A stretch of 64,000 nt of DNA, taken from NCBI RefSeq assembly GCF_000217815.1, contig NC_015707.1, forward strand, positions 372,001 to 436,000. The letters are read 5' to 3'. This document shows, in pieces, positions 1-64,000 of the stretch. The translations under genes and the position numbers were made by a program. Below the pieces are notes generated by a model. It made no database searches. It had not been told where the DNA came from and saw nothing but the letters and a program-made list of their open reading frames with translations. The stretch is from Pseudothermotoga thermarum DSM 5069. GTDB taxonomy: Bacteria; Thermotogota; Thermotogae; Thermotogales; DSM-5069. The first letter of the stretch is position 1, and the number at the start of each line of letters is the position of its first letter.

Positions 1-1
1 G

Positions 2-718
2 GCAAATGGGATTGTGATATCCAAAAATCTTGAAAGATGTACCGAAGGCTGCATACTTGATCTTCCATTGCATGAAATTTTGAAAGATGTCTCGCTTCTT
101 GCGCTTGGTTGCAACCAAAACCTGGAGATTGCCAGAGAAGTTGGTTACGTGGTTGGGATGATCGCAAGATCTTACGGTTATAGATATGTTGTCTTTGGAA
201 CGATGGACGTTTTGGATCCACTAGATCCAGATCCACTTGGAAAAATTTCAAGATCACCTTATATCAGCTCGCAAGTTATCATCAACCTTGCGGATGGATT
301 GGTCAACAGCGGGGTTTTACCGATACTTAGGGCATCTGGGAAAATCAGCCAAGATTTGGTTAAAACACTCATTTCAAGAAAAGCAATTTATCCTGTTTTT
401 GTGGAAGAACCCAGTTTAGCGTATGAACTTGAAAGACTCGGATATAAAGCAACTTTTGTTTTTCCGGATGGATCGATAAAAGGCAGGTTACCAGTAATTG
501 AAACTTTGCTTGAAGTTGACCTTTCCGAAGTTGAAAATGTTCGCAGAAAAGCGTTGTCAGGAGCCGTTGTTCTACTTGGAAGATCAAGTGAAAAGATTCA
601 TATAAACAAACCTTTTGAAAAATCTGGGGTTTTGATTTTTTCAGATGAAGATTGGTTGTTGGAGCTCGCAAAACAAGTTTTACAGGGAGTTAGATCACCA
701 ACTGGCCGGTTACCTTGA
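2..718 (+). CDS. GH3-like (degenerate) protein, 5' end outside window
   Basis: The frame is open from base 2 and no start with a ribosome site is visible, so the gene probably begins before the window. About 238 residues are present. The fold pattern recalls the N-terminal TIM-barrel domain of family 3 glycoside hydrolases and beta-N-acetylglucosaminidases: an early VISKNLE strand, then FGTMDVLDPLD, an RSPYISSQV stretch where active enzymes have RSFG..P, and GLVNSGVLPILR where they have GL...GV.P..KH. The His of KH and the downstream TDD-type nucleophile segment are not found, so it is probably not a normal hydrolase. It converges with ispF and overlaps it by 9 nt. The family call is by pattern only. 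Confidence 0.5.
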   Translation, partial: ANGIVISKNLERCTEGCILDLPLHEILKDVSLLALGCNQNLEIAREVGYVVGMIARSYGYRYVVFGTMDVLDPLDPDPLGKISRSPYISSQVIINLADGLVNSGVLPILRASGKISQDLVKTLISRKAIYPVFVEEPSLAYELERLGYKATFVFPDGSIKGRLPVIETLLEVDLSEVENVRRKALSGAVVLLGRSSEKIHINKPFEKSGVLIFSDEDWLLELAKQVLQGVRSPTGRLP

Positions 719-1180
719 AAGAAGACAAATTGCATAGCAAGAAATACCATCTTTTGCTTCAAAACCAAGGTTGTTCCCGCTTTTGAATTTAACGCTCACT
801 TGGTCTTCGTTTACATTCAACGCTGCTGCCAAAGATTGAACCATTTTTTCTCTTAAGTTGGAAAGCTTTATCTTCCCGCAGATCACCGTTGTGTCAACGT
901 TTACTATCTTCCAACCGAGTTTTTCGATTAGCCGAGATATTTTCTCAAGCATCTTTATACTCGATGAACCAACTGGCGTGGTTTCTTCTGGAAAATGTTG
1001 CCCTATATCTCCAAGACAGGTTGCTCCGAGCAAGGCGTCTATCAAAGCATGACATACCACATCCGCATCCGAATGACCATCCAAACCAAAGGATGACTCA
1101 ACTTCTACACCAGCCAAGATCAACTTTCTTCCCTCTTTAAAAGGGTGTCTATCCACACCGAATCCAATTCTCAGTTCCAA
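710..1180 (-). CDS. ispF: 2-C-methyl-D-erythritol 2,4-cyclodiphosphate synthase
   Basis: IspF converts 4-diphosphocytidyl-methylerythritol 2-phosphate to the cyclic diphosphate in the cytosolic MEP route to isoprenoids. The 156-residue length is normal for the family. The metal ligands are visible as Asp10 and His12 (GFGVDRHPF) and His44, with the DGHSDAD loop at 34-40. The C-terminal part has the VSVKFKSGNNLGFEAKDGI region typical of the trimer interface. It follows dnaB after 2 nt and is probably cotranscribed with it. A second MEP gene, ispE, lies far away at 57.8 kb on the same strand. Confidence 0.97.
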   Translation of the reverse strand: MELRIGFGVDRHPFKEGRKLILAGVEVESSFGLDGHSDADVVCHALIDALLGATCLGDIGQHFPEETTPVGSSSIKMLEKISRLIEKLGWKIVNVDTTVICGKIKLSNLREKMVQSLAAALNVNEDQVSVKFKSGNNLGFEAKDGISCYAICLLSR

Positions 1181-1182
1181 CT

Positions 1183-2529
1183 TTACTCAACTCCATGCTC
1201 AATTTCGTAGAAAGAAGCCGTCTGTGGTTCAAACATTAAAATGACCGTTCCAATAGGACCATTTCTTTGTTTACCTATGATTATCTCCGCCTCATGTGGT
1301 TCGTGTATTTTTTCAGTCTTCTTGTAATATTCCTCTCGGTAGATGAAGATGACGGTGTCAGCATCTTGCTCAATTGCACCAGATTCTCTCAAATCGCTCA
1401 ACCTTGGTCTTTTATCTTCCCTTGTTTCGACGGCTCTTGAAAGTTGCGATAAAGCCACCACGACTATATCCAGTTCTCTTGCCAAAAGTTTTAAGGAACG
1501 GGATATTTCCGAGATTTCTTGTTGCCTACTTTCGGCATTTTTACCGCGTATGTGCATCAACTGAAGGTAATCCACAAAAATTGCCTCAACGTTGTATTCT
1601 CTTTTCATGCGCCTAGCCTTTGCCCTTAAAGTCCTTGGATCCAAGGAAGGCTCGTCATCAACGATGATGTTTGCCTTGTAAAGGTTGGAGGCGGCTATCG
1701 TAAGTCTGTTCCATTCTTCGTTGGTCAGATAGCCTGTCCTAAGTTTGTGTAAATCAACATGTGCTTCGCTGCACAAAAGTCTTTGCGCAAGTTGTTCTTT
1801 TGACATTTCTAAGCTGAATATGCCAACTGGAATGTTGAACTTAACAGCCATGTTCTTGGCTATTGTCAAAGCAAAGGCGGTTTTACCTACCGAAGGTCTT
1901 GCAGCTACAACAACAAGATCTGATTTGTGAAAACCAGTCGTTTGCCTGTCGAGACTCTTTAAACCCGTTGGTAGTCCGCTTACAACCGCGCCTGGTTCAA
2001 CGGTGCTTGCTCTGGTTCTCAATTCCTCCAGGTTTTCGAAAACCTGGTGCATTATCGCACCTATGTGTTCGTATGTTCTTGTGGCACGGGATTCGGCTAT
2101 GTCAAAAACTATTCTTTCTGCTTGGTCGAGTATTTCATCTACTTCGCGCTCCTCTCGAGCCATTTCTTCTATCCTTCGGCCGGCTTCTATCAAACTTCTA
2201 AGAATGGCTTTGTCGCGAACGATTTGAGCGTAATACAAAACGTTTGCAGAAGTTGGAACAGCTTCCGCAATTCGAGCAACGTCGATTTCCGAGCCAACCA
2301 GTTTCATGCGTCCAGTTTTTTTCAACTCTTCGCAAACGGTTAGAACATCTATAGGTTCTCCTCTTTCGTAAAGCCTCTCCATGGCGGTGAAAATCGCCCG
2401 ATGTTTTTGAGAGCTGAAATCATCGCTTCTAAGTATTTCCATGACATCGTTGACAACACTTGGATCTATTAAGATACTTCCTATAACAGCTTCCTCGGCT
2501 TCCAAATTATGAGGCATGTTCAAATTCAT
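1183..2529 (-). CDS. dnaB: replicative DNA helicase DnaB
   Basis: DnaB is the hexameric ring helicase at the replication fork. The N-terminal domain begins MPHNLEAEEAVIGSIL, and the RecA-like ATPase domain carries the Walker A motif ARPSVGKTAFAL and the Walker B strand AIFVDYLQLM. The C-terminal DnaB motif SDLRESGAIEQDAD is intact and no intein is present. The start at 2529 (448 residues) is preferred over the longer open frame to 2577, because GGAGTGAT sits just upstream of this ATG and the extra 16 residues would overlap the tRNA-Ala terminator. It is transcribed with ispF. Confidence 0.96.
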   Translation of the reverse strand: MNLNMPHNLEAEEAVIGSILIDPSVVNDVMEILRSDDFSSQKHRAIFTAMERLYERGEPIDVLTVCEELKKTGRMKLVGSEIDVARIAEAVPTSANVLYYAQIVRDKAILRSLIEAGRRIEEMAREEREVDEILDQAERIVFDIAESRATRTYEHIGAIMHQVFENLEELRTRASTVEPGAVVSGLPTGLKSLDRQTTGFHKSDLVVVAARPSVGKTAFALTIAKNMAVKFNIPVGIFSLEMSKEQLAQRLLCSEAHVDLHKLRTGYLTNEEWNRLTIAASNLYKANIIVDDEPSLDPRTLRAKARRMKREYNVEAIFVDYLQLMHIRGKNAESRQQEISEISRSLKLLARELDIVVVALSQLSRAVETREDKRPRLSDLRESGAIEQDADTVIFIYREEYYKKTEKIHEPHEAEIIIGKQRNGPIGTVILMFEPQTASFYEIEHGVE

Positions 2530-2556
2530 AAGGATCACTCCGGACGTTTTAATGGA

Positions 2557-2585
2557 CAAAAAGGACGGAGTTTTCACTCCGTCCT
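2557..2585 (-). terminator. intrinsic terminator after tRNA-Ala
   Basis: On the minus strand a 9-bp perfect stem (AGGACGGAG/CTCCGTCCT) with a TGAAAA loop is followed by TTTTT. It lies between tRNA-Ala and dnaB, so it ends the tRNA transcript. Whether dnaB has its own promoter or lives on read-through is not clear. Confidence 0.85.
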
Positions 2586-2590
2586 GATTT

Positions 2591-2666
2591 TGGTGGAGCC
2601 GATGGGATTCGAACCCACGGCCTCTACCTTGCGAAGGTAGCGCTCTCCCAACTGAGCTACGGCCCC
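2591..2666 (-). tRNA. tRNA-Ala (CGC)
   Basis: A full cloverleaf is visible on the minus strand. The acceptor GGGGCCG pairs with CGGCTCC, and the anticodon stem-loop CTACC-TTCGCAA-GGTAG gives anticodon CGC. The T-loop is GTTCGAATC and the CCA end is encoded. It reads GCG. Confidence 0.96.
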
Positions 2667-2680
2667 GTGAAGCAATAATT

Positions 2681-2709
2681 ATTATAACCTACGAAGGGAA
2701 GTAAGGCAA
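2681..2709 (-). promoter_or_regulatory. sigma-70-type promoter of tRNA-Ala
   Basis: On the minus strand, TTGCCT (2704-2709) and TATAAT (2681-2686) are separated by 17 bp and lie 14 nt upstream of the tRNA 5' end. It is a good housekeeping-sigma match. Confidence 0.75.
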
Positions 2710-2719
2710 CATTAACTAA

Positions 2720-3283
2720 TCAAGCTTCTTTGGTAAGACCACGCAGAATTATCGTTTGCAAACTACTTACAGTTTCCGGGGTTGCGTTGAAATTGTTAAC
2801 AACCTCGGCAATTATCTGTGCGGCTGCTTTTGGATCTACGTCGGGATGAATGACTTGGTTTTGCTTGCCTTCTTCTATTAGTTTTACAACCTTTTCAACA
2901 AAACTGTTGTAGCGTTCCTTAAGTCTTGATTTCAAACTGTCGCTTTGATCGGCATCCAATATGGAAGCTTTTTCTTTCTGGATGACTTTGGATATTACTT
3001 TCTTGCTGGTCACAAAGTCTATGTAAGCTCTTAAAAACCTTTTTATTTTTCGGATATAGTAATTTTCCCCTTCAATCTCTTTGAAAATGTGGTTTTCAAG
3101 CTCCTCCAAAGCGCTGTTCCAAACTTCTTCAAAGAGCACTTCCTTGCTTGGAAAATAATAGTATATCAAGGCTTTGCGTACACCAGCCCTTTGCGCTATT
3201 TCTTCCATGCTTACGCCGTCAAAACCTTTTTCCGAGAACGCAATTCTTGCTGCTTCCAAAATCTTTTCTCTGGTGTTTTTCAT
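2720..3283 (-). CDS. TetR/AcrR family transcriptional regulator
   Basis: This is a 187-residue repressor-type protein. The N-terminal TetR helix-turn-helix is clear: TREKILEAARIAFSEKGFDGVSMEEIAQRAGVRKALIYYYFPSKE, with the diagnostic YYYF(P)SKE end (quoted in two overlapping parts of one domain at about residues 3-47). The rest is an all-helical ligand domain that cannot be assigned. The start at 3283 has AAGGAG and GGGAGG upstream. It is the second gene of a unit with the radical SAM protein, and a perfect palindrome before that gene is its probable operator. The ligand is unknown. Confidence 0.93.
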   Translation of the reverse strand: MKNTREKILEAARIAFSEKGFDGVSMEEIAQRAGVRKALIYYYFPSKEVLFEEVWNSALEELENHIFKEIEGENYYIRKIKRFLRAYIDFVTSKKVISKVIQKEKASILDADQSDSLKSRLKERYNSFVEKVVKLIEEGKQNQVIHPDVDPKAAAQIIAEVVNNFNATPETVSSLQTIILRGLTKEA

Positions 3284-3308
3284 CCTCCCACTCCTTGCTG
3301 GAAGCAAG

Positions 3309-3335
3309 AAAGTGAGGGGATTTCCCCCTCACTTT
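3309..3335 (-). terminator. intercistronic hairpin between radical SAM and TetR genes
   Basis: An 11-bp stem (AAAGTGAGGGG with its complement, 5-nt loop) spans the stop codon of the radical SAM gene. The following minus-strand sequence TTTCTTGCTT is only partly T-rich, so this is at best a leaky terminator or an RNA-stability element that could lower TetR expression relative to the first gene. Confidence 0.5.
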
Positions 3336-4777
3336 AAAGTTTTATCAACGGCAAGGGCTTCCTCTCTGTTGGCGTAGCGCCTCATGCGAGTTTCGTAATT
3401 GTAGATACCTCTGTTGACTGGATATCTGTCAACGTAACCGTATTCGTACCAAAGTTTATCGGCGTACTTTTTCCATTCCTCTGCAAGTTTGTCTATCTCT
3501 GGTGCTAGATCTGTCACGATTTTTTCAGAACCTTCGTGCTGCGGTATGGCGTTGAAGTGTTTGACCATGGCTCTGTAAACTTTTGGATTGTCTATTATTG
3601 GACATGGTCTGAACAGGTTGTTCGAATATGGAATCATGCGTTTGTTGGCCTCAAAGAACGGCGATTTGAGTATTTCGATCAAAGATTTTTCGCGGATGTT
3701 GTCAACTGCAAACTGTTGGAACACGCACGGCTCAACGTAACCTTTCGCATTCACGTGGAAATACTTTGCACCAGACGAGAGACATCCATGGGTCAAGAAG
3801 CCATGGTTCCAAAAGTCAGCGACAAACGCGAATTTTCCACTAAGTCTCATTTGATCGGTTTTGAAGAATCTTTCAAACCTTTGTTGTGGAGTTGGCACCA
3901 AGTCTATTGAAGCGTTCATCGCCACAGGCATGTACTGGAATATCCAAACATATGTAACTTGCTGTTCTTCCAAGAATTGCCAGAATTCATCTTTCATCAA
4001 AGTATCGTGGTTCATCCTTGTGGCAGTTATGGAAGCTCCAAATGGAACACCGTGTCTTCTCAATCTATCCCATGCATCGAGTATACTCTTGAAGACTCCT
4101 CTCCCTCTTCTCCAGTCTGTGTCCAATTCGAAACCTTCAACCGATATGGCAGGCGTAGCGTTACCAAGCTCCGCAAGTTTTTTGGCAACTTCTTCGGTTA
4201 TCAAAGTTCCGTTGGTGTAAATGAGGAAATAGTTGTCCTTGAATTCTTCAAGGATTTCCATCAGGTGAGGCCAGTAGAACGGCTCTCCACCGGTGATGAC
4301 CCAGAAGTAAATGCCAAGTTCGTTTGCTTCTTTGAAAACTTTTCTAACTTCTTCTTTTGTCAGCTCGTATTTTCTGCCGTACAAACCAGCGTAACATCCA
4401 ACGCAGTTCAAGTTGCAAGCATACGTTGGGCTAATCACACCGAGTTTTGGAAGTACTACTTTGTATTCGTGCATCTTTTGTTGCCTGATTGGTTCACCGA
4501 TGGCAAACTCGTTGATGATAAGGTTGTTGATGATCTTTTCGACGCATTTTGGGCTAGATCTTCTGAAAACTTTCACCCAGCTTGTGATCATTGGATGTTT
4601 TTCCTTTGCCATGATTGCGAGTTTTTTCAGACCACTTTTCGATGGTTCTTTGGTGAGTGCGCTCAGCGTTGAGAACAATCTGTACAAACCTTCTTCGTCG
4701 GTGTTTCTCAAAACTGCTGAGACAATCTTTCCAGCTTGTCTGTAAATTACTCCTTTTATGCCTCCTACAACGGCCAT
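3329..4777 (-). CDS. radical SAM protein with SPASM-like C-terminal Cys region
   Basis: The protein has 482 residues. The [4Fe-4S]-SAM motif is CNLNCVGC (Cys121, 125, 128), followed by the GGEPF glycine motif and a TNGT strand. The C-terminal third has further cysteines (HGCLSSGAKYF, EPCVFQQF, RPCPIID), which suggests an auxiliary cluster as in SPASM/twitch proteins. About 100 residues precede the radical SAM core. The gene is controlled by its own distal TetR gene and an operator at 4793. No peptide substrate gene is adjacent, so a RiPP role is unsupported. A lipid or fatty-acid modifying role, such as the radical SAM proteins proposed for membrane-spanning lipids in Thermotoga relatives, is possible but only an inference. 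Confidence 0.85.
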   Translation of the reverse strand: MAVVGGIKGVIYRQAGKIVSAVLRNTDEEGLYRLFSTLSALTKEPSKSGLKKLAIMAKEKHPMITSWVKVFRRSSPKCVEKIINNLIINEFAIGEPIRQQKMHEYKVVLPKLGVISPTYACNLNCVGCYAGLYGRKYELTKEEVRKVFKEANELGIYFWVITGGEPFYWPHLMEILEEFKDNYFLIYTNGTLITEEVAKKLAELGNATPAISVEGFELDTDWRRGRGVFKSILDAWDRLRRHGVPFGASITATRMNHDTLMKDEFWQFLEEQQVTYVWIFQYMPVAMNASIDLVPTPQQRFERFFKTDQMRLSGKFAFVADFWNHGFLTHGCLSSGAKYFHVNAKGYVEPCVFQQFAVDNIREKSLIEILKSPFFEANKRMIPYSNNLFRPCPIIDNPKVYRAMVKHFNAIPQHEGSEKIVTDLAPEIDKLAEEWKKYADKLWYEYGYVDRYPVNRGIYNYETRMRRYANREEALAVDKTLK

Positions 4778-4792
4778 CCTTTTCCCTCCTTT

Positions 4793-4806
4793 ACTGACCG
4801 GTCAGT
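4793..4806. promoter_or_regulatory. TetR-type operator palindrome
   Basis: ACTGACCGGTCAGT is a perfect 14-bp palindrome. It sits between a GATAAT-like -10 on the minus strand and the AAAGGAGGG ribosome site of the radical SAM gene. A repressor bound here would block initiation or early elongation. TGACCGGTCA-type half sites are common for TetR-family repressors, and the only such regulator in the window is encoded in the same unit. Confidence 0.75.
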
Positions 4807-4831
4807 CAAATTATCGACAATGAAGGTTAAT

Positions 4832-6076
4832 TCAAGGTTGCTGTGAGGTAACATCTTGGTCGACAAGAAAATTCAATCTTTCGAAAACAAGTTTGGTGGA
4901 TCTTAGATCCTCTTCGTTGTACTTTAAGAGGACTGAAAGGTAATGATCGTCCTTGGTCAAAAGCCAGCGTTGGAAATACCTATTGGCTTTTGAACTGTCA
5001 AGTTGAGTTGTTGCGGTAAAGCCAAAGTAGCGTGCAACGCTTTTTAGCGAATAGGTGAAAAGCGGTAGTGCCACGTGTTTGCAGAGGAATTGGTATAAAT
5101 CGAAGAAGTTTTTCTTCACTCTTTCATACATAGGAAGAAATTCCTTATACTTGTATGCGAGTTGTTGGAACCTTTTTGGTTCATAAGGCCCATAATGGTA
5201 TATTGGGCAATTTAGCTTCAAAAAGAGATCAAGAAGCTCTTTGAAAACCTCTTTTTCTTCATTTTCATCTTTGCAAAGATACGGTGTGTATTTATCATCT
5301 TGCAATATTCCGAAAAGGAAATCGAAGTGTTTTAAACTGTTGAACTCTATATCCACAAACACTCCTGGCTCAAGTTTTTTGTAAGGCGTAAGAATTATCG
5401 GTTTTTCTTGAAGAAGAGATAAAGCTTTTTTCACGAGTTTTTCATCGAAGTGCTTTGAACATTTCTCTTTAAAGTTCAAAAGATCGGAAAGCGAGAAGAT
5501 TCCACATTTGGCTAGCTTTTCCTTGGTTTTATCGCTTATTCCATGGATTGCAAGTAAGTCTTGTTTTTGTATCAAATCCTTTGTGCAATCAAAAACATAT
5601 TGGCAATTTTTGCAAAGCTCGCATGGCTTTGGTTGTGGGGGTTCTGTTGGTTGGATCTTTGCCATCTGTTCTAACGTTGAAAAAAGCAATGGTAGAGAAT
5701 TTTTCCAATCGATTTTTTGTGTGAAAAATTCTGAAGTTACAATCACCTCTGTCACAGGAAAACCTGCGTTTGAGAAAACGTAACCGTGAAAAGCGGCTTC
5801 CAAAAGATACTTTTCCTTGAAATTTTTTGCAGTCTTCTTCAGAACGATTTTCCATCCGTTTTTATCGGGGATTATCAAATCAGGATCGGAGATCAAAGTT
5901 TTCTCATGAAAGTTGATGCTGATTACCGGATTTTCAACGGAGAAATTTAAGTTTAGCAAGTTTCTTGTGTTTTGCTCAAAACTTTTGAATAATTCCTCTT
6001 CAGGTGGTTGAAGAAAGTATTTTCTTGGACAGCTGATGTATTCTTCAATGTCGTTAAAGGTTATCGTCGCCCTCAT
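4832..6076 (-). CDS. TM0106-family RecB/Cas4-like nuclease with HhH and DEDD exonuclease-like domain
   Basis: The protein has 414 residues from the start at 6076. The N-terminal part matches the PD-(D/E)XK RecB/Cas4-like family: an early Cys in ISCPRKYFLQPP and a later CELCKNCQYVFDC cluster give the pattern of a Cas4-type 4Fe-4S site. A helix-hairpin-helix follows (LLAIHGISDKTKEKLAKCG). The C-terminal RNase H-like domain shows VFVDIEFN (D-x-E), YHYGPYE and YNEEDLRST, which correspond to DEDD exonuclease motifs. It is presumably a DNA-processing enzyme. Its start overlaps hutH by 23 nt, so the two are translated from one message although their functions do not match. No CRISPR genes are nearby. 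Confidence 0.85.
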   Translation of the reverse strand: MRATITFNDIEEYISCPRKYFLQPPEEELFKSFEQNTRNLLNLNFSVENPVISINFHEKTLISDPDLIIPDKNGWKIVLKKTAKNFKEKYLLEAAFHGYVFSNAGFPVTEVIVTSEFFTQKIDWKNSLPLLFSTLEQMAKIQPTEPPQPKPCELCKNCQYVFDCTKDLIQKQDLLAIHGISDKTKEKLAKCGIFSLSDLLNFKEKCSKHFDEKLVKKALSLLQEKPIILTPYKKLEPGVFVDIEFNSLKHFDFLFGILQDDKYTPYLCKDENEEKEVFKELLDLFLKLNCPIYHYGPYEPKRFQQLAYKYKEFLPMYERVKKNFFDLYQFLCKHVALPLFTYSLKSVARYFGFTATTQLDSSKANRYFQRWLLTKDDHYLSVLLKYNEEDLRSTKLVFERLNFLVDQDVTSQQP

Positions 6077-7583
6077 AGTCCAACCACCACTCGTTGTACA
6101 CGTTTTTAATCTTCTTTTGAAGAAAATCCTTGACACTCACAAATTGATCGTACATAAATTCATCTTCCAACTTGTCAATCAGCAATGGCTCTATTTGCGA
6201 AACTAGCTTTTCGTTTTCTGGAGAGGTTGTGAGCGGTCTTCGAAACCTCAAAGCTCTGATGGCACACATAGCTTCTATTGCCAACAGCGAAGTTACGTTG
6301 TCTATAACTTTAAGTAATTTCAAACATGCGTTCATCCCCATGCTGACATGGTCTTCTTGATAAGCGCTCGTTGGAATTGTATCACATGAAGCCGGATGGG
6401 AAAGGATTTTGTTTTCGTTGCAAAGCGCAGCGGCAGTGTATTGCCATATCATGTATCCAGAGTTTGTACCACTGTGAGGAGTGAGGAAAGCTGGTAAACC
6501 TTCGTTTGTTTTTGGGTTTACAAGCCTATCGATCCTTCTTTCAATCATGTTTCCAAAGCTTGTCAACGCTATAGTCAAAAAATCTGCAACCAAAGCTATT
6601 GGTTCTCCGTGGAAATTACCCTGCGAAATTATCTCATCTTCGTAAACCAAAGGATTATCGGTAGCCGAATTCATTTCAATTTCAGCGATATTTAGGGCAT
6701 AAAAAATTGTATCGAGAACTACCCCGTACACCTGAGGTATACAGCGAAGACTGTAAGCATCTTGAACTCTAAGACAATTTTTGTGAGATTCCCTTATTTT
6801 GCTTCCTTGAAAAAGTTTTTCAAGCATTTTGGCAACAATTTTTTGTCCTCTGTGAGGTCTTGCGATCCCTACAACTTTTGAGTAAGCGTCCGGCGAGGCA
6901 AACAAGATATCTGAAGACAATGCTGCAATTCTAGTTGCAAGTTCAACCATGTTTAAGCAATCGTTGATGCACAAAGCCAGTATGGCAGTCATAGCTTGCG
7001 TTCCATTGACCAAGCTCAAACCTTCTTTCTCAGCAAGTTGTAATGGTTCAAATCCAAGTTTAGCAGTTACCTCTTGGGTTGGAATGGCTTTGCCGTCGAC
7101 ATAGACATACCCTTTGTTTAAAAGTACAAGCGCTATGTGAGAAAGTGGTGCCAAATCGCCGCTTGCTCCAACAGAGCCTTTTGAGGGTACAAACGGTGTG
7201 ATTCTTTTGTTCAACAGTTCGCACAATTTTTCAACTACAATTGGCCTGACCCCGGAAAAACCTAATGCCAGTGAATGTGCCCTGAGCAACATGGCAGCTC
7301 TCACTATGTCTTCAGACAAAGGATCTCCTATACCACAGGCATGGGACAGGATGATGTTTTCTTGAAGTTTCAACAATTCTTCTTTTGAGATTTTAACAGT
7401 TGCCAAAGCGCCAAAACCTGTGTTCACACCGTAGACAACTTTTTCTTGTGAAAGAACAGATTCAACTTTTTTCCTACTTTTTTCCATCCTTTTCAACACA
7501 TCCTCTGGTATTTCAACTTTTTCAAAATTTCTAGCCACTTTGATCACTTCTTGAATTTTCAACCTATGTCCAACGTAAACCAA
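6054..7583 (-). CDS. hutH: histidine ammonia-lyase
   Basis: HutH deaminates L-histidine to trans-urocanate. The MIO electrophile precursor Ala-Ser-Gly is in GSVGASGDLAPL at residues 140-142, and the catalytic Tyr lies in VVYGVNTGFG near residue 51. NSGYMIWQYTAAAL and SAYQEDHVSMG also match the family. A TTG start at 7583 (509 residues) is chosen over the ATG at 7616. AAGGGG lies 8 nt upstream of the TTG, the ATG lies only about 5 nt after a -10 TATACT, and the shorter form puts Ala-Ser-Gly where well-studied HutH enzymes have it. No hutU, hutI or hutG is in the window, so the degradation pathway is incomplete here. Confidence 0.93.
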   Translation of the reverse strand: MVYVGHRLKIQEVIKVARNFEKVEIPEDVLKRMEKSRKKVESVLSQEKVVYGVNTGFGALATVKISKEELLKLQENIILSHACGIGDPLSEDIVRAAMLLRAHSLALGFSGVRPIVVEKLCELLNKRITPFVPSKGSVGASGDLAPLSHIALVLLNKGYVYVDGKAIPTQEVTAKLGFEPLQLAEKEGLSLVNGTQAMTAILALCINDCLNMVELATRIAALSSDILFASPDAYSKVVGIARPHRGQKIVAKMLEKLFQGSKIRESHKNCLRVQDAYSLRCIPQVYGVVLDTIFYALNIAEIEMNSATDNPLVYEDEIISQGNFHGEPIALVADFLTIALTSFGNMIERRIDRLVNPKTNEGLPAFLTPHSGTNSGYMIWQYTAAALCNENKILSHPASCDTIPTSAYQEDHVSMGMNACLKLLKVIDNVTSLLAIEAMCAIRALRFRRPLTTSPENEKLVSQIEPLLIDKLEDEFMYDQFVSVKDFLQKKIKNVYNEWWLDYEGDDNL

Positions 7584-7599
7584 ACTCACCACCCCTTGT

Positions 7600-7628
7600 T
7601 TGATTGCAATTTGCATCTATAGTATACT
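7600..7628 (+). promoter_or_regulatory. overlapping divergent promoters sharing a palindromic -10
   Basis: On the plus strand TTGATT (7600-7605), a 17-bp spacer and TATACT (7623-7628) precede the murI-lysS operon. The octamer AGTATACT (7621-7628) is palindromic, so the minus strand also has TATACT (7621-7626), here with a weak TTAAAA 17 bp upstream, driving hutH. Polymerase could occupy only one direction at a time. Confidence 0.65.
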
Positions 7629-7658
7629 GAGTTTGTGATAAACTTTTAAACAGGGGAG

Positions 7659-7925
7659 ATGGGTGTGGAAAAATTGCAAGAACTTGAATCTCTCTTAAAC
7701 AGGTTGATAGACGACTATGTGAAGACAAAGGAAGAAAATGAAAAGCTTTGGGCTAGGATGAACGAAGCTTTGAGCAAGATCGAAAAGCTTGACAAAGAAA
7801 AACGAGAATTGGAATCGCTTGTGGAAATGTATCGAAGTTCTTTGAATTCGTTGGTTGAAAAACTTCAAAACATGTTAGGTGCGGTTGATTATGCCGTTGA
7901 AGCGGACCGTCAGGATAAAACTTGA
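7659..7925 (+). CDS. small coiled-coil protein
   Basis: This is an 88-residue, highly charged protein with leucine heptads through almost its whole length (LQELESLLNRLIDDY, then LWARMNEALSKIEKLDKEK). That predicts a long coiled coil. AGGGGAG precedes it, and a GTG at 7665 is a possible alternative start with better spacing. It is the first gene of the operon and overlaps a ZapA-like gene by 35 nt. By analogy with ZapA/ZapB pairs it could be a division-ring partner, but sequence identity to ZapB cannot be claimed. Confidence 0.75.
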   Translation: MGVEKLQELESLLNRLIDDYVKTKEENEKLWARMNEALSKIEKLDKEKRELESLVEMYRSSLNSLVEKLQNMLGAVDYAVEADRQDKT

Positions 7926-8190
7926 TGACAAACTGTACGAACTTGTAACCGATGAAAACGAAGAGGAACTGATAGGAGTTTTAAACAGCATACAAAGTTC
8001 TTACGTGCAAATGAGGGTTAAAAACCCTGAGGCTTCTTGTGACGAAATATTGCTTGTTCTTTTGGCAAACGCCATGCTGAGCAACTCGAGAATGGAAAAA
8101 AAGGCATCACAACTTGTGGATAAAGTTCAAAGTGTTGTAGCTAAGTTTGGCAAGGGAAGAATGGAAAATGAGAGTAATAGGCTTGTTTGA
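7891..8190 (+). CDS. ZapA-like cell division protein
   Basis: The protein has 99 residues from ATG 7891. It begins KRTVRIKLDDKLYELVTDENEEEL, the beta-strand pattern of the ZapA head domain (a short V.I.G..Y.L...). Helices follow that can form the coiled-coil tail (SDEILLVLLANAMLS region). ZapA cross-links FtsZ filaments. The start lies inside the preceding coiled-coil gene and the end overlaps murI by 23 nt, so translation is probably coupled. The assignment rests on the pattern and on the coiled-coil neighbour. Confidence 0.65.
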   Translation: MPLKRTVRIKLDDKLYELVTDENEEELIGVLNSIQSSYVQMRVKNPEASCDEILLVLLANAMLSNSRMEKKASQLVDKVQSVVAKFGKGRMENESNRLV

Positions 8191-8944
8191 CTCGGGAGTT
8201 GGGGGATTATCTGTTTTAAAACACCTTATAGCCAAAGGCGTTGCAGAAGAATATGTTTATGTAGCGGATACTGCTCATGCACCTTATGGAACAAAGGATC
8301 AAAATACAATAGTAGATATTTGTGTTGAGATAGTCGATTTTCTAAAGTCGTTGGAAGTCGAAACAATTTTGGCAGCTTGTAATACAGCCGATATAAGTTT
8401 AAAGATTTCCCACATTGACTTTGACGTTCCCTACCTTGGTGTAACCGACGTTGAGTTTCCCAATTTAGAAAGTGTGGCGATTTGGGGTACAAAGGCTGCA
8501 ATCGAAAGCCATTTTCATAAAAAGATTTTTGAAACAAAGGGAACAAAGGTCATCCTTGAAATGCCTCTGCAAGAACTGGTAAAAATCGTGGAAGAAGGGC
8601 TTGAAGACAGCCAATTTGCCAAAGATTGCGTTGACAAAGCTGTGGATGAAGTTGTTAAGGCTGGCGTAGAGAATGTGGTGTTGGGATGCACGCATTTTTC
8701 TTTGATAGTCGATAAGCTAAGAAAAAGATATCCAAAGATCAACTTCGTTGATCCTGCAGAAATTTTGGCTGAAAGAATAGCCAAAGCTGTTTGCGGATTT
8801 AGTCATCCTAAGAAAATCACCTTTTACATCACAGGTGATGAAAAAGAATTTGAAATTAAACTGAAGAGGTACGAGCATTTGCTCCAAATTCCTTATACAA
8901 TAGTTGAGAAAACAGCAACTCAAGTGGGAGTCCATCATGGTTGA
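8168..8944 (+). CDS. murI: glutamate racemase
   Basis: MurI makes D-glutamate for peptidoglycan. The 258-residue protein has GLFDSGVGGLSVL at the N-terminus (Asp8, Ser9), the first catalytic cysteine Cys71 in AACNTAD, and the second in VLGCTHFSLI. YVADTAHAPYG is the usual substrate-loop motif. The start at 8168 is chosen because the family begins directly with the IGLFDSG strand. It overlaps the ZapA-like gene upstream and rapZ downstream by 8 nt. Its operon position links wall precursor supply with division proteins. Confidence 0.96.
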   Translation: MRVIGLFDSGVGGLSVLKHLIAKGVAEEYVYVADTAHAPYGTKDQNTIVDICVEIVDFLKSLEVETILAACNTADISLKISHIDFDVPYLGVTDVEFPNLESVAIWGTKAAIESHFHKKIFETKGTKVILEMPLQELVKIVEEGLEDSQFAKDCVDKAVDEVVKAGVENVVLGCTHFSLIVDKLRKRYPKINFVDPAEILAERIAKAVCGFSHPKKITFYITGDEKEFEIKLKRYEHLLQIPYTIVEKTATQVGVHHG

Positions 8945-9773
8945 AGTGGTTATCGTATCAGGTCTTTCTGGTGCAGGAAAAACAACTGCGCTAAAAGTTT
9001 TGGAAGACATGGGATATTTCTGCATAGATAATCTTCCACCGGTGCTTTTGAAAGATTTCATAACTCTTGTTTCAAATTCCACAGTTTCAAAAGTCGCTAT
9101 AACAATTGATGTAAGGAGCGCCAAGTTTGGTGAAAATTTGACGCAACTGCAGAAAGCATTAGAAATATACAAAGATTCCATCAAACTACTTTTCCTTGAA
9201 GCCTCTTTGGAAGAACTGATCAAAAGGTTTTCGTTCACAAGAAGACGTCACCCGTTGGAAGGTCAGTTAAGTCTTCGAGAAGCTATTTTGAAAGAGCAAG
9301 AGCTTTTAAGCGATATAAGACAACTGGCGACGGTTATAGATACCACAAATTTGGACACCAACGGTTTGAGAAAGGTTATCATCAGCATTCTTTCTGACAC
9401 AAAAACCTTTTTTGTGCGGATAAGAAGCTTTGGTTTCAAATACGGTGTGCCAACTGATACAGATTTCATCATAGATACAAGATTTTTGCCAAATCCTTTT
9501 TATGTTCGGGAACTCGCACATTTGGATGGTAGGGATGAAAAGATTCACAATTACTTTGAAAATTATCCCGAAGTTAAACAATTCATTCAACAAATTGTAC
9601 CTCCTTTGTTGCTTGCCGCTACTTTGTACAAAAAAGAGGGAAGACCAAGCATGACCATCTCCGTTGGTTGCACCGGTGGACGCCACAGATCGGTCTACGT
9701 TGCTGAAAAACTGGCAGAAAGTCTAAAAAAAGATTTTCAGGTGATAGTTGAACACCGGGATGTGGATAGATGA
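8937..9773 (+). CDS. rapZ: RapZ-type nucleotide-binding protein
   Basis: This 278-residue P-loop protein has Walker A GLSGAGKTT at residues 8-16. The C-terminal domain has the family motifs FGFKYGVPTDTDFIIDTRFLPNP (split over about 23 residues) and GCTGGRHRSVY. In enterobacteria RapZ is an RNase E adaptor for glmZ RNA. In bacteria without that system it binds nucleotides and its role is less clear. GGGAG precedes ATG 8937. It overlaps yvcK by 4 nt (ATGA). The rapZ-yvcK-whiA trio is a conserved order in Firmicutes and Thermotogota. Confidence 0.95.
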   Translation: MVEVVIVSGLSGAGKTTALKVLEDMGYFCIDNLPPVLLKDFITLVSNSTVSKVAITIDVRSAKFGENLTQLQKALEIYKDSIKLLFLEASLEELIKRFSFTRRRHPLEGQLSLREAILKEQELLSDIRQLATVIDTTNLDTNGLRKVIISILSDTKTFFVRIRSFGFKYGVPTDTDFIIDTRFLPNPFYVRELAHLDGRDEKIHNYFENYPEVKQFIQQIVPPLLLAATLYKKEGRPSMTISVGCTGGRHRSVYVAEKLAESLKKDFQVIVEHRDVDR

Positions 9774-10729
9774 AAGTCGTGGCGATAGGTGGCGGGACAG
9801 GTTTATCGGTGTTACTAAGAGGTTTAAAGAAATACGATTTGGATATTTCCGCACTCGTTGCTGTGACAGACGAGGGTGGAAGCTCTGGCCGTTTGAGATT
9901 TGAACTGGAAATCCCACCCCCTGGCGATGTGAGAAATAACATAATTGCGCTTGCCAACGATGAGGATTTGATGAGTCAAATTTTTGCTTACAGATTTGTT
10001 GACAACGGTTCTTTGCATCAACATACCGTGGGTAACATTATAATAGCTGCTCTGACGAAGATGAAAGGAAGTTTCAACGAGGCTGTGAAGTTGACTTGTA
10101 GAATACTTGCCATAAAAGGCAAGGTTATACCGATTTGTGATGATTTGATAAGACTTGTGGCAAAGTACGACGATGGATCACAAGTAGTAGGCGAGACCAA
10201 CATCACGAGGAAAAAAGGTAGGATAATTTCAATTCAGTTGGACAAACCTGCTAAAGCAAGCGAGGAAGCATTGATAGAATTATCGAATGCCGATCTCATT
10301 GTCCTTGGACCAGGAAGTTTGTACACAAGCGTAATAACCAACCTGTTGGTGGAAGGTGTAAAAGAGACAATCGCATTGAACAAAAGAGCAGTTAAAATAT
10401 ATGTTGCAAACATAATGACACAACCTGGAGAAACTCATGGATACACTGTTGAGGATCATGTGGCAGAGGTTGAAAGATATCTTGAAAAACCTTTGGATTT
10501 CGTAATAGTAAACAACGGCCAGCCACCCGCTGAAGTGCTTGAATCTTACTTGAAAGAAGGTGCTGAGCCAGTTAAAGTTTTGAGCAAACGCGAAAACTAT
10601 ATTTTCGCTGACCTAGTTCAAGTAATCCATGAGCCGAACGATCCTAGACCAAAGATAAGACACAACAGCGAGGCTTTAGCTAATATAATTGTTGAAATCG
10701 CAAAGAGGTGTTCGTGTGGTAAACAGTAG
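9770..10729 (+). CDS. yvcK: YvcK/MgfK family gluconeogenesis and morphology factor
   Basis: This 319-residue cytosolic protein starts with the dinucleotide-type loop AIGGGTGLSVLLRGL and continues with TDEGGSSGRLR, PPPGDVRNN and LGPGSLYTSV, all hallmarks of the YvcK/CofD-like family. Family members bind UDP-sugars and are needed for cell shape or growth on gluconeogenic carbon sources. Start and stop overlap both neighbours, which supports coupled translation in the rapZ-yvcK-whiA block. Confidence 0.95.
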   Translation: MKVVAIGGGTGLSVLLRGLKKYDLDISALVAVTDEGGSSGRLRFELEIPPPGDVRNNIIALANDEDLMSQIFAYRFVDNGSLHQHTVGNIIIAALTKMKGSFNEAVKLTCRILAIKGKVIPICDDLIRLVAKYDDGSQVVGETNITRKKGRIISIQLDKPAKASEEALIELSNADLIVLGPGSLYTSVITNLLVEGVKETIALNKRAVKIYVANIMTQPGETHGYTVEDHVAEVERYLEKPLDFVIVNNGQPPAEVLESYLKEGAEPVKVLSKRENYIFADLVQVIHEPNDPRPKIRHNSEALANIIVEIAKRCSCGKQ

Positions 10730-11648
10730 GTTTTCTGAAAATGTTCGTGAGGAACTTTGTTCTTTAGAAATTCAAACGCAGGATCAAGCCTGGTCAGAAA
10801 TCATTGGTTACGTCAAGTCTAAAGGTTTTCTTTTGATAAAAAACGAGGCAAAGTTTGTGGCAATATTTTTTCCATCCATAAAGGTCTCCCGAAGGTTCTT
10901 TAAACTCAGCAAATTACTCCCGAGCTTTGAGCATGAAACAGTTGTTGTACAACCTAAAAGATTGCGGAAACAAAGATACGTTGAGGTTCATCTTCCGCTG
11001 GAATGGTTTACTCAAAATAGCCCTGTTGATATTTTCAGTGAAACTTTGCCAGAAAAATTTTGCGAAGATCCATTTTTGTTTGGTTCATTTCTGCGCGGAT
11101 GCTATTTATCTGCAGGTTCGGTGGTTGACCCGCGGTTTGGTTACCATTTGGAACTAGTTTGTCAGACTAACACCATTTTGAAACAAGTTAGTGAAGTTTT
11201 AGAAAAGGTTTTTGCCATAAAATCCAAAGTTGTTCAGGCAAACAATTATTACAAACTTTTGATAAGACGTGCAGTTGATTTGATAGAGTTCTTGAATTTA
11301 ATAGGGGCAGTTGAGGCTGCTGCAAAGCTTGAACAAATCTTTCAAAAAAGGCTGATAGCATCTGATGTTAACAGAAGTATGAACTTTTTGTCTGCGAACG
11401 CTGATAGAATAAGTAAGAGTACCATAAAACAACTGAATGCTATAAAAATCATTGAGGAAACGATTGGTTTAGAATCAATTGACGAGGAACTTTCAAAATT
11501 GGCAAGATTGAGGATGAAAAACACCGAATTGAGTCTTCGTGAACTAGGAGAATTGATGCAACCGAGAATGACTAAATCGATGGTTTTCAACAGAATGAAG
11601 AAAATCATGCGTATAGCTGAGGAAATTGAGAGGGGTAAGGAAAGTTGA
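10716..11648 (+). CDS. whiA: WhiA family DNA-binding protein
   Basis: The protein has 310 residues from the GTG at 10716, which has AAAGAGGTG upstream and overlaps yvcK by 14 nt. The N-terminal part has the WhiA LAGLIDADG-like fold ([20 protein letters not shown], then YHLELVC). The C-terminal helix-turn-helix region includes [17 protein letters not shown]. WhiA proteins act in sporulation in actinomycetes and in division or chromosome segregation elsewhere. The catalytic acidic residues of homing endonucleases are lost in the family. Confidence 0.94.
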
Positions 11649-12154
11649 AATGCCCTTTTTGTGGTGCTTTGGAAACAAGGGTTCTTGATTCAAGACCGAC
11701 TTTGGATGGAACGGCGATACGCAGAAGGAGAGAATGCATTGAATGTGGTGGACGTTTTACCACTTATGAGAGATACGAATCTTTACCAATAGTGGTTGTA
11801 AAAAAGGATGGTCGAAGAGAGGCCTTTGATCGAAAGAAAATACTCAATGGTTTGTTAAAAGCTTGTGAAAAAAGACCTGTTCCATACGAGGCTCTGGAAA
11901 AAATCGTGGAGGAGGTAGAGCTTGCAATTCAAAGGCAAGGCAATGCTGAAGTACAATCTAAATACATCGGTGAGCTTGTAATGGAAAAGTTAAAACAACT
12001 TGATCAAGTAGCTTATGTCAGATTTGCGTCAGTTTACAAAGATTTTCGCGAAATAGACCAATTTTTGGAGATAGTAAAGGAATTGAAAAAAGATCAGGAG
12101 GTGCGAGAAGGTGGCGAAAAAAAGCACGGTTTACCTAACCAAGGAGGGTTATGA
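11645..12154 (+). CDS. nrdR: ribonucleotide reductase regulator NrdR
   Basis: NrdR represses ribonucleotide reductase genes in response to dATP/ATP. The 169-residue protein has a zinc ribbon (CPFC near residues 3-6, CIECGGRF near 31) and an ATP-cone domain ([16 protein letters not shown]). The start is a TTG that overlaps the whiA stop. The C-terminus runs 44 nt into greA and is poorly conserved there. No nrd gene or paired NrdR box is in the window, so its targets lie elsewhere. Confidence 0.96.
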
Positions 12155-12587
12155 AAAACTCAAAGCCGAACTTAACGAACTTAAGGAGAAGTTGATGTAC
12201 GAAATATCCCAAAGAATAAAGGAAGCGAGAGAACTTGGAGACCTTTCAGAGAACACCGAGTACGACGAAGCGAAGAACGAGCAAGGAAGAATCGGAAGCA
12301 GGATTGCTGAGCTTGAGGAAATACTAAACAACGCTGAAATCATTGAAAATCGTGATAACAGCGTTATATCTGTTGGTTCCACGGTGATTATAAGAAATGT
12401 GACTACAGGAGAGGAGAAGAGAATCAAATTGGTAAGCCCGCAGGAAGCAGATATTTTCAACTTCAAAATAAGCGTTGATTCTCCTGTTGGAAGGGCTTTG
12501 CTCGACAAAAAGGTTGGAGACGTTGTTCGCGTGAAAACCAACGCTGGTTTGGTAAAATACGAAATCTTGGGAATAGAAATAGACTAA
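12111..12587 (+). CDS. greA: transcription elongation factor GreA
   Basis: GreA rescues backtracked RNA polymerase by stimulating transcript cleavage. The 158 residues show the N-terminal coiled coil with the tip acidic motif [12 protein letters not shown] and the C-terminal FKBP-like domain ending in [12 protein letters not shown]. The GTG start at 12111 lies within nrdR and has AGGAGGTG upstream. It stands directly before lysS, a pairing seen in many bacteria. Confidence 0.97.
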
Positions 12588-12606
12588 ATCACAAAGAGGT
12601 GATTCC

Positions 12607-14091
12607 GTGCTAGACGAAGTTCGAAAACAAAGATCTGACGAAGTAAAAAGTCTTCGAGAGCTTGGAATAGAACCTTATCCTTACAAGTTTGAAAAAACCC
12701 ACTCAGCGCAGGATGTAAAAAAGCAGTTTGATCATGTAAAACCTGGAGAGCTGGCAGAGGGATCTGAGGTTTCGATAGCCGGTAGGATAATGTCCATCAG
12801 AAACCACGGAAAATCGTCTTTTTTCACGCTCAGAGATTTCACTGGTAGAATTCAGGCTTACATAAGGAGCAACGATGTTGGAGTAGATATGTACAAAATT
12901 TTTGAAGAGTACGTAAAGATCGGAGACATCTTAGGAGTAAAGGGTCCGGTTTTTCGGAGTAAAACAAGTGAAATAACTGTTCTTGTGAAGGAGTTTAAGA
13001 TACTTTGCAAAAGTCGAAGACCTCTGCCTGAAAAATGGCACGGATTGAAAGATAAGGAAATAGCTTACAGGCAAAGGTACGTCGATATGATAGCCAACGA
13101 TGAGACGCTCGCTAGGTTCAAAATAAGGTACGAAGCCATCAGATTCATTAGGGAATTTTTGACAAAACGTGGTTTTGTGGAAGTTGAAACACCCATTTTG
13201 AATTACATTCCAAGTGGTGCAAGTGCAAAGCCTTTTATCACTCGTTCTGAAGCTTTGGATTGTGAGTTGTACCTTCGCATAGCTCCAGAGCTTTATTTGA
13301 AGCGCTACATAGTTGGTGGATTTGAAAAGGTTTTTGAACTTGGGAAAAACTTCAGAAACGAAGGCATTTCCTACAAACATAGTCCAGAATTTACTTCGAT
13401 AGAGATATACCAAGCTTATGCGGATTACCATGATATGATGGAATTAACTGAATCCATGATTTCAGAGCTTGTTTACCACCTGTTTGGTAAGTACACAGTG
13501 ACTTATCAGGGAATAGAGCTGGACTTCAGACCACCTTGGAGAAGGATAAGGATGAGAGATTTCATAAAATCCAAGCTCAACGTTGACATACTTGAAGATT
13601 CCGATGAGACAATGAGGAAAGTATTACAAAACCACGGTGTGGATACTTCAGGTCTTTCAAGGGCAAAAATGATCGAAAAGCTTTGGGATCTTGTTGAAAG
13701 CGAAGTTGTTCAGCCTACTTTCGTCATGGATTATCCTGTTGAAATTTCGCCTTTGGCAAAACGTCACAGGGAAGATCCCAGACTAACCGAAAGGTTTGAA
13801 CCAATAGTTTGCGGTATGGAGCTTGGGAATGCCTTTAGTGAGTTAAACGATCCTGACGATCAATTTCAAAGATTTTTAGAGCAAGCAAAGTTAAGGGAAG
13901 CAGGAGACGAAGAAGCGCACAGAATGGATTTGGATTTCATAAGAGCCCTGGAATACGGAATGCCCCCAACAGGTGGTCTTGGGATTGGTATCGACAGATT
14001 GATGATGATTTTAACTGATTCACCTTCAATACGCGATGTAATTGCATTTCCTCTTGTCAGCTTTAAGGATAAATATGAAGACGAATTTTGA
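12607..14091 (+). CDS. lysS: lysyl-tRNA synthetase, class II
   Basis: LysS charges tRNA-Lys. The 494-residue protein has the N-terminal OB-fold anticodon-binding domain ([20 protein letters not shown]). Class II motifs follow: motif 2 [14 protein letters not shown] with ENK-type context, and motif 3 [12 protein letters not shown]. The GTG start has AAAGAGGTGATT before it. A 19-nt gap separates it from greA, and the SurA-like gene follows after 15 nt. Confidence 0.97.
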
Positions 14092-14106
14092 AAGGAGTGC
14101 TAGCGA

Positions 14107-15711
14107 ATGAGGCGGTGGATAAAAAAGTGGCAAAAAGTGATAGTTTGGGGGCTTGCTATAGCCTTTATTGCTGGTATAGCGTTTTGGTCGGTTGGAACAT
14201 ACATTGCTGGTAGAGCCAAAGCTAACCAAGAAAATCTGTCTGAAGAAGTTGTTGGGTACCTTGAAGTAAAAGGACAGCAGGTCAAAGACAAAGATTTGCA
14301 GGTTACTTATCGGCAACTTGAACAAGAATATCAAAATTTGTTGATGTTCTACGGCTGGCAGAATTTTGATCCTTTGTTCGATGAGCCGGCTCAGAAAGCC
14401 CTTCTTCTTGAAAATATTCTTAAGGAAAATGTGGTCATTTATTATGCAAAGCAAGAAAAGCTTTTTCCATCCAACAAAGAAATATCTTCAAAACTAGCTG
14501 AATACAAAAAACAAATAGAAAGCAACGAGTCTTTGCTCAAGTATGTTAAGACCTACTACGGTTCTGTTGACAACTATCTAGACAAAGTTATTAAACCAGA
14601 CGTTTTAAGGACCATGGCGGTTGAGAAAGTCAGAGACAAGGTGGCAAAAGTAAGCGAAGAGGATATGAAAAAGTACTTCGAGGAAAATATGAATCAGATA
14701 AAGAGAAAATATGATAAAGTCGATGCATCATATGTTAATTTCGAAGATAAAACTGCCGCAGAAAAGTTTTTGGCTGAAGCGCAAAATGTTGGTTTTGACC
14801 AAGCCGCTACGAATTTGAACTTGCAACCTCAAATTTTCTCCGGACTCACTAGAGGATTATTCGAAGAAGAATATGAAAATCAAATTTTTTCCGCAAAAGA
14901 AGGGGAAATCGTTGGTCCGATACCGTTTGCAAGCACATTTTATGTTTTCAAAATCAACAAAAGTTTCGTTATAAATAATTTTGATTCTTTCAAAAATTCC
15001 GATGGATATCTTTCTGAAATGAATTCCTTGCAATCTGAAAGATTTCAAAACTGGTATGATAGCTACGTAAGCGAAAATGAAATAAAATTAGTCATTAAAG
15101 ATGAGGTTTACAACGTTTGGTCTAAGATTAACAAAGTGTCGCGGTTTGAGGATCTTGTGGAGATATATCAATCGCTTGTCAAAAAATTGTTCGCTGAAGA
15201 CGGTTCACTTCTACCGGATGTTCCAGATACCATGAAAAGTGCCTTTTTAGCTTTGTTGGACAAAGTTAGAACTTTTGCAAACGATGATGAGATCAACTCT
15301 TTGGGCCCAATCAAAGATCAAGAGAAAAAAGTGGTAGAGTATCTGTACAATTTCTATCCTTCTTTACTTCGTGTTGCGCAGGCAATGTACAGAGTAAACC
15401 CAGACAACGTTGATGCAAAGTACAATTACTTCTCTCTTCTTTATTCTCAAATTAAACCATATCTTTTGCCAGATTACGTTCCATACATTTTGCAAACGAT
15501 ATTGGAACTAGAAGTTGGTCTTGAAAGTATCGCCAGAAATGAAGATGCTCCAAAAGAATACAGAACAACGGCGTTTTACAACCTTTATGACTTGACAAAA
15601 TCCATAGGCGATAAAACCAGTGCCAAGTTTTATCTTAACGAACTTAGAAAGTTAGATCCAAACTACATTGATTTTGATTCGGCATTGCAAGAATTGGAAA
15701 GCGGGCAATGA
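14107..15711 (+). CDS. membrane-anchored SurA/PpiC-like chaperone
   Basis: The protein has 534 residues. One N-terminal membrane segment (VIVWGLAIAFIAGIAFW) anchors a large extracytoplasmic part. Residues about 50-210 are the helical SurA-N chaperone pattern (LLENILKENVVIYYAKQEKL, VSEEDMKKYFEEN). The middle part resembles a parvulin PPIase domain, but the usual catalytic His and core motifs are not obvious, so it may be a chaperone without isomerase activity. The C-terminal third is helical and TPR-like. As last gene of the operon it is followed by a strong terminator. Confidence 0.8.
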   Translation: MRRWIKKWQKVIVWGLAIAFIAGIAFWSVGTYIAGRAKANQENLSEEVVGYLEVKGQQVKDKDLQVTYRQLEQEYQNLLMFYGWQNFDPLFDEPAQKALLLENILKENVVIYYAKQEKLFPSNKEISSKLAEYKKQIESNESLLKYVKTYYGSVDNYLDKVIKPDVLRTMAVEKVRDKVAKVSEEDMKKYFEENMNQIKRKYDKVDASYVNFEDKTAAEKFLAEAQNVGFDQAATNLNLQPQIFSGLTRGLFEEEYENQIFSAKEGEIVGPIPFASTFYVFKINKSFVINNFDSFKNSDGYLSEMNSLQSERFQNWYDSYVSENEIKLVIKDEVYNVWSKINKVSRFEDLVEIYQSLVKKLFAEDGSLLPDVPDTMKSAFLALLDKVRTFANDDEINSLGPIKDQEKKVVEYLYNFYPSLLRVAQAMYRVNPDNVDAKYNYFSLLYSQIKPYLLPDYVPYILQTILELEVGLESIARNEDAPKEYRTTAFYNLYDLTKSIGDKTSAKFYLNELRKLDPNYIDFDSALQELESGQ

Positions 15712-15725
15712 TGCCCGCTTTTTTC
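15700..15725. terminator. bidirectional intrinsic terminator
   Basis: AGCGGGCA and TGCCCGCT form an 8-bp perfect stem with an ATGA loop, followed by TTTTTT. It ends the housekeeping operon and, read from the other strand, may also end the threonine operon, whose last stop codon touches it. Confidence 0.9.
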
Positions 15726-16617
15726 ATAATGCGGTTATTCCTTCACAGCATATGCCCAAAATTTTATAATTTGCTTTGATACCTTTGCTTTCGAAAACTT
15801 TTACCATGAATTCTGCTGCTTTTTTTGCGCCTTCCTCACTTTTGACAAATCCGGCTACGCTCGGTCCTGCCCCGCTTAAAAAGCAACATAACATGCCTGC
15901 AGACTGAGCATTTTCTATTATTTCTTCCATTCCCGACACAAGTTTTTTTCTGTACGGTTGATGTATGAAATCTTGAGTTGCAATTTGAAGCATGGAAAAA
16001 TCTTTAGATACCAAACTTGCCACAAGCAATGCCACTCTACTGATATTTGATGTAGCGTCTTTCAAATGTATCATTTTTGGGATAATTTCTCGAGCTTTTT
16101 CCGTCTGTAATTCAAACTCAGGTATTGTTACAACAACTTTCAGTTCGTCTGGTGGGAGCAGCTTTTTGAAGAAGATCTTATCATCGTAGACTGCGGAAAT
16201 CGTGATTCCACCGACCAAAGCAGCCACAACGTTGTCAGGATGTCCTTCCATTTCCACCGCCAACTTTAATATCTCTTCTTCCTTCAAAGGCTTGCCAAGC
16301 AACATGTTCGCTGCAACCATTCCTCCTACAATTGCTGCGGCACTGCTTCCTAATCCCCTTGCAAGCGGTATGTTGTTCGTCATTTTTATGCTTACCCCAC
16401 CTTTATAGCCCGCTTTTTCAAAAATTATTTTTGCGGCTTTGAAAACAAGGTTGTCTTCTTTTCGTGAAATCGATTTAGAACCTTCACCAGAAACTTCTAT
16501 GCTTAAAGTGTCAGAAAAATCCATTTCGATGAAATTGTAAAGTGTCACGGCCATCCCAATACAATCAAACCCAGGGCCAAGATTGGCTATGGTTGCTGGA
16601 ATTTTCACCCTGACCAA
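15724..16617 (-). CDS. thrB: homoserine kinase
   Basis: ThrB phosphorylates L-homoserine to O-phosphohomoserine. The 297-residue GHMP kinase starts VKIPATIANLGPGFDCIGMA and has the ATP loop PLARGLGSSAAAIVGG. The C-terminal GAGPSVAGF loop is intact. It is the last gene of hom-thrC-thrB, 6 nt after thrC, and is controlled by the attenuator at 19.0 kb. Confidence 0.97.
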   Translation of the reverse strand: MVRVKIPATIANLGPGFDCIGMAVTLYNFIEMDFSDTLSIEVSGEGSKSISRKEDNLVFKAAKIIFEKAGYKGGVSIKMTNNIPLARGLGSSAAAIVGGMVAANMLLGKPLKEEEILKLAVEMEGHPDNVVAALVGGITISAVYDDKIFFKKLLPPDELKVVVTIPEFELQTEKAREIIPKMIHLKDATSNISRVALLVASLVSKDFSMLQIATQDFIHQPYRKKLVSGMEEIIENAQSAGMLCCFLSGAGPSVAGFVKSEEGAKKAAEFMVKVFESKGIKANYKILGICCEGITAL

Positions 16618-16623
16618 ATCCTA

Positions 16624-17685
16624 TCACTCCCCATCGTATATGGCTTTTTCCAAGGCTTTGATTTCTGGAGGTATCACAACTGGTGATATTCCAATTTTCA
16701 TGGCAGTATCGGGATCTTTCAAACCATGACCTGTTAAAACACAAACGACCTTGGAATTTTTTTGAAAGTATCCCTTGTTGAAGTACTTTATAACACCTGC
16801 AACTGATGCGGCTGAAGCTGGTTCGACAAAGATGCCTTCTTTCTTCGCTAAAAGTTGATAAGCTTGAAGGATTTCTTCATCCGTCACCTTGTCAACAAGC
16901 CCACAGGATTCTTGAACTGCGTTGACAGCGGATTTCCAGCTAGCAGGATTACCTATTCTTATGGCTGTCGCTATTGTTTTTGGGTTTTCAATTATCCTTC
17001 CTTCCACTATAGGCGCAGCACCAGCAGCTTGAAAACCAAGCATTTTTGGAAGTTTTGAAATTTTTCCAATGGAAAAATACTCTTTGAACCCTTTCCAATA
17101 AGCGGTTATGTTTCCTGCATTACCAACGGGTATGGCAAGGTAATCAGGGGCGTCTAAAAATTCATCGCATATTTCAAACGCAGCAGTTTTTTGTCCCTCT
17201 ATTCTGTTAGGGTTTATCGAGTTAACGACAGTTACTGGAAATTTCTCTGAAAATTCTCTAACCAGTTTCAAAGCGTCGTCGAAATTTCCTTCCACGGCAA
17301 TTACTTTTGCTCCGTAAGCAATCGCTTGTGCAAGCTTACCGATTGCAACGGCATCTTTTGGTATCAAAACTGCGCATTTCAGCCCAGCACGTGCAGCATA
17401 AGCAGCTGCAGAAGCAGCTGTGTTACCAGTTGAAGCGCAAATCACAGCTGTTGCACCGTTTTCCACCGCGACTGATATTGCCACTGTCATCCCCCTGTCT
17501 TTGAACGAACCTGTTGGATTCATTCCTTCGTATTTCAGATACAGTTCAAAGCTCAAACCAAGATGTTTTTCCAAGTTAGAAGCCCTGATAAGAGGAGTAT
17601 TTCCTTCTTTTAGCGTCACTATACTTTCTCTTTTCTTAACTGGTAAAAAATCAAAGTATCTGTCAATAACACCCAAGTACGCCAT
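16624..17685 (-). CDS. thrC: threonine synthase
   Basis: ThrC converts O-phosphohomoserine to threonine with PLP. The 353-residue protein is the short form. The PLP lysine is in [11 protein letters not shown], and the phosphate-binding loop is [18 protein letters not shown]. The ATG at 17685 is chosen, because AAGGGGG lies 8 nt upstream within the end of hom, while the longer frame to 17703 would start with a TTG lacking a ribosome site. Confidence 0.96.
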
Positions 17686-17686
17686 T

Positions 17687-18955
17687 TTAACTGCCCCCTT
17701 CAACTTTTATTACAGAATCAACACTTTTAACCACATCGAGTTTTTCAATTTCCAAAACAGCGTTCTTAAGGTTCCCAAAAGTTGTTTTATGAGTTAATAT
17801 AACTATTTCTGCCATCTCATTTTTGACATCCTTTTGAACAACGGTATGAATACTTATGTCGTTCTTTCCAAAAACAGCACTGATTTTTGCAAGAACTCCT
17901 GACTTGTCAATCGCTTTAAGGCGGATGTAGAAATCACTTTTACATGTCCAAACGTCGACGACGTTTATATCACAATTGACAAAGTTGTATTCGCAATTTT
18001 TTCCACTGGCTGCTTCCATAATGTCGGCCACCACGGCACTCGCCGTTGCCATTTTTCCAGCTCCTTGACCAAAAAACATCACCTCGCCTACGGCATCTCC
18101 TTCTACAAGTACCGCGTTGTAGACTCCTCGAACAGAACTTAAAGGATGGTTTTGATTGATCATGGTTGGGCAAACCATGATTTCGATATCATTATCTGAA
18201 ACCTTTCGAGCTGAAGCAATTAGTTTTATCACATATCCAAGCTCTGCGGCATACTTTATATCTTCAATTCCAATTTTTTCAATACCTTCTGTGTAAACCT
18301 TATCTGGCGTTATCCATGTGTTGAAAGCTATCGAAGAGAGTATGGATATTTTCCTTGCAGCATCAAAACCCTTCACATCGGCAGAGGGATTACTCTCAGC
18401 ATACCCGAGTTTTTGTGCTTCAAAGAGAGCCTCTTGAAAAGTTTTTTTGTTTTCTTGCATTTGGGTTAAAATGTAATTGGTGGTTCCATTGAGTATGCCT
18501 TGAATTTTGATGATTCTATTGGCGGCAAGACAACGCTTCATTGGACGTATTATCGGTATTCCACCTGCAACGCTTGCTTCAAAAAGAAAAGCCACGTTCT
18601 GCTGTTTGGCAATCTCAAGAAGTTCTTTTCCATATTTTGAAACAACTTCTTTGTTTGCTGTGATAACATGCTTTCCTTTCTTTAAGGCCTTTTCAATATA
18701 AGTTTTAGCTGGTTCTTCTCCACCAATTAGTTCCACAACAACTTTGATTTCTGGATCGTTCAAAATCTCGTCAGCGTTAAAAACTATTTTTCCTTTTGCA
18801 TAATCTGGCCTTTGTTTGGAAGGATTCCGAACTAGTATTTTTTCCACCACAATTTCTTTGCCAAGTTTTTTAGTTATGATAGAACGGTCCTTTTCAAGAA
18901 GTTCCACAACACCAGAACCAACAGTACCAAGGCCAAGTATTCCAACTTTTATCAT
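17687..18955 (-). CDS. hom: homoserine dehydrogenase with C-terminal ACT domain
   Basis: Hom reduces aspartate semialdehyde to homoserine. The 422-residue protein has the Rossmann loop [13 protein letters not shown], the catalytic region with [14 protein letters not shown] and GGIPIIRP, and a C-terminal ACT domain ([20 protein letters not shown]) expected to bind threonine for feedback inhibition. It has no aspartokinase fusion. AGGGAGGAGG precedes the ATG. It is the first structural gene behind the Thr leader. Confidence 0.97.
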
Positions 18956-18990
18956 CTCTCCTCCTCCCTTCTGTGTTTGTGTTTATTCAT

Positions 18991-19024
18991 AAAAAAAGCG
19001 GGCTAGTTTTTTAACTAGCCCGCT
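18991..19024 (-). terminator. threonine attenuator: terminator hairpin
   Basis: On the minus strand AGCGGGCTAGTT and AACTAGCCCGCT form a perfect 12-bp stem with a short A loop, followed by TTTTTTT. It lies between the Thr leader peptide and hom. Its 5' arm also takes part in the alternative antiterminator. Confidence 0.93.
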
Positions 19025-19100
19025 TCTGCTGAACGGAGATTGCTTTTTTACACAACTACAAGCAACCGCCGTTCAGCAGGCGGGCAGTTGCTTGTAGTTG
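19018..19100 (-). promoter_or_regulatory. threonine attenuator: alternative antiterminator and ribosome-sensing hairpin
   Basis: In the minus-strand transcript, CAACTACAAGCAAC (19087-19100) pairs with GTTGCTTGTAGTTG (19053-19066) in a perfect 14-bp hairpin. The loop segment 19069-19085 is complementary over 17 bp (one 2-nt bulge) to 19018-19036, which includes the 5' arm of the terminator. The two pairings are topologically exclusive. The 5' arm of the first hairpin is exactly where the Thr codons of the leader peptide lie, so a stalled ribosome would free the loop to form the antiterminator. Confidence 0.85.
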
Positions 19101-19143
19101 TTGTACCAGAATTCAATTGAGCAACCACAAATACTTCACACAT
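19048..19143 (-). CDS. thrL: Thr operon leader peptide (31 aa)
   Basis: A 31-codon frame starts at ATG 19143 with AAGGATGTGA 6 nt upstream and ends at TAA 19048. Residues 12-19 read SGTTTTSN, with four consecutive Thr codons ACA ACA ACT ACA (19104-19093). The remaining sequence is without family features. As in enterobacterial thrL, the codon run measures charged tRNA-Thr. Here the run is Thr only, with no Ile codons. The name is given by analogy; homology to the enterobacterial leader is not implied. Confidence 0.85.
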   Translation of the reverse strand: MCEVFVVAQLNSGTTTTSNCPPAERRLLVVV

Positions 19144-19170
19144 ATTGCTTCACATCCTTGTTTTTAATTA

Positions 19171-19199
19171 ACTATACACCCAGGAGGAAAGTTTGTCAA
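19171..19199 (-). promoter_or_regulatory. promoter of the threonine operon
   Basis: On the minus strand, consensus TTGACA (19194-19199), a 17-bp spacer and TATAGT (19171-19176) stand 27 nt upstream of the leader ATG. This is the best promoter match of the window, consistent with control by attenuation and not by initiation. Confidence 0.9.
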
Positions 19200-19206
19200 C
19201 AGAAAA

Positions 19207-19480
19207 GGGAGTGTGTTCGAAAAAAGGACTTGATTATTCCGAAGATGAGATATAATCCTTAAAAACACTTCACCGAAGAAGACTCTGTATGAGGAGAAGA
19301 TATTCACTCAAAAGATTATCCGTGAAGATGATTAAGAATTTGCTGCGACTTATTGAGGATATGGGTGAAGTAATATTTTTGTTGGCGTTTATTAGAAGAG
19401 CGTTTCTTTGTCGAGGCTTGTTTGAAACACTTTGATTGATGAGACAATAAGTGTATTTCTGATTTTTCGAACGGACTCAC
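19207..19480. repeat. short inverted-repeat element (MITE-like or IS remnant)
   Basis: The left end GGGAGTGTGTTCGAAAAA (19207-19224) and the inverted right end at 19463-19480 match at 15 of 18 positions. A third, direct copy of the GGTGTGTT..AAAA motif follows at 19490-19504. Inside lies a 48-codon frame (19289-19435, starting MRRRYSLKRLS) that is basic and not recognised. Sequence and size fit a non-autonomous element or a heavily deleted IS. No target duplication is evident. Apart from this and the regulatory parts, nothing else is seen between 19200 and 19513. Confidence 0.45.
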
Positions 19481-19513
19481 AGAAAAAGTGGGTGTGTTTA
19501 AAAACAAAAAAAT

Positions 19514-19589
19514 TGGCTGGGGCGGGAGGATTCGAACCTCCGAATGTCGGATCCAAAGTCCGATGCCTTACCAGCTTGGCGACGCCCCA
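19514..19589 (-). tRNA. tRNA-Gln (TTG)
   Basis: The minus-strand cloverleaf has acceptor TGGGGCG/CGCCCCA, anticodon arm TCGGA-CTTTGGA-TCCGA giving anticodon TTG, T-loop GTTCGAATC and an encoded CCA. A TTGACA lies upstream at 19616-19621 with a TATA-rich -10 region. A T-rich run follows the 3' end. Confidence 0.95.
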
Positions 19590-19670
19590 GCGCCGATATA
19601 TATTATATCATAGCTTGTCAAAAAGTCTAGATGGATAGGGTAAAGCTAGGTTTGAATATGCTTACACTGG

Positions 19671-19698
19671 TTGCATATTTTCAAATACATGGTATAAT
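19671..19698 (+). promoter_or_regulatory. promoter of tRNA-Cys
   Basis: TTGCAT, a 16-bp spacer and TATAAT (19693-19698) lie 10 nt upstream of the tRNA-Cys 5' end. Confidence 0.75.
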
Positions 19699-19708
19699 TA
19701 AGGTGCGA

Positions 19709-19784
19709 GGCGACGTAGCCAAGCGGTTAAGGCGGGGGTCTGCAAAATCCCTATGCGTGGGTTCGAATCCCACCGTCGCCTCCA
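19709..19784 (+). tRNA. tRNA-Cys (GCA)
   Basis: The cloverleaf has acceptor GGCGACG/CGTCGCC, an anticodon loop CTGCAAA giving GCA, T-loop GTTCGAATC, discriminator T and an encoded CCA. A T-rich stretch downstream without a stem may end transcription. Confidence 0.95.
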
Positions 19785-19869
19785 GAATTTAAAGTCAAAT
19801 TTGGTCTTGCGTCTTTTTCTTTTTTTATTTTTTCATCATGTTACATTTTTTGCTTTTGATTTCAAATTG

Positions 19870-19897
19870 TTGACAATTAATAGTAAAGGTATATAAT
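19870..19897 (+). promoter_or_regulatory. promoter of the pectin-utilisation operon
   Basis: Consensus TTGACA (19870-19875), a 16-bp spacer and consensus TATAAT (19892-19897) lie about 85 nt before the binding-protein ATG. Such a strong core promoter implies repressor control. Confidence 0.85.
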
Positions 19898-19928
19898 TAA
19901 AAAGGAACTTAGAAATGCTTTTTTCCAA

Positions 19929-19941
19929 TAGTTAATAACTA
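19929..19941. promoter_or_regulatory. candidate operator palindrome of the pectin operon
   Basis: TAGTTAATAACTA is a perfect 13-nt inverted repeat in the leader, about 30 nt after the -10. Its place fits a roadblock or repression site for a uronate-responsive regulator (UxaR or KdgR type are known in Thermotoga). No such regulator is in the window, so the binding protein is not identified. Confidence 0.45.
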
Positions 19942-19980
19942 ATCGGCCGCGAATGATATTTTGCTGTGGGAGGGGTTGGT

Positions 19981-21258
19981 ATGAGTAAGAAAGTTTTATT
20001 GGGATTAGCTTTTGTATGGCTCTTGGCCCTAACAATTTTTGCCCAGGAGGTTGTCACTATCAGATTCTCTTGGTGGGGCGGCACCGATAGACATAACGCA
20101 ACATTAAAGGCTATTGAAATCTTCGAAAAGAAGTATCCAAACATCAAAATCAAAGCTGAATATGCAGGATGGAGTGGTTATTTCGAAAAACAGGCGGTTC
20201 AGATGGCTGGTGGTACAGAAGCTGATGTAATGCAGATCAATTGGCCTTGGCTTCCTATTTTTTCACCAGATGGAACAGGATTCTACGATCTTTACAAGCT
20301 ATCTGACATAATTGATCTTTCAAATTTCCCACCTGAGGTTCTTCAGCTTGGAACAGTCAACGGGAAGCTCAACGGTATTCCAGTTTCAATGACTGGTCGT
20401 GTCTTCTGGTACAACAAGACAGTTTATGACAAGTATGGTGTACCGATTCCAAAAACTTGGGATGATTTGTTTGCAGCAGCGAAGAAGTTCCCAAAAACTA
20501 TTTATCCAATAATCGCTGGTTCTTATGATGGATGGCTCATATCTCACTTGTACGCGACACAAGTACTTGACAAACCGATGCTTGCGGTCGATGGTACACT
20601 ACTTTGGACGGTAGATGATTTCAAAGTTGCTCTTGGATTCTATAAGAAACTGATAGACAATCGCGTGACACCAAAAATTCCTGAAATAGCAGCTGAAGGC
20701 GGGACAGGAGATGTTCCAATAGCTCAACTTCCAAGCTTCATCATGGGTAATTACGCTGGTTTGTATGAATGGACAAGCGCTATAGGAAAAACAGCAGAAC
20801 CCGTGGCTCAAAAAGGTATGCAGCTTGTGATGGGCGGAATTCCGACAGGGCCAGATTCCAAGGATTCTGGTATACTCTTTAAACCTTCAATGTTGTTTGC
20901 AATTAGCAAGAATACAAAATATCCTAGAGAGGCTGCTATATTCTTGAATTTCTTGTTGAACGATCCCGATGCTGCGCTAGCACTCGGTTTGACAAGAGGA
21001 GTTCCAATAAGTAAATCTGCATATGAAGCTCTTCAAAAAGCAGGTAAATTGGCAGGGCTTGAAGTAGAAGGACTTGAATATCTGTTGTCAGTGCCATCTA
21101 AGCATCCATTGAGTCCGTACTTTGAAGATTCTAGATTGCAGACGTTGTATAGGGAAATAATCGATGCCATATCGTATGGCACAATGAGTGTTGATCAAGC
21201 AGCAGTGGAGATGCACAAACGAGTTCAGCAAATTCTTGGTGAGATTGTGAAAAAGTAA
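19981..21258 (+). CDS. ABC transporter sugar-binding protein (oligogalacturonide type, inferred)
   Basis: This is a 425-residue family 1 extracellular solute-binding protein. A signal peptide (KKVLLGLAFVWLLALTIFAQE) without a lipobox cysteine indicates a soluble periplasmic protein. FSWWGGTDRHNATLKAIEIF and KYPNIKIKAEYAGW start the mature protein, as in MalE-like proteins. GGGAGGGG before ATG 19981 decides the start. It is followed by two permeases, GH28, KduI and GH105, which point to pectin-derived oligogalacturonides as ligand. No ATPase gene is present, so a shared ATPase elsewhere must power import. Confidence 0.9.
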   Translation: MSKKVLLGLAFVWLLALTIFAQEVVTIRFSWWGGTDRHNATLKAIEIFEKKYPNIKIKAEYAGWSGYFEKQAVQMAGGTEADVMQINWPWLPIFSPDGTGFYDLYKLSDIIDLSNFPPEVLQLGTVNGKLNGIPVSMTGRVFWYNKTVYDKYGVPIPKTWDDLFAAAKKFPKTIYPIIAGSYDGWLISHLYATQVLDKPMLAVDGTLLWTVDDFKVALGFYKKLIDNRVTPKIPEIAAEGGTGDVPIAQLPSFIMGNYAGLYEWTSAIGKTAEPVAQKGMQLVMGGIPTGPDSKDSGILFKPSMLFAISKNTKYPREAAIFLNFLLNDPDAALALGLTRGVPISKSAYEALQKAGKLAGLEVEGLEYLLSVPSKHPLSPYFEDSRLQTLYREIIDAISYGTMSVDQAAVEMHKRVQQILGEIVKK

Positions 21259-21283
21259 AGTATAAGATGAATTTAAAACTAAA

Positions 21284-21312
21284 GGGGGGCTGTGTTCGTA
21301 GCCCCCATTTTG
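21284..21312 (+). terminator. intra-operon hairpin after the binding-protein gene
   Basis: GGGGGCT and AGCCCCC form a 7-bp stem with an 8-nt loop, followed by ATTTTGTT. As in many ABC operons, a partial terminator or 3' stabilising structure here would give more binding protein than permease. Confidence 0.7.
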
Positions 21313-21342
21313 TTAGTTTGTCCAGGAGGTGATGGTTGAAAA

Positions 21343-22218
21343 ATGAAAGGATCAAAATTAAAAAAGTACATTGGATTACTTTATATCTCTCCTTGGCTTA
21401 TTGGAACAGCGATATTCACAGTTTATCCTTTTATGGCATCCTTCATACTTGGGTTTATGGATTACAGGTTGACAGGTGCACCAAAATTTGTTGGTTTGGC
21501 AAACTATATAAGAATGTTCAATGATAAGTTATTTTGGATATCTCTTTTTGCAACATTTAAATTTGTGCTTTTATCTGTTCCTGCAAGACTTGCGTTTGCT
21601 TTGTTGATTGCAATTGTGCTCAACGCAAGCTTAAAGGGTATAAATTTGTACCGTACAATCTACTATATTCCATCCATACTTGGTGGGAACATTGCTATAG
21701 CAGTTCTTTGGAGATTTCTATTTCAAAGATATGGTTTAATTAATCAAATGTTAGGTATATTTGGTTTGCCACCCGTTTTATGGTTTTCTACCGAATGGGG
21801 CGCACTTATCACTATCAGTACTTTAAGGGTTTGGCAATTTGGATCAGCTATGGTAATCTTTCTTGCTGGTCTAAGGGATATTCCACAGGAGTATTATGAA
21901 GCAGCCGCAATAGATGGGGCTAACAAAAGGCAGATCTTTTGGAAGATAACCATGCCTTTGCTGTCGCCTGTGATCTTTTTCAATTTGGTGATGGGTATGA
22001 TCCATGCTTTCCAAGAATTTAATGCTCCTTTCATGATAACTGGCGGAGGGCCAATGTACAGAACGTATTTGTTCTCCATGATGATCTACGATAATGCTTT
22101 CAAATTGTATAACATGGGGTATGCATCTGCTCTGTCGTGGTTCTTGTTCGTCATAATAGCTGCTTTTGCGGCAATTATTTTCAGATCCTCAAAATACTGG
22201 GTTTATTACACATCGTAA
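21343..22218 (+). CDS. ABC sugar transporter permease, MalF type
   Basis: The 291-residue inner-membrane protein has about six membrane segments. It begins LLYISPWLIGTAIFTVYPFM and carries the EAA loop EYYEAAAIDGANKRQIFWKI for contact with the ATPase. AGGAGGTGA precedes it. It pairs with the following MalG-type permease. A shorter MalF type without the large periplasmic loop is usual for CUT1 transporters. Confidence 0.95.
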   Translation: MKGSKLKKYIGLLYISPWLIGTAIFTVYPFMASFILGFMDYRLTGAPKFVGLANYIRMFNDKLFWISLFATFKFVLLSVPARLAFALLIAIVLNASLKGINLYRTIYYIPSILGGNIAIAVLWRFLFQRYGLINQMLGIFGLPPVLWFSTEWGALITISTLRVWQFGSAMVIFLAGLRDIPQEYYEAAAIDGANKRQIFWKITMPLLSPVIFFNLVMGMIHAFQEFNAPFMITGGGPMYRTYLFSMMIYDNAFKLYNMGYASALSWFLFVIIAAFAAIIFRSSKYWVYYTS

Positions 22219-22230
22219 GAGGTGATGTGT

Positions 22231-23160
22231 ATGTTTGGCAGAAAATTGAAGTTTGCTGACATTTATTCTGCTGGTACTGTAGATGTAGAAGTTTTGAACC
22301 TTCAAATTCAAAAAAGGTTGAAACGAAGAAAGATATTGGATTTAACCTTGAGGTATACGATCCTTACACTTGGGGCTTTCATCATGATCTATCCCATGCT
22401 GTGGCTTTTTGGTGCTTCTTTCAAAACAAATGCCGAGATTTTCACATCCATATGGTTTGTTCCTCCAAGGTTTGATTTTTCTGTTTACGCACAAGCGTGG
22501 AAAACAGGTACCCAATATACACTTGGACATTACTTTCTGAACACTTTTCGATTTGTCTTGCCGAGGGTTATTTTCACAGTAATATCTTCAGTTATAGTCG
22601 CGTACGGTTTTGCGCGCTTCAATTTTCCGTTGAAGAAGTTCTTGTTTGGACTTATGATATCAACTATGTTTTTACCGTGGGTCGTAAGGATCATACCAAT
22701 GTATTTGTTCTGGAGAAATCTTGGACTTCTTGATACGTTTGTCCCGCTGTATGCACACACTATTTTTGCAAACGAAGCTTTCTTTGTCTTTATGCTTATT
22801 CAATTTTTCAGAACACTTCCAAAGGAATTGGATGAAGCTGCAGTTATAGATGGATGCAACTCCTTTCAGGTTTTGATCAAGATTCTTCTTCCAAATATTA
22901 AGCCCGCGGTTATATCTGTTGGGCTATTCCAATTTATGTGGTCAATGAACGATTTTCTTGGACCATTAATTTACATTTCAAGTGTTGAGAAATATCCAAT
23001 TCAAATTGCTCTAAGAATGGCTATAGATGCAACTGCTGGTGTTGAGTGGAATGTCATCATAGCTATGTCATTGATAGCGTTAATGCCATCGATAATCATT
23101 TTCTTTGCTGCTCAAAAGTACTTCGTTCGTGGCGTTGCCACAACAGGTTTAAAGGGATGA
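22231..23160 (+). CDS. ABC sugar transporter permease, MalG type
   Basis: The second CUT1 permease has 309 residues from ATG 22231 (AGAGGTGAT upstream; the in-frame GTG and ATG at 22222 and 22225 are too close to it). The EAA loop is ELDEAAVIDGCNSFQVLIKI. About 35 basic residues precede the first membrane segment. It follows the first permease after 12 nt. Confidence 0.95.
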   Translation: MFGRKLKFADIYSAGTVDVEVLNLQIQKRLKRRKILDLTLRYTILTLGAFIMIYPMLWLFGASFKTNAEIFTSIWFVPPRFDFSVYAQAWKTGTQYTLGHYFLNTFRFVLPRVIFTVISSVIVAYGFARFNFPLKKFLFGLMISTMFLPWVVRIIPMYLFWRNLGLLDTFVPLYAHTIFANEAFFVFMLIQFFRTLPKELDEAAVIDGCNSFQVLIKILLPNIKPAVISVGLFQFMWSMNDFLGPLIYISSVEKYPIQIALRMAIDATAGVEWNVIIAMSLIALMPSIIIFFAAQKYFVRGVATTGLKG

Positions 23161-23175
23161 TGAGAGGGGAGAAAA

Positions 23176-24723
23176 ATGGATGCAAGAATACTTTCTGTTA
23201 CCAGTCGAACAGCTACGATCGAGCTGGTCAGCGATTATTGTTATTTCCTACCTTTTGAGTGCGAAATATTTGCAAATGGGAAAAGCTATGGAAAGATTAA
23301 CAGAAATGTTTTTACGATACACAACCTTGAGCCAGATCAAGAATACATCTTACTTCTGAAAAAAGATGAAGAAAAATTGGCAGATCTAACTTTTAGAACT
23401 GAACCAGAAAGCTTTGTTGTTGATGTTCGAGATTTTGGAGCGAAAGGTGATGGAAAAACTTTGGATACATTTGCCGTTCAAGCAGCCATTATGTCCTGTC
23501 CTGAAGGAGGAACAGTTGTTTTTCCACCAGGAACATATCTGTTGACACCTGTTTTTCTTAAAAGCAATCTGACCATAGAAATACAAAAGGATGCTGTTTT
23601 ACTTGGGGTGTCGGAGAGAACATTGTATCCTATTCTTCCAGGTTTGTTGAGTTCGAAGCTTGGGGAAATTTATCTTTCTTCCTGGGAAGGTGAACCTGCC
23701 GAAAGTTTTGCAAGTTTAGTGACAGGAATTGGTGTGGAAAACGTCCGAATAATCGGTCAAGGCGTTATTGATGCAAATGCTAATTTTGATGATTGGTGGT
23801 TTAATCCAAAGGTTAAAAGAATTGCCTGGCGACCTAGAAGTATTTTTTTGAATCGTTGCAAAAATATTTTGATTGAAGGTATAACCATTAGGAATTCTCC
23901 TTCTTGGACAGTGCATCCTCTGTTTTGCAAAGATTTGAAGCTTTTGACGCTCAACATTGTTAATCCAAAGAATTCTCCAAATACTGATGGTATTAATCCG
24001 GAATCTTGTTCAAATGTTCTAATAGCAGGTTGCCGAATATCTGTTGGAGATGATTGTGTTGCTGTGAAAGCTGGAAAATACGAGGTAAAACAAAAGTTCG
24101 ATGTGCCTTCTGAAAACATAGAAATTAGAAATTGTTTGATGGAACATGGACATGGTGCAGTTGTAATAGGCAGCGAAATGTCTTGTGGTGTGAGGAATGT
24201 AAAGGTTAGCAACTGCCTTTTTGTAAATACCGATAGAGGACTTAGAATAAAAACCAGAAGAGAAAGGGGAGGGTACGTGGATGAAATAGAGTTAAAAAAT
24301 GTGCAAATGAATGGTGTTTTCGTTCCTTTGGCTATTAATTGCTTCTACAATTGTGGGGCAGATTACGATCCTTTGTACTCGTCGGATAAAGTTGTTGCTG
24401 ACGTGAACGAAAGAACACCAACTATAGGATCCATTGTTATGAAAAATGTTTTATGCGAAGATGTAAAATCAATGGCTGCGTTTGTCTATGGTTTACCGGA
24501 GAAAAAGATTGAAAAGATATACATGGAGAATGTAAGGATTGAAATTTCCAAAGAATGTGAAGTTTTCAATCCAGAAATGTTTGATGGAGTCCAACCAGTT
24601 TGTAGACAAGGTTTACTGTTCAAAAACGTTGATAAGCTTGTTCTTAAAAATGTGGTAGTTGAAAATCAAGTAGGAGAAAAAATTATGACGATAAATGTTG
24701 ACAAACTCGTTGAGGAGGGATGA
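23176..24723 (+). CDS. intracellular polygalacturonase, GH28
   Basis: The 515-residue protein hydrolyses alpha-1,4-galacturonan oligomers. A short fibronectin-like N-terminal part (about residues 1-80) precedes the beta-helix that starts VVDVRDFGAKGDGKTLDT. The GH28 catalytic motifs are all present: NTDG at 269-272, GDD at 291-293, HGHG at 324-327 and RIK at 357-359. There is no signal peptide, so it acts in the cytoplasm on imported oligomers, most likely as an exo-enzyme, as in the related Thermotoga exopolygalacturonase. GAGAGGGGAG precedes the ATG. Confidence 0.95.
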   Translation: MDARILSVTSRTATIELVSDYCYFLPFECEIFANGKSYGKINRNVFTIHNLEPDQEYILLLKKDEEKLADLTFRTEPESFVVDVRDFGAKGDGKTLDTFAVQAAIMSCPEGGTVVFPPGTYLLTPVFLKSNLTIEIQKDAVLLGVSERTLYPILPGLLSSKLGEIYLSSWEGEPAESFASLVTGIGVENVRIIGQGVIDANANFDDWWFNPKVKRIAWRPRSIFLNRCKNILIEGITIRNSPSWTVHPLFCKDLKLLTLNIVNPKNSPNTDGINPESCSNVLIAGCRISVGDDCVAVKAGKYEVKQKFDVPSENIEIRNCLMEHGHGAVVIGSEMSCGVRNVKVSNCLFVNTDRGLRIKTRRERGGYVDEIELKNVQMNGVFVPLAINCFYNCGADYDPLYSSDKVVADVNERTPTIGSIVMKNVLCEDVKSMAAFVYGLPEKKIEKIYMENVRIEISKECEVFNPEMFDGVQPVCRQGLLFKNVDKLVLKNVVVENQVGEKIMTINVDKLVEEG

Positions 24724-24726
24724 GAA

Positions 24727-25557
24727 ATGGAAATAAGATACCAGGTTCATCCGGATGATTTTCGCAGGTATGATACGAACCAAGTGCGTGAAAAGTTTCT
24801 TGTTGAAAAAATTTTTGCTGAAGACGACATATGTTTGGTTTATTCGCATGCTGACAGAATAATTTTTGGTGGGATCATGCCTGTCAATAAGGTCTTGAGC
24901 TTAAACGTTGGAAACCAAATCAGAGCGGAATATTTTCTCGAAAGAAGAGAACTTGGAATTATAAACATTGGTGGGAATGGTGTGGTTTCAGTTGATGGAA
25001 TAAGCTATGAACTGGCCAACAAAGATGGATTATACATTGGCATGGGAGCTAGGGTTATAGAATTTTCATCGAAAGATTCGAATAAACCTGCAAAGTTTTT
25101 CATTTGTTCCACACCTGCACATACCTCATACCCAACTGTGAAGATTGAGATAATCAAAGCCAATCCTGTTAAACTTGGCGATGTGGCAACAGCCAACAGG
25201 AGGACGATATATCAATATGTGCATCCAGCAGTTTGCAAAAGTTGCCAGCTTACGATGGGATTGACTGTTCTTGAGCCTGGATCTGTGTGGAATACAATGC
25301 CACCTCACACTCACGAAAGAAGATCCGAAGTTTACTTTTACTTTGATCTTGGCCCAAACGATCGTGTATTTCATTTCATTGGGTTGCCATCTGAAACAAA
25401 ACACATTGTTGTAGCAAATGAGCAAGCGGTTATTTCACCAAGTTGGTCCATTCACTCAGGAGTTGGAACCCGAAATTATGCTTTCATATGGTGCATGGCG
25501 GGCGAGAACCAAAAATTTGACGACATGGATGCAGTGCCGATGGAAGTCCTAAGGTAA
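24727..25557 (+). CDS. kduI: 5-dehydro-4-deoxy-D-glucuronate isomerase
   Basis: KduI isomerises 5-keto-4-deoxyuronate to 3-deoxy-D-glycero-2,5-hexodiulosonate. The 276-residue cupin has the zinc-binding segment PPHTHERRSEVYFYFDL and the family start RYQVHPDDFRRYDTNQVREKF. It begins 3 nt after the GH28 stop with GAGGAGG upstream. The following step, KduD, is encoded at 57.0 kb. Confidence 0.96.
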   Translation: MEIRYQVHPDDFRRYDTNQVREKFLVEKIFAEDDICLVYSHADRIIFGGIMPVNKVLSLNVGNQIRAEYFLERRELGIINIGGNGVVSVDGISYELANKDGLYIGMGARVIEFSSKDSNKPAKFFICSTPAHTSYPTVKIEIIKANPVKLGDVATANRRTIYQYVHPAVCKSCQLTMGLTVLEPGSVWNTMPPHTHERRSEVYFYFDLGPNDRVFHFIGLPSETKHIVVANEQAVISPSWSIHSGVGTRNYAFIWCMAGENQKFDDMDAVPMEVLR

Positions 25558-25571
25558 AACAGGTGGTGAAG

Positions 25572-26672
25572 ATGAAGTACGAGAAAGTCGAACGATTTAT
25601 CAACGAATATCTCTCAAGTTATAAACCGTATAAAGGTCGATGGTGCTATGAAGATGGCTGTGTTTTGAAAGGGAGCTGGGATCTTTATCGCGTAACCGGC
25701 AACCAAAGATACCTAGATTTTGTTTCAAGTTATTTTGAAAATTTCATCGATGAACAGGGAAATGTAAAAGGTTATAATTTGGAAAACTACGCATTGGATG
25801 ATATATGCCCAGCAAGCGTGTTAATTGATTTTTATGAAATTGAGAAAAAGGAAAAATACCGCAAAGCTTTGGATCTCTTTTACAAACAAATAATCTCCCA
25901 TCCAAGAACCAAAATAGGAAATTTTTGGCACAAAAAGATATACCCTAATCAAATTTGGTTGGATGGCCTTTACATGGTTATGCCTTTCTATACCAAATAT
26001 GCCAAGAAATTTCTCAACTTCGAGGAAGCCTTGAAAGACATTGTTAATCAGTTTTTGAACGTGCGCAAATATATGTGGGATGAGAAGAAGAAATTGTACT
26101 ACCATGGTTATGATGAATCTAGAGTACAAGAATGGGCTGATAAAATAACTGGTTTATCGAAATCGTTTTGGGCTAGGGCTCAAGGTTGGTTTATGATGGC
26201 TCTAGTTGATGTATTAGATGCAATTACTGATATTGATAAATCACAATATTTTAATTCGCTTGCTGATATCTTCGTAGAAGCGGCGTATGGTTTGATCAAT
26301 TACCAAGATGAAGAAACTGGCATGTGGTACCAGGTGATTGATCAAGTTAGGCCTGACAATTATCTTGAAACTTCCGCTACTTTAATGTTTGCCTACAGTT
26401 TTCTCAAAGGTTTCAGATTGGGTTTGTTAGGATCTGAATTTAAAGACAGAGGTTTGAAAGCTTTTGATGGTACCGTTAAAAAATATTTGGTGGAAAAGGA
26501 TGGAAAGCTGTCCTTACATGGCATATGCAGTGTGGCTGGACTTGGTTGGTATGAGAATCGCTATAGAGACGGTTCATACAAATATTACCTTTCTGAAAAG
26601 GTTGTCAGTGATGATCCCAAAGGCGTGGGACCGTTGATGATGGCTTACTCAGAATTGTTGAATATTTCCTAA
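25572..26672 (+). CDS. GH105 unsaturated uronyl hydrolase
   Basis: The 366-residue (alpha/alpha)6 enzyme removes the terminal unsaturated galacturonate left by pectate or rhamnogalacturonan lyases. The matches are WSRA-type motifs (FWARAQGWFMMALVDVLD, DGLYMVMPFY, WYENRYRDGSYKYYLSE), the usual YteR/YesR signatures. No signal peptide is seen. ATG 25572 is preferred over GTG 25563 because AGGTGG lies just upstream of it. Its product feeds KduI. GH28 plus GH105 indicate that both saturated and unsaturated oligomers are used. Confidence 0.92.
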   Translation: MKYEKVERFINEYLSSYKPYKGRWCYEDGCVLKGSWDLYRVTGNQRYLDFVSSYFENFIDEQGNVKGYNLENYALDDICPASVLIDFYEIEKKEKYRKALDLFYKQIISHPRTKIGNFWHKKIYPNQIWLDGLYMVMPFYTKYAKKFLNFEEALKDIVNQFLNVRKYMWDEKKKLYYHGYDESRVQEWADKITGLSKSFWARAQGWFMMALVDVLDAITDIDKSQYFNSLADIFVEAAYGLINYQDEETGMWYQVIDQVRPDNYLETSATLMFAYSFLKGFRLGLLGSEFKDRGLKAFDGTVKKYLVEKDGKLSLHGICSVAGLGWYENRYRDGSYKYYLSEKVVSDDPKGVGPLMMAYSELLNIS

Positions 26673-26696
26673 AGTAGTAAATGCAAACAATTTCAT

Positions 26697-26722
26697 ACCC
26701 GGCTATGAAGGCCGGGTTTTTG
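26697..26722 (+). terminator. terminator of the pectin operon
   Basis: ACCCGGC and GCCGGGT form a 7-bp stem with a 7-nt loop, followed by TTTTTG. It ends the operon 25 nt after the GH105 stop. Confidence 0.88.
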
Positions 26723-26728
26723 TTTGGG

Positions 26729-26756
26729 TTGACTTAAAGTTCAAAAAGTGGATAAT
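26729..26756 (+). promoter_or_regulatory. promoter of rtcB
   Basis: TTGACT (26729-26734), a 16-bp spacer and GATAAT (26751-26756) precede the rtcB ribosome site directly, leaving a very short leader. Confidence 0.75.
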
Positions 26757-26776
26757 TTTATTTGGAGGTGCTGAAT

Positions 26777-28174
26777 ATGGATATTAAGAAAATCGATAAG
26801 TTTATTTTTCAGATAAAGGGGAAAAACGTTGATGCCATAGTGTTCACTGACCAAGAAACTATCAGTAACCCTGACTTTCGCGAAGCTCTTCAGCAAATTG
26901 TCAACGTCACGCACATGCCGGGTATCGTTGCTGCCATAGCCATGCCTGACATTCACTGGGGTTATGGATTTCCAATCGGTGGTGTTGGTGTTTTCGATGC
27001 TGAAAAAGGAGTTATTTCACCTGGTGGAATAGGTTTTGACATCAACTGTGGAGTTAGGTTGATGAAAACGAATTTAACTTATGAACAAGTTAAACCAGTA
27101 CTTAGAAAGCTTCTTGAAGAAATTTTTGACTCTGTTCCGGTTGGGGTTGGAGCGAGGGGAGCTGTAGAAATTGACAAGAAAACTTTGAAGGAAATTTGCG
27201 AGCTTGGTGCAAGATGGGCTGTTGAAAATGGATATGGAAGTAAAGAAGACCTTCAGAGAATTGAAGACGGTGGGACAGTTGGACCAGCTAACCCAGATGA
27301 CGTTTCTGATAAAGCCTATGAAAGGGGATTCGACGAGCTTAGCACATTAGGTGCTGGTAATCATTTCATAGAGATTCAAAAAGTTGAGGAAATTTACGAC
27401 GAAAATGTTGCCAAAGAATTTGGTTTGTTCCAAAATCAAGTTGTGTTTTCAGTACACTGTGGAAGCAGAGGTTTTGGTCATCAGATTGCGACTGATTACA
27501 TTCAGATAATGCGTGATAAACTTGCCGATCACAACAAAAACTTGCCAGATAAGCAATTGATAAATGCACCGTTCAACCATCCTATTGGTCAAAAGTATTT
27601 CAGCGCAATGAATTGCGCGGCAAACTACGCTTTTGCCAACAGGCAAATGATAGGTTTCATGCTGACAAAAGCGGCGAGAAAAGTTTTTCCAAAAGCAGAG
27701 GTTACCTTGCTTTACGACGTAGCGCACAACATTGCAAAACTGGAAGTTTACAATGGAAGAAAGTTGATAATTCATCGCAAAGGTGCAACCAGAGCCTTGG
27801 GACCAGGTAACCCCATTTTAAACGAGGTTTACAGAGCCATAGGTCAACCGGTTTTAATACCAGGTAGCATGGGCAGTGCTTCCTATGTTTTGGTTGGTAC
27901 GAAGAAAGCTGAACAAATTTCCTATGGAAGTACCGCACATGGTGCAGGACGTGTTCTTGGAAGAAGAGCCGCTCTTAGGTCGATGAGTTACAAAGATGTT
28001 TTACAATCGCTTGCTGAAAAAGGTATCGAAGTTGTGAGCAAAGAAAAGAAGACCTTGGTTGAGGAAGCACCAGAAACTTACAAAGATGTGGATAGAGTTG
28101 TTGAAATAGTTGATAGTATAGGTATTTCGAAGAAAGTGGCAAAACTCGTTCCTCTGGGTGTGGTGAAGGGGTGA
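26777..28174 (+). CDS. rtcB: RNA ligase RtcB
   Basis: RtcB joins 2',3'-cyclic phosphate (or 3'-phosphate) and 5'-OH RNA ends with GTP and Mn. The 465-residue protein has MPDIHWGYGFPIGGV, the metal-ligand motif FDINCGVRL, LGAGNHFIEIQ, and the guanylylated histidine in SYGSTAHGAGRVLGR. GGAGGTG upstream sets the start at ATG 26777. No archease gene is adjacent. It overlaps the next MFS gene by 4 nt (GTGA). Confidence 0.97.
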   Translation: MDIKKIDKFIFQIKGKNVDAIVFTDQETISNPDFREALQQIVNVTHMPGIVAAIAMPDIHWGYGFPIGGVGVFDAEKGVISPGGIGFDINCGVRLMKTNLTYEQVKPVLRKLLEEIFDSVPVGVGARGAVEIDKKTLKEICELGARWAVENGYGSKEDLQRIEDGGTVGPANPDDVSDKAYERGFDELSTLGAGNHFIEIQKVEEIYDENVAKEFGLFQNQVVFSVHCGSRGFGHQIATDYIQIMRDKLADHNKNLPDKQLINAPFNHPIGQKYFSAMNCAANYAFANRQMIGFMLTKAARKVFPKAEVTLLYDVAHNIAKLEVYNGRKLIIHRKGATRALGPGNPILNEVYRAIGQPVLIPGSMGSASYVLVGTKKAEQISYGSTAHGAGRVLGRRAALRSMSYKDVLQSLAEKGIEVVSKEKKTLVEEAPETYKDVDRVVEIVDSIGISKKVAKLVPLGVVKG

Positions 28175-29556
28175 GAAAAACGTTAAGCACCAAAGCTTTG
28201 TTGAATTTGGAAGGCGTTGCGTCAACGCTTCACATTCTGCTGACGCAAGGGGCTGTTTTCACTGGTTTGGCTTTGGCTTTTGGCTTGGATGAATTTTTGC
28301 TTGGGGTAGTTGCTTCCTTTCCTATGGTGGCGCAAGTCTTTCAGATCATCATGCCAAGGATAATGTACAAAACCCCAAGACGAGTTTTCCTGGTGAATTT
28401 GTTTAACTTGCTTTCGAGATCTCCTTGGATTGTTTTGATGATTTTTTTGCTGTTTCCAAACAGGAAATCTTTTGTATTCGTTTTTATTTTTGCAATTTCG
28501 CAAATCTTTGGTACCCTTGCTGGAAATGTTTGGACGTCGTTGGTCAGAGATTTGATACCCGAAAATGAACGTGGGTCTTTCTTTGGGCGCAGAAACGTGT
28601 ACACCACAATTACGAGTTTGATAGCCTTTTACCTTTACACTTTGCTTATAGAAAAATTCAACGACCCTTTGGGTTATGAACTTGTCATAGGAATCGGTAT
28701 GGTTGGAATGATTGTATCGCTTTGGGCTATGAAGGATGTGCCGGACGTTCCGATTAAAGTATCTGAATCAAAAGCGGAAATCAAACGTGTCCTTGGTGAT
28801 TCGAACTTTGTAAAGCTTTGTCGATTTTACTTTTTCTGGAACCTTGTCATAGCTTTTACTTCACCGTTTTTTCCTTATCACCTTTTGAAAAACGTCAAAG
28901 TTCCGTTTTCCTACATTGGTATCATGAACATTGTGAACAACTTGGTTGCCATACTTTTTTACATTCTGTGGGGGAAGCTGGCTGATAAATATGGACACAA
29001 GACGGTTGCTGTTCTTGGGATTCAAATCGTTGCTTTTACTCCTATGGTTTGGGTTTTGATGAACCAGTTTACTTACAGATATCTAATGGTTGTTGATGCA
29101 GTGATGAGTGGTATTGCTTGGTCTGCCATAAATTTGACTTTTTTAACTTTACCAATGGAAGTTGCACACAGCTCTTCATCAGCTTATTTTGCGGTCTATG
29201 CTACAACTGGGGGAATAGGAGGCTTGATTGGTGCCTTTCTTGGTGGAGCAATTGCCAAACTTCTTTCTCCGCTTAGTTTTGCATTTTTTGGAATACCTAT
29301 AGTTGGTCTTCAGTTCATGTTCCTTGCCAGTGGATTTCTTAGGTTGAGCATAATAAAGTTGCTCCTTGCGGTGAAAACTTATAGGTATGTACCCGTTAAA
29401 GATCTTCTAACGGATGGTTTATCGTACATTTTCCGAACCAATATTTTCAAGTCTTCGGAAAGCTTGCTGATGCGGCGATTTAGAAAAGTTGTAGAAGAAA
29501 AATCAAAGGAAAATGTTGGAGGTGAGAAAAAATGGCGCGTGAAGAGATGGTGGTAG
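28171..29556 (+). CDS. MFS-type transporter of unknown substrate
   Basis: The protein has 461 residues with about 12 membrane segments and a soluble C-terminal tail of about 60 residues. The loop after segment 4 reads LIPENERGSFFGRRN, a variant of the MFS loop, and GKLADKYGHKTVAVLG is the second-half MFS signature. It starts with GTG at the rtcB stop, so the two are translationally coupled, which is odd for an RNA ligase. No substrate can be named. Confidence 0.85.
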   Translation: MRKTLSTKALLNLEGVASTLHILLTQGAVFTGLALAFGLDEFLLGVVASFPMVAQVFQIIMPRIMYKTPRRVFLVNLFNLLSRSPWIVLMIFLLFPNRKSFVFVFIFAISQIFGTLAGNVWTSLVRDLIPENERGSFFGRRNVYTTITSLIAFYLYTLLIEKFNDPLGYELVIGIGMVGMIVSLWAMKDVPDVPIKVSESKAEIKRVLGDSNFVKLCRFYFFWNLVIAFTSPFFPYHLLKNVKVPFSYIGIMNIVNNLVAILFYILWGKLADKYGHKTVAVLGIQIVAFTPMVWVLMNQFTYRYLMVVDAVMSGIAWSAINLTFLTLPMEVAHSSSSAYFAVYATTGGIGGLIGAFLGGAIAKLLSPLSFAFFGIPIVGLQFMFLASGFLRLSIIKLLLAVKTYRYVPVKDLLTDGLSYIFRTNIFKSSESLLMRRFRKVVEEKSKENVGGEKKWRVKRWW

Positions 29557-29978
29557 TTCAAATCAAAGGTTCAAAAGTTCTTGTACAAAGAGAAAGAACA
29601 TCAGCTTGTGGCAGCTGTCCAGCGCACATGCTTTGCACAGGCGATAAGCAATTTGCAAGTATAGAAGCCGATAAAAATGGTTTTGACGTTCAACCCGGCG
29701 ATCACGTTATAGTTGAAATACCAAACGTGAGTGGTGTAAAAACGGCTCTTTTGCTTTATACGTTTCCAACAATTGTTTTCATCGGCACGCTCATAATCGC
29801 CAGCAAATTTCTTACAGAGGTTTATGGCTTGTTCTTAGCTATAGCTGCAGTTGGTTGTTATTATTTCTTTGTAAAGCATTACGATAAAAAGTTTAGAAAA
29901 AATTTCAGACCAAAGATAATCGGTTTGGTTAAAGATTCGTCGACAAAAGATCTAGCAGATGACGCTTCTCTTCGTTGA
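29532..29978 (+). CDS. RseC/SoxR-reducing family membrane protein
   Basis: The 148-residue protein has the N-terminal cysteine motif ACGSCPAHMLC typical of RseC/MucC and RnfC-associated RseC-like proteins. Two membrane segments follow (LLLYTFPTIVFIGTLIIAS and a second near 105-125) and a basic C-terminus. Family members act in redox sensing or SoxR reduction. It overlaps the MFS gene by 25 nt and converges with the ferritin-like gene, overlapping it by 50 nt. Confidence 0.8.
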   Translation: MAREEMVVVQIKGSKVLVQRERTSACGSCPAHMLCTGDKQFASIEADKNGFDVQPGDHVIVEIPNVSGVKTALLLYTFPTIVFIGTLIIASKFLTEVYGLFLAIAAVGCYYFFVKHYDKKFRKNFRPKIIGLVKDSSTKDLADDASLR

Positions 29979-30381
29979 TGATTTTCTTTATAGTTTCAAC
30001 TTCATCGGCAGCATAAGGTATTAGCTCCGAATAGAAAATGATGCTGTCCTTTTCAACATTTATTGCCAAATCAAGTGCTTCTTGCATCGACAGATTTTGT
30101 TTCATCTTCTCAAGACTTGGGAATATGGAAACTTCTGCCAAGCTTTTGAGATATCCAACTGTTTCTTCTTCAATCCAACTCGACAATCCACCAATTTTTT
30201 GCTCAACTTTTCCAATCAATTCCTTGAATATTTTCTGATGCTCTCTTTCCTGATCCGCAAGTTTTGCAAAGAAATTTTTCAACTTTTCGTTGGTTTGCAT
30301 TGATGCAAGATTTGTGTAAAATCCATATCCTGTTGATTCAATTTGCAGTGCTATAGACAAAAGATCGCTCAAACTCATCAT
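29929..30381 (-). CDS. ferritin-like diiron domain protein
   Basis: The 150-residue four-helix protein has the rubrerythrin-type pattern: ALQIESTGYGFYTNLA, LADQEREHQKIFKEL (E..H), then AINVEKDSIIFYSEL and INEEKRHLLDLLS (E..RH). There is no rubredoxin domain. It follows korA after 14 nt and probably belongs to the same transcript. The role could be peroxide or oxygen protection of the Fe-S enzymes upstream in the operon. The tail overlap with the opposite rseC-like gene is unusually long. Confidence 0.85.
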   Translation of the reverse strand: MMSLSDLLSIALQIESTGYGFYTNLASMQTNEKLKNFFAKLADQEREHQKIFKELIGKVEQKIGGLSSWIEEETVGYLKSLAEVSIFPSLEKMKQNLSMQEALDLAINVEKDSIIFYSELIPYAADEVETIKKIINEEKRHLLDLLSTNL

Positions 30382-30395
30382 AACTTTTCCTCCTT

Positions 30396-31556
30396 TCAGA
30401 ATTCGGAAAGTTCTAACTGAAGCGATGTGATTGCTTCTAGTATTTCCTTTGGTGTTATGAGCTCTCCTCCAACTTTTGTTACCAACTTTACCTTCAGATT
30501 TTTCTTTGTGAGTGCAAGCACTTCCTTTGCGTACTGTCCTAAGTTCATTTCGGCTATCACAACACCATCAACTTGACTTAGAAGTTTCTTGAGTCTTGTT
30601 GAAGGCATAGGCCAAATCGTTATCGGTCTGAAAAATCCAACCTTCATTTTGTCTTGTCTTGCGACTTTAACTGCCTTAATGGCGCTTCTTGCCGTCGAAC
30701 CGTAAGCGACTACAAGTATTTCGGCGTCTTCAACCATGTATTCCTCGTACATGGCTATCTCATCAGCGTGGATCTTGATCTTATTTGATAACCTTCTGAC
30801 TAGTTTATCGCTGATTTCAAAACTGGCCTGTGGAAAACCGGATTCATCGTGTACCAAACCTGAAACGTGGAAGCGTGCTTTACCCATTTGTACCAAAGGC
30901 TGTGGAGTTGGTTCGGCGAAGTCTCTTTCCAAGAACGGTACATATATCTCTTCCTCTTCAAGTTGTTCTTCAGTTAGCCTTGGTATTATTTTCAGCTCTT
31001 TGTCTTCAGGCATATCAAAAGTTTCGCGCATGTGGCCAAGGACTTCATCCATCAAAAAGATCACCGGGGTTCTGTACTTTTCAGCAAGGTTGAAAGCTTC
31101 TATTATAAGTCTGTAAGTTTCGCCAACACTCCAAGGATACAGCGCTATTATTTCGTGGTCTCCATGGGTTCCCCATCTTGCCTGCATTATGTCTCCTTGA
31201 GCTGGACGAGTTGGTAATCCCGTGGAAGGTCCTCCCCTCATCACGTTGACAAAAACACAAGGTGTTTCGGTCATTATCGCATAGCCGATAGCTTCCTGCA
31301 TCAAGCTGAAACCTGGCCCGCTTGTGGCTGTCATTGATTTGACTCCCGCAAGTGAGGCACCTATTATAGCCGCTGCACTTGCTATTTCGTCTTCCATTTG
31401 TATGAAAACCCCTCCGACCTTTGGAAGCTCTCTAGCCATGACTTCTGCTATCTCGGAAGAGGGTGTTATCGGATATCCTGCGTAAAATCTACAGCCAGCT
31501 TTTATTGCGCCAATTGCGCAGGCTTCGTTACCTTGCATTAAAACGCGCTTGCTCAC
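30396..31556 (-). CDS. korA: 2-oxoacid:ferredoxin oxidoreductase, alpha subunit
   Basis: The 386-residue protein is the KorA/PorA-type subunit: GNEACAIGAIKAGCRFYAGYPITPSSE, the TSGPGFSLMQEA loop and the VMRGGPSTGLPTRPAQGD segment. A C-terminal transketolase-C-like domain follows (VEDAEILVVAYGSTARSAI). It needs a TPP-binding beta subunit and a gamma subunit, neither of which is in the window. The small ferredoxin directly upstream overlaps it by 4 nt. The substrate (2-oxoglutarate or a related 2-oxoacid) is inferred from family resemblance only. Confidence 0.88.
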   Translation of the reverse strand: MSKRVLMQGNEACAIGAIKAGCRFYAGYPITPSSEIAEVMARELPKVGGVFIQMEDEIASAAAIIGASLAGVKSMTATSGPGFSLMQEAIGYAIMTETPCVFVNVMRGGPSTGLPTRPAQGDIMQARWGTHGDHEIIALYPWSVGETYRLIIEAFNLAEKYRTPVIFLMDEVLGHMRETFDMPEDKELKIIPRLTEEQLEEEEIYVPFLERDFAEPTPQPLVQMGKARFHVSGLVHDESGFPQASFEISDKLVRRLSNKIKIHADEIAMYEEYMVEDAEILVVAYGSTARSAIKAVKVARQDKMKVGFFRPITIWPMPSTRLKKLLSQVDGVVIAEMNLGQYAKEVLALTKKNLKVKLVTKVGGELITPKEILEAITSLQLELSEF

Positions 31557-31786
31557 TTTTCAACACTCTCCTCGATGGTCTTTCTTTCCACTATCACTAT
31601 GGCGAAATCTGGGCAAAGATTTTCGCACATTAAGCAGCCTATGCAAGTTGAATGATCTTCCACAACAGGTTCTAAAAGTTTGCCTTTTTTGATTGTGCCG
31701 GTTGGGCAAAATCTATAGCATATTCCACACCTTTTACACCATGAATAATTTATCTGCACCAAAAACTGTTTTTTCACCTTTTTCAC
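31553..31786 (-). CDS. 2x[4Fe-4S] ferredoxin, Kor delta-type
   Basis: The 77-residue protein has two cluster motifs, CKRCGICYRFCPTG and CIGCLMCENLCPD, both complete CxxCxxCxxxCP sets. It is the expected electron-transfer partner of the 2-oxoacid oxidoreductase. It sits 1 nt after oadB and overlaps korA by 4 nt, which makes one tight unit. Confidence 0.92.
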   Translation of the reverse strand: MKKVKKQFLVQINYSWCKRCGICYRFCPTGTIKKGKLLEPVVEDHSTCIGCLMCENLCPDFAIVIVERKTIEESVEK

Positions 31787-31787
31787 C

Positions 31788-32906
31788 TCACTTTATGAGT
31801 GCTAGGAAAACACCAGCTGCCATTGCAGATCCAATAACTCCAGCAACGTTTGGACTCATTGCATGCATGAGAATAAAGTTCGTTGGATCCTCTTCAGTTG
31901 CGAGTTTTTGGGCAACCCTTGCAGACATGGGCACGGCAGAAACTCCAGCGGCACCTATCAAAGGATTTATCTTTTGCTTGAGAAAGAGGTTCATGAATTT
32001 TGCAAAGAGAATGCCTCCGGCAATGGAACATACAAAGGCAAAAGCTCCCAAGGCGAATATCATCAAACTCTGTGGTCGAAGAAATACTTCTGCACGTGCG
32101 GAAGCACCCACACAGAGCATTAAAATTATCGTTACTGAATCAAGGATAAACCTGCTTGCACCTTCAACCAATCTCTTGACGTTTCCAGCTTCTCTGAAAA
32201 GGTTCCCCAGCATGAGCATACCAATCAAAGGCAAAGCTTGGGGAACTATGAACGCTGAAACAATTGTTACAACAACCGGGAAGGCTATTCTTTCCAAACG
32301 GCTGACAGGTCTTGGTGGAGGCATTCTTATCATTCTTTCCTTCTTAGTTGTTAAAAGCTTCGAAACAGGGGGTTGCAGTATCGGGATAAGCGCAATGTAA
32401 GAATAAGCGGATATCGCTATGGCTGAAAGAAGTTCTGGAGCAAATTTTGATGTCAGGTAGATAGCAGTTGGTCCATCCGCACTTCCAATTATTCCAATTG
32501 AAGCTGCTTGTTTCAAATCAAATCCAATTGCGTTTGCAAGTAGAAAGCTTGTGAAAATACCTATCTGAGCAGCTCCTCCGAGAAAGATGGTTATTGGGTA
32601 AGAAAGCATAAAAGAAAAATCAGTTAAAGCACCTATTCCCAAAAAAATAAGTGGAGGGAAGATACCTGTGCTTACTCCTTTTTTTAAATGCCAAATCAAG
32701 CCTCCTTCATCCAAAATACCCGTTAAATTTGGTGGTATATTGGCAAGTATGATTCCAAAGGATATGGGAACCAAAAGCAACGGTTCTGCGTCTTTTTTTA
32801 TCGCTACGTACAAAAGTAAAGCGGCAACGAAATACATGACTAGGTTTCCGAATGTAACTTGGCTGAAAGCCGTTTGTTCAAGAAAACTCCTTATACTTTC
32901 GAGCAT
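31788..32906 (-). CDS. oadB: sodium ion-translocating decarboxylase, beta subunit
   Basis: The 372-residue membrane protein matches OadB/MmdB/GcdB: IPPNLTGILDEGGLIWHLKKG region, FLGIGALTDFSFML, the conserved Asp in GIIGSADGPTAIYL, and GNLFREAGNVKRL. It couples decarboxylation of a biotin-bound carboxyl group to Na+ export. The alpha and gamma subunits and a biotin carrier are not in the window. It heads an operon with a ferredoxin and korA. GCAGGAGGTC precedes the ATG. Confidence 0.93.
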   Translation of the reverse strand: MLESIRSFLEQTAFSQVTFGNLVMYFVAALLLYVAIKKDAEPLLLVPISFGIILANIPPNLTGILDEGGLIWHLKKGVSTGIFPPLIFLGIGALTDFSFMLSYPITIFLGGAAQIGIFTSFLLANAIGFDLKQAASIGIIGSADGPTAIYLTSKFAPELLSAIAISAYSYIALIPILQPPVSKLLTTKKERMIRMPPPRPVSRLERIAFPVVVTIVSAFIVPQALPLIGMLMLGNLFREAGNVKRLVEGASRFILDSVTIILMLCVGASARAEVFLRPQSLMIFALGAFAFVCSIAGGILFAKFMNLFLKQKINPLIGAAGVSAVPMSARVAQKLATEEDPTNFILMHAMSPNVAGVIGSAMAAGVFLALIK

Positions 32907-32988
32907 TTTTAAGACCTCCTGCTTAAATGATTGCTTCTTCCAGTTTTTATTGTATCATTTTTTTGAAAAGAAAAGGAAGGTGGATGTT

Positions 32989-33828
32989 GTGAAAATTTAC
33001 ACTTTTGACCCCGAAATTTTGAAGAAAAAACTGTATTTTGAACTTGTGAGGGCAAATACCAATGTTGATAACATTGTATTGCAACATCTTGAATCTTATG
33101 ATGGGCCGTTTGCCGATGTTCTTAAGAAGAATGTCTTTGTGGCGAGGGAAACTGGTTTGCCTCTTTGTCAAGACACTGGGATGGTTGAGTTCTTTGTTTT
33201 CTTTGGTCCAAACGTTTTCCTACAAGACATTGTTGCATTGTTGAACCAAGTCGTTCGCGAGGTTTACCTTGAAAACCCCTTCCGTTATGGGGTTGTCAGA
33301 GATCCTTTGTTCAAGAGACAAAATACGGGTGACAACACTCCTTGCATCGTTCACTTGATTCAATGGGAAAAACAAAGCATGCAAGTGAGATTTTTGATCA
33401 AAGGAGGAGGTAGTGAAAACCTGTCAAGGCTTTTCATGCTTTCTCCAAGTGCGGATAAGAATGAACTTGTAGAAAAAATCGTTCAACATATTGCAGAAAA
33501 CGGCTGGAATGCATGCCCACCGCTGAAGATAGGAATTGGGATTGGCGGAAGTGCGGAAGAAGCTGTTTTACTGTCAAAAATAGCTTTGACAAGGGATGGT
33601 TCAAGTCAGGATGAACAGTATGCCCAACTTGAAAGGGAAATCTTTGAAAAGGTTAACGACCTTTGCATAGGATACCAAGGACTTGGAAAAGGGATCAGCT
33701 GCTATTCGGTGAACATAGAGTATGCTCCCACTCATATTGCAACTTTACCTGTGGCAATTTCAGTTGATTGTTATCTTTGCAGGAAGGGGATCTTGGATGT
33801 TGAACTTTTTGAGTTTGAATGCGGGTGA
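32989..33828 (+). CDS. class I fumarate hydratase, alpha subunit
   Basis: The 279-residue protein is the N-terminal half of the [4Fe-4S] fumarase/tartrate dehydratase family. It has PLCQDTGMVEFFVFFG (cluster Cys), GDNTPCIVH, and GIGIGGSAEEAVLLSK. The GTG at 32989 with AGGAAGG 8 nt upstream is the start; the longer open frame is without support. It diverges from oadB and pairs with the beta subunit downstream. Tartrate dehydratase cannot be excluded by sequence alone. Confidence 0.93.
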   Translation: MKIYTFDPEILKKKLYFELVRANTNVDNIVLQHLESYDGPFADVLKKNVFVARETGLPLCQDTGMVEFFVFFGPNVFLQDIVALLNQVVREVYLENPFRYGVVRDPLFKRQNTGDNTPCIVHLIQWEKQSMQVRFLIKGGGSENLSRLFMLSPSADKNELVEKIVQHIAENGWNACPPLKIGIGIGGSAEEAVLLSKIALTRDGSSQDEQYAQLEREIFEKVNDLCIGYQGLGKGISCYSVNIEYAPTHIATLPVAISVDCYLCRKGILDVELFEFECG

Positions 33829-34312
33829 TTACATTAGATATTCTGGTGAATTTCTTGTAATGAGGGACGCGGCTCAAAAAAGAATTCGCCAAATGTTGAA
33901 AGAAGGAAGGGATTTACCCATAGATCTTTCGGGTAAAATAGTTTTCTACGCTGGACCTGCAAAATCAAAGGATGGGAAATTTTCAATAGGACCAACAACA
34001 AGTGCAAGGATGGATCAGTATTTGCAAATGCTCTTTGAGTTAGGCGTTGTGGCAACTGTTGGCAAAGGCAAAAGAAGTAAGTTAGCTTGTGAACTTTGCG
34101 CAAAGTTCAGGCGAGTTTACTTTGTCGCACCGAGTGGTGCAGCAGCAGCGCTCTCACAGCACGTTGACTCCATTTTGCCAATAGCATTTGAAGATCTTGG
34201 ACCTGAAGCAATATACCTTTTAAAAGTTAAAGATTTTCCATTGATTGTTGCCATCGATTCGAATGGTCAGACAATTTTCGAGTTGAAAGACCATGAAGAT
34301 GTGGTAAAATAA
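33797..34312 (+). CDS. class I fumarate hydratase, beta subunit
   Basis: The 171-residue protein corresponds to the C-terminal domain of class I fumarases. It has GEFLVMRDAAQKRI, IVFYAGPAKSKDGKFSIGPTT (GP..GP motif, in part), and DLGPEAIYLLKVKDFP. It starts at ATG 33797 inside the alpha gene (32-nt overlap) with AAGGGG upstream. The end of the gene contains the promoter of tRNA-Pro. Confidence 0.93.
   Translation: MLNFLSLNAGDYIRYSGEFLVMRDAAQKRIRQMLKEGRDLPIDLSGKIVFYAGPAKSKDGKFSIGPTTSARMDQYLQMLFELGVVATVGKGKRSKLACELCAKFRRVYFVAPSGAAAALSQHVDSILPIAFEDLGPEAIYLLKVKDFPLIVAIDSNGQTIFELKDHEDVVK
34283..34310 (+). promoter_or_regulatory. promoter of tRNA-Pro
   Basis: TTGAAA, a 16-bp spacer and TAAAAT (34305-34310) lie inside the last codons of the fumarase beta gene, 11 nt before the tRNA. 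Confidence 0.65.
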
Positions 34313-34321
34313 AAGCAGAGT

Positions 34322-34399
34322 CGGGGCGTGGCGCAGGTTGGCTAGCGCGCTTGCATGGGGCGCAAGAGGTCGCTGGTTCAAGTCCAGTCGCCCCGACCA
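34322..34399 (+). tRNA. tRNA-Pro (GGG)
   Basis: The acceptor CGGGGCG/CGCCCCG, anticodon arm CTTGC-ATGGGGC-GCAAG with anticodon GGG, T-loop GTTCAAGTC and an encoded CCA are visible. Confidence 0.95.
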
Positions 34400-34401
34400 G
34401 C

Positions 34402-34429
34402 GGGAGGCATAAGCCTCCCAATCTTTTTA
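34402..34429 (+). terminator. terminator after tRNA-Pro
   Basis: GGGAGGC and GCCTCCC form a 7-bp stem with an ATAA loop, followed by AATCTTTTT. Confidence 0.85.
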
Positions 34430-34438
34430 AATGACATC

Positions 34439-34467
34439 TTGACCGTGGAATGAATGTAGTGTAATAT
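34439..34467 (+). promoter_or_regulatory. promoter of the Glu-Val-Phe tRNA operon
   Basis: TTGACC (34439-34444), a 17-bp spacer and TAATAT (34462-34467) lie 26 nt upstream of tRNA-Glu. Confidence 0.7.
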
Positions 34468-34493
34468 ATAAAGGGTCTTGAAAAGTTAAAATA

Positions 34494-34569
34494 GCCCCCA
34501 TCGTCTAGCGGCCTAGGACACTGGCCTTTCAAGCCAGAAGCAGGGGTTCGAATCCCCTTGGGGGCGCCA
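34494..34569 (+). tRNA. tRNA-Glu (TTC)
   Basis: The acceptor GCCCCCA/TGGGGGC, anticodon arm CTGGC-CTTTCAA-GCCAG with anticodon TTC, T-loop GTTCGAATC and encoded CCA are complete. It is the first of three tRNAs spaced 14 and 7 nt apart. Confidence 0.96.
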
Positions 34570-34583
34570 GAAAAACAAATGGT

Positions 34584-34658
34584 GGGTGCGTAGCTCAGAG
34601 GGAGAGCGTCTGCCTTACAAGCAGAAGGTCGTAGGTTCGAGTCCTGCCGCACCCACCA
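34584..34658 (+). tRNA. tRNA-Val (TAC)
   Basis: The acceptor GGGTGCG/CGCACCC, anticodon arm TCTGC-CTTACAA-GCAGA with anticodon TAC, T-loop GTTCGAGTC and encoded CCA are complete. Confidence 0.96.
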
Positions 34659-34665
34659 CGAAAGT

Positions 34666-34741
34666 GGCCAGGTAGCTCAGTTGGTAGAGCACTGGACTGA
34701 AAATCCAGGTGTCGGCGGTTCGATTCCGCCCCTGGCCACCA
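34666..34741 (+). tRNA. tRNA-Phe (GAA)
   Basis: The acceptor GGCCAGG/CCTGGCC, anticodon arm CTGGA-CTGAAAA-TCCAG with anticodon GAA, T-loop GTTCGATTC and encoded CCA are complete. Confidence 0.96.
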
Positions 34742-34860
34742 TTTTAATTACCTTCCTTGTTTTTCTCTCTCGCTTGTTCCTCAACATTTCCTCGTGAAAA
34801 AATCGTCTTGCTTTAGTATAATTGAACTTGTGACAACAATTTTTAGGAGGAATGGCCAAG

Positions 34861-36816
34861 TTGAAACGCTCAATCGTTTTAGGTATTTTGTTGTTGGTTG
34901 TTTTAAACTTTTGCAACACCCTCGTGGTTGTAAAAGAAAAAACTTTGGAGCTGTACGATGTGTCCATACCTTTGCTTCCAACAAAAACCTTTGAAACTGT
35001 TTTAGAAAAAGCGATTAAAGTTATCCCGCAAGATTCAAAGATATTTGTGCTTTCTGAGAGAGCTTTGTTAGTTTATACTGTAAGTCAAGATGTGGTTAAA
35101 GTTGAATTGTCTGACAGTGCGGTCGATTTCGCGGTTTTGGACGACGGATCAATTGTTGTGGTGAGCAAAACTCGAATTTATTTATACGATTCAAATTTGT
35201 CGCTTAGAAATACAACTACGTTGCGTTCTTCTATATTGTTGGCTGATTCCTACAAAAATTTTCCAATTTTTTTGGATACAAGTGGCAAAGTTTTTAGCCT
35301 TGACAAAAATTTTTCCAGAATTTGGGAGATATCAGGTCCAGAACCTTTTGTTGGTATCCGTGTTTTGGGAGATTTTTTATACCTATGGTCCAAATCGCAG
35401 TTTTACACAATGAAGTTCAACGAAAATGTGCCAGTCCTCGAGTCGAATTCTCGTCTTACGATGGATGTGAGACATGTTGAAAGGTTTAGAAACAACCTTG
35501 TACTGCTTGATTCAAAAGGGACACTTTGGCTTGTTAGCCAAAACAATTTGAAAGTTCTTGATAAAATTGACATTAATGCCAGATCTTTTGCAAGTTACGG
35601 TGATTACATCTATGCAGTCACTTCTCGTGGAACGATTCAAGTTATAAACGTCCTTTTTACAACCTTAAAATCGCTTCTCACTTTTGGATTTGATGCAAAA
35701 TTTGTCAGTATTGCTCAAATTGATCGTACAGTTCAGTCCTCACAAGCAAGTCAAGAAGTTTCGAAAATTCCTGAAAGTTCTAAGTTATCTGAAAAATCTC
35801 AAGAAGATTACCTTCAGTTCTACAAGATTTTGAATTTACCGTATGAAATCAACTCATCTTGTGTCATCAAAGACGATAAAGTTTACGCATTAACCTTGAC
35901 TGGAGAGGTTATGATTGCCAACGTTGAAGATGAAAAGGTTGAGAGTAAAAAAGTTGGTTTCATTTTGACATGTGATCCTGTAATGTTGCCATCTGGTCAG
36001 ATCGTGTTTGGTTCCTGGGACAAAACTGTTTACATTTTTTCTGAAAAAGGAAGAACCACATCTGTTAAGGTAGATTCAACGATCAGCATAGCTGGGGTTG
36101 TAACACCGTATGGATTTGGTATTGCAGCGGATGATGGACTATTTTATTTCTTCGATTCTTCTGGGCAAAAGCTTTATCAAGTGATTTTAAGTGGATGGTT
36201 GGTTTGTCCGCCGGTTGCCCACGAAAGTTTTGGTGTAATAACTTTGGATTGGCTGGGAATACTCAGACTGATCGGATTTGACGGAAAAGAGATGTGGTCT
36301 GTGGTCTTAAAAAGTGCAAAACAAGCTAGTGTTGCTCTTTCAAGCAGATTTGCTTTTGTTTCCATCGATGAGCATCTTTACTGCGTAGAATTGGCTTCAG
36401 GAAAGATAGTTTGGACAAGTCAAAACAATGTGACTTTCAAACAGTTGGTCGCAACTGAAACCCATCTTTTTGCACTTGGTGAATCTGGGGATGTTTTTTG
36501 TTTTGACTTTTCTGGAAAACAAATTTGGAGCGCGCAACTTAATCCAAGTGTTGGTTTTTTGATCACGCACTCTGGACTTTTGATCGTTGCCACTTTGGAC
36601 GAAATCGTTTGCTTGAATCAAACCAACGGACAGGTTGTTTATAAAAAACAACTTCCAAGCACAGCAAGCAGCTATCCTGTTTTATCCGAAAAAGGTTATT
36701 TAATCATACCTTCAAAAAAGTCTTTGATCGTTTACAAAATAAACGATGTTCCACAGAAAGGTTGGTCCACGTATTTAAAAGATGCCTTCAACAGTGGTTT
36801 ATTCACCAAAGATTGA
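34861..36816 (+). CDS. secreted PQQ-type beta-propeller repeat protein
   Basis: The protein has about 651 residues. A signal peptide (KRSIVLGILLLVVLNFCN) is followed by many short beta repeats such as GFDGKEMWSVVLK, ASGKIVWTSQNN and FDFSGKQIWSAQL, the W-containing blade pattern of PQQ/BamB-like propellers. No PQQ-dehydrogenase catalytic residues are evident, so a scaffold or binding role in the periplasm is likely. A Ser-rich linker (about 300-320) divides two halves. AGGAGG is too close to the ATG at 34852 and suits the TTG at 34861. A TATAAT lies at 34817. It converges with trkH, overlapping by 18 nt. Confidence 0.8.
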   Translation: MKRSIVLGILLLVVLNFCNTLVVVKEKTLELYDVSIPLLPTKTFETVLEKAIKVIPQDSKIFVLSERALLVYTVSQDVVKVELSDSAVDFAVLDDGSIVVVSKTRIYLYDSNLSLRNTTTLRSSILLADSYKNFPIFLDTSGKVFSLDKNFSRIWEISGPEPFVGIRVLGDFLYLWSKSQFYTMKFNENVPVLESNSRLTMDVRHVERFRNNLVLLDSKGTLWLVSQNNLKVLDKIDINARSFASYGDYIYAVTSRGTIQVINVLFTTLKSLLTFGFDAKFVSIAQIDRTVQSSQASQEVSKIPESSKLSEKSQEDYLQFYKILNLPYEINSSCVIKDDKVYALTLTGEVMIANVEDEKVESKKVGFILTCDPVMLPSGQIVFGSWDKTVYIFSEKGRTTSVKVDSTISIAGVVTPYGFGIAADDGLFYFFDSSGQKLYQVILSGWLVCPPVAHESFGVITLDWLGILRLIGFDGKEMWSVVLKSAKQASVALSSRFAFVSIDEHLYCVELASGKIVWTSQNNVTFKQLVATETHLFALGESGDVFCFDFSGKQIWSAQLNPSVGFLITHSGLLIVATLDEIVCLNQTNGQVVYKKQLPSTASSYPVLSEKGYLIIPSKKSLIVYKINDVPQKGWSTYLKDAFNSGLFTKD

Positions 36817-38277
36817 ATGTAAGATATCTTTGGCCATTTTCGACAATGCGTAGATCACAACTAGAAACTCAAGCCTTCCAAGAAACATCCCAACCATCAA
36901 GGTCCAGAGGGTAGATTTTGGCATGTGGTAATTTGTCACACCACAGGAAAGTCCCACACCAGCCAGCGCAGAGGCAAATTCAAACATGGATTCTTCGAGA
37001 GAGTATCCTTGTAACATCAAAGCCGTTGAACCAACAACATAAGTTAAGATGTACAAACTACTGACTAAAAACGCTTCTCTAATCAGATCGGCATCCAAAT
37101 ACTTTTTAGTTGTACCTTTCCATATTTCAACATCAAAAACGCTGCCGCGGGGTAAAAAGAACTTTTTGAAAGATGCATGCAGGGTTTTTCCAAGCACTGT
37201 GAGCCTGTATTGTTTAATTCCTCCCGAAGTGGAGTCCATACATCCTCCTAGAAGCATTAATATCACCAAAACAAAATGTCCGACGTGGAAGGTCGTCCAG
37301 CTTTTCAAATCTGTGGTTGAAAATCCTGTTCCAGTCAAAGCCGAGACAACTTGAAATAAGATTGTACGCAAACCAAGGTTGGCAAAGTTTTGATCGTTAG
37401 AAGCTGAGATGAGAATGAGAGTGGATGAAACAAGGATGAGAAATATCATCTGTTTTGGTTCGCTGTTCTTTTTCAAGGCAGTCCAGTTACGTTGCCAAAA
37501 AGCGTAATGAATGCCAAAACTCGTCGCGCCAAGGAACATCAGAATAATCAGAACAACTTCTGCAGCCAAGTTGTTGAAAGCAGCGATACTGTCGTTTCTG
37601 GTGGAAAATCCCCCTGTTGCAAGTGCTGTGAGTGAGTGGTTTACTGCGTCAAAAAGATTTAATCCCGAAAGCCAAAGTGCTATGGCTCCAGCCAGCGCGT
37701 AGCTGAGGTAAATTATCATTATGATTCTGGCTGAACGTCGAACGTTTGGAACTATGTTGTCGACTCGGCCTTCTGCATGATATAGTCCAAAACCAGTTGG
37801 ACCTATGATTGCACCCATAACGATGATTGCGAATCCTGCTCCGCCAAGAAACTGTGTTATACTTCTCCAAAGAAGAATGGTTTTACACGCAGAGTCTATA
37901 TCTGGCATGACAGTTAAACCAGTTGTCGTCCAGCCGCTTACGGATTCAAAAAGAGCCCTGTCAAAAGTTAAAACGCGTGCAAAAGTGTATGGTAAAGCGG
38001 AAAGGAAGATGACACAAACCCACGAGAGGAACACCATTATGGCTCCTTCTCTGATTGTGATCACTTCTGGGGCATCTTCTGGTCGTTTTACGATGCGAGA
38101 TAAAATCACAGAAAACATATAACTTATAAAAGTTGAAACAACGAAAGCCCAACCACAAAAGAAAAATTCTTTTGCAAAAACTGAAAAAACCGCCGGTAAA
38201 AGCAAAACAAAACAGAAAAGTTTCAAAAGTTTTGACAAAAGATGCAGAACGATGGTGTAAGACTGTACAATCGTCAT
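36799..38277 (-). CDS. trkH: TrkH/KtrB family potassium uptake protein
   Basis: The 492-residue membrane protein is the K+ channel-like subunit. Its pore-loop filters have the pattern of four repeats: SGWTTTGLTVMP, ALATGGFSTRND, ALTGTGFSTTDL, and ALAGVGLSCGVT. The TSGGIKQYR segment before the third or fourth repeat is typical. ATG 38277, 4 nt after the TrkA stop, is taken as start. It is the last gene of the unit response regulator - TrkA - TrkA - TrkH. Confidence 0.94.
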   Translation of the reverse strand: MTIVQSYTIVLHLLSKLLKLFCFVLLLPAVFSVFAKEFFFCGWAFVVSTFISYMFSVILSRIVKRPEDAPEVITIREGAIMVFLSWVCVIFLSALPYTFARVLTFDRALFESVSGWTTTGLTVMPDIDSACKTILLWRSITQFLGGAGFAIIVMGAIIGPTGFGLYHAEGRVDNIVPNVRRSARIIMIIYLSYALAGAIALWLSGLNLFDAVNHSLTALATGGFSTRNDSIAAFNNLAAEVVLIILMFLGATSFGIHYAFWQRNWTALKKNSEPKQMIFLILVSSTLILISASNDQNFANLGLRTILFQVVSALTGTGFSTTDLKSWTTFHVGHFVLVILMLLGGCMDSTSGGIKQYRLTVLGKTLHASFKKFFLPRGSVFDVEIWKGTTKKYLDADLIREAFLVSSLYILTYVVGSTALMLQGYSLEESMFEFASALAGVGLSCGVTNYHMPKSTLWTLMVGMFLGRLEFLVVIYALSKMAKDILHSIFGE

Positions 38278-38281
38278 ATGT

Positions 38282-38941
38282 TCATTCACCAACTAGGATT
38301 TTTATCACTCTTGTTTGAACACTTGGTTCGCATATAACGAAAATCCTATCACCTGGCAAAAGTTGCGTATCCCCCCTTGGGATGATAAAATCATCTTTTC
38401 TTACAATTCCACCAAGAATGCTCTCGCTTGGAAGTGGAATTTCCTTCAAACTTTTGTAGGCCGAAGGGGAAGTTTCTGGTATTTCTAAACGCAGAAGGAC
38501 CACCTTTCCCTCTTCCATCAAAAGCAAGTTTTCAATTTCCTCAGAAAAAAGCAAAGATTGTATCGTCGTAATAAGCAAATTTGTTGGACTGATGGCTGCT
38601 TTTACACCTAATTTTCGAAAGATTTCCACGTTGTCAGGATCGTTGACCATTGTAACGATTTTTTCAACACCGTAATATTTCCTTACCATTTGCGAGATGA
38701 TCAAGTTATCCTTATCGGTGTTTGTCAGAACCACAACGATATCTTCTGGAGACAATTCTATTTGATCAAGGATTTCTTTTTTACTACCATCCCCTTGTAT
38801 GACTATTGCCGATAACCTTCTTGCAAGTTCTCTACAAACGTCTGGATCTTTGTTTATCAAGTACACATGCGATCCTTTGGATATCATCATTCTTGCAAGA
38901 TAATAAGCTATTCTATGACCACCGATTATTACGGTTTTCAA
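38282..38941 (-). CDS. TrkA/KtrA family potassium channel regulator (RCK_N + RCK_C)
   Basis: The 219-residue cytosolic protein has an N-terminal Rossmann RCK domain (VIIGGHRIAYYLARMM, where the first loop is a GGHRIA variant of GxGxxG, then IVVLTNTDKDN) and a C-terminal RCK_C domain ending LLPGDRIFVICEP. It would gate TrkH in response to nucleotides. Start and stop overlap or abut both neighbours. Confidence 0.92.
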   Translation of the reverse strand: MKTVIIGGHRIAYYLARMMISKGSHVYLINKDPDVCRELARRLSAIVIQGDGSKKEILDQIELSPEDIVVVLTNTDKDNLIISQMVRKYYGVEKIVTMVNDPDNVEIFRKLGVKAAISPTNLLITTIQSLLFSEEIENLLLMEEGKVVLLRLEIPETSPSAYKSLKEIPLPSESILGGIVRKDDFIIPRGDTQLLPGDRIFVICEPSVQTRVIKILVGE

Positions 38942-39369
38942 TGCCTTCCCTCCGATGTAATTTTATTCAATATTCCTTCCGCAGATAAAGAGGTTGGAGA
39001 AATTATTTGAATTTCGAATTGCCTGAAAATTTCCTCGTTATAAGGATCGTTGACAAGGGATATCACCAAGGGTACACCAAAGTATTGCTTTGCTATCGCT
39101 GCAATCATGAAATTCGTGTTGTCATCATCAGTTGCAGCAATCACGACATCTGCGTGTTCAATCCTTGTCTCTCTTAAGTTTGAAACTTCCGTACCATCTC
39201 CAAAGATTTTAAATCCAGTGAACTCTTCTGAGAGTCTTTCAAAAGCTTTTTCGTTGCGGTCAATCACCACAACGTTGTGACCCATGGCCGACAAACGTGA
39301 GGCTACGATAGAACCTATCTTTCCACATCCAACCAATATGATGTACAAACTCTCAGTTTTCCTGCTCAT
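38938..39369 (-). CDS. TrkA-N (RCK_N only) protein
   Basis: The 143-residue protein contains only the Rossmann RCK_N domain: ILVGCGKIGSIVASRL with an intact GxGxxG, the acidic end VVVIDRNEKA, and VIAATDDDNTNFM. No RCK_C follows. It overlaps the next TrkA-like gene by 4 nt. The two together make three of the four domains of the enterobacterial tandem TrkA, so they may act as a hetero-oligomer. The ATG at 39369 lies inside the response-regulator gene. Confidence 0.9.
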   Translation of the reverse strand: MSRKTESLYIILVGCGKIGSIVASRLSAMGHNVVVIDRNEKAFERLSEEFTGFKIFGDGTEVSNLRETRIEHADVVIAATDDDNTNFMIAAIAKQYFGVPLVISLVNDPYNEEIFRQFEIQIISPTSLSAEGILNKITSEGRH

Positions 39370-39967
39370 AACTTGATATCTCCTCAAGGGCTTTTTTGTG
39401 ATTTGGATCCAACGCTAAAGCTGCTTTTAAATGTTTGTATGCAAGCTCATCGTTTCCCATCTTTTTTAAAACCATGGCATAAATGTAATGAGACTCAGCA
39501 GATGGATGTATTGCAAAAAGATTTCTTGCCATTTTTTCCGCAACATCGTATCTTCCGTGAGACAGTTTTTCCTCTATCCTGCGAACAAGTTTCTCATATG
39601 TTATTTCATCTTTGCGAAGAAGTTCATCAACCTTTTTGATAAGGTCTTGTGAGGGAAAAGGTTTAGAAAGGTAATCGCAGGCACCATATTTCATCGCTTC
39701 CACGATTGGTGCAGCATTCGTTATGGCAGAAACTATCAACGTCGGTAATGAAAGTCCTTCGTTGGTCATCCTCTTCAAAAGTTCTACACCGGATATGCCA
39801 GGAAGTTTTAGGTCCAATATTAAAAGGTCGTAGCTGTTCTTTTTAAGTTCTACCAAAGCTTCCTCACCTGTGGCAACAGTCAACACGTGATGTCCTTGCT
39901 CTTCCAATATTCTTTTTATAAGAACTCGAACATTCCTTTCATCGTCGACAACCAGTATGTTAGCCAT
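39353..39967 (-). CDS. response regulator with receiver and TPR domains
   Basis: The 204-residue protein has a receiver domain: ILVVDDERNVR (acid pocket), phosphorylated Asp in LLILDLKLPGISG, a Ser/Thr switch in LIVSAIT, and Lys in YLSKPF. After a linker, TPR-like helices follow (ESHYIYAMVLKKMGNDELAYKHLKAALALDPNH). There is no DNA-binding output domain, so output is probably by protein contact. It is the first gene of the K+ uptake unit, which suggests two-component control of TrkA/TrkH activity. No histidine kinase is adjacent. Confidence 0.93.
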   Translation of the reverse strand: MANILVVDDERNVRVLIKRILEEQGHHVLTVATGEEALVELKKNSYDLLILDLKLPGISGVELLKRMTNEGLSLPTLIVSAITNAAPIVEAMKYGACDYLSKPFPSQDLIKKVDELLRKDEITYEKLVRRIEEKLSHGRYDVAEKMARNLFAIHPSAESHYIYAMVLKKMGNDELAYKHLKAALALDPNHKKALEEISSYEQEN

Positions 39968-39993
39968 GTTGTCATCCCTCTATGCATGATAGT

Positions 39994-40023
39994 TTACCAT
40001 AAAAAATCAAGTTGGTGTATAAT
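39994..40023 (+). promoter_or_regulatory. promoter of SRP RNA
   Basis: TTACCA (39994-39999), an 18-bp spacer and consensus TATAAT (40018-40023) lie 7 nt before the first paired base of the SRP RNA. Confidence 0.7.
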
Positions 40024-40030
40024 AACTATC

Positions 40031-40303
40031 GGTGCCACGATAGGCGGGGGGCTGGCGGTCCCCTGTACCCGAAATCCGCCATACGCGGGGCCGAACTCCC
40101 ACCCGAGGCGGCCTATGTCGGGAAACAGTTCGTGCCGAAGGCGATGAAGGCTGGGTCCTGTGCAACGGTGCGCCGTGAACCTGGTCAGGTCCGGAAGGAA
40201 GCAGCCATAAGCGGTTGCACCGTGTGCCGCAGGAGTGCCTGGCTGGAGCTGGAGGCACGAATATGCCCCGGTTTAGGTTTGTCGACGGTGGGTTCGTGGC
40301 ACC
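40031..40303 (+). ncRNA. ffs: signal recognition particle RNA, large type
   Basis: About 273 nt. The terminal helix is formed by GGTGCCACGA (40031-40040) and TCGTGGCACC (40294-40303). The apical Ffh-binding domain is unmistakable: CCTGGTCAGGTCCGGAAGG followed by AAGCAGCCATAAGCGG near 40180-40215. The length and 5' part show that an Alu domain is present, as in Bacillus, Archaea and Thermotoga, unlike the 110-nt enterobacterial 4.5S RNA. A short T run follows. Confidence 0.95.
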
Positions 40304-40320
40304 ATTTTTAAAACCCAAAA

Positions 40321-40361
40321 TAGTTAAGAAACTTGACAGTTAAAAAACTTAACTATATAAT
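40321..40361 (+). promoter_or_regulatory. promoter and MarR-type operator of the MarR-MMPL operon
   Basis: TTGACA (40333-40338), a 17-bp spacer and TATAAT (40356-40361) form a consensus promoter. Two direct copies of AGTTAARAAACTT start at 40322 and 40339, 17 nt apart, and the outer TAGTTAAG/CTTAACTA (40321-40328, 40348-40355) is a perfect inverted repeat. These elements flank and fill the -35/-10 spacer, the typical site of an autoregulating MarR repressor. Confidence 0.75.
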
Positions 40362-40378
40362 CCTTGGGGTGATGAGTA

Positions 40379-40837
40379 ATGGATGTAAATTCAAGAGAAA
40401 TTTTGACGAGCATCTTTGATTTAGTTTTGGCTTTTTCGAAACGCATGGTTTTCAACGCAGAAGCAGCAAGTATTGGCAGCATGGAGCTTTACGTTTTACT
40501 CTACCTTTTCTTCAAAAAGCCAAAAAAGATGAGCGACATTGCAAGCGAATTTGCTATGACTAAGTCAAATATTACCCTTGTGATAGATTCTCTTGAAAAG
40601 AAGGGCTTTGTCGAAAGAGAAAGATCGGATGATGATAGAAGAGTTCTTTTAGTTAAGTTAACCTCAAAAGGTGAGCAGATTTGTCATCAGATTGTCGAGC
40701 AGCTTTCAAAATTAATCCAACGTGTGATATCATCCCTACCACCGGATGATTTGAAAGTGATATCTGATGGTTTTACTCGTTTGGTAAATTTTTTCAAAAA
40801 CTTTTCGCAAAGCGATTTAGGTGGTGAGCTGGTGTGA
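40379..40837 (+). CDS. MarR family transcriptional regulator
   Basis: The 152-residue protein has the MarR winged helix: MSDIASEFAMTKSNITLVID as recognition part and the wing KGFVERERSDDDRRVLLVKLT. It is the first gene before an MMPL-type exporter and a nucleoside-sugar-type epimerase, and its probable operator overlaps its own promoter. The ligand is unknown; an amphipathic compound exported by the MMPL protein is a reasonable guess. Confidence 0.94.
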   Translation: MDVNSREILTSIFDLVLAFSKRMVFNAEAASIGSMELYVLLYLFFKKPKKMSDIASEFAMTKSNITLVIDSLEKKGFVERERSDDDRRVLLVKLTSKGEQICHQIVEQLSKLIQRVISSLPPDDLKVISDGFTRLVNFFKNFSQSDLGGELV

Positions 40838-42873
40838 TGCGGTACAAGTACACGTTGATAACTTTAGCTTTATTTGCAATTTGCGCGTTCGTTGTTGTAA
40901 GCAAGATAAAGATAGATTCAAGCTATCTGGTTTTTTTGCCTGGATACAAGTACGGTCAAAGCTTTGAAAAAGTCAAAAGTGAGTATGTCAAGGCGTTGGT
41001 CGAGGTTTCTGAAAAATTTTCAGACGGAGCTCAGCTTCTTGTTGTCTTGTATTCCAAAGACACTTTTTTCGATGAGAAGAAAATATTGAAGCTGTCTGAG
41101 CTTCAAAATAAATTGTTGAGCTTGGAAGGCGTAAAAAGCATTTTGAGTGTTTTGAATTACCCATTTAAAAAGCCATACTTCGATGGGCAAAGTTTGAGCA
41201 AAGAAATATTGTTTGATGAAGAATCGAAAAATTTCATATCTTCCGATGGAAAATACGTTGTTTTAAGCTGTGTACTCAAAGCAAATAAGGATCTAAAATT
41301 CAATCCACAAGTTATAAGGGAGATTAAAAAAGTTTTGTCGGACTACGGTGAATTTTCACCTTTGCTTTTTGGTGAATCCGTGATCAATTATCACCTGTTC
41401 CAAGAAATTTTAAGGCAATCTTCCATTTATCCGACGATCATGTTCTTCGTCATATTCATCATTTTCTATTTCCAAACTCGTTCTTTTGTTGCCTCTTTGA
41501 TAGCGCTGTGTTATCCTGTTATCTCGATAGTTGTAGTTTTAGCGGTTGCTTTGAGTTTTGGAATGGTTTTGAATGTTATGACTGTCATGTCTGTTTCGTT
41601 TTTAATAATCATCGGCTCGGCCTATGGTTTACATTTCTACAACGGTGTGCTGAGATTTAAAAAAGACGTCAGAAAGCACATGTTCAGACCTATTTTCTAT
41701 TCAATGGTTACAACCGCAATAGGTTTTCTGTCTTTTCTTTTTGTAAAAATACAAGCTTTTAGAGAACTTGGAATGCTTGTTTCCTCGGGGTTAGCCGTGG
41801 ATTTTATCCTTCTTTTTACCAGTGGTTATGAACTTTTGAGTAAGACAGCTCAAGAAATTGTAAAACCCCCAATATTTTTGAAGATAAGTTCAAGAAAGAT
41901 TGGTATGGCAATTTTTGTCTTGGTTTTGCTTGCAGCGATCTCAAGTCCTTTGCTTTTGAAGAACATTCTCGTTGGTATGGACCAGGTCATGTACTTCGAC
42001 AAAAAAAGTGAAATTCGAAGGGCAACGGAAATTCTAAGAAACTATTTTTCTTACAGAGAGCCGATTTATGTGATGTTGGAAAAATCTTCTCCTTTCAATT
42101 TAAAAGATGGAGAAACAGTTTTAGAAATAATCGATAAACTGAACAAATTGAACGGAGTTTCTTCGGTTCAATTTCCAACTTCTTTCTCACTACCATCTTT
42201 GATAATTGCCAGAAGGTTTCAACCAGCTGTTTCTTTCTTCGTTGCAGACAATCGAACCATTAGGTTGGTTGTGAACATGACACCTGAGGGTTACACAAAA
42301 TCGTTGCAACTTAAAAGCGAAATTGAAAAGATTTTGAAAGATTACGAGTATTCTTACACTTTAGCGAGTGTTGCGTTTGTTGTTGAGGAAATAAATTCAC
42401 AAATTGTTAAAAACCAGCTTGAAACTTTGTTCGTGAGTTTGATCTTCATATTTGTCGCGGTTTTGGCAGCTTTCAGAAAATTTGTTTTATCTTGGACAAT
42501 TCTTGTTCCAATTTTTGCAACGGCTTTGATGAATTTTGCATTCATGTCTTTGTTAAAGGTTCGACTAGAAATTTCTACATCTATGGTGGCGAGCATTTTG
42601 ATTGGATTGGTGGTTGATTATTCCATTCATCTAGCACACGATCTTCGCATGACTGAGGATATCGATCAAACGATTAGAAATATTGCGCTACCTATTTTTA
42701 CAAACGCACTTGGTTTGATAGCAGGTTTTACTGTGTTGTTTTTCTCAAAACTTGCGCTTTTTAGAAATGTTTCTGTTTTGCTTTGCCTTGGTATAGCTTT
42801 TGGCTGTTTGTTCACGATTTTCTCTCAACCTATGATTTTGCAAAAAGTACTTATTATGAAAAAACAATCTTGA
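40837..42873 (+). CDS. MMPL/RND family transporter
   Basis: The 678-residue membrane protein consists of two repeats of one membrane segment, a large extracytoplasmic domain and five segments. GSAYGLHFYNGVLR and GLVVDYSIHLAHDLR are the matching segment-4 motifs of the two halves. This size fits the MMPL/HpnN and SecDF-like group, not the tripartite drug pumps. Start ATG 40837 overlaps the MarR stop by 1 nt. No periplasmic adaptor or outer-membrane channel gene is near. Lipid or hydrophobic-compound export is inferred from the family. Confidence 0.9.
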   Translation: MRYKYTLITLALFAICAFVVVSKIKIDSSYLVFLPGYKYGQSFEKVKSEYVKALVEVSEKFSDGAQLLVVLYSKDTFFDEKKILKLSELQNKLLSLEGVKSILSVLNYPFKKPYFDGQSLSKEILFDEESKNFISSDGKYVVLSCVLKANKDLKFNPQVIREIKKVLSDYGEFSPLLFGESVINYHLFQEILRQSSIYPTIMFFVIFIIFYFQTRSFVASLIALCYPVISIVVVLAVALSFGMVLNVMTVMSVSFLIIIGSAYGLHFYNGVLRFKKDVRKHMFRPIFYSMVTTAIGFLSFLFVKIQAFRELGMLVSSGLAVDFILLFTSGYELLSKTAQEIVKPPIFLKISSRKIGMAIFVLVLLAAISSPLLLKNILVGMDQVMYFDKKSEIRRATEILRNYFSYREPIYVMLEKSSPFNLKDGETVLEIIDKLNKLNGVSSVQFPTSFSLPSLIIARRFQPAVSFFVADNRTIRLVVNMTPEGYTKSLQLKSEIEKILKDYEYSYTLASVAFVVEEINSQIVKNQLETLFVSLIFIFVAVLAAFRKFVLSWTILVPIFATALMNFAFMSLLKVRLEISTSMVASILIGLVVDYSIHLAHDLRMTEDIDQTIRNIALPIFTNALGLIAGFTVLFFSKLALFRNVSVLLCLGIAFGCLFTIFSQPMILQKVLIMKKQS

Positions 42874-42887
42874 GAGGTGATTTTCTG

Positions 42888-43880
42888 ATGATTTTGGTTA
42901 CGGGTGCAACAGGGCATCTGGGGAACGTGCTTGTGAGGTTGCTGGTTGTTTCGAACAAAAAGGTCCGGGTTCTGGTTCTTCCAAATGAAGATTTGAAACC
43001 TTTGGAAGATTTAAACGTGGAAATTGTAAGGGGCGATGTGAGGGATTTTGAAGCCGTCAACAAAGCGTGTAAAAATGTAGAAGTAGTTTATCACTTGGCA
43101 GCCGTGATTTCAATTTTTGGAAAAAGCAAACTTGTGTACGAAGTTAATGTTGAAGGAACTAAAAATGTTTTGCGTGCTTGCATGAAAAATCGGGTTTCGA
43201 GAATGTTGTATGTAAGTTCAGTGCATGCCTTTGCCGAATTGGCAAAAGGTTCACTTATCGATGAGAACGTTCCAATCGATCCCAAGCTTGTAACCGGCCA
43301 TTATGCAAAATCCAAAGCGATGGCAACGCAGGAAGTTTTGAAAGCCGTAAAAGAAGGATTTGATGCCGTTTTAATCTTTCCAACAGGCATAATAGGACCA
43401 TACGATTGGCGTTTATCCGAAATGGGTTCTTTGATCGTTTACTTTTGTGGTGGAATGTTGAAATTAGCAGTTGGTGGAGGATTTGACTTTGTGGATGTTC
43501 GTGATGTAGCTAAAGCCATGATCTTGGCTTTAGAAAAAGCCGATCGTGGCGAGAAATTTATCTTAAGCGGCGAATATGTAACCATAAGGGCACTCATAGA
43601 GATGCTTGAAAGAATAGTTGGTAAGAAACCAAGAGTAATATTCTTGCCAAACTGGACGGCTTACCTGGTTGCAATGGCAGCGATTCCCTATTACAAACTT
43701 AAAAACCAAAAACCGTTGCTAACCTTTTACAGCGTTTTTGCTTTAAGCAGAGGATACATTTATTCAAACCAGAAGGCACGTCAAAAACTTGACTTTTCGC
43801 CGATGCCAGTCTTTGAATCTTTAAAAGATGCTGTTGATTGGTTCGCTGAAAACGGTTACGTTGTCACTCGCTCTCGCTGA
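42888..43880 (+). CDS. NAD(P)-dependent epimerase/reductase (extended SDR)
   Basis: The 330-residue protein starts ILVTGATGHLGNVLVRLL (nucleotide loop) and has the catalytic Ser in LYVSSVHAF and a Y...K pair in GHYAKSKAMA. It resembles dihydroflavonol-reductase/HpnA-like SDRs. AGAGGTG precedes ATG 42888, 14 nt after the MMPL stop. MarR, MMPL and this enzyme form one unit. The HpnA/HpnN-like combination recalls hopanoid clusters, but no other hopanoid gene is present. The end overlaps mgsA by 17 nt, tail to tail. Confidence 0.88.
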   Translation: MILVTGATGHLGNVLVRLLVVSNKKVRVLVLPNEDLKPLEDLNVEIVRGDVRDFEAVNKACKNVEVVYHLAAVISIFGKSKLVYEVNVEGTKNVLRACMKNRVSRMLYVSSVHAFAELAKGSLIDENVPIDPKLVTGHYAKSKAMATQEVLKAVKEGFDAVLIFPTGIIGPYDWRLSEMGSLIVYFCGGMLKLAVGGGFDFVDVRDVAKAMILALEKADRGEKFILSGEYVTIRALIEMLERIVGKKPRVIFLPNWTAYLVAMAAIPYYKLKNQKPLLTFYSVFALSRGYIYSNQKARQKLDFSPMPVFESLKDAVDWFAENGYVVTRSR

Positions 43881-44340
43881 TAACTTGTTGAATCCTTCTT
43901 GAAAGTTGTGTTTCGTAATCGGGTTGTATTTTCTCGTACTCTCCGTGCATCAAAGGAGAGGATATCAAAAAATCCGCTGTTGATCTGTTTATCGCCACAG
44001 GTATGTTGTAAACTGTTGCAAGTCTTATCAAAGCCTTGATGTCAACATCGTGAGCGAGAGGCTCCAGTGGATCCCAAAAGAAGATCAAAATATCTATCTC
44101 GCCTTCAGCAATCTTTGCGCCTATCTGCTGATCTCCACCAAGTGGACCACTTTTAAACTTTGTCACTTTCAAACCGGTTATTTCCTCTATCATTGCTCCG
44201 GTTGTTCCAGTGGCAAAAAGCTCATGCTTCGACAATGTTCCTTTGTTGAAAAGCACCCACTCAGCCAAATCTTTCTTCATTCTGTCGTGAGCGATTAATG
44301 CTATCCTTTTTTTGGAAGACATTTTAACAGTTTTTCCCAT
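43864..44340 (-). CDS. mgsA: methylglyoxal synthase
   Basis: MgsA converts dihydroxyacetone phosphate to methylglyoxal and phosphate. The 158-residue protein has ALIAHDRMKKDLAEWV, the phosphate loop LFATGTTGAMIEE, SGPLGGDQQIGAKIAEG with the catalytic Asp region, and DPLEPLAHDVD. GGGAGGTG precedes the ATG. It may serve as bypass of lower glycolysis under phosphate shortage, as known for the family. Confidence 0.96.
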   Translation of the reverse strand: MGKTVKMSSKKRIALIAHDRMKKDLAEWVLFNKGTLSKHELFATGTTGAMIEEITGLKVTKFKSGPLGGDQQIGAKIAEGEIDILIFFWDPLEPLAHDVDIKALIRLATVYNIPVAINRSTADFLISSPLMHGEYEKIQPDYETQLSRRIQQVISESE

Positions 44341-44399
44341 TCAACAACACCTCCCATAAGAATATCAAACCAAATTTTTAAAAAGGAAGGTGAGAAAAA

Positions 44400-45308
44400 G
44401 TGAAAAAATTCTTGTTACTTTTAATAATCGCTTTAGTTGAAACAAAGCTTTTTGACTGTGATGTTTTAATTGCAAAATATGGTAACAAAAAGCTCGATCG
44501 AAGTGTTTACTCTTTCGAAATTGTGGATGGAATAAAAATTGCCTATCGAAGGATAGGACAAGGTGAACTGCTTGTTTTGATTCACGGCTTTATGGGCAAT
44601 TCAAGCAATTTTGAGGTTATCTTTGAAAAGCTTTCCAAAGATTTCACTGTTGTGGCAATTGATCTACCTGGTTTTGGGCTGTCAGAGAAAGATCCTTTAA
44701 AACCCCTTTCTAAAAGATATCTTGCCAGCGTTGTTTCCAGCTTAGTCGATAAACTCGGATTTTCCAGTTGTTCAGTCCTAGGACATTCAATGGGTGGAGA
44801 AGTGGCGATGTGGGTTGCTTTGGATAAGCCGAGTACCGTGAAAAAGTTGATATTGGTCAACAGTACCGGAAAAGTCGAAGAGTCAACTTCTTACCCAAAT
44901 TTGCTTGGTATCCCTTTCTTTCAAATTTTTGCCAGGCTTGTTTTCTTCAACTATTGGTTTCTCAAGAAAACCTGGCTTGATATGCTGGTTGTTAAAGAAA
45001 ACTTCGATGAAGAGTATTTTCTTAAAAATTATTCTTTGATGTATCGAACTCCTCACAAGGTAATAGAAAATCTGGCAAAAAATTCAGATACACAGCTTTT
45101 GATTCAAAAAATAGAGCAAATCACAACACCAACTTTAATCATATGGGGAGATCGAGATTTTTTAGTTCCACTTGAAAACGCTCTGTGGTTTTTGGAAAAA
45201 ATCAAAAATTCAAAGTTACTCGTAATAAACGAGGCAGGACATTTACCGTTCATAGACAAACCGGAGCAGTTTGCAAATTCGGTTAGAAGCTTTTTGCTTG
45301 AAGAATAA
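44400..45308 (+). CDS. alpha/beta hydrolase with N-terminal signal
   Basis: The 302-residue protein has an N-terminal hydrophobic stretch (KKFLLLLIIALVET) that could be a signal peptide or anchor. The oxyanion HGFMGNSSNF, the nucleophile elbow VLGHSMGGEVA (Ser), the acid Asp in IIWGDRDFLVP and the His in EAGHLPFIDKPE form a complete catalytic triad. The substrate (ester, lactone or similar) cannot be told. GGTGAG precedes the GTG start. Confidence 0.9.
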   Translation: MKKFLLLLIIALVETKLFDCDVLIAKYGNKKLDRSVYSFEIVDGIKIAYRRIGQGELLVLIHGFMGNSSNFEVIFEKLSKDFTVVAIDLPGFGLSEKDPLKPLSKRYLASVVSSLVDKLGFSSCSVLGHSMGGEVAMWVALDKPSTVKKLILVNSTGKVEESTSYPNLLGIPFFQIFARLVFFNYWFLKKTWLDMLVVKENFDEEYFLKNYSLMYRTPHKVIENLAKNSDTQLLIQKIEQITTPTLIIWGDRDFLVPLENALWFLEKIKNSKLLVINEAGHLPFIDKPEQFANSVRSFLLEE

Positions 45309-45347
45309 ACGACTTTTTTCATTCAAAGCAGCTAATATCAAGGAGGT

Positions 45348-46208
45348 GTCAACTTAAGCTGGGGAATACGATAAAATAAACAAAAACCAACTCTTCTCAC
45401 CGAAAGGAGGTTCCCGTAAAGATGAAAGTTACAACAACAAATATCACCGAGTACCTATACCAAATTATACCAAACCTTTTTCAAAGACAAAGAGTTCCAC
45501 ATGAGGCGGAAGTATGAACTTGCATTAAGGAAGGCAGCAGCCATAATTGGAGTCAGTCATGAAGCCTTGAGGAAATGGTGGGCAAGGATGAATGCTGAGA
45601 AGATAGAAGGCAATGCAGTAGTAGCTATAGACGAGATGAAGGTGAACATAAATGAGGTTAAGAGGAAGAAAGTGATCTATGCGTTGGTCAGTAAGACACG
45701 AGAGAAAGGCAAAGCAATGGCCATGGTGAGACTTAGGGTGAATTTTGTGTCTGGGAATGGGTTGAAAAGGTATAGTTTTCCCTTTTCTATTGCGGCTTTT
45801 TGATGTCTTCAGACTTATTTTTGTCAATGGAAATGATTTTGAGAAAGATATTCTTTCAGTTTAATCAAGGAAACCTGTGTCACTGTTAAGGAACTGAGAG
45901 TGAATAACAAGACGGTTGTTGCGAGGTATTTTTGATCATAGTTTCATATTGCCAGCAAGAATCGGACACAAAATTATCCGAACTCCCGGCCATGGTACTG
46001 GGAAGCGAGAAAAAAGAATATGGGATATTGGGAACACGAGCATGAGAGGTTTGGGGAAAGAAGTCTTGTTGAGAGTGTGATAGGGATAACAAGGTATAGG
46101 CTGAGGCGTTTTAACATAAGCAGGTTATGGTACAAGAGGAGGGATGAGGACATAGTTAAGTGGCTATTTCCATTTCTTATTAGTGCAGTTTTCCTTCTTA
46201 AGTTGACA
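45348..46208. mobile_element. decayed insertion sequence with 12-bp perfect terminal inverted repeats
   Basis: TGTCAACTTAAG (45348-45359) and CTTAAGTTGACA (46197-46208) are exact inverse copies 861 bp apart, and between them lie only broken pieces of a transposase. No flanking direct repeat is seen (GGAGG on the left, GGTCC on the right), so any target duplication has decayed. The size and the DDE-type fragments suggest an IS6-like element. Confidence 0.8.
45422..46208 (+). pseudogene. transposase pseudogene (IS6-like DDE, frameshifted and internally decayed)
   Basis: Piece 1 (45501-45803) reads a helix-turn-helix LRKAAAIIGVSHEALRKWW followed by the first DDE strand VVAIDEMKVNINEVKRKK. Piece 2 (46020-46226) reads a C-terminal part, ERFGERSLVESVIGITRYR, with the conserved E/R-rich end. 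Short in-frame remains precede and separate them (a start near 45422 and stops in each frame). The middle DDE residue region is destroyed. It cannot be active. Confidence 0.75.
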
Positions 46209-46370
46209 GGTCCGCTTAATGCATAAATGAGACTAAACTCAAAATATCTACAATAGTAAAGATGGAAACGGGTAAATAAAGTTGCAAAAATACCAAATTT
46301 TGCTGAAAAATGCTAGGATATTTATTGGGTCTTTTTGATTGACAAAATATTGCTGGAGGTGGTTAGGTCA

Positions 46371-47732
46371 ATGTCGACGTACGATGTTGCCGTGATTGGA
46401 GCAGGTCCAGGAGGTTATGTGGCGGCGATAAAGCTTGCCCAGCATGGTAAAAAAGTAGTCTTGTTTGAAAAAAACTTTTTAGGTGGAACTTGCACAAACG
46501 TAGGTTGCATTCCAACAAAGGCTTTGCTTACCAGCGCGCATTTGTATTCGGAAATAATGGAAAAATCAACGCAGCTTGGCATCAACGTTGAAAAGGTTTC
46601 GTTTGACTTTCCAACGATTATGTCCCACATGAGAAAAGTTGTTCAGATGTCACAAAAGGGAATCGAGTATCTGTTGAAGAAAAACGGTGTTGAAGTGGTT
46701 TTCAAAGAAGCGGTCGTTCTTTCGCCAAATCAAGTCAAGGCTGCGGATAAGATTTTTGAGGCAAGGAATCTTGTCATAGCCACTGGATCTACTCCAACAA
46801 TTGTACCACCTTTTAACGAGGTTCCTGGTATTTGGACAAGTGATGATGTTTTCAAAATGAACGAACTTCCAAAGAGCGTTTTGATAGTTGGAGGCGGAGT
46901 TATAGGGATAGAGCTTGCAACCTTCTTTTCAGCTTTAAGAGTTCCGGTGGCCATCGTTGAGTTGATGCCGCACATACTTCCCACGGAAGAAAAGGAAGCG
47001 GCAGAAGTTGTCGCAAAAGTTCTTAAAAGAAGAGGAGTTGAAATATACGAACAATCAAAAGTTACGGCGGTTGAGATCACAAAAGACGGTTATCTGTGCA
47101 AAATAGAAACAAAAAATGGTCAAGTTGAAAAGGCTGCGGAAAAGGTGATTGTAGCAGTTGGAAGAAAACCGTTCATTCCTGAAAGTGTAAAAGCCCTCGG
47201 ATTAACGATTGAAAAAGGTATAAAAACTGACGATAGAATGAAAACCAGCATACCAAATGTTTATGCTATAGGAGACGTCAAAGGACAAATCATGCTTGCG
47301 CATGTTGCCATGTACGAAGCAGTTGTTGCCGCAAAGAATATTTGCGGGGAAGAAGTAAGGATGGATTATTCCGCGGTTCCAAGTGTGATCTTTTCCAACC
47401 CAGAGATAGCAAGTGTTGGTTTGAAGGAAAAGGATGTTGATCCAGAAAAGGTTAAGGTCTTCTCGTTCCCATTCAGCGCAAATGGTAGGGCAAGAACAAT
47501 GCTTGAACGCGAAGGATTTGTAAAAGTGATTGCGGATAAAGATTCTTTAACAATACTTGGGATGACCATAGTTGGTCCAAACGCGACGGAAATGATAATG
47601 GAAGGAGTTGTAGCAGTGAAAAACAAGTTGAACGCTCATCAACTTGAGCAGTCCATCCACCCGCATCCAACTTTGGCAGAATCCATACTTGGAGCGTTGG
47701 AAGGAATCGTTGAAAAGCCAATCCATCTTTGA
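46371..47732 (+). CDS. lpdA: dihydrolipoyl dehydrogenase
   Basis: The 453-residue flavoprotein has the FAD loop VIGAGPGGYVAA, the redox disulfide GGTCTNVGCIPTKAL, the NAD loop VGGGVIGIELA, and the C-terminal HPHPTLAE with the catalytic His. GGAGGTGG precedes ATG 46371. No lipoyl protein (GcvH or E2) is adjacent. It overlaps the following open frame and heads a redox cluster, so its electron partner may be a lipoyl protein elsewhere or a cluster-specific acceptor. Confidence 0.94.
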   Translation: MSTYDVAVIGAGPGGYVAAIKLAQHGKKVVLFEKNFLGGTCTNVGCIPTKALLTSAHLYSEIMEKSTQLGINVEKVSFDFPTIMSHMRKVVQMSQKGIEYLLKKNGVEVVFKEAVVLSPNQVKAADKIFEARNLVIATGSTPTIVPPFNEVPGIWTSDDVFKMNELPKSVLIVGGGVIGIELATFFSALRVPVAIVELMPHILPTEEKEAAEVVAKVLKRRGVEIYEQSKVTAVEITKDGYLCKIETKNGQVEKAAEKVIVAVGRKPFIPESVKALGLTIEKGIKTDDRMKTSIPNVYAIGDVKGQIMLAHVAMYEAVVAAKNICGEEVRMDYSAVPSVIFSNPEIASVGLKEKDVDPEKVKVFSFPFSANGRARTMLEREGFVKVIADKDSLTILGMTIVGPNATEMIMEGVVAVKNKLNAHQLEQSIHPHPTLAESILGALEGIVEKPIHL

Positions 47733-47752
47733 AAACCAGCGAGGTGGGAAAA

Positions 47753-48061
47753 TTGGTCAGGCGTATGTCATCCCATCCGATATTGGAAATCGAAGAAAAA
47801 AGAAAGGTGAAAATTTACTTCGAAGGTAAAGAACTAGAAGCTTTTGAAGGTGAAACCATAGCCTCTGCGCTCGTTGCGAACGGAATAGATGTCTTTGGAT
47901 ACACTGAAAATGGGCGTCCGCGAGGTTTTTACTGTGCCATAGGCAAATGTTCCTCTTGCTTGATGATAGTCGACGGTGTTCCAAACGTCAGAACGTGTAT
48001 CACACCCGTGAAAGATGGTATGAAAATCCAAAGGCAATACGGCAGGGGTGAGGTTTTGTGA
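47753..48061 (+). CDS. [2Fe-2S] ferredoxin-like subunit (HcnA/SoxA-N type)
   Basis: The 102-residue protein carries a plant-type [2Fe-2S] site CAIGKCSSC...C (Cx4CxxCx11C, at GFYCAIGKCSSCLMIVDG and NVRTC). Such small proteins are the gamma or A-N subunits of heteromeric amino-acid dehydrogenases. The TTG at 47753 with GAGGTGG upstream is chosen; an in-frame TTG at 47729 overlaps the lpdA stop. It overlaps the next gene by 4 nt. Confidence 0.88.
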   Translation: MVRRMSSHPILEIEEKRKVKIYFEGKELEAFEGETIASALVANGIDVFGYTENGRPRGFYCAIGKCSSCLMIVDGVPNVRTCITPVKDGMKIQRQYGRGEVL

Positions 48062-49851
48062 TAACGACGGATTTGCTTGTGGTTGGCGGAGGACCAGCCG
48101 GATTAAGCGCAGCAGTTGAGGCCGCCAAAAGAGAAGTCAAGGTTCTCATTGTTGATGAAGGCGTTCAGCTCGGTGGACAGCTTGTCAAGCAAACTCACAA
48201 ATTTTTTGGGCATGAGGGTTTTTACGCGTCTGTTCGAGGTTATGAAATAGCTGAAAAACTCATATCCCAGTTGAACGAGAATGTAACCGTAAAGAAAATG
48301 ACTACGGTGATAGGAATATATGAAGATGTTGTGGCAGCCTACGATCGGCAGGAAGATGTGGTTTTTAAAATTAAACCAAGATACATTTTGCTTGCCACTG
48401 GCGCCAGCGAAAGATTTATCGCTTTTGAGAACAACCATTTGCCAGGTGTGTACGGAGCAGGTGCTGTTCAAACTTTGATGAACCAATTCAAAGTCCTTCC
48501 CGGGAAAAGGGTGTTGATGGTTGGATCTGGAAACATAGGACTAATCGTTTCTTACCAGCTTTTGCAAGCGGGGGCGGAAGTTGTCGCGATCGTTGAGATC
48601 GCAGATAAAGTCGGTGGATACGATGTTCATGCAAGAAAGGTAAAAAGGCTTGGTGTTCCAATACTGTTAAGGCACACCATAAAAAAGGCCATAGGTACAG
48701 AGAGAGTGGAAGGAGCAATAGTAGTCGCAGTAAACGAAAATTTTGAACCTATACCTGGTACCGAAAAAGAGTTTGCCGTCGACACAATATGCATAGCTGT
48801 TGGTTTACAACCGAGTGTTGAGTTGGCCGCAATGGCTGGTGTGAAAATAGAGTACGTTCCAGAACTTGGAGGTTTTGTGCCATACAGAGATGAATATATG
48901 AGGACCAACGTTCCGAATATTTTTGTCGCAGGTGATCTTGCTGGAATAGAAGAGGCAACTACTGCGATGATTGAAGGAAGAATCGTTGGTCTTGTTGTTG
49001 CAAAGGAAGTTCGTGGCGTAGACGTTGATGAAGAACTGAAAAACTTGCAGAGAGAACTTGTTGAATTTAGATCTGGTCCGTTCTCAGATAAGGTGAGGAA
49101 AGGTCTTCAAAGATTTTATCAACAGCAAGTTTTGCCTTATTCCAAGGAAAAGCAAACTGATCTTGGTCCAGTTGGAAAGTTAAGACCAATAATCGAATGC
49201 TTTGAAAACATCCCATGTAACCCTTGTGCAACATCTTGTCCCAAGGGTGCCATTAAAGTGCCAGATAATATAAACAGCCTACCGTTGATAGACTACTCCA
49301 AATGCAATGGATGTGGTATATGCGTTGTGAAATGCCCAGGCTTGGCGATATTCATGGTTCAGGAAAATTATGAACCAGGATACGATCTTGTGGGTATTCC
49401 TTACGAATTTTTACCAGTGCCGGAAAAAGGCTGGCAAGTTGTTGCACTGGATGAAGAAGGAAAAGAAATATGCGATGCAACAGTTGTTGGAGTTGTGAAA
49501 ACGAAGGTAAAGACAAACATAGTTTACATATCTGTTCCGGCAGATTATGGGCAAAAGGTGAGAAGTTTCAAACTCAAGAAGGTGGAGGAAAAAATTGTTT
49601 GCCGCTGCGAGGAAATTACGGAAGAGCAAATAGAAAAAGCCATAGAAGAAGGCTATACCGATTATGAAGAACTTAGAAGATACCTTAGGTTGGGTATGGG
49701 ACCGTGTGGTGGTAGGACGTGTAGATCGATTGTGCTAAGCATTTTGGCAAGGAAAGCGAAGAAACCTGTTCTGGAAAACTTTCAACCTTCCTTTAGGCCA
49801 CCTGTGATGCCAGTTAAGATGGAATCCATAGCGCGAGGTGGGGAAGAATGA
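48058..49851 (+). CDS. FAD/NAD-binding Fe-S oxidoreductase, alpha subunit
   Basis: The 597-residue protein has an FAD loop VVGGGPAGLSAAVEA, a second nucleotide loop MVGSGNIGLIVSYQL, and LATGASERFI. A two-cluster ferredoxin-like insert follows near residues 380-430 (PCNPCATSCPKGAI, CNGCGICVVKCPG). A BFD-type [2Fe-2S] domain (IVCRCEEITEEQI, GMGPCGGRTC) ends it. This is the architecture of alpha subunits of sarcosine oxidase, HcnB and dye-linked L-proline dehydrogenase. Its GTG start overlaps the 2Fe-2S gene and its stop overlaps the DAO-type gene. Confidence 0.9.
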   Translation: MITTDLLVVGGGPAGLSAAVEAAKREVKVLIVDEGVQLGGQLVKQTHKFFGHEGFYASVRGYEIAEKLISQLNENVTVKKMTTVIGIYEDVVAAYDRQEDVVFKIKPRYILLATGASERFIAFENNHLPGVYGAGAVQTLMNQFKVLPGKRVLMVGSGNIGLIVSYQLLQAGAEVVAIVEIADKVGGYDVHARKVKRLGVPILLRHTIKKAIGTERVEGAIVVAVNENFEPIPGTEKEFAVDTICIAVGLQPSVELAAMAGVKIEYVPELGGFVPYRDEYMRTNVPNIFVAGDLAGIEEATTAMIEGRIVGLVVAKEVRGVDVDEELKNLQRELVEFRSGPFSDKVRKGLQRFYQQQVLPYSKEKQTDLGPVGKLRPIIECFENIPCNPCATSCPKGAIKVPDNINSLPLIDYSKCNGCGICVVKCPGLAIFMVQENYEPGYDLVGIPYEFLPVPEKGWQVVALDEEGKEICDATVVGVVKTKVKTNIVYISVPADYGQKVRSFKLKKVEEKIVCRCEEITEEQIEKAIEEGYTDYEELRRYLRLGMGPCGGRTCRSIVLSILARKAKKPVLENFQPSFRPPVMPVKMESIARGGEE

Positions 49852-50987
49852 AGAATAGCTACAAAGTAGCCGTAATAGGTGCTGGGGTTGTCGGTTGTTC
49901 TGTTGCGTACCACTTGGCAAAACTTGGAATTAACGATGTTGTAGTTTTTGATAAAAGCTACATAAGCTCTGGTTCAACCGGTCGATGTGCTGGGGGAATA
50001 CGTCAGCAGTGGAGTTCTCCCCACAACGTTTTACTTGCGATGAGGAGCGTAAAACTTTTTGAAAAACTCGAATCGGAGACTGGCATGGATGTTGAATACA
50101 AGCAGGGAGGATATTTGATCCTTTCTTACAGCGAGGAAGAAGCAGAGCAATTTGAAAAGAACGTAGAGATGCAACGTGAACTAGGACTTGATGTGGAAAT
50201 ATTGTCTGTGAAAAAAGTCAAGGAAAGATATCCTTACATCGATTTATCTGGAGTAGTACTTGCCACATTTTGTCAAACAGACGGGCATGCAAATCCGCAC
50301 TTGGTGAATTTTGCTTATGCAAAATCTGCTAGAAAACTTGGGGTGGAGATTTTCACCCACACCGAGGTGTGGGGAATAGAAGTCAAAGATTACGAATTTG
50401 TGCTTCACACAACTAAAGGAAAAGTAACGGCTCAAATAGTCGTCAACGCTGCTGGTCCACATTCGAGGGAAATTGCTTCGATGGTTGGAGTAGATCTTCC
50501 CACTGAAAGTTATAGACATCAAATTATGGTTACAGAACCGGTCAAAAACTTTTTCGACCCGATGGCAATAAGTTTTTCAGGGAACTTTTACATGCGTCAA
50601 ACCAAACATGGACAATTCATAATGGGACAGGGAGATCCAAACGAAAAGCCGGGGTTGAATTACAATGTCACTTTTGAATTTGTAGAGGAAATGTGCAAAA
50701 AAATGACCAGAATTTTCCCATTTTTGAGAAATGTTAGAATAGTTAGACACTGGTCTGGTCATTACAACATGTCACCGGATGCTCAACCAATAATCGGTGA
50801 ATCTACAACGGTGAAGAACTTTTATTATGCGGTTGGTTTCAGTGGACATGGTTTTATGCTCGCACCAGCCGTTGGTGAAGCGATAGCGGAATTGATAGCT
50901 TACGGAAAAACTTTGCATGTTGATTTGTCTGAGTTAAACTTGGATAGATTTGAAAAAACTGTTGTCAGAGAAAGAAATGTCGTTTAG
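49848..50987 (+). CDS. FAD-dependent oxidoreductase, DAO family (beta subunit)
   Basis: The 379-residue protein has AVIGAGVVGCSVAYHLAKLG, the segment GSTGRCAGGIRQQW where covalent or tight FAD binding occurs in sarcosine oxidase and proline dehydrogenase beta subunits, and the C-terminal AVGFSGHGFMLAPAVG. It is the substrate-oxidising subunit of the complex with the two preceding genes. Proline, sarcosine, another N-alkyl amino acid or glycerol phosphate cannot be distinguished from the sequence. Confidence 0.9.
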   Translation: MKNSYKVAVIGAGVVGCSVAYHLAKLGINDVVVFDKSYISSGSTGRCAGGIRQQWSSPHNVLLAMRSVKLFEKLESETGMDVEYKQGGYLILSYSEEEAEQFEKNVEMQRELGLDVEILSVKKVKERYPYIDLSGVVLATFCQTDGHANPHLVNFAYAKSARKLGVEIFTHTEVWGIEVKDYEFVLHTTKGKVTAQIVVNAAGPHSREIASMVGVDLPTESYRHQIMVTEPVKNFFDPMAISFSGNFYMRQTKHGQFIMGQGDPNEKPGLNYNVTFEFVEEMCKKMTRIFPFLRNVRIVRHWSGHYNMSPDAQPIIGESTTVKNFYYAVGFSGHGFMLAPAVGEAIAELIAYGKTLHVDLSELNLDRFEKTVVRERNVV

Positions 50988-50995
50988 GTGGAATT

Positions 50996-51487
50996 ATGTT
51001 GGACTTATTCTACGCAGTCATTTGGGTATCGCTCGGTGTTGGGTTTGAGTACTTGGTCGGTATATCTAGGCTTTTAATCCTTCAAGAGGTTGTTAAACCG
51101 GCTTTCATTTTCACTTCACTTTGTGCAGCCTTGCACGGCCCGTTTTTGTCGTCTGTTGTTGGTTTTTTGACTGTGATAATTTCCGATGTGGCAAAAGAAT
51201 GGTTGATTGGTTTGGGCAGTTTTTTGCTTGCCGTTAAACTTGCCATTTTTGGACTCTTTGTTGGCTTTACTTTTAAAAAGACAAATCGTTTGCTGATTTC
51301 TTTGATTTGTTGCTTTGTGATCATCAAGGTTGTAGAACTAATTTTAACGCTTTGGAAAGGGGTTTTTTCTTTCTCAAACTTTTTACTTGATTTTCTCAAC
51401 TTGATGTTGTTACTAACAGTAGTACCTGTTTTTTGGAAAATTCTGGTAAAATCGTTCAAGAAACCAAAAGGAGGTAGAGAGGTATGA
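50996..51487 (+). CDS. small integral membrane protein of unknown function
   Basis: The 163-residue protein has about five hydrophobic segments and a basic C-terminal end (KSFKKPKGGREV). The arrangement recalls ECF-transporter S components (FIFTSLCAALHGPFLSSVVGFLTVIISD), but there is no firm motif. AGGTGG precedes the ATG 8 nt after the DAO gene. Its stop overlaps yajC by 4 nt, so it could belong with either neighbour. Confidence 0.6.
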   Translation: MLDLFYAVIWVSLGVGFEYLVGISRLLILQEVVKPAFIFTSLCAALHGPFLSSVVGFLTVIISDVAKEWLIGLGSFLLAVKLAIFGLFVGFTFKKTNRLLISLICCFVIIKVVELILTLWKGVFSFSNFLLDFLNLMLLLTVVPVFWKILVKSFKKPKGGREV

Positions 51488-51870
51488 ACATAGTCTACAG
51501 TGCTGCTCCAGGAGCAACAGGTACGTCGGGCACTTCAACGGCAACTGGCACAGGAAGTACTTTCAGCTTCTTTGTACTGCTTATTCTTCTTTTTGCCATG
51601 TTTTATTTTTTAATCATTCTTCCACAGAGAAGAAGGGAAAAGCAGTTTAGAGAGATGATCAGCAACTTAAAACGTGGAGATGTTGTCATAACAGTCGGTG
51701 GAATCGTCGGAAAAGTTGTTGATATCAGAAAAGATACTGTGAAGATCAAGACAGCCATGACGACAGAGCTTGAGATAACCAAAAGAGCCATTGCAACGGT
51801 TTTGAAAGAGAAAGAAGAGGAAACCAAGGAATTTGAGGAAGGAGACAGCTCAAAAGAAGATAAAAAATAA
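51484..51870 (+). CDS. yajC: preprotein translocase subunit YajC
   Basis: The 128-residue protein has a Gly/Thr-rich N-terminus, one membrane segment (FFVLLILLFAMFYFLIILPQRRREK) and the YajC domain (LKRGDVVITVGGIVGKVVDI). A charged, Glu-rich tail ends it. YajC associates with SecDF. It stands 23 nt before secD. Confidence 0.95.
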   Translation: MNIVYSAAPGATGTSGTSTATGTGSTFSFFVLLILLFAMFYFLIILPQRRREKQFREMISNLKRGDVVITVGGIVGKVVDIRKDTVKIKTAMTTELEITKRAIATVLKEKEEETKEFEEGDSSKEDKK

Positions 51871-51893
51871 AGCTCGGCTAAGGAGGGAAGCAA

Positions 51894-53321
51894 ATGTCAA
51901 AGTCTGATCGAATAAGATTGGTTGTGGTGATAGCGGTAATTTTTCTTGCCTTACTTTCATTGCTTTGGCCGACGAAAGAAAGAACTTATAAAGGATTCGC
52001 GGCTGTTTTTCAGAGGATCAAACTGGGGCTTGATATAAGAGGTGGTGCTCGACTTGAATATCGAGTTGACATAAAGGAAAACGTCGAAAATCCTGCCGAT
52101 GTGGTGGACAACGTGCTGATGGTTTTGAGAAACAGGTTGGATTCCGCTGGTTACACCGAAGCGACTCTTAGAAAAGTTTTCAGGGAAAACAACGCTTTTA
52201 TAGTTGTCGAGATACCAGGGGTTAACGATACCACTGCAGCTGAAAAGTTAATTGGTTCAACCGGTGTTTTGTACTTTGCACAGGTTCTTGACGAAACGAA
52301 TGTAAACCCAGAAACTGATCCAAGGTTGAAAGATCTAGCGAGGATAAAGAGGGCAACTTGGCTACCAGCTAGAGAAGGTAACAAATGGTACCTTGTGCGA
52401 GAAGAAATTATGCTTATCAGGGATTTAAAACTTGTTTCTCCAAGAATTGTGTCTGCAAGCCCTGTTCCAGAAACACGCGTTGGAAGATTTGGTTACAAGG
52501 TCACATTTGAGTTGTCGAAAGAGGATGCGGAAATTTTCAAAAGAATAACTCAGCAACTTGTTGTTTCTGAAGCCGCCATTGGAACTCCGGCAGCCGCAGA
52601 AAAAAGATTGGCAATAGTACTTGACGATGTCGTTCAATTCGCAGGTTACGTTGTTTCAGTGATACCAGATGGAAAAGCAGAGATTACTGGGAACTTTTCT
52701 CTTGAAGAGGCAAGAAGATTGGCGGCGATATTGAGAAGCGGTGCTTTACCTGCGAGGTTGGAAAAGGTTTCTGCCGGATGGGTTGCTCCACTTTTAGGTT
52801 CAGACATAATAAGAGCTTCTTTTATCGCTGGAATAGTTGGTTTAATCCTTGTGCTGATCTATATGGTCGCATTCTATGGTGTACAAGGTATCATAGCCGA
52901 CATAGCCTTGATCTACAACACGATATTGTTGCTTGGCATTTTGGCTGCAACAGGTTCCATCCTAACCTTGCCAGGTATAGCTGGAATACTCTTTACAATT
53001 GGAACAACCGTTGATGGGAACATAATAATCATAGAGAGGATAAAAGAAGAGTTGAGGTTAGGAAAATCAATCAAAGCGGCCATTGCAACTGCTTTTGAGA
53101 GATCCTTCATAACTTTGTTCGACGCCAACTTAACCACCATAATAGCTGGTTTGGTTCTGTACTACTTTGGTACAGGAACGGTTAAAGGATTTGCAATCAC
53201 GCTGATAATAGGAGTAATAGGAAGCTTTTTTGTAAACATAGTTCTATCGAGGGTTTTAACCGATGCTCTCAGTTCTTTCATACGCAAACCAGCCGTTGAA
53301 GGGGAGGGAGCAAAGTCGTGA
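51894..53321 (+). CDS. secD: protein translocase subunit SecD
   Basis: The 475-residue protein has one N-terminal membrane segment, the periplasmic P1 region with LGLDIRGGARLEYRVD, and five C-terminal segments. The family motifs TLPGIAGILFTIGTTVDGNIIIIERIKEE and FDANLTTIIAGLVL are present (each in part), with the proton-path Asp in DGN. SecDF uses the ion gradient to pull exported proteins. It overlaps secF by 4 nt. Confidence 0.97.
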   Translation: MSKSDRIRLVVVIAVIFLALLSLLWPTKERTYKGFAAVFQRIKLGLDIRGGARLEYRVDIKENVENPADVVDNVLMVLRNRLDSAGYTEATLRKVFRENNAFIVVEIPGVNDTTAAEKLIGSTGVLYFAQVLDETNVNPETDPRLKDLARIKRATWLPAREGNKWYLVREEIMLIRDLKLVSPRIVSASPVPETRVGRFGYKVTFELSKEDAEIFKRITQQLVVSEAAIGTPAAAEKRLAIVLDDVVQFAGYVVSVIPDGKAEITGNFSLEEARRLAAILRSGALPARLEKVSAGWVAPLLGSDIIRASFIAGIVGLILVLIYMVAFYGVQGIIADIALIYNTILLLGILAATGSILTLPGIAGILFTIGTTVDGNIIIIERIKEELRLGKSIKAAIATAFERSFITLFDANLTTIIAGLVLYYFGTGTVKGFAITLIIGVIGSFFVNIVLSRVLTDALSSFIRKPAVEGEGAKS

Positions 53322-54214
53322 AGTACTTTGATTTTGTTGGAAAGAGAAAAATCTTCATAGGAATATCCGTTGTTTTGATAGTTGTTTCCTTGTTGTCCAT
53401 TTTCACGAAGGGTTTTAGACTTGGGGTTGAATTTTTGGGTGGTTCGGAAATAATCTTAAGGGTTGAGCAGAAAAATTTCTCAGAATCGGATGTTAGATCA
53501 TCGCTAACAGAAATTTCTCCAAAACTTTCAGCTGCTAGGGTGACAAAAATTAGAGCAGTCGGAGAAGCTGAAAACGTCGAAAAATTTTCGATAACTTTAC
53601 CGTTTATTTTTGAAGCCGAGGAAAAGGCAGATCTTCAAAAGCAAATTGAGGAAAAATTGTTGGCTAGAAACATAAAGGGAACAATTGTTTCTTTCAACGA
53701 AACCAGTGGATTTGCCGCACAAGAAATCAGAGGTCTAACTTGGCGTGCGATATTGATAACTCTAGTTGCCATTTTGGCTTACATTTCTCTTAGGTTTAGC
53801 TTTGTTTTCGGAATCGGCGCAGTGGCGGCATTGGCTCATGATGTGTTAATCACCCTTGGATTCTTTTCAATTGCAAGCTATGAACTCAACGTTCCAGCAG
53901 TTGCTGCTCTACTCACGCTCATTGGATATTCTTTGAACAACACCATAATAATTTACGATAGGATCAGAGAAAACATGAGAAAATTTAAGGGAAAAGCGAT
54001 TTCTGAGATCATCAATCAAAGCACGATGCAAGTTTTAAGAAGGACTATAAACACATCTTTGACCACTTTTATAGTTGTGTTCGTCTTGCTCTTGTTCGCA
54101 GGCAATGCGATCAAACCTTTTGCTTTCGGCATGACCGTTGGAGTAGTTGTTGGTACTTATTCCTCAATTTTTGTAGCTGCTCCGCTAGTTGCTAACTGGG
54201 TAAAACAAAGATAA
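53318..54214 (+). CDS. secF: protein translocase subunit SecF
   Basis: The 298-residue protein begins FDFVGKRKIFIGISVVLI and has the LGVEFLGGSEIILRV domain and six membrane segments with YSLNNTIIIYDRIRENMR and RRTINTSLTTF. It forms the SecDF complex with the preceding gene. The GTG start overlaps the secD stop, and a strong terminator follows. Confidence 0.97.
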   Translation: MKYFDFVGKRKIFIGISVVLIVVSLLSIFTKGFRLGVEFLGGSEIILRVEQKNFSESDVRSSLTEISPKLSAARVTKIRAVGEAENVEKFSITLPFIFEAEEKADLQKQIEEKLLARNIKGTIVSFNETSGFAAQEIRGLTWRAILITLVAILAYISLRFSFVFGIGAVAALAHDVLITLGFFSIASYELNVPAVAALLTLIGYSLNNTIIIYDRIRENMRKFKGKAISEIINQSTMQVLRRTINTSLTTFIVVFVLLLFAGNAIKPFAFGMTVGVVVGTYSSIFVAAPLVANWVKQR

Positions 54215-54218
54215 CACT

Positions 54219-54245
54219 AAGCCCCCGGAAAGGGGGCTTTTTTTC
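54219..54245. terminator. bidirectional terminator between secF and the nucleotidyltransferase gene
   Basis: AAGCCCCC and GGGGGCTT form an 8-bp stem with a GGAAA loop, followed by TTTTT on the plus strand. The A-rich left side allows it to work on the minus strand too, where the last stop codon overlaps it. Confidence 0.9.
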
Positions 54246-55311
54246 ACAATTCTACTGAACTTAAATCTCCGAGGATCACTCTTACAGCCTTTGGAATCTT
54301 GTCACCTTTGAAAACCTTTGCCTCTTTGCCAAGAATTGATGACTCAAGTCTTTCTTTGATACCGATAACAGTACATCGATCCATCAATATGGAATTTTCA
54401 ACTTCGCAGTTTTCCAAAACAACTTGATTACCTATGGCTGTGTATGGACCGATGTAACTATCCGTTATCCTCGCGTTTTCACCTATGATCACTGGACCAC
54501 GTATCACGGAATTTGAAATGAAGGAACCTTTTCCGATGCACACCCTTCCTTGAATGATAGAATTTTCATCCACAGTTCCAAGGATATGGAGTTCTCTCAT
54601 CGAATCCAGTATTTTTCTGTTTGCTTCAAGCAAATCCTCGGGTTTTCCCGTGTCTTTCCACCAGCCACTTATCACGTGAGCAGCTACGTTGTATCCGTTT
54701 TCAACTAGATTTTGTATCGCATCGGTGATTTCAAGCTCGCCCCTCCAAGAGGGCTTGATTTTTTCAATCGCTTTGAAAATTATAGGTTTGAACAAATAAA
54801 CACCAACTATTGCCAAGTTACTTGGAGGTTCCTTTGGTTTTTCAACCAAATACTTGACCTTTCCATTTTCCAAAACTGCTACGCCGTAAGCCCTCGGATC
54901 AGGAACTTGTGAGACTAATATCGCAGCATCGTAGCTACTGGATGGAAAATTTTCAACGATTTCCTCTATGTTTTCGAAAATCAAATTGTCTCCAAGAATC
55001 ATCAAAAATGGTTCATCTTTCAAAAAATCCTTGGCTTGATAAACAGCGTGGGCAATTCCCTTTGGCTCGTGCTGAAGGATGTAAGTCAAAGATAAACCAA
55101 ACTTGGCACCATCACCAAGTGTTTCACGAAAAAGCTTTTCGTTTTCTGGACTAACGACTATACCGATTTCCTTAACCTTTGCTTGAGACATAAATTCTAA
55201 ATTGTACAAAATGACGGGTTTGTTGGCTACCGGTATCAAATGCTTTGCGGTTGTGTATGTTAGGGGTCTTAAACGCGTCCCTTTGCCTGCACAGAGAATC
55301 AGCCCTTTCAA
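54244..55311 (-). CDS. glucose-1-phosphate thymidylyltransferase, long form
   Basis: The 355-residue protein has the nucleotidyltransferase start GLILCAGKGTRLRPLTYTTAKHLIPV, LGDNLIFE (metal Asp), VGVYLFKP, and a C-terminal left-handed beta-helix of hexad repeats (GSFISNSVIRGPVIIGENARI). It makes dTDP-glucose or a related sugar nucleotide. The TTG at 55311 with AGGGGG 8 nt upstream is the start. It is the last gene of the unit kduD - secreted beta-rich protein - flavin reductase - this gene. Confidence 0.9.
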   Translation of the reverse strand: MKGLILCAGKGTRLRPLTYTTAKHLIPVANKPVILYNLEFMSQAKVKEIGIVVSPENEKLFRETLGDGAKFGLSLTYILQHEPKGIAHAVYQAKDFLKDEPFLMILGDNLIFENIEEIVENFPSSSYDAAILVSQVPDPRAYGVAVLENGKVKYLVEKPKEPPSNLAIVGVYLFKPIIFKAIEKIKPSWRGELEITDAIQNLVENGYNVAAHVISGWWKDTGKPEDLLEANRKILDSMRELHILGTVDENSIIQGRVCIGKGSFISNSVIRGPVIIGENARITDSYIGPYTAIGNQVVLENCEVENSILMDRCTVIGIKERLESSILGKEAKVFKGDKIPKAVRVILGDLSSVEL

Positions 55312-55324
55312 TCCTATCCCCCCT

Positions 55325-55774
55325 TTAAAGTATTTGGCCTTCTCCGAAAACAAGCGGTGGTTCATTCTTTAAAACCTTCTCTTCCTCCACAAGACCAAAG
55401 TAAACGATATGATCACCGGCTTCAACTTGGTTTGTCTTTTTGCATTCAAGGTATGCAATGGTACCAGAAGGTATTGGAAGACCGCTTTTTGATAGTTCAT
55501 AAGATATTTTCTCGAATTTGTTCACATTTCTTCCTGAAACGGTACCAAAGTATTCCGCAACTTCTCTGCCGCCCTTTCCCATGATGCAAACTGCAAATTT
55601 GTCAGCCTTGTCCAAAAGTTCTCTGGAATACCTCGTTTTTCCAATTGAAACTGCTACGATCTTTGGATGCCAAGAAACCCTCGTTGCCCATGCCACTGTT
55701 ATTCCATTCATTTTCCCTTCAACGTTCACGGTTACAATCGTCACAGGTCCATAGAGCTTATCGATCGCAGACAT
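55325..55774 (-). CDS. flavin reductase family (FMN-binding) protein
   Basis: The 149-residue protein has the split-barrel flavin reductase pattern: GPVTIVTVNVEGKMNGITVAW, VSWHPKIVAVSIGKTRYS, and FAVCIMGKG. It may transfer electrons or reduce FMN with NAD(P)H. It stands 13 nt before the thymidylyltransferase start and 14 nt after the beta-rich protein gene. No partner monooxygenase is present. Confidence 0.88.
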   Translation of the reverse strand: MSAIDKLYGPVTIVTVNVEGKMNGITVAWATRVSWHPKIVAVSIGKTRYSRELLDKADKFAVCIMGKGGREVAEYFGTVSGRNVNKFEKISYELSKSGLPIPSGTIAYLECKKTNQVEAGDHIVYFGLVEEEKVLKNEPPLVFGEGQIL

Positions 55775-55788
55775 TCAAATCCCCCTCC

Positions 55789-57033
55789 TTATAGATCTGA
55801 AAAATCCAAAATAAATGATAAATCAGCTCCAACTAAAGGTTTTCCGTTGATATACCCAAACCTTATTCCCACCACGAGTTTTTCCAGCCTATTCGACAAT
55901 TGCTCAAGGGTGTATGCTATTCTTGCCTTCAACGAAAATTTTGAATCTATTTCCCCGATCAACCATTTTGTGCCACTTGGCATCGATCCTCCGTGCCAAG
56001 GTTTATCAGGCGTTCTCGTACCGTGTATTACGTTCTCAAGTTCTACTTTGAAAGACCACGGTTTTTCATCGTACTCAAACCTTATGGCACAAACTATGTT
56101 GTTTTCACCGTGCCTGTAACCTATCATGTTTTTCTCAAGTGGATAGTTTGAACCTTCGAAGAAGACATATTCATAAGGTCTATTTGAAACTGTCCTTTGA
56201 AAAGTGTAAGCTGTAGCTCCAGCAACTTCGTAGGTTAACCTGAAAGGTCCACTTTTTCCAGAAAAACCAACCAAAAAGGCTATCTTATCGGGATTCTGAT
56301 AACTCTCAGGAGCTAAAAACCTGTTCATGTTTATGTCGTCGATCAGCAATTCAAAGTAAGTCTTCCAGTTTTCCGTCGAGTACTTTATCCAACCGCCTAT
56401 CATGGAGTTGTCATTCAGATAAGAATACCAAGGAGCATTCAAATGGAAAAACTCTTGTATACCCGGTATGGGAATTGGTACGAAGTAATAATACGGATCA
56501 AAGTATCTGCCAAGGTAAAGAACGCTATCCTCATATGCAATTTCCAAACCATCAATGGGAGAAAAAACCAAAGCTCTGTAATTGAAAGCCTTAGCTGGCT
56601 TAGCACCATCGTCTAACCGTATACCACCCCAGAGTGTTTCAACCCTAAACCTTCCAATTTTTCCAACACTCTTAATTGATGGATAAGAATATCCCTTTTC
56701 TTCAACAAACAACTTGTATATCTCACCTGGTCCAACAGGGTGTTGTTTGACACCTACTTCAAGTTCTAAAAACTCGTTTGAATATGAGAAAAAACCTTCG
56801 TCAAAATACCAGTAGTTGTTCCAAAGAGAATCAGAATAAGGTGGAATAACTATGTTGTCTCTTCTAAATCCACCGCTTGCGATGAAAGTTGTCCCCATGA
56901 ATGGGACAACTACGCCATACTTTGTTTGATCGGTAGGTTGATCAAAATCGTATTCAATCCATCCATCGAATTTAAAGACAAAAGAAAATACACTTATTGA
57001 AAAAACCGTTAAAATAACCAGCAAAAACTTCAT
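55789..57033 (-). CDS. secreted beta-rich protein, possible outer-membrane (toga) barrel
   Basis: The 414-residue protein has a signal peptide (KFLLVILTVFSISVFSF) and then alternating, aromatic-rich strands to the end (FDGWIEYDFDQP, FRVETLWGGIRLDD, LVVGIRFGYINGK, VGADLSFILDFSDL). The last residues are hydrophobic and aromatic (FSDL), and no other domain is recognised. This fits a beta-barrel of the outer toga. The start at 57033 overlaps the kduD stop (ATGA), so it is translated with an enzyme of uronate breakdown; an oligouronide porin is a possible role. No homologous family can be named. Confidence 0.6.
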   Translation of the reverse strand: MKFLLVILTVFSISVFSFVFKFDGWIEYDFDQPTDQTKYGVVVPFMGTTFIASGGFRRDNIVIPPYSDSLWNNYWYFDEGFFSYSNEFLELEVGVKQHPVGPGEIYKLFVEEKGYSYPSIKSVGKIGRFRVETLWGGIRLDDGAKPAKAFNYRALVFSPIDGLEIAYEDSVLYLGRYFDPYYYFVPIPIPGIQEFFHLNAPWYSYLNDNSMIGGWIKYSTENWKTYFELLIDDINMNRFLAPESYQNPDKIAFLVGFSGKSGPFRLTYEVAGATAYTFQRTVSNRPYEYVFFEGSNYPLEKNMIGYRHGENNIVCAIRFEYDEKPWSFKVELENVIHGTRTPDKPWHGGSMPSGTKWLIGEIDSKFSLKARIAYTLEQLSNRLEKLVVGIRFGYINGKPLVGADLSFILDFSDL

Positions 57034-57791
57034 CTTGACATCCATCCGCCGTCAACGATTATGTAGCTACCAGTCATATAATCGGAAGCTTCGCTTGCCA
57101 GAAACACTGCTGCTCCAGTTAATTCTTCAGGTTTTCCCCATCTTCCCATTGGGATTCTATCCAGAATCTTTTGATTTCTTTCAGGATCGGCTCTCAAAGC
57201 AGCCGTCATCTCCGTTTCAAAATAACCTGGAATAATCGCGTTGACGTTTATACCGTACTTTGCAAGTTCGTTCGCCATTGCCCGTGTTAGACCAAGGACA
57301 CCGTGTTTAGACACCGTGTAAGGTGTAATTAATATTCCACCTTGGAAGGACAACAGTGAACCTATGTTTATTATCTTTCCCTTTCTTTGGTTTTCGATCA
57401 GATATCGGGCGAAAACTTGTGACATCAAAAACACGGCTTTGAGGTTTACTTTCAAAACCATATCGAATTCTTCCTCGGTGAAGTCTATGAAATTTTTTCT
57501 AAGTATAATTCCAGCTGCGTTGACCAATATATCTGCTTTTCCAAAGTAAGAGACAGTTTGCTTGAGGACTTCTTCAGCTGCCTTTTTCTCGGTTAAATCA
57601 ACTTGTATCGCTAAAAACTTTCTTCCAACTGCTTCAATGGCTTGTTTCGTTTCTTCTTGTTGACTTCTTGCCACACCTGCTATATCCGCTCCTGCTTCTG
57701 CCAAAGCGATGGCAATCTTTTGACCTATCCCACGACTTGCCCCTGTTACAATCGCGACTTTTCCGGCAAGGGAGAATTTGTCTAATATCAT
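57030..57791 (-). CDS. kduD: 2-dehydro-3-deoxy-D-gluconate 5-dehydrogenase
   Basis: KduD reduces 3-deoxy-hexodiulosonate to 2-keto-3-deoxygluconate. The 253-residue SDR begins ILDKFSLAGKVAIVTGASRGIG, has the NAAG strand, the catalytic Ser-Tyr-Lys (GSLLSFQGG, YTVSKHG) and the KduD-like C-terminus IPMGRWGKPEELTGAAVFLASEASDYMTGS (in part) ending VDGGWMSR. This fits KduD better than FabG, and KduI is encoded at 24.7 kb. GGAGGCG precedes the ATG. Confidence 0.85.
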   Translation of the reverse strand: MILDKFSLAGKVAIVTGASRGIGQKIAIALAEAGADIAGVARSQQEETKQAIEAVGRKFLAIQVDLTEKKAAEEVLKQTVSYFGKADILVNAAGIILRKNFIDFTEEEFDMVLKVNLKAVFLMSQVFARYLIENQRKGKIINIGSLLSFQGGILITPYTVSKHGVLGLTRAMANELAKYGINVNAIIPGYFETEMTAALRADPERNQKILDRIPMGRWGKPEELTGAAVFLASEASDYMTGSYIIVDGGWMSR

Positions 57792-58579
57792 TTCATCGCC
57801 TCCAATTAAAGGGTTTTAGATAACACAAAATTTATACATGCCGATACTTTCATCGTGAACTGCAAAGACACAAGAGCCAGAGCCGGTTAACATTGCCACT
57901 ATTGGTTTTTCATTCCAAGCATTTTCAATTTCTTGTTTGATTTGTGGATAATGCAATGCAACAACGTTCTCAAAAATATTGTAAGACATATTTTTGATCT
58001 TTTCAAAATCTCTTTTCAGGTACGCTTCGTAAAGGTGTTCAACAGGTTTTGGACCTTTTGCAAAAAGCTCAATTGACAACATGGAGTAAGCTTCCTTGGT
58101 TGACACTGTTACACCTGGGCAATGTAGATTTACAGCATAACCACTTATTGGTTCAAGCCAAGTTATCTTCTCACCTTTTCCCTCAACGATTGCAGTACCG
58201 CCGAAAAGCAGAAACGGGACATCCGAACCAACTTCTGAGGCTATTTGAATCAAATCGTCTTTTGGTACGTGGTATATTCTAGAAAAAAATCTAAGCAAAG
58301 CAGCGGCATCTGTGCTACCTCCACCAAGCCCTCCTCCGATTGGAATTCTTTTCTTCAAGATTACATGAAGTCCAAAGTCTACTTTGTAATATTTTGAAAA
58401 GACTTCGTAAGCTTTTTCGACCAAGTTTTTTCCAACGATTTGCACATCGGATTCAACAGATATCCCTGGTTTGTCCAGATAATGAATGATGAGCACATCG
58501 TGTAAGTCTATCGTTTGAAACAATCCAACAATATCGTGGTATCCATCTTCTCTCTTTCGAAGGACGTCCAAATACAAGT

Positions 58580-60586
<2,007 letters not shown>

Positions 60587-60595
60587 TGCATTTTT

Positions 60596-61870
60596 TCACC
60601 AGCCAACTAAAAGCATTAAAAGGATATAGCACGTTGCAATTGTCAGGCTGATCAAAGTAAAAGAGATATTTTTCTTGAAAAATGTAGGAAAGCTGATTGT
60701 TTTACCACTGAATTTTTTCAATAAACCAAGCCCAACCATGTTGGCGGCTGCTCCAATGGGCGAACCGTTGGCTCCCAATCCAACTCCAAGAGCCAACGCC
60801 CACCATGTTGTCGTTGGAAGCCCTGAATTTATCATCGATTTGACGATAGGTATCATTATGGTAGTGGCTGGTACGGCTCCCAAAAACATCGCGCCAAATC
60901 CAGCAAGCCAAATCAGCATAGAAAGAATGATTGGAGGATAGGTTAATCTTATCAAAGCCTTAGCCACGGCATCGGTTAAACCAACTTGTTTGAGCGAATA
61001 CGTGAGTATAAACAAACCTATGAGAAAGAATATCGTGTTCCATTCGATTTCTTTAGCCGCTTCTTCGAAATCTTCACCGGTTATAGCTAGGGTTATAACG
61101 GCTCCAAGCATCGCCACCAGTGATAATTCAACTTTAACAATCGTATGTATTGAAAAACAAAATATAACAAGCGCAAACACTGTTACGATGTACTTCATCT
61201 TTTTGGGATCTGTGATAACACTTTTTGGATCGACTGAAGCAAATTTTCTCAAGTTTTGCTTTATTTCTTCAGATTCTTGTGTGTTTCTGACAGTTCTTAC
61301 CAGCATCAAAATCAAAACGACAACTGCTATTGGTGCCAGATGAGACATGAAGGATAAAAAACTCAGCTTACTCGCAGATCCTATGAGAATGTTCGGTGGA
61401 TCACCTATCAAGGTTGAGACTCCACCGATGTTCGATGAGAGTATTCCCATCGTGATGAGTTGAGTTGGATCGAGTCCGGCAACATCCGAGATAGAAAATA
61501 GAATTGGAGCAAAAACAAGCAAAGTTGTAACGTTGTCGAGAAAGGCGGAAAGTAAAGCAACGGAAAGCACTATCAAGATCAGTGTTTTTTTTAAATCGCC
61601 TTTTCCTGCTCTTATAGCATACACGCTTACAAAATGGAAAAAGCCAGTACGTTTGAGCAATCCAACCATGATCATCATGCCAACAAGCAAACCCAACGTG
61701 TTGAAATCAATGATCTTCGGCAAATTTTCGATTGATATCTCGCTTACCATACCTGTTGCAGCCAAGCTCAAAGCAACCAGCATTGCCATCACCGACGTTT
61801 TGTACTTTTCATTCAGCATAAAATAATAAGTGATCACAAAGGCTGTAAGAACAACAATTGAAACGATCAT
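60596..61870 (-). CDS. ArsB/NhaD superfamily (SLC13-like) membrane permease
   Basis: The 424-residue protein has about eleven membrane segments. DNVTTLLVFAPILFSI and SNIGGVSTLIGDPPNILIG are the paired P-loop-like motifs of the ArsB/NhaD/CitMHS superfamily, and a second repeat shows GAVPATTIMIPIVKSM and GANGSPIGAAANMVG. The transported ion (arsenite, Na+/H+, a dicarboxylate or other anion) cannot be fixed. It stands 11 nt after moeA and 9 nt before xerC in one continuous minus-strand run. Confidence 0.88.
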   Translation of the reverse strand: MIVSIVVLTAFVITYYFMLNEKYKTSVMAMLVALSLAATGMVSEISIENLPKIIDFNTLGLLVGMMIMVGLLKRTGFFHFVSVYAIRAGKGDLKKTLILIVLSVALLSAFLDNVTTLLVFAPILFSISDVAGLDPTQLITMGILSSNIGGVSTLIGDPPNILIGSASKLSFLSFMSHLAPIAVVVLILMLVRTVRNTQESEEIKQNLRKFASVDPKSVITDPKKMKYIVTVFALVIFCFSIHTIVKVELSLVAMLGAVITLAITGEDFEEAAKEIEWNTIFFLIGLFILTYSLKQVGLTDAVAKALIRLTYPPIILSMLIWLAGFGAMFLGAVPATTIMIPIVKSMINSGLPTTTWWALALGVGLGANGSPIGAAANMVGLGLLKKFSGKTISFPTFFKKNISFTLISLTIATCYILLMLLVGW

Positions 61871-61881
61871 ATTGCATCACC

Positions 61882-63120
61882 TCACAGTTTGTAAAATTCC
61901 ACGTATTCTCCTGCGTAAACCCCTTCGACACCTCTTGGAATCCTCACAAAACCGTCAGCTTGAACAAGATTCGTAATACTTGCGCTTTCACTGAAAAGCG
62001 GTTCAGCCATCAATTCTCCTTCTTCAAAAGTCAATTTCACCCTGATAAATTGTTCTCTGCCTTGAACTGATGGAATGTTCTTCTTAACCTTAACTTTTCC
62101 ACACGGTTTTGGTAAGTATTCCTCTTCTCCTTCCATTTTTCTCAAGACAGGGATCAAAAACACATAAGCACTTACCGTGAACGAGACGGGGTTACCGGGA
62201 AGTCCAAGGATTGGTTTTTCATCCACAAAACCAAATATGGTTGGCTTTCCAGGTTGAATCATGGCGCCATGGTAAACTACACCAGGTTTTCCAAGTTTTT
62301 CAATTACCTTTGCCGTGATGTCCCTAACACCGATTGAACTTCCCCCAGAGATGACAACTGCGTCGTATTCGTTCAAGCATTGATTTAAAACTTTCGTTAG
62401 TTCGGCTTCATCGTCCCTAACGTGAGCTACCCTTTTTGCCTCAAATCCAAACTGATTTTTTAACCAGCACACCAACGCGTAGGAGTTGCTGTCTCTAACT
62501 TGTGTAACCTTTTTCACTTTGACAAATGGTTCAACGATTTCATCACCAGTCGACACAATGGCCACTTTTGGTTTTCGATAAACCAACAGTTTTTCTATCC
62601 CGAGCGAATACAAAATATTCAAATACTTCGGTTGAATCCGTGTTCCTTTTCTCAAAACCACTTGACCTTTTTTGACGTCTTCATTGGCTTTTAACAGATT
62701 TTCCCCCGGTGCAACCGATTTCATGATTTCAACCAGATTGCCAAACCTTTGTGTGTGTTCAACCATGACTACTGCGTCCGCTCCTTCGGGTACCATTCCA
62801 CCCGTTGGAACCCAAGCTGCTTGAGCAGGCTTAAGTTTTTGCACAACTTCTTCCCCTATTTTCACTTCAAAAGCAAACTCAAGTAACGCAGGATTGTTCA
62901 TCGAGGCACCTTTTGTATCATGTGAGTTTACAGCGTAACCATCAACGATGGATTTCTTAAAACCAGGAAGATCTTCTTCTGATATCAAATCTTGTGCCAA
63001 AACAAAGTTGACGGATTGTTCAACAAAAATCTCCAATGTGTCTGTTATGGGTTTAACCAAAGGAAGGTAATTTTGGTATATTTCTTCAACCGTGGCAAAT
63101 TTAAGTTTTTCTATTCTCAT
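61882..63120 (-). CDS. moeA: molybdopterin molybdenumtransferase
   Basis: The 412-residue MoeA inserts molybdate (or tungstate) into adenylated molybdopterin. The motifs include SIVDGYAVNSHD, PTGGMVPEGADAVVMVE, GENLLKANEDVKKG, ISTGDEIVEP, SGGSSIGVRD, and LGLPGNPVSFTVSAYVF. It overlaps mogA by 4 nt. The partial gene upstream contains the end of a second MoeA-like protein. Confidence 0.95.
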   Translation of the reverse strand: MRIEKLKFATVEEIYQNYLPLVKPITDTLEIFVEQSVNFVLAQDLISEEDLPGFKKSIVDGYAVNSHDTKGASMNNPALLEFAFEVKIGEEVVQKLKPAQAAWVPTGGMVPEGADAVVMVEHTQRFGNLVEIMKSVAPGENLLKANEDVKKGQVVLRKGTRIQPKYLNILYSLGIEKLLVYRKPKVAIVSTGDEIVEPFVKVKKVTQVRDSNSYALVCWLKNQFGFEAKRVAHVRDDEAELTKVLNQCLNEYDAVVISGGSSIGVRDITAKVIEKLGKPGVVYHGAMIQPGKPTIFGFVDEKPILGLPGNPVSFTVSAYVFLIPVLRKMEGEEEYLPKPCGKVKVKKNIPSVQGREQFIRVKLTFEEGELMAEPLFSESASITNLVQADGFVRIPRGVEGVYAGEYVEFYKL

Positions 63121-63617
63121 GTTTTTTTCACCAATTTATCGCAGTCTTCTGTTGAACCTTTAAGTTTTTCAACCGCGTGGGGTATAACGTGAAGCACAAC
63201 TTTAAGATTTTCCTCAACAGCATTTGGACTACCTGGAAGGTTTATGATCAAAGTTTTTCCCCTGGTTCCAACCACTGCTCTTGATAGCATCGCATACGGT
63301 GTTGCTTTGAGTGCTTCCAGCATCATCGCAATTTCAAATCCATACAATCGTTTTTCAATAACCTTCAAGGTGGCGTCGGGTGTAACGTCTCTTGGGCTGA
63401 TACCTGTACCACCGGTTGTAACAATCAAATCGTATCCTTCCTCACACAAAATGATGAGTTCCTTAACTATGAGTTCTTCCTCATCTGGCAAAATTTTATA
63501 GTAAGAAACACTTGCACCAATCGTTTTAAGGAGTTCTTCGACTTTGCCACCGCTTTGATCAATTCTTTCCCCTTTTGATGCTTTATCGCTCAAAGTCAAA
63601 ACAGCTGCTCTTATCAT
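63117..63617 (-). CDS. mogA: molybdopterin adenylyltransferase (MogA/MoaB type)
   Basis: The 166-residue protein has AVLTLSDKASKGERIDQSGG, the TTGGTGISPRDVTPDAT motif for molybdopterin binding, and NLPGSPNAVEEN. It adenylates molybdopterin before metal insertion by MoeA. It overlaps both neighbours by 4 nt. Confidence 0.95.
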   Translation of the reverse strand: MIRAAVLTLSDKASKGERIDQSGGKVEELLKTIGASVSYYKILPDEEELIVKELIILCEEGYDLIVTTGGTGISPRDVTPDATLKVIEKRLYGFEIAMMLEALKATPYAMLSRAVVGTRGKTLIINLPGSPNAVEENLKVVLHVIPHAVEKLKGSTEDCDKLVKKT

Positions 63618-64000
63618 GTTAGATCACCACTTTTAATAATTTTACTAATTTGTCCAAGATCATAACCCTTCAATTTCGAGGCAAAATCAAGAAAATCTTT
63701 GGAAGAAATAACATCTAAAAGCAGTTGAAACCTTTCATCGTGTAGAAACTCTGGTAAAAAGAGTAAGTCATATTCTTCCCAAAAAAGGGGTATAAAATCC
63801 AAGTTGAAAATCTCGGCTGCCAAGGCTATTCCAAGTCCAACGTCTGCAAAACCATTCTTTACCTTTAAAGCAACGCCAAGATGGGTGAACTCTTCATCTT
63901 GGTAACCTTCGATATGTGAAGGATCAATCCCAAGTTTTTGAAGATGGTAATCAAGAAGTATTCTTGTTCCAGAGGCTTTTTGCCTGTTTACAAACCTTAC
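63614..64000 (-). CDS. MoeA-linked periplasmic-binding-like domain protein, N-terminus outside window
   Basis: The frame is open to the window edge, so only the C-terminal 128 residues are seen. RFVNRQKASGTRILLDYHL, GYQDEEFTHLGVALKVKNG and ADVGLGIALAAEI are signatures of the PBP-like (molybdate/LysR substrate-binding) domain. That domain is fused to the C-terminus of MoeA-type proteins or to helix-turn-helix regulators. Overlap with mogA (4 nt) supports a Moco operon. Which fusion it is depends on sequence beyond 64000. Confidence 0.85.
   Translation of the reverse strand, partial: VRFVNRQKASGTRILLDYHLQKLGIDPSHIEGYQDEEFTHLGVALKVKNGFADVGLGIALAAEIFNLDFIPLFWEEYDLLFLPEFLHDERFQLLLDVISSKDFLDFASKLKGYDLGQISKIIKSGDLT

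Follow-up and report, generated by a model that had tools for sequence, protein, structure and literature searches.

The window, i.e., the whole stretch of 64,000 nucleotides of Pseudothermotoga thermarum DSM 5069 that was analysed, harbored hom (homoserine dehydrogenase, 17687-18955), thrC (threonine synthase, 16624-17703) and thrB (homoserine kinase, 15724-16617) in a row on the minus strand, hom being the first gene of the operon that would be controlled. The genome consists of one contig of 2,039,943 bases. A tRNA gene was located farther upstream on the same strand (19589-19517), and all elements of the hom leader described below lay on that strand, between the tRNA gene and hom. A large bacterial SRP RNA was also encoded in the window (40035-40299, plus strand).

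A sigma-70-type promoter (TTGACA-17-TATAGT, 19171-19199), matching the consensus at 11 of 12 positions, was found between the tRNA gene and an intrinsic terminator, and transcription would start at about 19164. A Shine-Dalgarno sequence (AAGGATGTG, 19151-19159) was seen 7 nt 5' of the ATG of a leader ORF of 31 codons (MCEVFVVAQLNSGTTTTSNCPPAERRLLVVV and a stop codon, 19048-19143). This leader contained four consecutive Thr codons (ACA ACA ACT ACA, 19093-19104), which overlay the KKAK of Lys-type homologues. An earlier note on this DNA had described this promoter and a 31-codon leader with a ribosome site and four Thr codons in a row, and all of them were present. The sensing hairpin P1 that it had placed over the Thr codons was also recovered, with 15 contiguous bp (19101-19087 with 19066-19052) instead of 14. 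The P1 5' arm (segment 1, 19087-19101) ran over the Thr codons, and its 3' arm (19052-19066) formed the 3' half of segment 2. The terminator of the note (GCGGGCTAGTT-AAAA-AACTAGCCCGC followed by T7, 18991-19023, segments 3 and 4) was found as well, with a stem of 11 bp and two A-U pairs before the T7.

Segment 2 (19060-19089), the 5' strand of the antiterminator, comprised the P1 loop and part of the P1 3' arm, while segment 3 (19013-19045), the 3' strand, included the terminator 5' arm. Their pairing, AACT-GCCCGC-CTGCTGAACGG-C-GGTTGCTT with AAGCAATC-T-CCGTTCAGCAG-AA-GCGGGC-T-AGTT, had been noted before at 17 bp; it extended over 29 bp because GGTTGCTT:AAGCAATC and AACT:AGTT pair as well. Since the P1 3' arm includes GGTTGCTT, segment 2 (loop and P1 3' arm) pairs classically with segment 1 or segment 3, and the claim of an order unlike the usual 1:2/2:3/3:4 had to be abandoned. 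The 5' end of segment 2 (AACTGCCCGC) approximated a copy of the terminator 3' arm (AACTAGCCCGC), the loop hexamer GCCCGC (19080-19085) lying within this copy. Blocking of the terminator is assigned to this copy in the P1 loop, a special feature found across the family of elements described below.

The element thus combined a short, translatable leader preceded by a promoter, a run of four codons for the end product ahead of hom-thrC-thrB, a hairpin that holds these codons and excludes the antiterminator (1:2 versus 2:3), and an antiterminator that excludes the intrinsic terminator through a common 5' arm (2:3 versus 3:4), all of which are marks of an attenuator. Ribosome-mediated transcription attenuation with Thr codons is therefore very probably the mode of control at this operon. 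In the proposed mechanism, a ribosome on the 31-codon leader would trail the polymerase. With ample charged tRNA-Thr, it would clear the four Thr codons and cover segment 2; once at the UAA or released, P1 would re-form and leave segment 3 free, so that the terminator (19023-18991) folds and most transcripts stop before hom. Under threonine shortage, the ribosome would instead stall at the Thr codons within the P1 5' arm; P1 could then not form, so segment 2 would pair with segment 3. The GCCCGC copy would capture the terminator 5' arm before the real 3' arm is made, allowing read-through into hom-thrC-thrB.

The leader also contained six Val codons, three of them just 5' of the stop, which could suggest ribosome-mediated attenuation that responds not to threonine but to these codons (the VVV near the leader end) or to the general translation rate. 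However, the final Val codons are part of the P1 3' arm, where the need to pair with the arm holding the Thr codons dictates them, stalling at this point would leave segment 2 covered by the ribosome and promote termination, and Val at these places was not kept in homologues. Control by codons other than Thr is accordingly very improbable.

The arrangement exceeded what chance yielded. Among 3000 dinucleotide shuffles, a terminator of this size appeared in 5, such a hairpin in 11 and a TTTT leader in 2, and the three features were never found together (0 of 3000). Runs of four Thr codons numbered 57 across the genome (both strands, any frame). The folded leader displayed an MFE z-score of -6.0. 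The full antiterminator had a small computed advantage in stability over P1 plus terminator, both at 37 C (-46.7 versus -43.6 kcal/mol) and at 70 C (-21.7 versus -19.5 kcal/mol). More stable than either was the combination of the terminator with a shortened antiterminator (-53.9 kcal/mol at 37 C, -25.4 kcal/mol at 70 C). Since these two structures are compatible, blocking of the terminator must be kinetic rather than thermodynamic. A kinetic decision is also the usual view of classical attenuators.

The leader showed no relation to RNA families catalogued in Rfam. The Rfam Thr_leader covariance model (RF00506) had no match in it at the gathering cut-off or at E <= 10, no T-box was matched, and none of the other Rfam families matched the leader; an L20_leader match of 23.7 bits, far below the cut-off of 58.7, was taken as chance. 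A comparable Thr leader upstream of hom was found at none of 29 other Thermotogota loci and at none of 80 loci in other phyla. Within the family, nearly all relatives lacked hom, and the only other genome with the gene (G006) had it without a leader. Because other hom loci carried no Thr leader, the comparative test suggested in the earlier note was carried out on paralogues and on lysine operons instead of other hom operons, and there it succeeded.

The leader DNA matched a second site of the same genome, upstream of dapA-dapB, with 79% identity over about 105 bases (blastn, E 1.2e-17). This dapA copy (L149:6319-6436; C1:84318-84435, minus strand) encoded a leader ending in IIIIKKRNRPPVEWWLRFFA before the stop. 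Four Ile codons (ATA ATA ATT ATT) stood directly 5' of its two Lys codons. A third copy in this genome preceded dapH (tetrahydrodipicolinate N-acetyltransferase; L234:1473-1595; C1:1911272-1911394, plus strand), with a leader ending in IKNAKKRSRPVIDGGCLRLL before the stop. A sequence match also led to the same architecture before asd in another genome, and inspection of the DNA upstream of dapA or asd in relatives yielded ten members whose leaders contained KKAKRSCPL or near variants. A covariance model was then built from 12 members and used for genome searches, attenuators of the own genome being sought by both the model and a pattern. The model revealed the third copy of the own genome and dapH copies in eight other genomes of the family, as well as copies before a basic-amino-acid-type ABC transporter gene, and the elements at dapA, dapH and asd were spread over two families of the order.

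Thirty unrelated genomes scored up to 36.2 bits with this model. Twenty-six matches were read as members, 24 of them at 40 bits or more and two ABC copies at 39 and 35 bits; the ABC copy of G007, which falls within the background range, precedes the same gene as better-scoring copies. Weak matches of 32-37 bits (in G029, G064, G065 and G021, and a single one in G046) were left out of the count, because unrelated genomes reach 36 bits. Three antisense matches, reflecting the palindrome, were removed before counting. The thr element scored 98 bits, the thr sequence itself being part of the model, and was homologous to the family over the hairpin, loop, antiterminator and terminator. The assertion that the element is built with unrelated sequence consequently holds relative to the Rfam Thr_leader, but not in view of this homology to Lys-codon attenuators of the own genome and of relatives.

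Pairings were preserved in the family although the sequences of the arms changed. In the 12-member alignment, 99% of the P1 and terminator cells were paired (25-48% in slid controls), and 11 pairs had changed on both sides, compared with a mean of 3.5 after shuffling. With all 26 members, 583 of 617 cells were paired and 17 of 25 pairs showed double changes, in an alignment that was fitted to the structure of the model and thus leans towards it. Among nine representatives, antiterminator arms paired with their own partner (mean -26.8 kcal/mol) better than with those of others (-18.3 kcal/mol), none of 20000 permutations being as good, and the same test on the P1 arms gave 1 permutation of 20000 as good. 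Nearly all members had the terminator-arm copy at the same position of the P1 loop. This copy varied in concert with the two terminator arms, one group having GCCCGC/GCGGGC/GCCCGC and the other GCCCGG/CCGGGC/GCCCGG (loop copy, 5' arm, 3' arm). Selection therefore acts on both alternative pairings.

These results bear on a simpler view of the locus, in which an unregulated terminator and a palindrome happen to lie between the tRNA gene and hom and the Thr codons line up by accident. Transcription reading through would likewise be halted by a strong terminator on its own, and the tRNA gene is located upstream on the same strand. Yet the promoter intervenes between the tRNA gene and the terminator, mutually exclusive pairings covary in 26 homologues, and shuffled sequences did not reproduce the three features together, so that this view was given the lowest probability of all those weighed, close to nil.

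The probable change of specificity from Lys to Thr could be followed at single bases. The codon four places 5' of a conserved CCG codon was Lys (AAA or AAG) in 24 of the 26 members, and it was Thr (ACA) in the thr copy. At pair 17-53 (alignment A3 columns), the other homologues had A-U and the Thr copy alone had C-G. In the maximum-likelihood tree, the Thr copy was sister to the dapA copy of its own genome (support 98), adjoining another dapA copy. The simplest reading of these sequences would be a duplication of a dapA-type Lys attenuator followed by codon replacement, in which AAR would have become ACA at the near-invariant Lys codon and a U to G change of the opposite base would have preserved the hairpin. 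The Thr version is known from one genome, so that its assignment to threonine is based on codons, operon and homology. Both the altered codon and the compensating change of its pairing partner are visible, and a change in specificity could thus be tested directly by mutating a few codons.

Lysine operons of other genomes of the order displayed a lysine riboswitch (RF00168) at the position that the attenuator occupies in the others; no RF00168 match was found in the own genome. Among the 45 genomes of the order (G000-G044), the riboswitch was present in 23, all belonging to genera g7 to g14, and the Lys attenuator in 19, all belonging to genera g1 and g3 to g6. No genome encoded both (0 of 45). 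Neither sensor was detected in G001, G017 and G018, which are 71%, 81% and 60% complete. The match of G029 (36.6 bits), about as high as the best background score, was not counted as an attenuator. In roughly half of the order, the Lys attenuator appears to take the place of the lysine riboswitch.

The riboswitch at the same place in related genomes, along with a strongly structured RNA ahead of a biosynthetic operon, would also fit a leader RNA that binds threonine directly (lysine in the relatives), the ORF being incidental. Against such an aptamer, the homologues that were read had a start codon and an open frame through the sensing codons, the end-product codon run was near-invariant with synonymous AAA/AAG changes, and Lys gave way to Thr exactly where the operon switches. 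Helix sequences varied freely, which fits a switch based on pairing rather than a ligand pocket, and the leader had no Rfam match. Direct binding is thus very unlikely, and neither an aptamer, nor a plain terminator, nor stalling at other codons explains the swap from Lys to Thr matched to the operon. Attenuation by ribosomes at the sensing codons remains the favoured reading, and we consider it likely, with less assurance than for the mechanism itself, that the Lys attenuator replaced the riboswitch in two lineages of Thermotogales, that a dapA copy was duplicated and retargeted to Thr, and that specificity evolves as modules.

The closest known counterpart in logic and operon type is the enterobacterial thrL (RF00506), with a Thr-codon leader, three alternative pairings and an intrinsic terminator. 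The likeness to enterobacterial thr attenuation, with Thr codons only, had been proposed before and agrees with the anatomy and pairings. The present element differs from thrL by the lack of a covariance match, by another gene order and phylum, and by relatives that sense Lys. In E. coli, thrL carries both Thr and Ile codons, whereas the present leader is Thr-only. The Lys-codon leaders of Thermotogota (asd, dapA, dapH) share the hairpin, loop copy, antiterminator and terminator with the thr element but have Lys instead of Thr codons and precede lysine instead of threonine genes. In other genomes of the order, the lysine riboswitch is located at this position upstream of lysine genes but binds lysine directly.

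Leader-peptide attenuators for other amino acids, independent and unrelated in sequence, are described outside Proteobacteria for His in some Firmicutes (PMC9413887) and for trp in Actinobacteria (PMC1262725), and retargeting to another amino acid is not described in the parts of these two reports that were consulted. In Sinorhizobium, the candidate leader SEP5, upstream of a gene of the aspartate pathway, holds six Thr and three Lys codons; it is a single mixed leader, proposed only, for which no structure or homology to the present family was shown (PMC10117765). A survey of RNA regulons including 11 Thermotogales genomes suggested that His, Leu, Thr and Trp attenuator motifs may be gammaproteobacterial in origin (PMC3766115). 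In agreement with the earlier note, no described case in Thermotogota was found in the literature searched, although older surveys might contain such predictions.

Leader-peptide attenuators are usually seen as separate inventions for each operon and lineage, whereas a single family here carries Lys codons at three different genes and Thr codons at a fourth. The mutual exclusion of attenuator and riboswitch offers a natural case of one RNA sensor replacing another at the same genes. Attenuation in a thermophilic phylum would also open transcription-translation coupling and RNA folding near 70 C to study.

Other codon contents were observed in further leaders. The members before ABC binding-protein genes of basic-amino-acid type (L244, L245, L246) had Lys and His codons, e.g., IKHHAKYSPV. 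Candidate Phe-rich leaders (FVFAF, FSFF) with the family architecture preceded TrpX-type ABC transporter genes (L247 of G050, 855-982; L250 of G090); both scored within the background range of the model and are candidates by architecture only. A candidate Trp attenuator with four TGG codons, its leader ending in NWWWWTTGGCPPPFLLCCIIKSTA before the stop, was located upstream of a TrpB-like gene (L252 of G021, about 690-860).
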